From Clostridiales bacterium (GTDB taxonomy: Bacteria; Bacillota; Clostridia; Oscillospirales; JAAYOS01): a stretch of 34,262 bases of DNA. The notes under the pieces were generated by a model. That model saw only the letters and a list, made by a program, of their open reading frames with translations. It searched no databases and was not told where the DNA came from. Location: the NCBI GenBank assembly GCA_012520195.1, contig JAAYOS010000116.1, positions 1 through 34,262 on the forward strand. The letters run 5' to 3'. A program made the translations under genes and the position numbers. Shown here piece after piece: positions 1-34,262 of the stretch (positions within the stretch are counted from its first letter, which is position 1; each line of letters starts with the position of its first letter).

Positions 1-1
1 G

Positions 2-1129
2 GCTTACAGCGAGGATGTAATTGGTTGTGACGAGCATGTCTCACTAGCTCTTCGTGCAGCCCAAGAGGGCATCGTATTAATGCAGAATGAGAACAATGTA
101 TTGCCACTGGATAGGAACTCAATCAATAAAATCGCGCTATTTGGGAAATTCGGTGATAAAGAGAACATCGGCGATTATGGTTCAAGTAGAGTATATCCCA
201 AATATGTAGTAACACCAATGCAAGGTATATGCAATGTCGCACCTAATATTGAGGTTATATATTACGATGGATCTGATATTGAGCATGCAAAAAGACTGGC
301 AAAGGAAGCCGATGCGGTGGTCTTTATAGTCGGTTACAATTATATTGATGAAGGAGAGTATGTAGCTACCCGAGAGTCTGAAAACTATACAGAATCAAAA
401 GGTGGAGATCGCATACACAGCTTAGGGCTTCATGATGACGATATTGAACTCATTAAGGCTGTGGGTCCAGTAAATCCAAATTCTACTGCTGTACTTATTG
501 GCGGAAATATGATAATGATTACAGAGTGGAAAGATTATGTGTCCTCAATTCTCATGGCATTCTATCCTGGCCAAGAAGGAGGGACAGCAATTGCACAAAT
601 TCTATTTGGTGATATAAATCCAAGCGGTAAACTACCATTTGTATTGCCCGTAAACGAAAGCGACCTACCAGCCGTAAAGTGGGATACAACTAATGAATAC
701 TATGATTATTACCACGGTTACGCCAGATTGGAGAGAAATGGGGTAAAACCGTTGCTTCCATATGGCTTTGGGCTGTCTTATACGACTTTTGATATAAGCA
801 GACCTGAATTCTCAACCGATATGCAAACCATAACAGCGAAGTGCCGCGTTAAAAATACTGGCAAATCTCCCGGGACTGAAGTCATTCAAATGTATGTCGG
901 ATTCAGGAATTCAAAGATCGACCGGCCTGTCAAACTACTCCGTGGGTTTTCGCGTTGTACTCTTCAAGCTGGGGAGGAGAAGGAAGTAATTATCACTTGT
1001 CCAGTTGAAAAGCTTTGTTACTTCAACGAATATCTGAGTAAATTTGAACTAGAGCATATGGAATATGATGTCTATATCGGCACTTCCTCTGCAGATAAAG
1101 ATTTGTTGAAAGGGTATATAACTCTGTAG
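2..1129 (+). CDS. Glycoside hydrolase family 3 beta-glycosidase, 3' part (5' truncated by window edge)
   Basis: The reading frame is open from base 2, upstream of the first ATG at 80, so the gene is cut by the window edge; about 375 C-terminal residues are visible. They begin with the GH3 AREGIVLL-type signature (here AAQEGIVLMQNE). The GH3 C-terminal alpha/beta sandwich follows, with W..YVSSILMAFYPGQEGG and LFGDINPSGKLPF. Next comes PLLPYGFGLSYTTF, and last a fibronectin-III-like domain (TEVIQMYVG, PVKLLRGF). The catalytic (alpha/beta)8 barrel with the nucleophile Asp lies outside the window. The family hydrolyses terminal beta-linked sugars from oligosaccharides; the substrate cannot be read from this part. 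No signal peptide can be assessed. Family assignment is firm, specificity is not. Confidence 0.88.
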   Translation, partial: AYSEDVIGCDEHVSLALRAAQEGIVLMQNENNVLPLDRNSINKIALFGKFGDKENIGDYGSSRVYPKYVVTPMQGICNVAPNIEVIYYDGSDIEHAKRLAKEADAVVFIVGYNYIDEGEYVATRESENYTESKGGDRIHSLGLHDDDIELIKAVGPVNPNSTAVLIGGNMIMITEWKDYVSSILMAFYPGQEGGTAIAQILFGDINPSGKLPFVLPVNESDLPAVKWDTTNEYYDYYHGYARLERNGVKPLLPYGFGLSYTTFDISRPEFSTDMQTITAKCRVKNTGKSPGTEVIQMYVGFRNSKIDRPVKLLRGFSRCTLQAGEEKEVIITCPVEKLCYFNEYLSKFELEHMEYDVYIGTSSADKDLLKGYITL

Positions 1130-1214
1130 ATATTATCTGTAGATATTAAAAGTTTAGTGGCTTCTTGTTACCTAAGATACTCATTGGAAATACCTAGCAG
1201 ACAAAATGCATATT

Positions 1215-1270
1215 GGCTCCGAAGGCGTCGGCAGAATCTTCTGCTTCATAGATCAGTCGTCTTCGGAGCC
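1215..1270. repeat. Inverted repeat / likely terminator after the GH3 gene
   Basis: The 10-base arm ggctccgaag (1215-1224) is mirrored by cttcggagcc (1261-1270), and pairing can extend inward through a G-U pair. A second short hairpin, gcagaa/ttctgc, sits inside at 1231-1244. The 3' side is T-rich but has no uninterrupted T run. It probably ends GH3 transcription. The rest of the 1130-1485 gap holds only the lysA promoter; a 65-codon open frame across the repeat has no gene-like features. Confidence 0.5.
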
Positions 1271-1406
1271 TTCTTATATCCTTTCATTTTGCTGCTTCTC
1301 GAACTTCGATCCATCATAAGATGTACAACAAAATTCATCTATTTATCTAAATAATGTGCTAATCTACAAATTGAAGTTTTTGGTTCCCGACAAAGTATGT
1401 TTTCTA

Positions 1407-1435
1407 TTGCGAAAATGTCGAAAATGGGGTACAAT
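1407..1435 (+). promoter_or_regulatory. Predicted sigma-A promoter of lysA
   Basis: TTGCGA at 1407-1412 and TACAAT at 1430-1435 are separated by 17 bases, about 50 bases upstream of the lysA ATG. No lysine riboswitch is evident in the short leader. Confidence 0.6.
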
Positions 1436-1485
1436 TTGAGAGATTGCTGCAAGAAAACTTACAAGTTGTTGAGAGGGGCCGCATT

Positions 1486-2748
1486 ATGAAGAAACCATTT
1501 GTCACCCTTGAGAAAGTAAAGGAAATCTGCAAGGAGCACAAAACGCCATTCCACCTATATGATGAGGCGGGCATCAGAAGAAATGCCCGTGCGCTTCTTG
1601 ATGCGTTTTCCTGGAACAAAGGTTTCAAAGAATATTTTGCTGTTAAGGCAACCCCGACTCCTGGAATTCTGCGCATACTAAAGGAGGAAGGCTGCGGTGT
1701 TGACTGCTCGTCATACACTGAGCTCATGCTTGCTGAAGCTTGCGGATTTTCAGGAGATGAAATAATGTTCTCGTCGAATGCAACCCCTGCAGATGAATTT
1801 GTATATGCATCGGAGCTTAATGCTATCATCAACCTTGATGATTATACGCATATCGATTTTCTGGAGAAGGTAACAGGAAGCATCCCCGAAACCATATGTC
1901 TGCGGTACAATCCTGGAGGAAACTTTGATAGTACCAACAGGATTATGGATTCCCCCGAAGATGCCAAATACGGCATGACTTACGAACAGTTGGAGAAGGG
2001 GATCAAAAAGTTGCAGGGCAAGGGAGCGAAGAACTTTGGAATCCATGCTTTTCTTGCATCGAATACACTGACAAACGAGTACTATCCTGCACTTGCAAGG
2101 TTACTTTTTGAGACTGCAGTTTCTCTGAGGGACAAGACCGGCGCAAATATCTCTTTTATTAATCTCTCCGGAGGCATCGGCATTCCGTACCATCCCGATG
2201 ATGTGCCAAACGATATCTATGCAATTGGAGAGGGAGTCAGAAAGGCTTTCGAGGAAGTGCTTGTGCCTGCTGGGATGCCCGATGTTGCTATCTATACAGA
2301 ACTAGGTAGATATATGCTGGGTCCATATGGCTTGCTCGTAGCAACCGCAATTCACAAAAAGGAAATATATAAAGATTATATCGGTCTTGACGCTTGTGCG
2401 GCGGACCTAATGCGTCCTGCCATGTACGGCGCATACCACCATATCACCGTACTAGGAAAAGAAGGCGCACCAAGAGATAGAGTCTACGATGTCACAGGCT
2501 CATTGTGTGAAAATAACGACAAGTTTGCTGTGGACAGGATACTTCCAGAGATTGAGATAGGCGATATTGTATGCATCCATGACACAGGTGCACACGGCTT
2601 TAGTATGGGATACAACTATAACGGAAAACTCCGCTCAGCTGAAATCTTGCTGCGTGAGGACGGCTCATGGGAGCTTATGAGAAGAGCAGAAACTCCTTCT
2701 GATTACTTTTCTACCCTAGACATTACCGGGATATTTGATAATGAGTAG
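1486..2748 (+). CDS. lysA: Diaminopimelate decarboxylase
   Basis: A PLP-dependent fold-III decarboxylase converting meso-diaminopimelate to L-lysine, the last step of lysine synthesis. The 420-residue product has the PLP lysine in EYFAVKATPTPG, the glycine-rich phosphate-binding segment NLSGGIGIPY, and the catalytic cysteine region TGSLCENNDKFA. The segment GIHAFLASNTLTNEYY resembles a clostridial LysA subclass as I remember it. The frame is open upstream to 1444, but ATG 1486 follows a GAGAGGGG ribosome site at 1471-1478, so it is chosen. The stop overlaps the start of the next gene, implying co-transcription and translational coupling. Close relatives act on ornithine or carboxynorspermidine, but the length and motifs favour LysA. 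Confidence 0.9.
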   Translation: MKKPFVTLEKVKEICKEHKTPFHLYDEAGIRRNARALLDAFSWNKGFKEYFAVKATPTPGILRILKEEGCGVDCSSYTELMLAEACGFSGDEIMFSSNATPADEFVYASELNAIINLDDYTHIDFLEKVTGSIPETICLRYNPGGNFDSTNRIMDSPEDAKYGMTYEQLEKGIKKLQGKGAKNFGIHAFLASNTLTNEYYPALARLLFETAVSLRDKTGANISFINLSGGIGIPYHPDDVPNDIYAIGEGVRKAFEEVLVPAGMPDVAIYTELGRYMLGPYGLLVATAIHKKEIYKDYIGLDACAADLMRPAMYGAYHHITVLGKEGAPRDRVYDVTGSLCENNDKFAVDRILPEIEIGDIVCIHDTGAHGFSMGYNYNGKLRSAEILLREDGSWELMRRAETPSDYFSTLDITGIFDNE

Positions 2749-3109
2749 GAAATCCGCCGGCACGCAGGGCGGAGTCAGAGAGATCAATCTTGAAACGGGC
2801 ATGCCCTATGTAGATGAGGCTGTTCGCCGGCTAACGTATGAGATAAACAACAGCAGTAAGTTGGGGTACGCGGTTCTAAAGGTAATTCACGGATACGGTT
2901 CATCGGGAGCCGGTGGAAGGATCAGAGTTGAAGTGCGGCGCTACCTTGGGCGCTTACAGAACCAAAAAAAGATCAAGCTCTTTGAGACGGGTGAAGATTT
3001 TTCGATTTTTAGTGAAAACACAAGAAAGATTCTCAGTGCCTGCCCCTCTCTTAGGAAGGATAGAGACCTTGAGCGCCACAATAACGGTGTGACATTTATA
3101 CTTCTTTAG
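2741..3109 (+). CDS. Small Smr-domain protein
   Basis: A protein of 122 residues that is almost entirely one Smr (small MutS-related) domain. It shows the N-terminal LETGMPYVDEAVRRL segment and the HGxGxxG-like core VIHGYGSSGAGGRIRVEV. Smr domains, as at the C-terminus of MutS2, often have nicking endonuclease activity on DNA or mRNA; the substrate here is unknown. ATG 2741 overlaps the lysA stop (2746-2748) by eight bases; an in-frame TTG at 2735 is an alternative start. The overlap suggests expression from the lysA promoter. No MutS ATPase domain is attached. Confidence 0.75.
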   Translation: MSRKSAGTQGGVREINLETGMPYVDEAVRRLTYEINNSSKLGYAVLKVIHGYGSSGAGGRIRVEVRRYLGRLQNQKKIKLFETGEDFSIFSENTRKILSACPSLRKDRDLERHNNGVTFILL

Positions 3110-3163
3110 CAAGATGTTTAGATTTATTCGAAGTTAGCGGCAGGGTTCAGGCAAAAATGATAC

Positions 3164-3193
3164 TTGACAAGATGTGAGTTGTTATGCTAAAAT
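3164..3193 (+). promoter_or_regulatory. Predicted promoter of the tRNA operon
   Basis: A consensus TTGACA at 3164-3169 and TAAAAT at 3188-3193, with an 18-base spacer and an extended -10 TGC (3185-3187). It lies about 60 bases before the first tRNA, as expected for a strong stable-RNA promoter. Confidence 0.75.
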
Positions 3194-3249
3194 CGAAAAG
3201 CTGACTGAGAGAGGAAAGCAAAACGGCGTCCCCGGACAAGTAAACACAT

Positions 3250-3323
<74 letters not shown>

Positions 3324-3326
3324 TAC

Positions 3327-3403
<77 letters not shown>

Positions 3404-3424
3404 TTTTTATGTAATAGATGGTAT

Positions 3425-3502
3425 GGTGGGTATAGCTCAGGTGGTTAGAGCACCAGGTTGTGGCCCTGGGGGTCGTCGGTTCAAGTCCGATTATCCACCC
3501 CA
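3425..3502 (+). tRNA. tRNA-His (anticodon GTG)
   Basis: Acceptor arms gtgggta (3426-3432) and tatccac (3492-3498) pair with one G-U. A G precedes the arm at 3425 and the discriminator is C (3499). This gives the G-1:C73 pair that marks tRNA-His. The anticodon loop ttgtggc gives GTG, and CCA is encoded. Confidence 0.96.
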
Positions 3503-3546
3503 TTTTTTTCAGGCAGGTCTACTACTGTACAGACCAAGAATTATTT

Positions 3547-3621
3547 TGGGATGTCGCCAAGGGGTAAGGCACCAGACTTTGACTCTGGCATTCGTAGGTT
3601 CAAATCCTGCCATCCCAGCCA
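3547..3621 (+). tRNA. tRNA-Gln (anticodon TTG)
   Basis: Acceptor arms tgggatg and catccca pair; discriminator G and encoded CCA follow. The loop ctttgac between ccaga and tctgg gives TTG, reading CAA/CAG. Confidence 0.95.
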
Positions 3622-3624
3622 CAT

Positions 3625-3700
3625 GACCCATTAGCTCAGCCGGCAGAGCACCTGCCTTTTAAGCAGGGAGTCCGCAGTTCGAATCTGCGATGGGTCACCA
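3625..3700 (+). tRNA. tRNA-Lys (anticodon TTT)
   Basis: Acceptor arms gacccat and atgggtc pair; discriminator A and encoded CCA follow. The loop cttttaa between cctgc and gcagg gives TTT, reading AAA/AAG. Last tRNA of the cluster, ten bases before the terminator. Confidence 0.96.
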
Positions 3701-3710
3701 ATAATACTAG

Positions 3711-3742
3711 AAACCCGCATAGCTTTGGCTTTGCGGGTTTCG
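3711..3742 (+). terminator. Rho-independent terminator of the tRNA operon
   Basis: A nine-base-pair stem aaacccgca (3711-3719) / tgcgggttt (3732-3740), immediately after tRNA-Lys. The loop is 12 bases. The short T run is partly inside the 3' arm. Confidence 0.75.
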
Positions 3743-3778
3743 TACGTTCTATTCGCTACTCGTCTGCACCAGGTAGTG

Positions 3779-3807
3779 TTTACATTTCTACACTATTCGA
3801 TTATAAT
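3779..3807 (+). promoter_or_regulatory. Predicted promoter of the AlaX-like gene
   Basis: TTTACA at 3779-3784 and TATAAT at 3802-3807 with a 17-base spacer, ending 29 bases before the start codon. Confidence 0.75.
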
Positions 3808-3836
3808 TGAAGCATAAGAATTTCGGAGGTTAAGTG

Positions 3837-5012
3837 ATGCAGAAGTCTTTGGAGAAAACAGTAAAGCTCTATGAAGAGGACGCATACAATAAGGAGTTTG
3901 AGGCGGTCGTTATGTCATGTGAGAAGGACAAAGACCGCTATTTGGTATCACTTGACCGAACAGCGTTTTACCCTGAGGGAGGAGGCCAACCGGCAGATAC
4001 CGGCTACATTGCAGGTATTCGCGTCACCGACACACAGGAGAAGGATGGCATAATCTATCATTACACCGAAAATCCGCTTGAACCCGGCATAAGTGTGCAG
4101 TGCTCAATAGACTGGAAGCGCAGGTTCTCGAATATGCAACAGCACAGCGGGGAACACATCCTTTCTGGAATCATTGTCCAACTGAGTGGCTTTGACAATG
4201 TTGGTTTTCACATCGGAAGCGAGTTTGTTACACTCGATTATAACGGACCACTTACAGATGAAATACTAAAAGAGGCCGAGAGTCGGGCCAATTCAGCCAT
4301 ATACGCAAACCTCCCTGTCAATGTGCGTGTCTACAGCAATGAGGAGATTATCGACGTCGACTATCGGAGCAAAAAAGAAATTGAAGGACCGGTTCGCATT
4401 GTTGAAGTTCCCGGATGCGATCGCTGTGCTTGTTGTGGAACACATGTTGCAAGAGCTGGAGAGATTGGAATAATCAAGATCATCAAGGCCCAAAACTATA
4501 AGGGCGGTACGAGAGTGTATATACTCTGTGGAATCAGAGCACTTGAACATTTCCGGGGTGCACTCGAAAGTGTGGATAAAATATCGACCCTTCTATCTGC
4601 AAGACCGGATCAGGTCTTTGAGGCAACAGCACAGCTGCTGGAGGAGAGCGAGGAGCAAAAATCCCGCATAGCAGGTCTGCAGACTAAGCTCTTTGAGATT
4701 ATGGCAGAACAGGTTGAGAATGAATTTGACGGGAATATTTACACCACGATTATGGATGACCTGTCCGCTGATGAGCTCAGACAGTATGCATTGATTCTTG
4801 TTGAGAAGGTTGGAACCTGTCTTCTTTTTTCCACTAACGCTAACGAAGGATACAGGTATGCCTGTGCATCATCCGAAATTGATTGCAGGGAAATTACAGT
4901 CAATCTGAACAAGACGCTTGAGGGCAGAGGTGGAGGAACTCCGAAGCTTACACAGGGCGCAGTTAAGAGCGGGAGAGAGAAAATTGAGAGCTTTATCGCC
5001 TCGCTAACATAA
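3837..5012 (+). CDS. AlaX-type alanyl-tRNA editing protein with DHHA1 domain
   Basis: A free-standing relative of the editing half of alanyl-tRNA synthetase, about 391 residues. The first ~235 residues form the second-additional/editing domain with the zinc motif HxxxH in QQHSGEHIL and CxxxH in CACCGTH. FYPEGGGQPADTG is the usual entry motif. The C-terminal ~100 residues resemble DHHA1, with EGRGGGTPKLTQGA. The aminoacylation domain is absent. The family hydrolyses Ser- or Gly-mischarged tRNA-Ala in trans. GTG 3834 is in frame just before, but ATG 3837 has better spacing from GGAGG (3825-3829). It stands alone behind its own promoter, just after a tRNA cluster. Confidence 0.85.
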   Translation: MQKSLEKTVKLYEEDAYNKEFEAVVMSCEKDKDRYLVSLDRTAFYPEGGGQPADTGYIAGIRVTDTQEKDGIIYHYTENPLEPGISVQCSIDWKRRFSNMQQHSGEHILSGIIVQLSGFDNVGFHIGSEFVTLDYNGPLTDEILKEAESRANSAIYANLPVNVRVYSNEEIIDVDYRSKKEIEGPVRIVEVPGCDRCACCGTHVARAGEIGIIKIIKAQNYKGGTRVYILCGIRALEHFRGALESVDKISTLLSARPDQVFEATAQLLEESEEQKSRIAGLQTKLFEIMAEQVENEFDGNIYTTIMDDLSADELRQYALILVEKVGTCLLFSTNANEGYRYACASSEIDCREITVNLNKTLEGRGGGTPKLTQGAVKSGREKIESFIASLT

Positions 5013-5058
5013 GCTGGCAGTAACTAAAGGCTTCGGGAATGTGTGGGGGTGTAACGTT

Positions 5059-5364
5059 GTGAAGGAACACGAGGTAGTAATAGAAAAGCTATGCACTATA
5101 GCAAAGCCCAAAAAGCTTATTCTTTACGGCTCAAAGATTGATGTAGCAACAGGTGATGTGAAAGATATCGATGTCTGTCTTGTGGTTGAGACCGAAAACA
5201 AGGCTGAGCTCGAGCGTGAGTTGTATCTGGCAATTGATTCGGATGTTTCATTTGACATAATAATCTATACCCCGTCCGAGTGGGAAGTTCTCATAACCGA
5301 CGCACAGAGTTTCGCTCACAGAATTCTTGAAAAGGGGACTGTTATATATGAGTGCCAGGCGTAA
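5059..5364 (+). CDS. Minimal nucleotidyltransferase (MNT) domain protein
   Basis: About 101 residues with the polymerase-beta-type signature LILYGSK followed ten residues later by DIDVCLVV (GSx10DxD). The third acidic residue is in FDIIIY. All three metal-binding acids are present, so nucleotidyl transfer is plausible. GTG 5059 is chosen because GGGGG (5045-5049) lies nine bases upstream; GTG 5041 is an in-frame alternative. Its 3' end overlaps the HEPN gene by 17 bases. MNT and HEPN proteins commonly pair; in characterised cases the MNT acts as antitoxin by modifying the HEPN toxin. Whether this pair is a toxin-antitoxin system is inference. Confidence 0.72.
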   Translation: MKEHEVVIEKLCTIAKPKKLILYGSKIDVATGDVKDIDVCLVVETENKAELERELYLAIDSDVSFDIIIYTPSEWEVLITDAQSFAHRILEKGTVIYECQA

Positions 5365-5806
5365 CTCAAACACCAATGACAGTCGCCGCTATTACGAGTG
5401 GCTTGACAGGGCACAGGCAGATCTACAGTCCGCCCGTCTCCTCATATCCGGAGGCGGAGATCTAAACACAGTGGTATTCCACTGTCATCAGGTTGTGGAA
5501 AAGGCGCTGAAGGGTTTTCTGTTATTCCGCTCAAGACGCCACTATGATGGGCACAACATAACATTTCTTGTTAGAAGGGCAATCAAACTGGACAGTGACT
5601 TCAACCGGTTCCTTGAAGATAGCCCGCCATTGAACCGTTATTATATTGAGACCAGGTACCCTACAGATATTCCCTTTGAGATTGACACAGATACCGTCAA
5701 GAATGTGTTCCGGTTTTCGGAGAAGATCTATCAGACCATCGCTTCAAAGCTACACACCGAGCCGGGAGCATTCGTTATGGAAGAGGGAAGTCCCTCCACT
5801 GGCTAA
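5348..5806 (+). CDS. HEPN-domain protein
   Basis: A 152-residue protein with the helical HEPN core: YEWLDRAQADLQSARLLI near residues 16-33 and FHCHQVVEKALKGFLLF near 44-60. HYDGHN (65-70) occupies the conserved T/G-H-x-L position. The R64-H69 spacing fits RX4H, but it is not in the usual place for the RNase motif of HEPN toxins, so ribonuclease activity is uncertain. ATG 5348 lies ten bases after AAAAGGGG and inside the end of the MNT gene, so the two are translationally coupled. The start is inferred from this ribosome site; the frame is open from 5327. The last ~20 residues look disordered. Confidence 0.72.
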   Translation: MSARRNSNTNDSRRYYEWLDRAQADLQSARLLISGGGDLNTVVFHCHQVVEKALKGFLLFRSRRHYDGHNITFLVRRAIKLDSDFNRFLEDSPPLNRYYIETRYPTDIPFEIDTDTVKNVFRFSEKIYQTIASKLHTEPGAFVMEEGSPSTG

Positions 5807-5835
5807 ATGGAGTTGGACTGGGGCTTGTTACTCGG

Positions 5836-5864
5836 TTGACAGTAATTCGAGATTATAATATAAT
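5836..5864 (+). promoter_or_regulatory. Consensus sigma-A promoter of guaB
   Basis: Exact TTGACA (5836-5841) and exact TATAAT (5859-5864) with a 17-base spacer. About 110 bases of leader follow before guaB. I see no convincing purine riboswitch in it. Confidence 0.88.
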
Positions 5865-5941
5865 GTGCAATCAATCTTGCAGCAATGATTTTTATATATA
5901 CAGGCCATACGAAGATTAAATAACATTTTTATGCTTGCTGA

Positions 5942-7456
<1,515 letters not shown>

Positions 7457-7507
7457 TATATTTATTACACACGACAGGTACTCCCACACATAGAACTGAG
7501 GTATAAA

Positions 7508-8098
7508 ATGAAGATACTGTTAGTTTCCGATGAAGAGAGCTCCTATATATGGGACTATTTTGAACCAGAGCGGTTCAAAGATATTGAACTGATTGTCTCA
7601 TGCGGAGATTTGGATGCAAACTATCTTACATTTCTTGCGACGATGATACCTGCAGCAGTAATCTATGTACATGGCAATCACGACAAAAAGTATCTAGTAA
7701 ATCCACCAGAGGGTTGTATCAGCATCGATGATGATATTTTCGTGTATAAAGGTATCAGGTTTTTTGGACTCGGCGGTGTTAAGAGCTCCAGAAATGCGGA
7801 GTTTGAGTATACCGAGCAACAAATGAGAAAAAGGATCCGCAAACGAAGGTGGGACCTGTGGAAAAACAAGGGGTTTGATGTTTTAGTGACCCATGCGCCT
7901 GCATACGGACTCGGTGACTTACCCGGAACATTCCATGAGGGGTTCCATGCTTTCAGATCCCTGATCGATCAGTACAACCCACGTTACCACTTTTTCGGAC
8001 ATGTACACAGCCGGTATGATCACGGCACAAAAGAGATCCTTAAGCACGGAGATACGACCCTGATCAATGCCTGCGGCTACAAAATCATCGAGTACTAA
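7508..8098 (+). CDS. Calcineurin-like metallophosphoesterase
   Basis: A 196-residue single-domain phosphoesterase. The family metal ligands are visible in order: SCGDLDANY, HGNHDKK, THAPAYGLGD and FFGHVHSRY. The first motif is unusual: DEESS instead of the common D-x-H, so one metal ligand may differ. The substrate is unknown; relatives hydrolyse cyclic nucleotides, nucleic acids or phosphoproteins. ATG 7508 follows a GAGG ribosome site at about 7498. No signal peptide, so it is cytosolic. It follows guaB with no terminator between them. Confidence 0.8.
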   Translation: MKILLVSDEESSYIWDYFEPERFKDIELIVSCGDLDANYLTFLATMIPAAVIYVHGNHDKKYLVNPPEGCISIDDDIFVYKGIRFFGLGGVKSSRNAEFEYTEQQMRKRIRKRRWDLWKNKGFDVLVTHAPAYGLGDLPGTFHEGFHAFRSLIDQYNPRYHFFGHVHSRYDHGTKEILKHGDTTLINACGYKIIEY

Positions 8099-8183
8099 AG
8101 CAGAAAGCTTCGCGGGGAAATTGAAGACCACGTAAGAGATAAGTGAAAGCAAGCCGATTTGTTTTGAGAAGAGGTGTGTTACC

Positions 8184-10082
8184 ATTCCAAATCAATTAGC
8201 GATACAGGAGTACTTAGCAGCAAGAAAAGCGGGGAAGCGCTATTTTGCGGAGCACGCCGGTAAGGGCGGTCAAACTGGATATCTCGATGTGTTGGAAGGA
8301 AAGCTCCACGAAACCGAGACCGTCGGTGAGATAAATCTCGGAATATATGAAATCCCTCTTGAGAGCATTGTGGGCACTTTGACTGAAGCCCGCAGCACGG
8401 CCTTTGCAGGGAATTTCATGCCTCTTTTGGCTGAGGGATCGGAGTTTGCGTCAAAGTGGCAATCACTTTACTCTCATCACATAAGGGATGGCATAAGCGA
8501 TCCGATAAAAGTCTATGAGTACCTCAACCGATTCTACGTTGTAGAGGGTAATAAGCGCGTATCGGTACTAACCCATGTCGGTGCTTACTCAATACGGGCT
8601 GAGGTTATTCGCATTCTCCCCAAAAGGGATACAAAAAACCGTGATATCTCCATCTACTACGAGATTGTCGACTACAACCCGCATATTCTAGCTTTTGTTG
8701 GTATGTGGTTTGGAAGACGAGGGTCTTTCACAAAACTAATGGAGAATGCCAAAAAATTCTCCGAAACAGTGCCCGAGCTGAAAGGCAAGCAGCCACATGT
8801 GTGGCTTTCAAAGGTGTTCAGGGATTTCAGCAGGCAGTATCGGGCCGCAGGATTTGGTGACATCAATCTACACTTGGGCGATGCCTTCATAGAATACGTT
8901 CGAATTTACGGATTTCCGTATGATGAACCGTATGAGATACTGGGACATAAAGTTAGGAATTGCGAGGGACAGTTTAAGCTCGTCGCAAAAAGAAGCAGCC
9001 AGAAGGTCATAGACTCGGGGGATGTACAACGTACAGGAGGACTTAGGCTCAGGTCGATAATATCTCCGCGTAAAGCGAGGGCAGTTTTTGTGTACCGAAC
9101 TCCCTACGAGTTATCCCCGAGAACCCGGGCCCACGAGTATGGGCGGTTACAGGCCGAGAAGATGTTTGGTGACCGTCTTATTACCGAGGCTGTGTATGGA
9201 GTCAGCGAGGATGATGCCCACAGAAGGCTTGTTGAAATAGCAAAGACAAAGCCGGATATAATCTTTACTGTAAACTCACGTTTTGGACGCGCATCACTAC
9301 AGACGTCCCTTGAACTATCAGATGTACTTGTGTTCAACTGTAACCACACCCAGCCCGGCAAGCGTCTTAACACCTACTATTGTAAACTATACGAGCTAAC
9401 GTTCATGCTAGGTATTTTGGCTGGTTCATATACAAGTACCAACACTGTTGGGTTTATCACTCAGCCCAAAAGCCTTGTAAACTCGACCTATGGCATAAAC
9501 TCCTTCGCATTAGGTGCGAGACTTGTCAATCACAATATCCGGGTGAAGACGGCCTCCATGATCAATGAGTACTCATCTGAGGAGGATAGAGCGCTCAGAA
9601 AGGAGCTTGCCTCAAAAGGTGTTGATGTTGTTTTCAGTCAATATCCGAATGAGGACCCCGCGTGGTACAACAAGTTCAATAACCTGTACGGGATGCTCAG
9701 TGCCATCAATCCAAACGGCTGCGTTACAGATTATCTTGCAACCTCAGCATGGAATTGGGATGTTGTCTATAAAAAATTATTCGAGGACTACTTAGAGGGC
9801 AATTTTGATTTTCTCCGGAAGACACCGGAGAGCACGCTCAACTTCTGGCTGGGCCTTTCTGCAGGGGCCACCGATGTGTATATGTCGGACATTGTTTTGG
9901 GTCCCCACACAGCCAGACTCGGGAAAGTTTTCAAGGAGCTTCTGACTAAGTCACAGATCCATCCATTCATCGGACCAATAAAAGATAACAGCGGAGTTGT
10001 GAGAATTGGTAAGGGGGATGTCCCCACGCTGATGGACATTCAGAGGATGAGATGGCTAAGCGATATAGTGTCAGAGGACTAG
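8184..10082 (+). CDS. ParB-like / BMP (PBP1-type) fusion protein, probable ATT start
   Basis: A 632-residue cytosolic protein. The N-terminal part carries a ParB/Srx-like segment, with DPIKVYEYLNRFYVVEGNKR and SVLTHVGAYSIRAEVIRI at about residues 110-150. The C-terminal half, from about residue 300, is a basic-membrane-protein (PBP1-like) periplasmic-binding fold, with RARAVFVYRTP-like and GILAGSYTSTNTVGFITQP segments. There is no signal peptide or lipobox, so the binding domain is apparently intracellular. The first conventional start is GTG 8289. However, the frame is open upstream and encodes a family-like N-terminus (IQEYLAARKAGKRYF). GAGGTG (8171-8176) lies seven bases before ATT 8184, with no ATG, GTG or TTG in frame there. 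The ligand is unknown. Confidence 0.7.
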   Translation: MPNQLAIQEYLAARKAGKRYFAEHAGKGGQTGYLDVLEGKLHETETVGEINLGIYEIPLESIVGTLTEARSTAFAGNFMPLLAEGSEFASKWQSLYSHHIRDGISDPIKVYEYLNRFYVVEGNKRVSVLTHVGAYSIRAEVIRILPKRDTKNRDISIYYEIVDYNPHILAFVGMWFGRRGSFTKLMENAKKFSETVPELKGKQPHVWLSKVFRDFSRQYRAAGFGDINLHLGDAFIEYVRIYGFPYDEPYEILGHKVRNCEGQFKLVAKRSSQKVIDSGDVQRTGGLRLRSIISPRKARAVFVYRTPYELSPRTRAHEYGRLQAEKMFGDRLITEAVYGVSEDDAHRRLVEIAKTKPDIIFTVNSRFGRASLQTSLELSDVLVFNCNHTQPGKRLNTYYCKLYELTFMLGILAGSYTSTNTVGFITQPKSLVNSTYGINSFALGARLVNHNIRVKTASMINEYSSEEDRALRKELASKGVDVVFSQYPNEDPAWYNKFNNLYGMLSAINPNGCVTDYLATSAWNWDVVYKKLFEDYLEGNFDFLRKTPESTLNFWLGLSAGATDVYMSDIVLGPHTARLGKVFKELLTKSQIHPFIGPIKDNSGVVRIGKGDVPTLMDIQRMRWLSDIVSED

Positions 10083-10117
10083 CACGGAGTTATTCTAATT
10101 ATCAGGAGGACATTATT

Positions 10118-11344
10118 GTGGTAAAGACGGCAGTCATCGGCTTGGGCTATATAGGGCTTCCCACAGCCCTCTCACTCGCTGTTAACGGTGTGCAGGTTGT
10201 CGGTGTAGATATTAATCCGGAAGTAGTCGCCAAGCTAAACTCGGGAAAACTGACATTTGAAGAGAAGGGGCTATCCGAGCTGTTCAAAAGAGCCTGTGAC
10301 AGTGGAGTTGAATTTGTTACAGAGTACCCTGTCGCAGATGTGTATATATGCGCCGTTCCAACTCCATACGATAAGAACTCAAAAAAGGTTGACCCTTCGT
10401 ATGTCATAGATTCAATCAATCGAATAATCAGTGTTGCACCGCGGGGGAGCATAATCGTTATTGAATCAACTATTTCCCCGGGAACGGTCGACCGCAGCAT
10501 CAGACCGATATTTGAGAGAAACGGACTTGTACTGGGTTCTGACTTCCATATTGCACACGCGCCCGAGCGTATTATCCCGGGCAACATGCTCTATGAGCTT
10601 GAGAACAACTCAAGGATAGTCGGCGCAGACAGCGTTGAGGTCGCCGAGAAGGTGCGGGACATATACAGCAGTTTCTGCAAGGGAGATATTGTCCTGACAG
10701 ACATACGTACAGCTGAGATGACCAAGGTGGTCGAAAACACTTTTCGCGATATTAACATTGCCTATGCAAATGAGCTCGCAAAGATTTGCAGTTCGGACGG
10801 CATGGATGTCTATAAGATTATTGAGATTGCTAACATGCATCCCCGTGTCAACATTCACACACCAGGTCCTGGTGTCGGGGGACACTGTATTTCAGTAGAC
10901 TCATGGTTTCTTGTCGGTGACTATCCAGGGCTTGCTAATATTATCCTTGCAGCAAGGAAGATAAACGATTCTATGCCAGAGTTTGTGCTTGAACGGGCAT
11001 ATAATATAATGAAGGAGCAGGGCATTAAAGATGTCAAACGTGTCGGCCTATATGGGCTTACCTATAAGGAAAATGTGGATGACACACGTGACAGCCCCAC
11101 GCTTCAATTGCTAGACTGTATGGCCAGGCATCTGGCAGGTGGCCTTAAAGTGTACGATCCATATATTAACGAGAAGATTGTCGATAACCAAATACTCGAC
11201 TTCAATGAGTTTCTCGACTCTGTAGACATGGTTATTATTATGGTTGGACATAACCACCTGAAGGAGAACATGGCACGTATTGAGGAGAAGGTAATATTCG
11301 ATACTCGAAACGCCTGTCCTTTTGAACACGCATACAAGCTGTAA
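10118..11344 (+). CDS. wecC: UDP-N-acetyl-D-mannosamine dehydrogenase-type nucleotide-sugar dehydrogenase
   Basis: A UDP-sugar 6-dehydrogenase that makes a uronic acid by two NAD-dependent oxidations. The 408-residue product starts with the Rossmann motif AVIGLGYIGLPTA. The central segments AHAPERIIPGNM and RTAEMTKVVENTFRDINIA follow. The catalytic cysteine is in GPGVGGHCISVD, and the C-terminal UDP-binding domain contains YGLTYKENVDDTRDSPTL. The PWFLV/SWFLV version of the active-site loop favours the WecC/UDP-HexNAc group over UDP-glucose dehydrogenase. The frame is open from 10052, inside the previous gene, but AGGAGGA lies seven bases before GTG 10118. A role in surface polysaccharide is likely. 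Confidence 0.85.
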   Translation: MVKTAVIGLGYIGLPTALSLAVNGVQVVGVDINPEVVAKLNSGKLTFEEKGLSELFKRACDSGVEFVTEYPVADVYICAVPTPYDKNSKKVDPSYVIDSINRIISVAPRGSIIVIESTISPGTVDRSIRPIFERNGLVLGSDFHIAHAPERIIPGNMLYELENNSRIVGADSVEVAEKVRDIYSSFCKGDIVLTDIRTAEMTKVVENTFRDINIAYANELAKICSSDGMDVYKIIEIANMHPRVNIHTPGPGVGGHCISVDSWFLVGDYPGLANIILAARKINDSMPEFVLERAYNIMKEQGIKDVKRVGLYGLTYKENVDDTRDSPTLQLLDCMARHLAGGLKVYDPYINEKIVDNQILDFNEFLDSVDMVIIMVGHNHLKENMARIEEKVIFDTRNACPFEHAYKL

Positions 11345-11376
11345 CCTTATCACATTAGCGCTGCACAACGAAGCAT

Positions 11377-11455
11377 TAATAATGGACTCTTTAGCTTTCA
11401 TGGAGTGTGCAATGAGGAGCACATTTCAAAGAGCTAAAGAGTCCTTATTAGTTTT
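11377..11455. terminator. Long hairpin between convergent wecC and serA
   Basis: Arms of about 19 base pairs (11377-11396 with one bulged T, and 11432-11450) enclose a 35-base loop holding a smaller tgtgc/gcaca hairpin. GTTTT follows on the plus side. It sits between convergent genes and probably ends at least the wecC transcript. Confidence 0.7.
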
Positions 11456-11472
11456 ACCTATAGTTATACTAG

Positions 11473-12642
11473 TTATTTGATTGCGCGTACGCGTAGCACT
11501 CCGTTTAGGGAACGTATATGGTTTAGAGTATCTTCCGCGACATCGACATCGACATCGAGGACCGTGTATGCGAAGTCCCCTTTGGACTTGTTGACAAGAT
11601 TCATTATGTTCAGACCAAGGGATGAAAATGCTCCGGATACCGGGCTGAGCACGTTAGGTATGTTTCTGTGTGTGACACAGATTCTTGTTTTGCAGGAGCG
11701 CGGGACGTCTACATCGGGGAAGTTGACAGAGTTTATAATGTTACCCTCTTCCAAATACTCCATAAGCTGGTGAACGGCCATAGTAGCACAGTTCTCCTCG
11801 CTCTCGGGCGTTGAAGCACCGAGATGTGGAAATGCTATGACTTTTTCATGCCCGAGGATCGTGTCGTTGGGGAAATCCGTTACATATTTTGACACAATGC
11901 CGGAGTCGAGAGCTTCCAGCAGGTCCTCGTTGTTTACAAGCTCTCCGCGTGCAAGGTTAATGAGCCGGACACCGGGTTTCATGCAGCTGAACGCTTCTTT
12001 ATTGATCATACCGACAGTCTTATCGTTAACAGGTATATGAAGGGTGATATAGTCGGAATTTTCATAGATCGTGTTATAGTCAGGTGCATATGATACACTG
12101 CGTGACAGTCCCCAGGCGCCTTTTACCGAGAGATACGGGTCACATCCGAGTGCATTCATGCCTAGGTATGTAGCAGCGTTTGCTACCATTCCGCCTATAG
12201 CTCCAAGACCGATTATACCCAATGTCTTGCCCATGAGCTCAGGGCCAGCGAAGCTACTCTTTCCCTTCTCGACAAGCTTTGTTACTTCGTCGCCTTTGCC
12301 CGAAAGAGTTTTTACCCAGTCGATGCCGCCGATCACATCCCTCGAGCTGAGCAATAGTGCACAGATTACGAGCTCCTTTACGGCATTGGCATTTGCTCCG
12401 GGTGTATTAAAAACAACGATTCCTTCCTCGGAGCATCTGTCTACAGGAATATTATTCGTCCCTGCACCAGCGCGCACTATACAACAAAGGTTCTCATCAA
12501 ATTCCTGTGAGTGGAGGTTTGCGGACCTCAGAAGGATAGCGTTGGGGGAGCTAATATCTGAAGAGACCTCATAAAGCTCGCTTTTTCGCAAAGTTTCAAG
12601 GGCATCTGGAGAAATATTGTTCAGTGTCTGTATACGGTACAA
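11473..12642 (-). CDS. serA: D-3-phosphoglycerate dehydrogenase
   Basis: First enzyme of serine synthesis: NAD-dependent oxidation of 3-phosphoglycerate to 3-phosphohydroxypyruvate. The 389-residue product is the short form. The N-terminal substrate domain has RAGAGTNNIPVD. The Rossmann domain has KTLGIIGLGAIGGMVA and CDPY, the catalytic Arg is in INLARGELVN, and the catalytic His is in FPHLGAST. A C-terminal ACT-like domain (from about residue 315) begins RICVTHRNIPNVLSPV and likely binds serine as feedback inhibitor. The start is TTG 12642, six bases after the serC stop; the GAAAGGCAG ribosome site lies in the end of serC. It forms an operon with serC. Confidence 0.92.
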   Translation of the reverse strand: MYRIQTLNNISPDALETLRKSELYEVSSDISSPNAILLRSANLHSQEFDENLCCIVRAGAGTNNIPVDRCSEEGIVVFNTPGANANAVKELVICALLLSSRDVIGGIDWVKTLSGKGDEVTKLVEKGKSSFAGPELMGKTLGIIGLGAIGGMVANAATYLGMNALGCDPYLSVKGAWGLSRSVSYAPDYNTIYENSDYITLHIPVNDKTVGMINKEAFSCMKPGVRLINLARGELVNNEDLLEALDSGIVSKYVTDFPNDTILGHEKVIAFPHLGASTPESEENCATMAVHQLMEYLEEGNIINSVNFPDVDVPRSCKTRICVTHRNIPNVLSPVSGAFSSLGLNIMNLVNKSKGDFAYTVLDVDVDVAEDTLNHIRSLNGVLRVRAIK

Positions 12643-12648
12643 TTCTGT

Positions 12649-13734
12649 TCACTGCCTTTCAGCTTCGAATTTGTCGATGTAGTTGATAAGCCTCTTTATA
12701 CCCTCGACCGGCATTGCGTTATATATTGAGGCTCTCATGCCACCAGCCGATCGGTGTCCCTTAAGAGATATTAGTCCGCTCTCTGTAGCGCCCTTAATAA
12801 ACTGGTTGTCAAGTTCATCGTCCCCGGTGGTGAAGGTCACATTCATCATTGAACGGTAAGGCTTTTCAATGCCAAGCTTGAATAGGTTACTGTTATCTAG
12901 TCTGTTGTAGAGCATTTCCGCTTTTTCGCGGTTTATCTTGGCCATCTCCTCAAGTCCGCCCATCTCATCTATCCAGTCAAGGACAAGTCCGAGGAGATAG
13001 ATTCCATATGTGGGTGGTGTGTTGTACATAGATTTATTCTTGATCATTGTCGGATATCTCAGAAGGATAGGAGTATCTTCAGGGGGGCAGAAGGGCAGAC
13101 TGTTCTTTACTATAACTACCGTCAACCCTGCTGGACCCATATTCTTCTGCGCACCCGCATAAATGATACCATATTTTGAAACATCTATGGGCTCTGAGAG
13201 GATACAGGATGACATATCACATACGAGTGGGACATCGGTCTCGGGAACGTAGTCCCATTTAGAGCCGTATATTGTGTTGTTAAGACAGTAATGAAAATAT
13301 GAGGCGTTTGGATCAAGCTTTAGATCGGACTGTCGCGGTATATAGGAAAATTTCTTGTCCTCTGAGCTTGCAGCTATATTGACTGTCCCAAATTTCTCTG
13401 CCTCAGTCGCTGCTTTCTGTGAAAAGCTTCCGGTGATGGCATAGTCAGCACATCCGGTTTTAGCGATAAGATTCATTGCTGTCATAGAAAACTGCATTGT
13501 CGCTCCGCCCTGGAGGAAGAGGACACTGTAGTCATCAGGTATGTTCATGATCCGGCGGAGCTTAGACTCGACAGACACAATTATTTCGTCATACTCGGAT
13601 GATCGGTGGCTCATTTCCATTACAGAACAACCCGTGCCTTTGTAGTTCAAAAGCTCGGATGCCGCTCTCTCAAGAACCTTCTCAGGAAGCATTGAGGGCC
13701 CTGCGGAGAAGTTAAAGATTCTGTTGTGTCCCAT
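12649..13734 (-). CDS. serC: Phosphoserine aminotransferase
   Basis: The PLP-dependent aminotransferase that makes O-phospho-L-serine from phosphohydroxypyruvate and glutamate. It has 361 residues, typical length. FNFSAGPSMLPEKVL is the family start. SVLFLQGGATMQFSM binds cofactor phosphate, the PLP lysine is in YAGAQKNMGPAGL, and GHRSAGGMRASIYNAM binds substrate phosphate. ATG 13734 follows AAGAGGTC. It is first in a serC-serA operon behind a consensus promoter. No serB (phosphoserine phosphatase) is visible in the window. Confidence 0.96.
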   Translation of the reverse strand: MGHNRIFNFSAGPSMLPEKVLERAASELLNYKGTGCSVMEMSHRSSEYDEIIVSVESKLRRIMNIPDDYSVLFLQGGATMQFSMTAMNLIAKTGCADYAITGSFSQKAATEAEKFGTVNIAASSEDKKFSYIPRQSDLKLDPNASYFHYCLNNTIYGSKWDYVPETDVPLVCDMSSCILSEPIDVSKYGIIYAGAQKNMGPAGLTVVIVKNSLPFCPPEDTPILLRYPTMIKNKSMYNTPPTYGIYLLGLVLDWIDEMGGLEEMAKINREKAEMLYNRLDNSNLFKLGIEKPYRSMMNVTFTTGDDELDNQFIKGATESGLISLKGHRSAGGMRASIYNAMPVEGIKRLINYIDKFEAERQ

Positions 13735-13873
13735 TGTCGATGACCTCTTTTCTGAAAACTTTTTACTGGTTTACTCTTCGACTAATACTTGTGAGATTCT
13801 TGCTCTCGCAATACTACTTTTGGAAACGAATTAAATCACTGACGCTTTAACTCGATGCTAAAGTATATTGACG

Positions 13874-13902
13874 ATTATACACTTGGTCCCTAAAAATGTC
13901 AA
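13874..13902 (-). promoter_or_regulatory. Consensus promoter of serC-serA
   Basis: On the minus strand, exact TTGACA (13902-13897) and exact TATAAT (13879-13874) are separated by 17 bases. The ~130-base leader to serC shows no T-box or other riboswitch that I recognise. Confidence 0.85.
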
Positions 13903-14003
13903 TTTATTAACAATACAATTATTCATACCTGAAACGGTGTTTTTTTGCATTTTTACACATCGTTTTATGAAAACATAACAGGTAAATGTAATCGGCGTGG
14001 CGC

Positions 14004-15371
14004 TCAGACTTTTGGAAGGCTGGAGAGACCGAGTTCGATATCCTCGTCGGTTGGTATATAGTCGGTCATTGTGCCGTTATTGAAGCTCTGGTATGCGGAC
14101 ATATCAAAAAAGCCTGTACCTGTGAGTCCAAATAGGATTTTCTTTTTCTCTCCAGTTTCCCTACACTTTATTGCCTCATCAATGGCTGCACAGAGTGCGT
14201 GGTTAGATTCCGGGGCAGGAAGGTTACCCTCACTCTTACAGAAGAGCTTAGCCGCCTGGAATACCTTAGTCTGCTCATACGCTATCACATCCATATACCC
14301 ATCGTGCTTAAGCTTTGACACAATTGGATTCATGCCGTGGTAGCGCAGCCCACCAGCGTGGTTTGGTGAGGGCATAAAGCCGCTGCCCAGTGTGTACATC
14401 TTAATCAGTGGTGTCATACATCCGGTATCGCCAAAGTCATAAGCATAGCGGCCGCGTGTAAGTGTCGGGCAGGAGGCGGGTTCAACGCCAAGGAATTGAA
14501 TGTTGTTTTTGCCCTGCAACCTCTCTGCCATATATGGAGCGATAAGTCCACCAAAGTTAGAACCGCCCCCAAGACAGCCGATTACGATATCCGGTGTTAT
14601 ATTATACTTATCCAGTGCCGCTTTTGCTTCCAGGCCTATAACGCTCTGATGCAGCAGAACATGGTTCATAACACTACCAAGTAGATATCGGCAATTCTCT
14701 CTACTCAAAGCTATCTCCACAGCTTCAGAGATGGCACAGCCAAGGCTTCCACCGGTACCGGGATGGTCCTTCAAAATACGGCGACCAACCTCTGTTGTAT
14801 CGGATGGTGATGGGATTACTTGTGCACCATAGGTCTCCATCAAGTCCTTGCGGTGAGGTTTTTGCTCGTAAGATGTTTTTACCATATAGACAAGGAGGTC
14901 GAGTCCAAAAAAGCCCGTTGCCATAGAGAGAGCGGTTCCCCACTGTCCGGCACCTGTTTCTGTAGTAACGCTAGTAAGACCCTGTTCACGGGCATAGTAA
15001 ACCTGAGGCACAGAACTGTTTAGTTTATGACTTCCGGATGTGTTTGTTCCCTCAAACTTGTAGTAAATTTCAGCAGGTGTGTCAAGTAGCTTCTCAAGGT
15101 TATATGCCCTAACTACTGGAGATGGACGATACATGCGATAGAAGTTACGTACCTCATCCGGAATCTCAATATATTTGTCAGTGGTATTCATTTCCTGTTC
15201 AACAGCCGCGTCGGTAAACACTTTGCGTAATTCGTCCGCCTCAACTGGCTGTCCTGTTGCGGGGTTTAGCATTGGTGGTAGCTTTTCAGGAAGATAGGCC
15301 TGAAGATTTAGCCAGAACTTTGGCAACTCACTTTCGGAGAGATTTATTTTGTAAGGGATGTTGTTTGGCAT
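14004..15371 (-). CDS. trpB: Tryptophan synthase beta-like protein, TrpB2 type
   Basis: A PLP enzyme of the TrpB2 class, 455 residues, longer than the ~400 of canonical TrpB1. It joins indole to serine (or phosphoserine in some TrpB2) to make tryptophan. The PLP lysine is in TSGSHKLNSS, and the phosphate loop is CLGGGSNFGG. Typical TrpB2 segments are RPSPVVRAYNLEKLLDTPA and ETGAGQWGTALSMA. No trpA lies nearby, so indole salvage is likely. The frame is open to 15548 into the riboswitch leader. ATG 15371 has nine bases after AAGGAG (15386-15381) and gives the family-like start MPNNIPYKI; ATG 15377 is possible but too close. The gene is under T-box control. Confidence 0.88.
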   Translation of the reverse strand: MPNNIPYKINLSESELPKFWLNLQAYLPEKLPPMLNPATGQPVEADELRKVFTDAAVEQEMNTTDKYIEIPDEVRNFYRMYRPSPVVRAYNLEKLLDTPAEIYYKFEGTNTSGSHKLNSSVPQVYYAREQGLTSVTTETGAGQWGTALSMATGFFGLDLLVYMVKTSYEQKPHRKDLMETYGAQVIPSPSDTTEVGRRILKDHPGTGGSLGCAISEAVEIALSRENCRYLLGSVMNHVLLHQSVIGLEAKAALDKYNITPDIVIGCLGGGSNFGGLIAPYMAERLQGKNNIQFLGVEPASCPTLTRGRYAYDFGDTGCMTPLIKMYTLGSGFMPSPNHAGGLRYHGMNPIVSKLKHDGYMDVIAYEQTKVFQAAKLFCKSEGNLPAPESNHALCAAIDEAIKCRETGEKKKILFGLTGTGFFDMSAYQSFNNGTMTDYIPTDEDIELGLSSLPKV

Positions 15372-15440
15372 ATTCATTAACTCCTTTTTGCTCGCGGGCT
15401 TGTCTGCGCAAATATCCGGATGCAAGGAAGTGTGATTTAT

Positions 15441-15740
15441 AGTACAAAAAAACCTGTCCCTGCAACAATGTTGCTGGGACAGGAGTAACTTCTCCTGCGG
15501 TGCCACCCGGCTTGGCGCTAAAAACACCCACTTATTACGCACAGTCATGCGCTAGCTGTGATAACGGCAGCCACCCCGGTGCCCCTACTAGTAGCAGCAA
15601 AGTTAACTAACTGCACTTTCAGTTTACCCTCATCGGTCCATTCACAGTGATTCCGGAGACCGCATTCTCACCAACAGCAGTTCTCTTTACTCCGACCATA
15701 CACAGTTACTTATCCGAATCAACGGTTTAGCATTTGACGT
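15441..15740 (-). ncRNA. T-box riboswitch, Trp specifier, upstream of trpB2
   Basis: Read on the minus strand. Stem I contains the apical GGTGAGAA segment and, on its 3' side, GAATGGACC. This places the specifier codon TGG (Trp) at 15640-15638. Further down is the T-box GGGTGGCACCGCAGG (about 15508-15494), close to the canonical AGGGTGGNACCGCG. It is followed by an intrinsic terminator: CCTGTCCC...GGGACAGG with inner gcaac/gttgc (15482-15453), then seven T. Uncharged tRNA-Trp should pair with TGG and the T-box to let transcription continue. The trpB2 ribosome site lies after the terminator. Confidence 0.92.
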
Positions 15741-15769
15741 ATTATACCCTTTACAGCTCGTGCTGTCAA
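15741..15769 (-). promoter_or_regulatory. Consensus promoter of the T-box/trpB2 transcript
   Basis: On the minus strand, exact TTGACA (15769-15764) and exact TATAAT (15746-15741) with a 17-base spacer. It is divergent from the promoter of the hydrogenase-associated operon. Confidence 0.88.
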
Positions 15770-15792
15770 GAAACTGTTACAATTATTCATCC

Positions 15793-15821
15793 TTGAAACC
15801 GGATATTATTGCATGTATAAT
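15793..15821 (+). promoter_or_regulatory. Predicted promoter of the DRTGG/sensory-hydrogenase operon
   Basis: TTGAAA (15793-15798) and TATAAT (15816-15821) with a 17-base spacer, about 55 bases before the first ATG. It lies back to back with the T-box promoter. Confidence 0.72.
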
Positions 15822-15877
15822 CAAAGTGTAGCATTTTCCAGATAAAAAACTATCAAATATTAAAGGACGGAGTATAG

Positions 15878-16225
15878 ATGACAATAAAAGAGGTAAGAGA
15901 TATTCTTCGGGCAAGAGTTCTGTGCGGGGAGCATCTTCTTTCTCAGGAAGTCCATTCTGCCTGTGGTGCAGACCTAATGAGCGATGTGCTCGCTTTCGTC
16001 AAGGATCAGTCTGTTCTTCTGACGGGACTACTCAACCCTCAGGTAATAAGAACAGCAGATATGATGGATATGGTATGCATTGTGTTTGTCCGAGGCAAGC
16101 TTCCCGATGAATCGATGATCGAGCTAGCAAAGTCTAGAGACATTGTTCTAATGTGTACAGACCTGAGAATGTATTCAGCCTGTGGAAAACTGTATAAAGG
16201 CGGGCTTGTAGGATTGGAGTGCTAA
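15878..16225 (+). CDS. DRTGG-domain protein (first copy)
   Basis: A 115-residue protein with the small alpha/beta DRTGG fold. Visible features are the N-terminal TIKEVRDILRARVLCGE segment, the core GADLMSDVLAFVKDQSVLLTGL and the C-terminal CTDLRMYSACGKLYKGGL. DRTGG domains occur in phosphotransacetylase regulators and near clostridial [FeFe]-hydrogenase genes; their ligand is not established. The residues D-R-T-G-G themselves are not present as a string. It is the first gene of an operon with an RsbW-like ATPase four bases downstream. ATG 15878 follows AAAGGACGGAG. Cytosolic. Confidence 0.7.
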   Translation: MTIKEVRDILRARVLCGEHLLSQEVHSACGADLMSDVLAFVKDQSVLLTGLLNPQVIRTADMMDMVCIVFVRGKLPDESMIELAKSRDIVLMCTDLRMYSACGKLYKGGLVGLEC

Positions 16226-16229
16226 CAAT

Positions 16230-16652
16230 TTGGATTCTCTGCATCTACACTTTGACATAGACGGATCGGATTTTACTTCAGCCGGCGAGGCAGCAAGTGA
16301 GCTTAAGCGTGTTTTGAGGCAGCTGGGTTTTCCCCCTGAGATCATCCGCAGGTGCGCCATCAGCATGTATGAGGGTGAGATCAACATGGTGATACATGCC
16401 AACGGGGGTACTGTCGATGTGTACATAGATAGCGACGAGATAATCTTTGAACTAATAGACAGCGGCCCCGGGATCGCTGATGTCGAACTTGCTATGCAGG
16501 AGGGGTATTCAACAGCATCACAGGAGGTCCGAGATTTGGGCTTTGGAGCAGGCATGGGATTACCAAATATGAAGAGATACACAGACCAGATTATTGTAGA
16601 CTCAATAGTTGGTGTCGGAACAGCCGTTTTTATGAGCATAAAGCTAGAATAG
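16230..16652 (+). CDS. RsbW/SpoIIAB-like ATP-binding protein (GHKL fold)
   Basis: A 140-residue HATPase domain of the anti-sigma/serine-kinase kind. The N box is YEGEINMVIHA (about residues 48-58), the G1 box is ELIDSGPGIAD, the G2 box is GFGAGMGLPNMKRY, and VGVGTAVFMSI closes the fold. There is no histidine phosphoacceptor or sensor domain. In such families the protein binds ATP and phosphorylates or sequesters a partner; no sigma or anti-anti-sigma gene is adjacent, so the partner is unknown. The start is TTG 16230 with GGAG ten bases upstream. It sits between the DRTGG gene and the hydrogenase-like gene, suggesting signalling from the latter. Confidence 0.78.
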   Translation: MDSLHLHFDIDGSDFTSAGEAASELKRVLRQLGFPPEIIRRCAISMYEGEINMVIHANGGTVDVYIDSDEIIFELIDSGPGIADVELAMQEGYSTASQEVRDLGFGAGMGLPNMKRYTDQIIVDSIVGVGTAVFMSIKLE

Positions 16653-16714
16653 TTGACTTGTGAGATCAGTAGACCCGCGTATCAATTCTAAACATAGAAG
16701 AGGTAGTTAGATAG

Positions 16715-18064
16715 ATGAAGCATTCGGTTACTCTTGACAAGGAAAAATGCAAAGGATGCACTACCTGCATGAAGCACTGCCCGACAGAGGCTATACGCGT
16801 TCGTCGCGGCAGGGCACATATTATACAGGACAGGTGTATAGATTGTGGGCAATGCATACGTGTATGTCCCCACCATGCAAAGAAGGCAATATGCGACCCC
16901 TTTGACAGAATTGAGGACTATAAATTTACTGTTGCAATGCCCGCACCATCCTTCTACGGGCAGTTTAGCAACCTTGACGACGTAAATATAGTGTTACAGG
17001 CGCTGCTCGATATCGGATTTGATGCTGTATTTGAGGTATCGCGGGCTGCAGAAATTATTTCTGATATAACTAGAAAAACGTATGATGAGGAGACGGAGAA
17101 GCGTACGGGACCTATCATATCCTCTGCATGTCCAGCTACCGTTCGCCTTATTTGCATGCGTTTCCCAAAGCTGATACCCAACCTCCATAAGATGATAGCC
17201 CCCGTAGAGCTGGCAGCAATGCGCGCGAGAGAGGAAGCTGTTAAAAAGTCAGGTCTTAGCCCCGAAGAAATCGGAGTATTTTTCATTACGCCATGTCCCG
17301 CGAAGGTCACTGCAGACCGCTATCCGCTGTTCCTAGAGGAGAGAGTAATTGACGGGACCTTTTCAATGGCAGACATATACAAACGGGTACTGGGACCTAT
17401 GAAGAAGGTTAAAGAACCTCGGCAAATCAGCAAGTCCGGAATAATGGGGATCGGCTGGGCAAGAGTTGGCGGTGAGTCTTCTGCGCTCCTAAAGGAACAC
17501 CACCTTGCGGTGGATGGGATCGAAAACGTCATTGACATCCTTGAAGATGTTGAAAACGGGCTACTACCTGAGGTAGAGTTCTTGGAGCTTAATGCATGTA
17601 CACAGGGCTGTGTTGGGGGATGCTTAACTGTTGAAAACCCATACACTGCAAAGAGCCGCATACGAAAGCTTATGAAATATCTCCCTGTTAGTAAAAACAA
17701 GGCTGAGCCTGAAGATGCTGAAGCGATTCTGGCACTTGCAAAAAAGGTTCCAGAGTATGTGCCAGTGTGGCAGTTGTCTGAGGACCGCGAGGATGCAATG
17801 AGGATATTCATGGAGATAGCCGATCTCCGGCGTAGACTACCCGGTTTGGATTGCGGTTCCTGTGGAGCACCGTCCTGTAGATCATTTGCGGAGGATGTTG
17901 CTACGAACTTTGCCTCGGAAGAGGACTGCATTTTTCATATGCGTGAACGCATGCAGTATATGGCCGGAGGCGGAGATGCGGACGAGTACCTACCTCCACC
18001 ATTTAGAAGAACTGATGGTGAAGAAAGCGACGAAAAGGACAACGACCACGATGATTTTGGCTAA
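16715..18064 (+). CDS. Degenerate [FeFe]-hydrogenase-like iron-sulfur protein, putative sensor
   Basis: A 449-residue protein in three parts. Residues 1-60 hold two [4Fe-4S] ferredoxin motifs (CKGCTTCMKHCP and CIDCGQCIRVCP). Residues ~65-330 are an H-cluster-type domain. Residues ~378-405 carry a third Cys cluster, CGSCGAPSCRSFAEDV (FeS domain). The H-domain motifs are altered: L1 is SSACP, with Ala138 where catalytic enzymes have the proton-relay Cys; L2 is TPCPAKVTAD, with the usual Glu lost; L3 is NACTQGCVGGC. The four positions expected to bind the cubane (C139, C194, C295, C299) are kept. This matches sensory rather than catalytic groups. No PAS domain is present. The acidic tail is probably disordered. 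Confidence 0.85.
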   Translation: MKHSVTLDKEKCKGCTTCMKHCPTEAIRVRRGRAHIIQDRCIDCGQCIRVCPHHAKKAICDPFDRIEDYKFTVAMPAPSFYGQFSNLDDVNIVLQALLDIGFDAVFEVSRAAEIISDITRKTYDEETEKRTGPIISSACPATVRLICMRFPKLIPNLHKMIAPVELAAMRAREEAVKKSGLSPEEIGVFFITPCPAKVTADRYPLFLEERVIDGTFSMADIYKRVLGPMKKVKEPRQISKSGIMGIGWARVGGESSALLKEHHLAVDGIENVIDILEDVENGLLPEVEFLELNACTQGCVGGCLTVENPYTAKSRIRKLMKYLPVSKNKAEPEDAEAILALAKKVPEYVPVWQLSEDREDAMRIFMEIADLRRRLPGLDCGSCGAPSCRSFAEDVATNFASEEDCIFHMRERMQYMAGGGDADEYLPPPFRRTDGEESDEKDNDHDDFG

Positions 18065-18130
18065 TAATTAGACTTAAGAAACTTAGAAAGGTATAACCTG
18101 GAATAGGTAAAGAAAGGCGAGAATAATTTT

Positions 18131-18463
18131 ATGACTGTTCGAATGCTTGCAGAAAAGTTGGATCTTGAGTGCATAAGTAATGGTGATGGCAACCGTGAAG
18201 TGACTGGCTGTTATGTTGGTGATCTACTGAGCAGGGTTATGGGGAGTGCCAAAGAGGGAAATGTCTGGATAACTATTATGTCGAATGTAAACGTGGCTGC
18301 CGTTGCATCACTAGCTGATGTTTCATGTATAATACTTGCAGAGGGTGTAAAACCGGACGCAGATTTAGAAGCAAAATTAGAGATAGTAGATGCCGCACTA
18401 TACACAACACCTATGGCAAGCTATGAAATAGCATGGAAGATCCATGAGCTAATTGGAGTCTGA
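18131..18463 (+). CDS. DRTGG-domain protein (second copy)
   Basis: A 110-residue DRTGG-fold protein, with MTVRMLAEKLDLECISNGDG at the start, VTGCYVGDLLSRVMGSA in the middle and ADVSCIILAEGVKPDAD towards the C-terminus. It is clearly diverged from the copy at 15878. ATG 18131 is preceded by AAAGGCGAG. Paired DRTGG proteins flanking the hydrogenase-like gene suggest separate roles or a heteromeric sensor, but the function is not known. Co-transcribed with its neighbours. Confidence 0.7.
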   Translation: MTVRMLAEKLDLECISNGDGNREVTGCYVGDLLSRVMGSAKEGNVWITIMSNVNVAAVASLADVSCIILAEGVKPDADLEAKLEIVDAALYTTPMASYEIAWKIHELIGV

Positions 18464-18489
18464 TATTTGGCATTCGGGAAAGGGGACAA

Positions 18490-19224
18490 ATGTTCTGCTA
18501 TTGTGATTTTCATATCCACTCCTGTCTATCCCCCTGCGGTCAGCCTGAAATGACCCCCTCAAACATTGCGAGGATGGCTGCACTGCAGGGCTATAATATA
18601 ATAGCTGTCTCCGACCACAATACAACCGGTAACTGCCGGGCGGTCATTCGTGCAGCAGCTGAGGCTGGTATAGTTGCCATTCCCGCCATGGAACTAACAA
18701 CGTCGGAAGAGGTGCATATGCTGTGTCTCTTGCCCTCTGCGGATGCTGCTGATGAGTTCGGGAAATATGTCTACGAGAGACTTCCCGACATACGCAATGA
18801 GCCCGGTTTTTTTGGTGAGCAAATACTCATGGATTTTGATGACAACATTCTAGGATATGAGGAGCGCCTTTTGATAAATGCGACAGATATAAGCCTCCAG
18901 GATGTCCCCGCTCTGTTGGCCGTATATGGCGGAGTTGCAATACCTGCGCATATCGACAGATCATCTTTTTCGATCCTATCGAACCTGGGATACATCGACC
19001 GTTCGCTGGGTTTTAGAGCGGTTGAGATTTCCCGTGGCTGCGACCCTCGCATTCTCCTGGAGAACTATCCCGAGTTGGATAACATGCCATACTATAAAAA
19101 CTCGGATGCACACGACCTCTACTCAATGCTTACTGCAAAAAACGGACTCGAGCTTGTTGAAATTACTGCTGAGGAAATCATTGATATATTCAAAAGGGGA
19201 GATGTGCCAAACAGGCTTAAATAA
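18490..19224 (+). CDS. PHP-domain metal-dependent phosphoesterase
   Basis: A 244-residue PHP-domain protein. Metal-binding motifs in order: DFHIHSCLSPCG (H-x-H near residues 7-9), VSDHNTTGN, AMELTTSEEVHML, AIPAHIDRS and YKNSDAHDL. Relatives hydrolyse nucleotide or small phosphate substrates; YciV-like members are exonucleases. The substrate here is unknown. It ends the putative sensory operon and precedes the hydrogenase operon promoter. ATG 18490 follows GGGAAAGGGG. A phosphoesterase next to an ATPase and DRTGG proteins would fit a phospho-signal, but that is inference. Confidence 0.82.
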   Translation: MFCYCDFHIHSCLSPCGQPEMTPSNIARMAALQGYNIIAVSDHNTTGNCRAVIRAAAEAGIVAIPAMELTTSEEVHMLCLLPSADAADEFGKYVYERLPDIRNEPGFFGEQILMDFDDNILGYEERLLINATDISLQDVPALLAVYGGVAIPAHIDRSSFSILSNLGYIDRSLGFRAVEISRGCDPRILLENYPELDNMPYYKNSDAHDLYSMLTAKNGLELVEITAEEIIDIFKRGDVPNRLK

Positions 19225-19284
19225 ATTGTCGAGAAAGACAGGAAACCTGTTATATGTGCACATATAATTGTTAAATATTTAACT

Positions 19285-19312
19285 TTGAAAAGAGCCGTTA
19301 TTATGTTATACT
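19285..19312 (+). promoter_or_regulatory. Predicted promoter of the first hydrogenase operon
   Basis: TTGAAA (19285-19290) and TATACT (19307-19312) with a 16-base spacer, about 60 bases before hydC. The -10 element lies at the edge of a long inverted repeat. Confidence 0.65.
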
Positions 19313-19344
19313 TTGTAAGGAATGACATATTCCTAACAAAGTAT
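19308..19344. promoter_or_regulatory. Long inverted repeat over the hydrogenase promoter, possible operator
   Basis: The 16-base arms atactttgtaaggaat (19308-19323) and attcctaacaaagtat (19329-19344) pair at 15 of 16 positions around a five-base centre. The left arm overlaps the -10 element and the expected start site, so a DNA operator is likelier than an RNA structure for this promoter. Five T follow, so it could also terminate transcripts from the PHP gene. Confidence 0.6.
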
Positions 19345-19373
19345 TTTTAGTTGTAAATTTAGGAGGTCTCTGA

Positions 19374-19886
19374 ATGCCCAATCTTAAGACAAAGGTATCC
19401 TTTAAGGGCACAAAGGAGCAAGAGAAGGAGCTTGTCGACTTCATTCGTGCTCACAGCCAGGATAAGGGATCCATGATGCCGATTCTGCAGAAAGCCCAGG
19501 AGATGTACGGGTACATACCTGAGGAAGTGCAGATTATTATTGCTGAGGAAACGGGAGTTCCGTTAAGTGAAATCTACGGAATCGTATCGTTTTACTCTCA
19601 GTTCACACTTAATCCGAAGGGTAAGTACCAGATATCCGTGTGCCTCGGAACCGCATGCTATGTTAAGGGCGCCGGAGACATTCTGGACAAGGTCTGCGAG
19701 ATTATAGGGTGTGAATCAGGCTCAATAACCGATGACGGCATGTTCTCGGTAGATGCTACCAGATGCATTGGCGCTTGCGGCCTAGCTCCTGTCTTTACGG
19801 TGAACGAAAGCGTATATGGCAGGGTCGATGTTGCAGAAACAGAACAAATTATAAAGAAATATGTAGCTGAAGCCAAGGGAAGCTAA
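19374..19886 (+). CDS. hydC: HydC/NuoE-type [2Fe-2S] subunit of bifurcating hydrogenase
   Basis: The small subunit of a trimeric NADH/ferredoxin-linked [FeFe]-hydrogenase, 170 residues. The N-terminal helical part contains MMPILQKAQEMYGYIPEE. The thioredoxin-like domain binds one [2Fe-2S] cluster through Cys90, Cys95, Cys131 and Cys135 (VCLGTAC and CIGACG). IVSFYSQFTLNPKGKY is the family signature. It passes electrons within the complex with HydB and HydA encoded 1-3 kb downstream. ATG 19374 follows AGGAGG. The stop overlaps the next gene's ATG (TAATG). It is first in the operon behind an inverted repeat. Confidence 0.93.
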   Translation: MPNLKTKVSFKGTKEQEKELVDFIRAHSQDKGSMMPILQKAQEMYGYIPEEVQIIIAEETGVPLSEIYGIVSFYSQFTLNPKGKYQISVCLGTACYVKGAGDILDKVCEIIGCESGSITDDGMFSVDATRCIGACGLAPVFTVNESVYGRVDVAETEQIIKKYVAEAKGS

Positions 19887-20422
19887 TGGAGGATCTCTCT
19901 CTACATATTCTCGATATATCACAGAACTCGCTTCGTGCGGGTGCGAAGAATATATTCATTGTGATTAGAGATTTACCCGAACCTGATCTTCTAGAGATTT
20001 CGGTGGAGGATGACGGGTCGGGGATGGATGAAGAGCTGCTGAGCAGAGTAACGGACCCTTTTGTTACAACACGAGATACCCGCAGTATCGGACTCGGTAT
20101 TCCCCTATTGAAAATGGCTGCTGAAATGAGTGGCGGAAGGTTCAACATAACCAGTGAAACGGGTAAGGGAACTAAAATCGTTGCTTCTTTTGGGCGATCA
20201 CATATCGACAGTCCCCCCCTAGGAGACATAGCAGAAACGGTGGTAACTCTAATTCAAGGCAATCCTGATGTCAGATTTAGATATGAGAGATGCACGGAAC
20301 AGGGCGTTTTCTCCCTCGATACAAAAGAGTTGGCCGAGATTCTTCAGGGAGTGCCTCTAAACGAACCGGAGGTACTGCAGTGGATCAGGGAATATCTAGA
20401 GGATGCAGATGCGGACATTTGA
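19886..20422 (+). CDS. Histidine-kinase-like ATPase domain protein
   Basis: A 178-residue protein consisting of a GHKL ATPase domain plus a ~55-residue tail. The N box is HILDISQNSLRAGAKNI, the G1 box EDDGSGMDEELL, the F region TDPFVTTRDTR, and the G2 box IGLGIPLLKMAAEMSGG. There is no phosphoacceptor His, PAS domain or membrane segment, so it is not a complete sensor kinase. The start ATG overlaps the hydC stop by one base, tying its translation to hydC. I recall the same placement in other clostridial hydrogenase operons. Its role, perhaps regulatory or in assembly, is not known. Confidence 0.8.
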   Translation: MEDLSLHILDISQNSLRAGAKNIFIVIRDLPEPDLLEISVEDDGSGMDEELLSRVTDPFVTTRDTRSIGLGIPLLKMAAEMSGGRFNITSETGKGTKIVASFGRSHIDSPPLGDIAETVVTLIQGNPDVRFRYERCTEQGVFSLDTKELAEILQGVPLNEPEVLQWIREYLEDADADI

Positions 20423-20503
20423 CCTTTGATTGTTTGGTTAACCGGATAGTGCCGGTTACGAGAGTATAAACCTTTACAAATGAACACTGTAAGGAGATTA
20501 TTT

Positions 20504-20875
20504 ATGAAAAAAAGCATTGAAGAACTGAATGCAATTCGGGAAAGAATGCAACAGAACATTCAGGTGCGGACAGAAAACGCCGATAATACTCGCGTAGTAG
20601 TCGGAATGGCGACATGCGGAATCGCAGCAGGTGCCCGTCCCGTACTCACAGCGATTGTTGATGAGGTAAACCGCAGAAAGCTTAAGAATGTTACCGTGAC
20701 CCAGACAGGGTGCATAGGTGTTTGCCGGCTTGAGCCGATCGTCGAGATTTACGAGCCAGGCAAAGAAAAGGTAACATATGTAAATATGGACGAAAATAAG
20801 GCAAGACAGGTTGTTTCCGAACACCTCGTAAACCAGAGGGTTGTCGACGAATATACCATCGGAGCTGCCAAATAA
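20504..20875 (+). CDS. Small thioredoxin-like [2Fe-2S] ferredoxin-type protein, only three cysteines
   Basis: A 123-residue protein resembling the N-terminal domain of HydB/NuoF. It has GMATCGIAAGARPVL and, 32 residues later, QTGCIGVCRLEPIVE. Cys38, Cys70 and Cys74 are the only cysteines; the second Cys of the usual CxxxxC pair is Gly (position 43). I believe CGIAAGA is normal in this clostridial family, so cluster ligation may use another residue. The first in-frame ATG is 20480, but AAGGAG (20491-20496) directs ATG 20504. It lies between the ATPase and hydB; it is a likely accessory electron carrier or subunit. Confidence 0.78.
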   Translation: MKKSIEELNAIRERMQQNIQVRTENADNTRVVVGMATCGIAAGARPVLTAIVDEVNRRKLKNVTVTQTGCIGVCRLEPIVEIYEPGKEKVTYVNMDENKARQVVSEHLVNQRVVDEYTIGAAK

Positions 20876-20895
20876 GGGACGGGAGTGTATAAGCG

Positions 20896-22692
20896 ATGAA
20901 TTTAGTAAGAACCCACGTGTTGGTATGCGGAGGAACCGGATGTACCTCGGCAAACAGCCCAGCATTGATTGATGAGTTTCACAAAGAGCTTGACAAGCGC
21001 GACCTCTCTAAAGAGGTCCAGGTCATTCAAACCGGCTGCTTTGGTCTGTGCGCACTTGGTCCTATTGTAATAGTCTACCCCGAAGGGTCATTCTACTCTA
21101 TGGTAAAGGTAGAGGATGTCTCTGAGATCGTTGAAGAGCATATCCTTAAGGGACGCATTGTCACCCGCCTCCTTTATGAGGGAAGCTTAGACGAGATGGA
21201 GTTAGTCAAATCACTGGATGAGACCGACTTCTACAAAAAGCAGCATAGAATCGCCCTGCGTAACTGCGGCGTCATAAATCCAGAAGATATAGATGAGTAC
21301 ATTGCAAATGACGGATACCAGGCACTTGCAAAAGCGCTGACAAGCATGACTCCCCAAGAGGTTATCGATACTGTGTTAGCATCCGGACTTCGCGGACGCG
21401 GCGGTGCCGGATTCCCTACCGGAAGAAAGTGGCAATTTGCTGCAAATGAGGATAACCCACAGAAGTATGTATGCTGTAACGCCGACGAGGGTGACCCCGG
21501 AGCATTCATGGACCGTTCACTGCTTGAAGGAGATCCTCACAGCATAATCGAAGCGATGGCACTTGCCGGATACGCTATAGGCGCCAATCAGGGCTATGTT
21601 TACGTCCGTGCAGAGTATCCAATAGCCGTTAACAGGCTAAAAATCGCTATAGAGCAGGCTAAAGAGTATGGTTTCCTGGGTAAGGACATATTCGGAAGTG
21701 GATTTGATTTCGACCTAGATATTAGGCTTGGAGCAGGCGCATTTGTGTGCGGCGAAGAGACAGCCCTCATGGCATCGATAGAGGGACATCGCGGTGAGCC
21801 GCGTCCCCGTCCGCCGTTCCCGGCAGTTAAGGGACTGTTCGGAAAGCCGACTGTTCTAAATAACGTCGAAACCTATGCTAACATTCCGTGGATCATATAC
21901 CATGGGCCGGAAGCATTTGCGGAAATCGGAACGGAAAAGTCCAAAGGAACAAAGGTATTTGCCTTGGGTGGAAAGATTACAAATACCGGCCTTGTTGAGA
22001 TTCCAATGGGAACCACTCTCAGAGAGGTTATCGAGGAAATCGGTGGCGGAGTTCCTAACGGCAAGAAGTTCAAAGCAGCACAGACAGGCGGACCCTCTGG
22101 TGGATGTATCCCCGAATCACTGCTGGATACACCGATGGACTTTGAGAGTCTTGCTGAGGTCGGCTCCATCATGGGATCCGGTGGACTGATTGTCATGGAC
22201 GAAGACAACTGCATGGTCGATATCGCGAAGTTCTTCCTGCAGTTTACCGTCGACGAGTCCTGCGGAAAATGTGTACCCTGCCGTGTAGGTATGTATAGGT
22301 TACACGAACTCTTAGAGAAGATAACAAGTGGCAACGGCACTTTGGAAGACATAGATCTTATCGAAGAGCTCTGCTATCACATAAAGGAAAACTCCCTGTG
22401 CGGTCTCGGACAGACAGCACCAAACCCGGTTCTGTCAACGTTAGAGCATTTCCGCGACGAGTATGTTGCTCACGTTACAGAGAAAAGATGTCCTGCTGGA
22501 GTCTGTAAAGAGCTTCTCCGTTACTTTATTATTGCCGATAAGTGCACAGGTTGTACAGCATGTTCGCGTGTTTGTCCTACAAATGCTATCTCGGGCGAGG
22601 TCAAGAAAGTACATGAAATTGACCAGGACAAATGCATAAAATGCGGCGCTTGCATGGAAAGATGCAGATTTGGCGCAATTGTTAAGATCTAG
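20896..22692 (+). CDS. hydB: HydB/NuoF-type flavin subunit of bifurcating hydrogenase
   Basis: The 598-residue diaphorase subunit that exchanges electrons with NAD(H). An N-terminal thioredoxin-like [2Fe-2S] domain (CGGTGC, TGCFGLCALGP) comes first. The FMN/NADH core has GLRGRGGAGFPTGRKW, CNADEGDPGAFMDRS and GAGAFVCGEETAL. One [4Fe-4S] cluster is bound by Cys456, Cys459, Cys462 and Cys502 (ESCGKCVPCR, LCGLGQ). A C-terminal two-cluster ferredoxin (CTGCTACSRVCP, CIKCGACMERC) spans residues ~545-598. This layout matches trimeric electron-bifurcating hydrogenases such as that of Thermotoga maritima. ATG 20896 follows GGGACGGGAG. hydA starts 19 bases after its stop. Confidence 0.94.
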   Translation: MNLVRTHVLVCGGTGCTSANSPALIDEFHKELDKRDLSKEVQVIQTGCFGLCALGPIVIVYPEGSFYSMVKVEDVSEIVEEHILKGRIVTRLLYEGSLDEMELVKSLDETDFYKKQHRIALRNCGVINPEDIDEYIANDGYQALAKALTSMTPQEVIDTVLASGLRGRGGAGFPTGRKWQFAANEDNPQKYVCCNADEGDPGAFMDRSLLEGDPHSIIEAMALAGYAIGANQGYVYVRAEYPIAVNRLKIAIEQAKEYGFLGKDIFGSGFDFDLDIRLGAGAFVCGEETALMASIEGHRGEPRPRPPFPAVKGLFGKPTVLNNVETYANIPWIIYHGPEAFAEIGTEKSKGTKVFALGGKITNTGLVEIPMGTTLREVIEEIGGGVPNGKKFKAAQTGGPSGGCIPESLLDTPMDFESLAEVGSIMGSGGLIVMDEDNCMVDIAKFFLQFTVDESCGKCVPCRVGMYRLHELLEKITSGNGTLEDIDLIEELCYHIKENSLCGLGQTAPNPVLSTLEHFRDEYVAHVTEKRCPAGVCKELLRYFIIADKCTGCTACSRVCPTNAISGEVKKVHEIDQDKCIKCGACMERCRFGAIVKI

Positions 22693-22711
22693 CGGAAAAG
22701 GAGAACAGACT

Positions 22712-24472
22712 ATGAGCACTGTAAAAGTGAAAGTTAACGGCATGGAGGTAGAATGCTCCGCCAACGATACCGTTCTTGAGGCGGCTCGCCTTGCCGGAGT
22801 CGATATACCAACTCTATGCTATATGAGGGACATTGCTCCAATCGGTGCATGCCGCATGTGTGTCACCGAAGTATCGGGCGCTAGAGGTCTGGTTGCTGCG
22901 TGTGCATATCCTGTCGAAGATGGAATGGAGATCAACACAAATTCTCAGAAAGCGTACAACGCTAGAAAAAGAACCCTTGAACTGATACTCTCCCAACACC
23001 GTCGGGACTGCCTGACATGTGACCGCAACATGAACTGTGAGCTTCAGAAGCTTTCAAAAGACTACAATATTAAAGAAGTCCGTTTAGGACATCCTGAGGA
23101 CATGGTGCCCCAGATAGAAGACTCCATGATCCATCTCATTAGGGACAATTCCAAGTGCGTCCTGTGCCGTCGCTGTGTCAACATCTGTAAAGAGACACAG
23201 AGCATAGGAGTAATCGGTCCCAACGACAGGGGATTTGCAACACAAATTTCCTGCGCATTTGACCGTAATCTTGATGAGACTGCATGCGTATCCTGCGGCC
23301 AGTGTATCACAGTATGCCCCACCGGCGCACTGACAGAGCGCGACTGCACAGATAAGGTCTGGAATGCACTTGCTGACAAAACAAAACACGTTGTTGTCGG
23401 AACCGCACCTTCGGTCCGGGTAACCCTCGGAGAGTGCTTTGGAATGCCAATCGGCACAAACGTACAGGGCAAAATGGTTGCTGCACTACGCAGAATGGGA
23501 TTCGACGGAGTATTTGACGTTGACGTTACCGCTGATCTCACCATTATGGAGGAGGGCACTGAGTTTCTCGGACGCCTCAACAGTGGAGAAAACCTCCCGC
23601 TCATCACCTCCTGCAGCCCTGGATGGGTCAAGTTCTGTGAGCACTACTATCCCGAGTTCATTCCGAATCTCTCCTCATGTAAGTCACCACAGCAGATGTT
23701 TGGTGCAATGATGAAGACATACTATGCCGAAAAGATGGGCCTCAACCCCGAAGATATTTTCGTAGTAGGCATAATGCCATGTACTGCAAAGAAGTACGAG
23801 CGCTACCGTGATTATCAGGACGCAGTTCCCGGTATTCCGGATGTAGATGCGTCAATCACAACAAGAGAGCTTGCTCGCATGATCGACACATCAGGCATTT
23901 CATTTGTCGATTTGCCAGATGAGGACTTCGACCCCTCCTTCGGAATCTCCAGCGGCGCAGGTCTCATATTTGGAGCAACTGGCGGAGTTATGGAAGCAGC
24001 ACTCAGAACCGTTGCTGACATAGTCACAGGCGAAGACCTGGATACACTTGATTACCACGAGGTACGTGGAACAGAGGGAATAAAGGAAGCCCAGTACGAC
24101 TTGAACGGCAGACAGATCAGGGTTGCTGTGGCCTCCGGACTTGCAAACGCAAGAGCTCTGCTTGAGAGAGTAAAGAGCGGCGAGGCAAGCTACGATATGA
24201 TAGAGATCATGGCCTGCCCGGGCGGATGCATAAACGGCGGCGGACAGCCCATACAGCCCCAGAGTGTAAGAAACTTTGTCGATTTAAGGACATTGAGAGC
24301 AAAGGCCATATACTCTGCAGACAAGAGCATGAAAATGAGAAAGAGCCACGAAAGTCCGGTAATCAAAGAAATCTATGATGCCTACCTTGGTAATCCTGGC
24401 AGCGAGAAAGCACACAAACTGCTGCATACAAAATACCAGGCCAGGTCAAAATACCCCGGCGTAGCTGAATAA
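22712..24472 (+). CDS. hydA: [FeFe]-hydrogenase catalytic subunit HydA (first set)
   Basis: The 586-residue subunit that makes or oxidises H2. The N-terminal [2Fe-2S] domain (CYMRDIAPIGACRMC) is followed by a His-Cys [4Fe-4S] site (HRRDCLTCDRNMNC). A two-cluster ferredoxin follows (CVLCRRCVNICK, CVSCGQCITVCP), then the H-cluster domain. L1 is TSCSPGW (Cys301, Ser302) rather than the textbook TSCCPGW. L2 is MPCTAKKYE (Cys357) and L3 is MACPGGCINGGGQP (Cys502, Cys506). The small-subunit-like tail ends KSHESP...LLHTKY. ATG 22712 is chosen, eight bases after AAAGGAG. With HydB and HydC it should couple reduced ferredoxin and NADH to H2. A terminator-like hairpin follows. Confidence 0.95.
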   Translation: MSTVKVKVNGMEVECSANDTVLEAARLAGVDIPTLCYMRDIAPIGACRMCVTEVSGARGLVAACAYPVEDGMEINTNSQKAYNARKRTLELILSQHRRDCLTCDRNMNCELQKLSKDYNIKEVRLGHPEDMVPQIEDSMIHLIRDNSKCVLCRRCVNICKETQSIGVIGPNDRGFATQISCAFDRNLDETACVSCGQCITVCPTGALTERDCTDKVWNALADKTKHVVVGTAPSVRVTLGECFGMPIGTNVQGKMVAALRRMGFDGVFDVDVTADLTIMEEGTEFLGRLNSGENLPLITSCSPGWVKFCEHYYPEFIPNLSSCKSPQQMFGAMMKTYYAEKMGLNPEDIFVVGIMPCTAKKYERYRDYQDAVPGIPDVDASITTRELARMIDTSGISFVDLPDEDFDPSFGISSGAGLIFGATGGVMEAALRTVADIVTGEDLDTLDYHEVRGTEGIKEAQYDLNGRQIRVAVASGLANARALLERVKSGEASYDMIEIMACPGGCINGGGQPIQPQSVRNFVDLRTLRAKAIYSADKSMKMRKSHESPVIKEIYDAYLGNPGSEKAHKLLHTKYQARSKYPGVAE

Positions 24473-24483
24473 AGATTAAACTA

Positions 24484-24526
24484 ACAGAAGAGTTTTGCTA
24501 AATAGCAAAGCTCCTCTGTGGTATTT
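24484..24526 (+). terminator. Probable terminator after hydA
   Basis: Two 16-base arms (24484-24499 and 24504-24519) pair at 15 positions, counting one G-U, around a four-base AAAT loop. GGTATTTT follows. It separates the two hydrogenase sets. The ~140 bases to hydC2 contain repeated CGACAGAC words, but I see no clear promoter there. Confidence 0.65.
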
Positions 24527-24662
24527 TCTGGAATTTTCGACAGACATCGACATAATCCGACAGACGATAGGGCAGTAAACTGGAGAGGGGGAGTTGCAGG
24601 GGACGTTATTAGCGTTCAAATATATAAGTTCGTACAAGACCACTGTAAAGGAGGCAATCACA

Positions 24663-25190
24663 ATGAGTCAAACTCAAGTGAGGTCGGGCAGAAGCGCACG
24701 CGACAGCTCATTAGCGTATGCTGACAATGTCCGGCCGGCGGCGAGGTACCCTGAAGTTGCAGAAGTTATTGATAGGTACAGGGGCCATGAGGGCTGCTTG
24801 ATCCAGATTCTCCACGCGGCACAGGGCATCTATGGATGTCTTCCGTTGGACCTGCAGATGTTCATTGCGGAGTCGTTGGATTTGCCGCTATCCGAGGTGG
24901 CTGGCGTGGTCTCGTTTTACTCCTTCTTCTCGGTAAATCCCAGAGGACAGCATACGATTCGTGTATGCTTGGGAACTGCGTGTTATGTACGCGGCGGGAA
25001 GAAGATCGTCGATCATCTCCGAGAGTCGCTGGGAATCGATGTAGGGGAAACCACCGAGGATGGGAAGTTCACTTTTGAGATTGCGCGCTGTATAGGCGCA
25101 TGTGGTCTCGCTCCCGCTGTAATGATCGATGACACTGTCTATAAGCAGGTGTCTGCTGCAAAGATTGATGCAATTCTTGCAAAGTACTGA
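24663..25190 (+). CDS. HydC/NuoE-type [2Fe-2S] subunit (second set)
   Basis: A 175-residue paralogue of the HydC at 19374. It has CLIQILHAAQGIYGCLP, GVVSFYSFFSVNPRGQH and the [2Fe-2S] ligands Cys102, Cys107, Cys143 and Cys147 (VCLGTAC, CIGACG). A basic ~25-residue N-terminal extension precedes the family region. The frame is open from 24594, but AAAGGAGG at 24648-24655 sets ATG 24663. Its stop abuts the fused HydB-NfnB gene, so the two are co-translated. It presumably passes electrons within a second trimeric hydrogenase. Confidence 0.9.
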   Translation: MSQTQVRSGRSARDSSLAYADNVRPAARYPEVAEVIDRYRGHEGCLIQILHAAQGIYGCLPLDLQMFIAESLDLPLSEVAGVVSFYSFFSVNPRGQHTIRVCLGTACYVRGGKKIVDHLRESLGIDVGETTEDGKFTFEIARCIGACGLAPAVMIDDTVYKQVSAAKIDAILAKY

Positions 25191-25205
25191 TTGGGGGTGA
25201 AGAGA

Positions 25206-28200
25206 TTGAGGAGAATTATTAGGGAACTGAATGATCTAAAGAGAATCAAGTCAGAGTATAGGGAGAAGGAGGATAATTACTCGCACAGTATCCTAGTTTG
25301 CGCTGGAGCGGGCTGTGTTTCATCAAACTGCTACGATGTCAGTGACGCTGTTAAGGATGAAATCGCCAGGCTTTCAGTCTCGGACAGCGTTCGGGTCATC
25401 GAGACCGGTTGTATGGGGACCTGCGCTGTGGGGCCGGTGATGCTTATCCTTCCAGAAAGAGTGTTTTATACTGAGCTTACACCTGAAACAGCCCGGGAGG
25501 TAGTACGTGCTCATCTGATCGATAAAAAGATATTGGAGGAGCATACCTTCTACGATCATTCACTCCGAAAGCATGTGCCGGTTATTGACGATATTGAGTT
25601 TTTCAAAAACCAGGTGCGAATAGCTCTGAGAAACTGTGGACAGATCGAACACGCGAGCATAGAAGCATATATTGAGAGGGACGGGTATCTTGGTGCCCAC
25701 AAAGTCCTGACATCCATGACCCCGCAACAGGTGGTCAATGAGGTCAAGGATTCAGGTCTTCGCGGGCGTGGGGGAGCCGGGTTCCCAACTGGTATCAAGT
25801 GGGAAGCGGGACTCAGAGCGAAATCTGATATTAAGTACATAGTGTGTAATGCTGATGAAGGTGACCCCGGTGCATTTATGGACCGCAGTATCATTGAGGG
25901 CGATCCACACACATTGATTGAAGGCATGATTATCGGCGGGTACGCCATCGGGGCAAATAGGGGATACGTATACATTAGGGCTGAGTACCCTCTAGCCATT
26001 GAGCGTCTTGAAGCTGCTCTAGTCCAAGCACGAGAATACGGACTTTTGGGCAAAAACTTGTTTGGTACCGGGTTTGACTTTGACCTAGAAATACGTATCG
26101 GTGCCGGGGCATTTGTGTGTGGCGAGGAGACGGCACTAATGTCTTCAATTGAAGGCAATAGGGGAGAGCCAAGACAGAAGCCGCCACTGCCCTTTGAAGC
26201 CGGACTTTTCGGCAAGCCTACGATAATAAACAATGTGGAGACAATTGCAGCCATTCCCCCGATTATCGTCAAAGGCAGTGCATGGTTTGGCCAGTTTGGA
26301 ACCGAGAAGGCTAAGGGGACAAAGGTATTTGCACTTGCTGGCGACATAATTAACACTGGAATCGTTGAGGTCCCAATCGGTATCCCTTTGGGAGAGATCA
26401 TCTTCCGTATCGGTGGCGGGATGCTCGGGAAGAAGAAGTTCAAAGCTGCCCAGATTGGAGGACCGTCGGGTGGATGTGTGACGCAGGAGAACCTAAACGT
26501 CCCAACCGACTATGAGTCGCTGACAATGCTAGGTGCAATCATGGGTTCAGGAGGCCTTATCACCATGGATGAGGATACCTGCATGGTGGATACTGCCCGC
26601 TATTTCATGGAGTTCATACAGGATGAGTCCTGCGGAAAGTGCGTAGCCTGCCGTATTGGAACAAGGCGTATGCTTGAGATCCTTGAGAGAATCACTCAAG
26701 GCAAAGGTGTAGAGGGAGACATCGAGCGACTAGAGGAGCTCGGCAGAACAATACAGCAGACGGCGATGTGCGGATTGGGACAGACGGCTCCAAATCCTGT
26801 CCTCAGCACGATCAAGTACTTCAAAGAGGAATATGAAGAACATATCAGATACAAGTACTGCCGCGCCGGAGTTTGTGCAGATCTGTTTATTTCACCCTGC
26901 GAAAATGCCTGCCCTGCAAACGTCAACATACCCGGCTACCTTGCACTTATCTCATCGGGACGGTTTATAGATGCATACGAACTTATAAAACAAGAAAATC
27001 CCCTACCGGCGATATGCGGGAGAATATGTACCCATCCCTGTGAGGATAAATGCCGTCGTGCAACAATCGACGAGGCCTTGGCAATATGCGACTTGAAGCG
27101 CTTTGTCTCCGACTATGCCCTGAACAACTCTGCAAACTATCTGCACCAAGATATACTTTTACCCAAGAACTCAAAGAGGGTTGCGATAATAGGTGCTGGA
27201 GCTTCAGGTTTGACATGTGGATATTACCTAGCCCGTCTCGGCTATGAGGTTACAATATTCGAGGCTGAATCAGTAGCGGGTGGCGTTCTTGCTTTCGGGA
27301 TTCCTGAGTACCGTCTACCTTCCGAAGTCATTCAGCGCGAGATAGAGGAGATAGAAAAAACCGGTGTAAATATCATGCTAAATACCGAGGTTGGTAGGGA
27401 TATATCCTTCGAGCACTTAAGGAACACATATGACGCAGTATACATAGCAACAGGAACCCAAGTGCCACAGAAGGTAGGAGTGCCGGGAGAGGAGTTGTCG
27501 GGAGTATTACCTGGAATCACTTTCCTGAAGGACGTAAAGCTAAACAAAGCGGTTGACCTCACGGGCCATGTTGTTGCGGTTATTGGTGGTGGTAACACTG
27601 CAATTGACTCGGCACGCACAGCACTGCGCCTCGGAGCAAAAAAGGTCATGATTCTGTATCGCCGACTGCGCGAGACCATGCCCGCTTACGAGCTTGAGGT
27701 AGAGGAAGCACTACACGAGGGAATTGAGCTTCATGAGCTGGTATCACCTGTTCGTTTTGTGGCCGGCAGACGCGGAAAGGTTGAAAAGGTAGAGTGTGTT
27801 CGCAGGCGCATGAAGGACTTCGACAATAATGGACGCCGCAATACTGAGCATATAGAAGGCTCAAACTTTATGATTCCTGTAGATACAGTGATAACAGCGG
27901 TGAGCCAGTATGCGGACCTTCCCTTTGTAAAGCCAAGCGAGATCGGAGTAACTCGTTGGGGAACCTTTGTAATCGATGACGAGACTCAGATGACAACAAT
28001 GCCCGGTGTTTTTGCAGGGGGAGACGTTGTGCGCGGGCCCGACGAGGTAATAAGGGCAATAGCAGATGGAAAGCATGCTGCGGTCAATATTGACAAATAT
28101 CTCGGAGGGCTAGGCAAATTGAATAAGGGTAGACACATCGATATTCCCGAGATACTTGATGAAGATGAGATTGTAGACCACATGAGATTTGCGCAGGAGA

Positions 28201-28310
28201 TGCTGCCGCTTGAAAAACGGAAAAACTCTTTTGAAGAGGTGGTTAAGGGATACCATAAGCTTAACGCCATTGCTGAATCGATGCGCTGTCTACACTGTGA
28301 CAGGAGGTGA
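25206..28310 (+). CDS. HydB/NuoF fused to NfnB/GltD-like FAD-NADPH oxidoreductase
   Basis: A single intact frame of about 1034 residues. Residues ~25-110 are a thioredoxin-like [2Fe-2S] domain (CAGAGC, TGCMGTC). Residues ~125-550 are a NuoF-type FMN/NAD(H) core (RGRGGAGFPTGIKW, CNADEGDPGAFMDRS, ESCGKCVACR). From ~565 the usual C-terminal ferredoxin is replaced by a GltD/NfnB module. This starts with two [4Fe-4S] motifs (CENACPANVNIPGYL, CGRICTHPCEDKC). An FAD Rossmann fold (AIIGAGASGLTCGYYLA, ~660) and an NADPH Rossmann fold (AVIGGGNTAIDSARTALRLG, ~790) with YRRLRETMPA follow. The extreme C-terminus is CLHCDRR. TTG 25206 fits the ribosome site GGGGGTGA; TTG 25191 and GTG 25197 are alternatives. 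It overlaps or abuts both neighbours. Confidence 0.92.
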   Translation: MRRIIRELNDLKRIKSEYREKEDNYSHSILVCAGAGCVSSNCYDVSDAVKDEIARLSVSDSVRVIETGCMGTCAVGPVMLILPERVFYTELTPETAREVVRAHLIDKKILEEHTFYDHSLRKHVPVIDDIEFFKNQVRIALRNCGQIEHASIEAYIERDGYLGAHKVLTSMTPQQVVNEVKDSGLRGRGGAGFPTGIKWEAGLRAKSDIKYIVCNADEGDPGAFMDRSIIEGDPHTLIEGMIIGGYAIGANRGYVYIRAEYPLAIERLEAALVQAREYGLLGKNLFGTGFDFDLEIRIGAGAFVCGEETALMSSIEGNRGEPRQKPPLPFEAGLFGKPTIINNVETIAAIPPIIVKGSAWFGQFGTEKAKGTKVFALAGDIINTGIVEVPIGIPLGEIIFRIGGGMLGKKKFKAAQIGGPSGGCVTQENLNVPTDYESLTMLGAIMGSGGLITMDEDTCMVDTARYFMEFIQDESCGKCVACRIGTRRMLEILERITQGKGVEGDIERLEELGRTIQQTAMCGLGQTAPNPVLSTIKYFKEEYEEHIRYKYCRAGVCADLFISPCENACPANVNIPGYLALISSGRFIDAYELIKQENPLPAICGRICTHPCEDKCRRATIDEALAICDLKRFVSDYALNNSANYLHQDILLPKNSKRVAIIGAGASGLTCGYYLARLGYEVTIFEAESVAGGVLAFGIPEYRLPSEVIQREIEEIEKTGVNIMLNTEVGRDISFEHLRNTYDAVYIATGTQVPQKVGVPGEELSGVLPGITFLKDVKLNKAVDLTGHVVAVIGGGNTAIDSARTALRLGAKKVMILYRRLRETMPAYELEVEEALHEGIELHELVSPVRFVAGRRGKVEKVECVRRRMKDFDNNGRRNTEHIEGSNFMIPVDTVITAVSQYADLPFVKPSEIGVTRWGTFVIDDETQMTTMPGVFAGGDVVRGPDEVIRAIADGKHAAVNIDKYLGGLGKLNKGRHIDIPEILDEDEIVDHMRFAQEMLPLEKRKNSFEEVVKGYHKLNAIAESMRCLHCDRR

Positions 28311-28315
28311 GTGGT

Positions 28316-30334
28316 GTGATTAACTTAAGTATTAACGGCAGGAAGGTTCAGGCACCGGACGGCTGCACCATTATGGAGGCCGCAAAGTACAACGGCATTA
28401 ATATTCCGAGCCTGTGTTATCTAGAGAACATACATGCAGTAGGATCATGCAGGATTTGTGTGGTCGAGGTGGAGGGTGCTAAGACTCTTCAGGCCTCCTG
28501 TATTACCAAAGCTAGAGAAGGTATGGTCATCCACACAAACTCCAAAGTGGTAAGGGAGGCCAGAAAAGTACTGTATGAGCTTATTCTCTCCGATCACGAA
28601 CAGGATTGTCTGAGCTGTACACGCAATCAGACCTGTGAACTTCAGGAATTGGGCAGAATACTTGGAGTCGATCAGACAAGGTTTGAGGGAGAAAGATCAA
28701 AAAGCAGTAAGGATTACTCATACTCGATATTCAGGGACAACTCTAAGTGCATTCTCTGTCGCAGGTGTGTTACCGTATGTAATGAAGTACAGAGTACAGG
28801 AGTACTTTTCCCGCAGAACAGGGGTTTTGAAACGATTATAGGCCCTGCCATGGATTTACCGTTGGGCTCCACCGCCTGCGCGTTCTGCGGACAATGCACA
28901 GTTGTCTGCCCTGTGGGAGCATTGAAGGAGACCGATGCAATAGAGCAGGTCTGGGATGCACTGCACGATTCGGAAAAACGTGTTGTAGTTCAGGTTGCTC
29001 CGGCTATACGCGTCTCAATCGGAGAGGAGTTCGGACTTGAACCGGGAACCCGCTGCACTGGAAAGTTGGCATCTGCTCTTGAGGCGCTCGGATTTGACGA
29101 TGTTTTTGACACCAATTGGGCGGCAGACCTGACAATCATCGAGGAGGGGACCGAGCTATTGGGCCGCCTGAAAAGAGCGGTCTCTGGAGAGGATGCTGTG
29201 CTCCCGATGATTACAAGCTGTAGCCCGGGGTGGATAAAGTTTATCGAGAACAACTTCCCAGATAAACTTGGTCACCTGTCTACCTGCAAATCTCCCCATA
29301 CAATGATGGGTGCAATCGTCAAATCCTACTACGCTAAAAAAATCGGGGTTGATCCCAAGGATATCTTTGTGGTATCGATAATGCCCTGTACAGCCAAGAA
29401 AACTGAAATTGTGCGTGAGGAGATGCAAAACGGCGGATACCCCAATGTGGACGCTGTTCTGACTACAAGAGAACTCGGAAGCATGATAAAGGAAGCCGGA
29501 ATTGACTTTGTCAATCTTCCTGACCGGATGTTTGATGCGCCACTCGGAATTTCATCAGGTGCAGCAGACATTTTTGGAGCAACGGGAGGAGTAATGGAAG
29601 CAGCCCTTAGGACTGTGTATGAGCTTGTTACAGGACGTGAGCTGCCCTTTGAAAACCTCCATGTAGAACCGATAATCGGTCTCGAGGGTATTAAGGAAGC
29701 TGCAATCAGGATTGAAGAACCCCTTGCCGAATACAAGAATTTCGACGGCGTAGAGTTAAGGATTGCTGTTTCAAACGGCCTGAAAAACGCCCGCACACTT
29801 ATGGATGAGGTGAAAGCAGGGAATTCACCGTATCATTTTATTGAGATAATGGGATGTCCGGGTGGATGTATCAACGGCGGCGGTCAACCACGTAGTAGCG
29901 ATCCGGATGTACGCGAGAAGCGCCTGAGGGGTATCTACGATGAGGATGAATCAAAGGTGTTACGCAAGTCGCATGAAAACCCTGCGATACAGACAATCTA
30001 CAAGGAGTTCTTAGGGGAGCCAAACGGGAAGAAATCGCATGAGCTCCTCCACACAAAATATATAGGCAGAGGTCTGTTCAATGAGCTTAGTGATGAGTCC
30101 TTTGTCGTTGAGCCTGAGAAACCTGTAAAGCGGACGCACGTGAAGGTATCTCCTTTGGCGGTGCAGATAACCCGCCAAGAGGTGACCCAAAGCTCAAAGC
30201 GGGAAAACACTGTTGACTCGGCTCAATTGTTAGCCCTTGAGGCAGAGAACAGAAGGCTACGCAAGGAAGCTGAGGAGCATGAAGAGACTGTTCGTCTGCT
30301 TAAGGAAGTAATAAAATCATATGTGGAAAACTAG
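28316..30334 (+). CDS. hydA: [FeFe]-hydrogenase catalytic subunit HydA (second set) with C-terminal coiled coil
   Basis: A 672-residue paralogue of the first HydA. Cluster motifs in order: [2Fe-2S] (CYLENIHAVGSCRIC), His-Cys [4Fe-4S] (HEQDCLSCTRNQTC), two [4Fe-4S] (CILCRRCVTVC, CAFCGQCTVVCP). The H domain has L1 TSCSPGW (Cys302), L2 MPCTAKKTE and L3 MGCPGGCINGGGQP, where Gly513 replaces the usual Ala before Cys514. About 90 residues follow the normal LLHTKY end, finishing in a charged heptad-rich helix (LLALEAENRRLRKEAEEHEE). GTG 28316 is chosen, five bases after AGGAGGTGA, which is itself the end of the fusion gene; GTG 28307 is an alternative. Partner of the HydB-NfnB fusion. Confidence 0.93.
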   Translation: MINLSINGRKVQAPDGCTIMEAAKYNGINIPSLCYLENIHAVGSCRICVVEVEGAKTLQASCITKAREGMVIHTNSKVVREARKVLYELILSDHEQDCLSCTRNQTCELQELGRILGVDQTRFEGERSKSSKDYSYSIFRDNSKCILCRRCVTVCNEVQSTGVLFPQNRGFETIIGPAMDLPLGSTACAFCGQCTVVCPVGALKETDAIEQVWDALHDSEKRVVVQVAPAIRVSIGEEFGLEPGTRCTGKLASALEALGFDDVFDTNWAADLTIIEEGTELLGRLKRAVSGEDAVLPMITSCSPGWIKFIENNFPDKLGHLSTCKSPHTMMGAIVKSYYAKKIGVDPKDIFVVSIMPCTAKKTEIVREEMQNGGYPNVDAVLTTRELGSMIKEAGIDFVNLPDRMFDAPLGISSGAADIFGATGGVMEAALRTVYELVTGRELPFENLHVEPIIGLEGIKEAAIRIEEPLAEYKNFDGVELRIAVSNGLKNARTLMDEVKAGNSPYHFIEIMGCPGGCINGGGQPRSSDPDVREKRLRGIYDEDESKVLRKSHENPAIQTIYKEFLGEPNGKKSHELLHTKYIGRGLFNELSDESFVVEPEKPVKRTHVKVSPLAVQITRQEVTQSSKRENTVDSAQLLALEAENRRLRKEAEEHEETVRLLKEVIKSYVEN

Positions 30335-30394
30335 ACATGAGTACTTAGCTATGGAGCATGTAGTTATGGAGTGTATGGCCTAGCGATTTATCAA

Positions 30395-30447
30395 TTCAGA
30401 TAGGACGCCGTCCCTGTAAAAATAACAGGGACGGCGTCCTATCTGAA
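30395..30447. terminator. Perfect 23-bp palindrome, terminator-like or mobile repeat
   Basis: Arms 30395-30417 and 30425-30447 are exact reverse complements around a seven-base A-rich loop (core acagggacggcgtcctat). There is no T run on either side. It lies between the converging hydA2 and HTH genes and could end both, or be a dispersed palindromic repeat. Upstream at 30347-30376 two 15-base units (agctatggagcatgt, agttatggagtgtat) form an imperfect tandem repeat. Confidence 0.7.
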
Positions 30448-30505
30448 GTCAATGTGGTATCTTTCCTAAACCAGACCACTTACGTCCTAAAACCACGCGA
30501 ATATA

Positions 30506-30748
30506 CTATGTAATCTCCTGGTCACATTTATGAAACATCTCTGTGTCGAAGAAATCTACAATACTGATTTCGAGCCCGTCACAGATTTTCTTGATCGTTA
30601 CAATGCCGATGTCCTTTCGGCTGTTGTCGAGTAAACTGTAAATCGTGGAAGGAGTAAGGCCTGAGATATTCGCAAGAGCATTTATGGAGATACCTCTCAT
30701 AGCACAAAGCTCCCTAATTCGCTCTGCGACCAACACCTTTATTCCCAA
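30506..30748 (-). CDS. Small HTH (Cro/CI-type) transcriptional regulator
   Basis: An 80-residue protein that is essentially one HTH_3 domain: VAERIRELCAMRGISINALA, then ISGLTPSTIYSLLDN as turn and recognition helix, then GIVTIKKICDGLEISIVDFF. It lacks a sensor or dimerisation domain. The frame is open to 30829, but TTG 30748 is preceded by TAGGGGTG at five bases and gives the family-like GIKVLVAERIREL start. It is divergent from the SLOG gene, and a palindrome lies between them, so it probably represses that promoter or its own. Confidence 0.82.
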   Translation of the reverse strand: MGIKVLVAERIRELCAMRGISINALANISGLTPSTIYSLLDNSRKDIGIVTIKKICDGLEISIVDFFDTEMFHKCDQEIT

Positions 30749-30801
30749 AGAAAACACCCCTAATGAAAGGTAGCATAATCTCCGCTGTTGCGTGTACGCG
30801 G

Positions 30802-30837
30802 TTGCGTAATCATCTAAAAAATGGTACAATTACCATT
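30802..30837 (+). promoter_or_regulatory. Promoter of the SLOG gene with overlapping palindrome
   Basis: TTGCGT (30802-30807) and TACAAT (30825-30830) are 17 bases apart. The palindrome aatggta-caat-taccatt (30820-30837) covers the -10 element, as expected for a repressor operator. The nearby HTH gene is the obvious candidate regulator. Confidence 0.55.
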
Positions 30838-30862
30838 ATGAACAATTCGAGGGGATGATTAG

Positions 30863-31309
30863 ATGCACGGGAGAAATGCATGCTTCTTTATGGGGAGGAG
30901 ACGAATCGAGGCCGCAAAGATAGAGATTGTAGTTAAGAGGTTGAACAGGGCAATAGATATCCTTGTCAGTAACGGGATTACAAACTTCTTAACTTTTGGG
31001 GAGAGGGGGTTTGATACACTTGCTGCATCGCTAATACTCATAAAGAGGGAGAAGTTCAACGACATCAAATTAGTACTGATAAGGCGTTCTTCTGCTTATC
31101 TGAGGCCCTTTATTACCGCCCCTTCAACCCTTTCCGAGAGAATGCTGTTTGATGTGGATAGGGTCGTATGCATATCAGAAAGGCGGGATACATACGTCAC
31201 TAAGAGAGCATCTGCATGTATAGCTTACATGCCAAATCAGTTGGGTCTGGTTATGCGAAGAAAGATGCTTAAGGAATGCTTTCTAATAAATGTAGCCCAC
31301 ACGGTTTAG
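30863..31309 (+). CDS. Diverged SLOG-family (YspA/DUF1273-like) protein
   Basis: A 148-residue protein resembling SLOG-fold nucleotide-binding proteins. ACFFMGRRR matches the usual CCFTGHR start, and FGERGFDTLAASLILIKRE matches the GMARGFDTLAAE-type segment. The conserved His of the start motif is replaced, and the C-terminal half lacks the usual GGT-N segment, so ligand binding may differ. SLOG proteins bind nucleotide-derived ligands in several stress and defence contexts; no function is assigned here. ATG 30863 follows GAGGGG. It is divergent from a small HTH gene. Confidence 0.55.
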   Translation: MHGRNACFFMGRRRIEAAKIEIVVKRLNRAIDILVSNGITNFLTFGERGFDTLAASLILIKREKFNDIKLVLIRRSSAYLRPFITAPSTLSERMLFDVDRVVCISERRDTYVTKRASACIAYMPNQLGLVMRRKMLKECFLINVAHTV

Positions 31310-31405
31310 ACTAGTTTTAGTGCTTCTCAGAAACCAGTATTATATCATATAATTGAGCACATGATTTTGAATGTGAGCAAATATCCACGAAGCTCCTCTG
31401 TATGC

Positions 31406-31433
31406 TTGATTATTTTCGCTGTGGATGTATAAT
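31406..31433 (+). promoter_or_regulatory. Predicted promoter of queT
   Basis: TTGATT (31406-31411) and TATAAT (31428-31433), 16 bases apart. The hexamers atccac (31384-31389) and gtggat (31421-31426) flank the -35 as an inverted repeat. The ~65-base leader shows no recognisable preQ1 riboswitch. Confidence 0.6.
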
Positions 31434-31498
31434 AAATAGGAAGGGCACTATAGTGAACATGCAATATACGCTGAGAAAGCATTGAAAGGACAGGGGTT

Positions 31499-31981
31499 TT
31501 GACAGCAACTAAAAGGCTTGTTGTATCTGCATTCGTAGGTGCATGCTATGCAACATTGACAATCGTGCTAGCCCCTATCTCATACGGGGCTGTTCAGTTT
31601 AGAATAAGTGAAGCATTAACGGTGATACCCTATGTGATGCCGTCAACTGCATGGGGTCTTTTTGTAGGATGCTTTATTGCTAATCTTTTTAGCCCGACCG
31701 TGACCATTCTCGACATAGTCTTTGGCTCACTCGCCACTCTCCTTGCGGGCTTAGTCACTGCACAAGTTAAGAGTAAGTGGATTGCCCCCCTTCCTCCTGT
31801 GATATTTAATGCAATAATAGTGGGTGCAGTCATTTCATATACTTCGGCTCCCAATGCAGCTATGATAGCATTCCCCACTATCGCGCTATCTGTAGGTATT
31901 GGGGAACTTGTTGTCTGTTATGCTTTGGGTTTGCCTCTTTTGTTTGCACTTATGAGAATAAACGCACTGAACTCCGACTAA
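31499..31981 (+). CDS. queT: QueT-family (DUF988) membrane transporter
   Basis: A 160-residue integral membrane protein with about five hydrophobic segments. The typical N-terminus is FVGACYATLTIVLAPISYG, followed by VQFRISEALTVIPYV and the glycine-rich VFGSLATLLAGLVTA. QueT is the substrate-specificity (S) component of an ECF transporter predicted to import queuosine precursors. The shared energising module is not in the window. The start is TTG 31499, with AAAGGA nine bases upstream. Substrate assignment rests on family, often supported by a preQ1 riboswitch, which I do not see here. galU follows 41 bases downstream. Confidence 0.85.
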   Translation: MTATKRLVVSAFVGACYATLTIVLAPISYGAVQFRISEALTVIPYVMPSTAWGLFVGCFIANLFSPTVTILDIVFGSLATLLAGLVTAQVKSKWIAPLPPVIFNAIIVGAVISYTSAPNAAMIAFPTIALSVGIGELVVCYALGLPLLFALMRINALNSD

Positions 31982-32022
31982 ATATAGCATCTATCTATAA
32001 ATTGTTTAAGGTGGTAAGAAGA

Positions 32023-32892
32023 TTGAAAATCAAGAAAGCAGTCATCCCGGCAGCCGGACTCGGTACGAGAATGCTTCCCGCCACAAAGACTATTCCGAAG
32101 GAAATGCTGCCAGTAGTCGACAAGCCGTCTATCCAGTACATTATCGAGGAGGCGGTTGCTTCAGGAATTGAGGACATTCTCATTGTAACAAACAGGGCAA
32201 AATCGGCAATGGATGATTATTTTGATTACCATCCGGAGCTTGAGGAGAGTCTGAAGCGTGCAGGAAAGGTCAACGAGATAGAAACTGTCAGGCGTACTGC
32301 TGACCTGGCAAACATTTTTTATGTGAGGCAGAAGGAGACAAAGGGGCTTGGTCATGCCATATGGAGGGCGAAGCATTTTGTAGGGGACGAGCCGTTTGCT
32401 GTACTCCTTGGGGACGACATAATGGTATCGGAGACGCCTGTAATGCGACAGTTGATCGATCTGGCTGAAGAATACAGCTGCTCGGTTGTCGGTGTACAGC
32501 GAGTTTCGAGAGAAGTCATTGGGAAATACTGTACACTCGGAGTCAAGCCTGTAAAGGAGCGCTGTTACGATGTGACAGAACTCATAGAAAAGCCCCGTCC
32601 CGAACAGGTCATATCTGACTTCGCTATTCTAGGGAGATACGTTCTCACACCTGCTATTTTTGATGTGCTTGAAGACCTGCCTGCCGGCTACGGGGGAGAG
32701 ATTCAACTGACCGACGGTCTCAATGCTCTCTGCCAAAACGAACGGATGCTAGCGTGCGATTTTGAAGGAAAACGCTATGATACAGGAAATCTGAGGGGTT
32801 ACATGGAGGTAACTATAGACATGGCTCTCGAACATCCGGAGATTAAAGACTGGATGAAAGATTTCCTAAGAAGCAAGATCGAGAATTCGTGA
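32023..32892 (+). CDS. galU: UTP-glucose-1-phosphate uridylyltransferase
   Basis: Makes UDP-glucose from UTP and glucose-1-phosphate for glycan and lipid synthesis. It has 289 residues, typical length. The N-terminal nucleotide loop is AVIPAAGLGTRMLPATK, followed by PKEMLPVVDKPSIQYI. The remaining signatures are LGHAIWRAK, FAVLLGDDI, ELIEKPRP and GGEIQLTDGLNAL. TTG 32023 is chosen, eight bases after AAGGTGG (32008-32014); the frame is open from 32002. It may be expressed from the queT promoter. Confidence 0.93.
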   Translation: MKIKKAVIPAAGLGTRMLPATKTIPKEMLPVVDKPSIQYIIEEAVASGIEDILIVTNRAKSAMDDYFDYHPELEESLKRAGKVNEIETVRRTADLANIFYVRQKETKGLGHAIWRAKHFVGDEPFAVLLGDDIMVSETPVMRQLIDLAEEYSCSVVGVQRVSREVIGKYCTLGVKPVKERCYDVTELIEKPRPEQVISDFAILGRYVLTPAIFDVLEDLPAGYGGEIQLTDGLNALCQNERMLACDFEGKRYDTGNLRGYMEVTIDMALEHPEIKDWMKDFLRSKIENS

Positions 32893-32921
32893 GTGAAACA
32901 CTCCTGATTTCTTAAAATAGT

Positions 32922-32950
32922 TTGACAATTGTTGATAAAAAGGGTATAAT
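32922..32950 (+). promoter_or_regulatory. Consensus promoter of rpsF-ssb-rpsR
   Basis: Exact TTGACA (32922-32927) and exact TATAAT (32945-32950), 17 bases apart, about 90 bases before rpsF. Confidence 0.9.
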
Positions 32951-32960
32951 GACTCTCGTT

Positions 32961-32997
32961 GATGTTCCGTTTGTGTGTTCGCAACGGAACCTACATC
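32961..32997 (+). promoter_or_regulatory. Leader hairpin of rpsF, candidate S6:S18 autoregulatory element
   Basis: gttccgtt (32964-32971) pairs with aacggaac (32983-32990) around an 11-base loop. An outer gat/atc pairing is separated by a ctac bulge (32991-32994). S6:S18 complexes are known to repress their own mRNA through a leader stem-loop; I have not verified the full motif here. Confidence 0.4.
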
Positions 32998-33041
32998 CTT
33001 GCTCCTGAAAAAGGGGCCATAGTCCAAAAGGAGGTGCAAAA

Positions 33042-33335
33042 ATGGCTAGTAAAGTTTCTAAGTATGAGACGATCTTTATTGTAAGCACAAGGTTCGACGA
33101 GGAGTCCACCCGTGAAATCATTAATAAGTTCAAGGAACTGATTGAGGCAAACGGAACTCTTGAAAGCGTCGACGAGTGGGGCAAACGCAGACTCGCTTAT
33201 GAGATCGATGATCAGCGTGAAGGATACTATGTTCTGATGAACTTCACATCCCCCACTAGTTTCCCGGAAGAGCTGGACCGCGTATACAAGATTACCGAAG
33301 GCATAATGCGCTCAATCATCATTGTTAAGGAATGA
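33042..33335 (+). CDS. rpsF: 30S ribosomal protein S6
   Basis: A 97-residue S6, which binds S18 on the platform of the small ribosomal subunit. Family segments are YETIFIVSTRFDEESTREII, DEWGKRRLAYEIDDQREGYY and the C-terminal IMRSIIIVKE. ATG 33042 follows AAGGAGG. First gene of the conserved rpsF-ssb-rpsR operon. Confidence 0.97.
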   Translation: MASKVSKYETIFIVSTRFDEESTREIINKFKELIEANGTLESVDEWGKRRLAYEIDDQREGYYVLMNFTSPTSFPEELDRVYKITEGIMRSIIIVKE

Positions 33336-33345
33336 GAGGTCTCAA

Positions 33346-33834
33346 ATGCTTAATAAGGTAATTCTAATGGGTAGATTGACCCGTGACCCTGAGCTTCGCT
33401 TCACACAGTCGAATATCGCCGTAACGAGCTTCTCCATTGCTGTAGACAGAAACTACAAAAGCAGGGGTGAACAGCAGGCGGCTACCGATTTTATCGATAT
33501 TGTTGCCTGGCGTGGAACTGCTGAATTTGTATCCAAATGGTTTTCCAAAGGTCGCATGATTGTTGTTGTGGGATCACTCCAAGTCCGCAATTGGCAGGAC
33601 AAGGACGGTAACAACCGCAGGACAGCGGAAGTAGTTGCCGATGAAGTTTACTTTGGAGACTCAAAGCGTTCAGGCGATGACAGCGGCAGCCGATTCACAC
33701 GGACTGATGCTGATTTTGGTGATCAGACAGGGGACAGGTCATTCGATTCATTTAGCAGTAGCCCGTACAGCAGCGGGCTGCCCGTATCCGATTTTGAAGA
33801 CATAACCGACGACGATGATGAGCTTCCATTCTAA
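33346..33834 (+). CDS. ssb: Single-stranded DNA-binding protein
   Basis: A 162-residue SSB. The OB fold covers residues ~1-105, with MLNKVILMGRLTRDPELRFT and ATDFIDIVAWRGTAEFV. A low-complexity Ser/Gly/Asp linker follows, ending in the acidic tip DDDELPF that recruits replication and repair partners. The frame is open from 33322, but ATG 33346 after GAGAGGT gives the conserved N-terminus. Second gene of the S6 operon, 10 bases after rpsF. Confidence 0.97.
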   Translation: MLNKVILMGRLTRDPELRFTQSNIAVTSFSIAVDRNYKSRGEQQAATDFIDIVAWRGTAEFVSKWFSKGRMIVVVGSLQVRNWQDKDGNNRRTAEVVADEVYFGDSKRSGDDSGSRFTRTDADFGDQTGDRSFDSFSSSPYSSGLPVSDFEDITDDDDELPF

Positions 33835-33922
33835 TAATGCGTCTGAAAACTCTAACCTTCAATAGTCGGGAGTACCTGATCTACCCCACATACCAGTAAT
33901 TTTATGTAAGGAGTCTGATATA

Positions 33923-34162
33923 ATGGCATCAGATAGGCGTCAAAATCGCGGCCGCAGACGCAGAAAAGTATGTGCTTTCTGTGTTGACAAGGTTCAGCAT
34001 ATTGACTATAAAGATGTAGCGAGACTGCGCAGATTTCTCTCTGAGCGCTCGAAGATTCTTCCACGCCGTATGACTGGCGTATGTGCTGCCCATCAAAGAC
34101 AGCTGACAATCGCCATCAAGCGTGCACGTCACATAGCGCTGCTGCCGTACGTAACTGAGTAA
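33923..34162 (+). CDS. rpsR: 30S ribosomal protein S18
   Basis: A 79-residue S18 with the family core [20 protein letters not shown] and [20 protein letters not shown]. The N-terminal [10 protein letters not shown] and VCAAH supply three Cys plus a His, suggesting the zinc-binding (C+) paralogue. The start ATG follows AAGGAG. Last gene of the operon, before a strong terminator. Confidence 0.97.
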
Positions 34163-34187
34163 AATAGTATAATAAATGTCAGTGAAA

Positions 34188-34236
34188 GTGCTGTCTCACG
34201 TTGAGCTTCTTGCTCGCGGTGGGACAGCACCTTTTA
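34188..34236 (+). terminator. Rho-independent terminator of rpsF-ssb-rpsR
   Basis: The arms gtgctgtctcac (34188-34199) and gtgggacagcac (34219-34230) pair over 12 bases with one G-U. An inner gagc/gctc hairpin caps the stem, and CTTTTATT follows. Confidence 0.88.
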
Positions 34237-34262
34237 TTAAATATGGGTTTAGTCTAAAGTAA

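Follow-up and report, generated by a model that had tools for sequence, protein, structure and literature searches.

A co-inherited DRTGG–ATPase–PHP gene cassette around a predicted group D [FeFe]-hydrogenase, and its possible role in the control of electron-bifurcating enzymes

The window analysed here, a stretch of 34,262 nucleotides from a Clostridiales bacterium, carries five same-strand open reading frames between positions 15878 and 19224 (+). An initial annotation had described them as an operon encoding a DRTGG protein, an RsbW-like ATPase, an H-cluster-like protein, a second DRTGG protein and a PHP phosphoesterase, and the positions, reading frames and Pfam content bear out this description. 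The features of the cassette are as follows.

15793..15821 (+): promoter-like site before the cassette, TTGAAA-17-TATAAT, 11/12 consensus, by consensus match only
15878..16225 (+): DRTu, upstream DRTGG protein, 115 aa; Pfam DRTGG
16230..16652 (+): ATP1, SpoIIAB/RsbW-like HATPase, 140 aa, TTG start; Pfam HATPase_c_2
16715..18064 (+): HydS, predicted group D [FeFe]-hydrogenase, 449 aa; Pfam Fer4 + Fe_hyd_lg_C + FeS (PF04060)
18131..18463 (+): DRTd, downstream DRTGG protein, 110 aa; Pfam DRTGG
18490..19224 (+): PHP-family metal-dependent phosphoesterase, 244 aa; Pfam PHP

All five genes were found as separate reading frames in 139 of 167 cassette neighbourhoods (a few of the 167 being duplicates), and the median intergenic gaps across these neighbourhoods were −4, 29, −4 and −4 bp. 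As the annotation had also proposed, the cassette lies directly upstream of a hydrogenase operon, HydC-ATPase-TrxFd-HydB-HydA, with the following features.

19268..19285 (+): Rex-like operator, TTGTTAAATATTTAACTT, 2 mismatches to TTGTTAAN4TTAACAA, with weak statistics
19285..19312 (+): promoter-like site of the downstream operon, TTGAAA-16-TATACT with extended TG, by consensus match only
19374..19886 (+): HydC, NuoE-like [2Fe-2S] subunit, by profile match
19886..20422 (+): ATP2, a second HATPase of the histidine-kinase CA type, 178 aa
20480..20875 (+): TrxFd, small thioredoxin-like [2Fe-2S] protein, by profile match
20896..22692 (+): HydB, NuoF-like flavin subunit, by profile match
22712..24472 (+): HydA, group A6 catalytic subunit, NCBIfam NF040763 at 883.7 bits (cut-off 765)

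The best PDB match of HydA is A. woodii HydA1 (7q4v), and its canonical motifs are intact. The Rex-like operator abuts the −35 element of the promoter-like site, and a Rex gene was found in this genome. Rex genes also adjoin a minority of cassette loci, and putative Rex operators upstream of HydC were overall only marginally better than those in shuffled sequence, the shuffling being crude. Beyond Rex, the only genes that recurred among the cassette neighbours in a search for a conserved local regulator were housekeeping or lineage-specific ones, with no DNA-binding output protein, sigma factor or STAS partner among them.

The central protein, HydS, is no degenerate curiosity. When it was placed in a tree of [FeFe]-hydrogenases, as the initial annotation had suggested, HydS fell into a clade of its own (24 rows, SH-aLRT 100) that is sister to the group C rows (93); the tree contained no TamHydS, and the name group D given to this clade rests on residues. 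These residues identify HydS, as far as its sequence can tell, as a group D (M2e) enzyme of the TamHydS type. All 16 of the 16 FeS-ligating cysteines are retained: two N-terminal [4Fe-4S] motifs (C12/15/18/22 and C41/44/47/51), the H-domain cubane ligands (C139/194/295/299) and a C-terminal Cx2Cx4Cx16C motif (C380/383/388/405). Position 138, corresponding to CpI Cys299, is Ala; Ala200 takes the place of the L2 Glu within PCPAKVTAD; and a Pfam scan detected no PAS domain, the chain ending soon after the FeS domain. The annotation had recorded the four cubane-ligand cysteines, the Ala in place of the proton-relay Cys, the lost Glu and the missing PAS domain, and each observation held. In addition, HydS has Thr192 at the Met353 site, where group D carries Ser or Thr, and retains Lys197. 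Three of the four residues of the alternative proton path are kept, E254/E291/D267 being the equivalents of TamHydS Glu252/Glu289/Asp265, and the moderately conserved fourth site, TamHydS S249, is V251.

The interpretation that the annotation placed on these substitutions is partly supported. Because group D normally carries them and the group D proton path is kept, the term "degenerate" is not supported; TamHydS, which has the identical substitutions, is a reversible but slow hydrogenase (PMC8163306), its turnover being very low (PMC10407848). The proposal of a sensory-group relative without a PAS domain is supported. TamHydS of Thermoanaerobacter mathranii (PMC8163306, PMC10407848, PMC13104023) resembles HydS in domain layout, in the Cys299-to-Ala and Met353-to-Ser/Thr replacements, in the C-terminal Cx2Cx4Cx16C motif, whose cluster in TamHydS was found in one study not to respond to H2 (PMC13104023), in the alternative proton path, in having no PAS domain, and in its HATPase neighbour and downstream bifurcating hydrogenase. 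It differs in that HydS has Val251 for Ser249 and that maturases were not found in the genome studied here. TmHydS of the sister group C (M2f) shares the F-domain, H-domain and C-terminal FeS domain with HydS, but group C joins a PAS domain (plus a C-terminal HATPase region in L181 and L222) in one chain, whereas the roles of these domains would fall to separate proteins in the case of HydS.

ATP1 is a candidate for one of these proteins. Its N-box (E48/N52), D77xGxG81, G106xGxG110 and GT130-131 motifs are invariant or nearly so among homologs, and its best Foldseek match is SpoIIAB (1til, E 2e-11), although it scores 46.9 bits against a cut-off of 135 for the SpoIIAB equivalog. The SpoIIAB/RsbW modules, with SpoIIAA/RsbV and SpoIIE/RsbU, are similar in the fold and ATP-binding motifs of the ATPase, in having a small partner domain and in a possible phosphatase in the operon; in the cassette, however, the partner is DRTGG and not STAS, the phosphatase candidate is PHP and not PP2C, and no sigma factor is nearby. 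The two DRTGG proteins of the window score just below the Pfam cut-off of 25.2 (24.0 bits for DRTu and 22.6 bits for DRTd), while their fused homologs exceed it (31.2 and 30.1 bits). The DRTu motif ACGsDmMSDVL...LLTGL.NpQ..RTA is conserved in about 100 homologs, and DxLS, T48 and N54 of DRTd are invariant. A fused DRTu-ATP1 homolog yielded the DRTGG fold match (2ioj, TMt 0.80), and the predicted model of this fusion has a pLDDT of 90.9 and a pTM of 0.77, values that do not by themselves prove domain contacts. The PHP protein is likewise just below its Pfam cut-off (23.1 bits against 26.4; fused homolog, 41.2), and its H8, H10, D42, H43, E68, H76, H154, D206 and H208 are invariant in 27 homologs; among proteins of solved structure, its sequence is closest to EndoQ, TM0559 and a PHP-family 5'-3' exoribonuclease. 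Kinase chemistry for ATP1 and phosphatase chemistry for PHP are what these sequences would predict.

A survey of 299 genomes of the phylum, a check that the annotation had proposed, showed that the five genes occur together beyond chance. HydS and PHP were together in 114 genomes and apart in 13 (table 114/8/5/172; Fisher p ~1e-65), and the HydS-DRTGG table was 121/1/12/165 (299 genomes, p 2e-68). The cassette moves as one unit: its gene order is conserved across about 40 families, whereas with respect to the HydABC genes it may be codirectional, divergent, inserted within them or located away from them. Exceptions include a genome in which ATP1-HydS and DRTu-DRTd-PHP-ATP2 occupy different loci (G175) and one with two cassettes (G342). 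PHP is absent from 8 of the 122 HydS genomes and DRTd from some, and therefore not every part is essential. Natural fusions join DRTu to ATP1 (9 genomes, one of them single-contig), ATP1 to HydS, HydS to DRTd (2 genomes), PHP to ATP2 (5 related genomes) and ATP2 to TrxFd (1 genome). Long ATP1 reading frames in several Oscillospiraceae were rejected as fusions, being artefacts of upstream start codons.

HydS itself can be exchanged. Cassettes of the form DRTu-[CBS-CBS-ATP1]-DRTd-PHP-ATP2, which lack HydS, were found in L231, L233, L234 and L246, and L182 and L213 have both CBS and HydS. Since a CBS-domain pair on ATP1 replaces HydS in some lineages, HydS appears to occupy a sensor slot. The HydS-less cassettes are scattered in the DRTu+ATP1 tree, support in which is too weak to give the direction of gain or loss. 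A functional CBS-DRTGG pairing, with the DRTGG fold, is known from the clostridial pyrophosphatase (3l2b, 3l31), where both reside in one enzyme; in the cassette, DRTGG is free-standing and CBS is on the kinase-like ATPase.

The interpretation that fits these observations best is that the cassette senses redox state or H2 and passes this signal to the electron-bifurcating enzyme next to it. We consider it probable that the five gene products form one signalling complex that tunes this NAD/ferredoxin enzyme. Input would come through HydS, whose H-cluster site, together with three accessory [4Fe-4S] clusters, would sense H2 and/or low-potential electrons, and ATP1 would be a SpoIIAB-like ATPase/kinase hub coupled physically to HydS and to the DRTGG proteins. 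DRTu and DRTd, as small adaptor or effector domains, would be the best candidate substrates for phosphotransfer from ATP1, and PHP might reset the system or handle a phosphorylated product and couple to ATP2. The output may then be the synthesis or activity of the adjacent enzyme, hydrogenase here and formate dehydrogenase elsewhere. The annotation had surmised that the ATPase, DRTGG and PHP proteins, as separate chains, may carry the output, and co-occurrence, fusions and CBS replacement agree with this. Against the proposed complex count the lack of a recurrent regulatory output gene among the neighbours, the cassettes without PHP or DRTd, and the reported insensitivity of the C-terminal TamHydS cluster to H2.

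What HydS senses is a separate question. One scenario, to which we give somewhat less than an even chance, is that HydS carries a complete H-cluster and genuinely senses H2, as has been proposed for TamHydS. HydS has the full group D feature set, including the alternative proton path; most cassettes border hydrogenase genes; and HydG is over-represented with HydS (84/122 genomes compared with 76/177 without HydS, p 1e-5). However, HydE, HydF and HydG were not detected in this genome, which is 96% complete, or in most sampled members of the host family; 12-13 of 30 relatives do have them. Moreover, in several genomes lacking HydG the cassette neighbours not a hydrogenase but a selenocysteine formate dehydrogenase that shares the HydBC-type core, and the CBS-only cassettes also speak against H2. 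Short "HydA" reading frames (352-359 aa) proved not to be truncated hydrogenases but formate dehydrogenases read to the UGA selenocysteine codon. Given the missing maturases and the formate dehydrogenase neighbours, H2 is doubtful as the HydS ligand in this organism.

Alternatively, HydS, with its cubane and accessory [4Fe-4S] clusters and no [2Fe] subcluster, might read ferredoxin or electron pressure instead of H2, a scenario that we regard as a serious contender, if not one to be favoured outright. In its favour, besides the missing maturases and the formate dehydrogenase neighbours, HydG is absent from 38 of the phylum's 122 HydS genomes, and the 16 cysteines are kept in every HydS aligned, wherever the column is present, yet loss of the CN-contacting Lys (CpI K358) is confined to genomes without HydG (4/26 loci compared with 0/46). 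Two of these four losses are from one family, however, and retention of Lys197, E254, E291, D267 and the canonical HydA motifs would be odd if the [2Fe] subcluster were never made. In addition, because the maturase genes sometimes form a single operon, as in G028, a single assembly gap could account for the absence of all three from this MAG.

The close tie of the cassette to the HydBC-type core regardless of catalytic subunit, its persistence without HydEFG and the ATP2-TrxFd fusion could also suggest that it assembles, activates or protects the metal centers of the adjacent enzyme, with HydS as a scaffold; we think this improbable, because a normal HydG accompanies most cassettes and the CBS-ATP1 form appears regulatory and not assembly-related. 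That HydS is a slow hydrogenase with a minor metabolic role and incidental partners, as the reversible catalysis of TamHydS might allow, is the least credible scenario in view of the very low turnover of TamHydS and of the fusions and co-inheritance with the ATPase, DRTGG and PHP proteins.

Returning to the signalling complex, one could envision a more specific version, which we offer as speculative and rather unlikely in its full form. A common DRTGG-ATPase-PHP-ATPase relay would take its input from an interchangeable sensor, either an H-cluster-type protein or a CBS pair, and would control the hydrogenase or formate dehydrogenase directly through ATP2 and the [2Fe-2S] subunit, with HydS acting purely as an FeS redox sensor where HydEFG is missing.

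Earlier work had already given group D enzymes a putative sensory role and noted that they lie upstream of bifurcating hydrogenases, close to a kinase-like ATPase (PMC8163306; PMC3561251). What is new is the partner set of DRTGG, SpoIIAB-like ATPase, DRTGG and PHP around HydS, its fusions and the CBS replacement; no description of the cassette was found in the open-licence literature on DRTGG with hydrogenase and PHP. How PAS-less group D hydrogenases pass on their signal is a question posed by the groups studying them (PMC8163306, PMC13104023). The ATPase, DRTGG and PHP proteins, inherited together and fused to one another, offer concrete answers that can be tested, and their natural fusions supply single-chain constructs for structural work and assays. 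The exchange of HydS for a CBS pair and the occurrence of cassettes next to formate dehydrogenase suggest that this is a general module for the control of electron-bifurcating enzymes in fermenting anaerobes of the gut and the environment, organisms in which these enzymes set the output of H2 and formate.

Five same-direction open reading frames occupy positions 15878 to 19224 (+), exactly as the initial annotation described (ORF calls, Pfam). They encode an upstream DRTGG protein (DRTu), a SpoIIAB/RsbW-like HATPase (ATP1), the hydrogenase-like protein HydS, a downstream DRTGG protein (DRTd) and a PHP phosphoesterase. The window is a complete contig of a draft genome (G000) in 209 contigs. A gap of 149 bp separates the cassette from a HydC-ATP2-TrxFd-HydB-HydA operon, in which ATP2 is a second HATPase and TrxFd a thioredoxin-like [2Fe-2S] protein; its HydA scores above the A6 cut-off, with A. 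woodii HydA1 as the closest solved relative. Immediately after this operon lies a second HydC-HydB-HydA operon (24594-30334), whose 1039-aa HydB carries an additional Fer4_20/Pyr_redox_2 region resembling a GltD/NfnB-type NAD(P)H module.

HydS (449 aa) contains two N-terminal [4Fe-4S] motifs, an H-domain and a C-terminal FeS domain (Cx2Cx4Cx16C); a Pfam scan detected no PAS domain. Compared with CpI, it has Ala138 at the Cys299 position, Thr192 at Met353 and Ala200 at the L2 Glu, replacements published as group D hallmarks for TamHydS of Thermoanaerobacter mathranii (PMC8163306). The E252/E289/D265 residues of the proton path proposed for TamHydS (PMC10407848) are retained as E254/E291/D267, and the Ser249 site of that path is Val251. 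In the tree that the initial annotation had proposed, HydS belonged to a group-D-like clade (24 proteins, SH-aLRT 100), which joins group C. Residues and domain layout, on which the name rests with TamHydS itself absent from the tree, indicate that HydS is a group D hydrogenase. "Degenerate", as it had been called, is the wrong word, because TamHydS, with the same hallmarks, is a slow, reversible hydrogenase (PMC8163306). Three loci (L181, L222, L229) have two sensor types next to each other: upstream of the group D cassette, at a distance of a few kb, they encode a group C hydrogenase-like protein (741-778 aa), which in L181 and L222 has a HATPase region at its C-terminus.

Profiles of the ten window proteins were searched against 111 neighbourhoods, 80 of them on named GTDB contigs, plus 60 more drawn from roughly 45 families in the phylum. 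The order DRTu-ATP1-HydS-DRTd-PHP is near-constant, and all five are separate ORFs in 139 of 167 loci, the exceptions being mostly contig ends or fusions. HydABC genes may be downstream of the cassette, divergent from it, wrapped around it or absent nearby (L038, L040, L056, L064); the cassette is therefore a unit in its own right. The suggested survey of co-occurrence, covering 299 phylum genomes, spoke against chance: HydS and PHP occur together in 114, HydS only in 8, PHP only in 5 and neither in 172 (p 1e-65), and the corresponding numbers for HydS and DRTu are 121, 1, 12 and 165.

Twelve genomes have DRTu and no HydS. At four loci without HydS (L231, L233, L234, L246), the cassette reads DRTu-[CBS-CBS-ATP1]-DRTd-PHP-ATP2. 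CBS-ATP1 and HydS are both present in L182 and L213, and one genome (G342) has two cassettes, one of each kind. Ligand sensing is an ordinary role of CBS domains; the sensor slot is therefore most likely the place that HydS takes. Another genome (G175) carries ATP1-HydS and DRTu-DRTd-PHP-ATP2 at separate loci. ATP2 remains with PHP even where hydrogenase genes are missing, and is thus part of the relay. L235-L239 have DRTu-ATP1 without HydS, CBS or PHP, some also having DRTd plus a short ATPase resembling ATP2, a minimal relay form.

Natural fusions join DRTu to ATP1 (L191, L204, L229, L161, L163, L164, L165, L168 and L166, the last in the single-contig genome G336), ATP1 to HydS (L209), HydS to DRTd (L181, L222), PHP to ATP2 (L172, L223 and three further genomes judged by open-frame length) and ATP2 to TrxFd (L184); Pfam bore out the make-up of L204, L222, L209 and L172. 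Therefore, each adjacent pair as far as DRTd is fused in some genome, and PHP is tied to ATP2 of the enzyme operon. AlphaFold2 gave confident models for the L204 DRTu-ATP1 fusion (pLDDT 90.9, pTM 0.77) and the L222 HydS-DRTd fusion (pLDDT 91.7, pTM 0.75), in which the domain interfaces are putative. The best structural match of the ATPase half of the former is SpoIIAB, and its DRTGG half matches 2ioj and 3l2b; the latter best matches [FeFe]-hydrogenases.

Homolog alignments showed that ATP1 retains E48/N52, D77xGxG81, G106xGxG110 and GT130-131, and PHP retains H8, H10, D42, H43, E68, H76, H154, D206 and H208; with these motifs, ATP1 is expected to be an active ATPase/kinase and PHP a metal phosphoesterase. 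Ser35 of DRTu (in MSDVL) and Ser34 of DRTd (in DLLS) are invariant and, by analogy with SpoIIAA, are candidate phosphosites.

The H-cluster maturases bear on whether H2 is the signal. No HydE, HydF or HydG was detected in G000 or in most of the sampled family members (G001, G002, G004-G009), but G003, from that family, has them, as do genomes of other families in the order. The family has [FeFe]-hydrogenase genes with canonical motifs despite this; the maturases may have been lost in the lineage, have diverged, or fall in assembly gaps. Across the phylum, HydG is more frequent with HydS (84/122 genomes vs 76/177 without it) and is missing from 38 of the 122. The catalytic subunit next to the cassette terminates at NNIDHCARL in several HydG-negative genomes (G069, G107, G144, G264, G279, G302); at L186, the one locus at which the reading was carried past UGA, it runs on as U-HAPTVAGL. 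This subunit is a formate dehydrogenase with selenocysteine, and it shares the HydBC-type core of the hydrogenase; formate dehydrogenase is the catalytic subunit beside the cassette at L186, L187, L195, L217, L218, L230 and L172. The 16 FeS cysteines of HydS are invariant wherever the alignment column is present. The CpI Lys358 equivalent is lost in HydG-negative genomes only (4/26 loci vs 0/46, two losses being from one family), and HydS is broken into two ORFs at L195 (G144) and L189 (G118), both HydG-negative, with the remainder of the cassette intact or nearly so. In the window, the HydS pocket is intact and the HydA motifs are canonical; therefore, either maturases were missed in G000 or HydS can sense redox state when the [2Fe] site is absent.

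No sigma factor, STAS protein or shared regulator recurs among the cassette neighbours. Rex, a repressor responsive to NADH/NAD+, is encoded in G000, and a minority of loci have its gene next to the cassette. The 149-bp gap holds a promoter-like site belonging to the downstream operon, and one Rex-like site, with weak statistics, was found:

19268-19285: candidate Rex-like operator, two mismatches, overlapping the hydABC promoter at its -35

This site would set hydABC control apart from the cassette promoter at 15793. Only the fusions suggest that the enzyme may be controlled directly via ATP2 and the [2Fe-2S] subunit.

The description of group D enzymes as sensory dates back to 2012 or earlier and was based on the kinases and bifurcating hydrogenases encoded nearby (PMC3561251). 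The TamHydS work noted a flanking ATPase (PMC8163306), and its authors left the signal path open (PMC8163306, PMC13104023). We found no account in the open-licence literature linking DRTGG or PHP proteins to group D hydrogenases; thus, the protein is of a known kind, and what is new is the account of the system around it.
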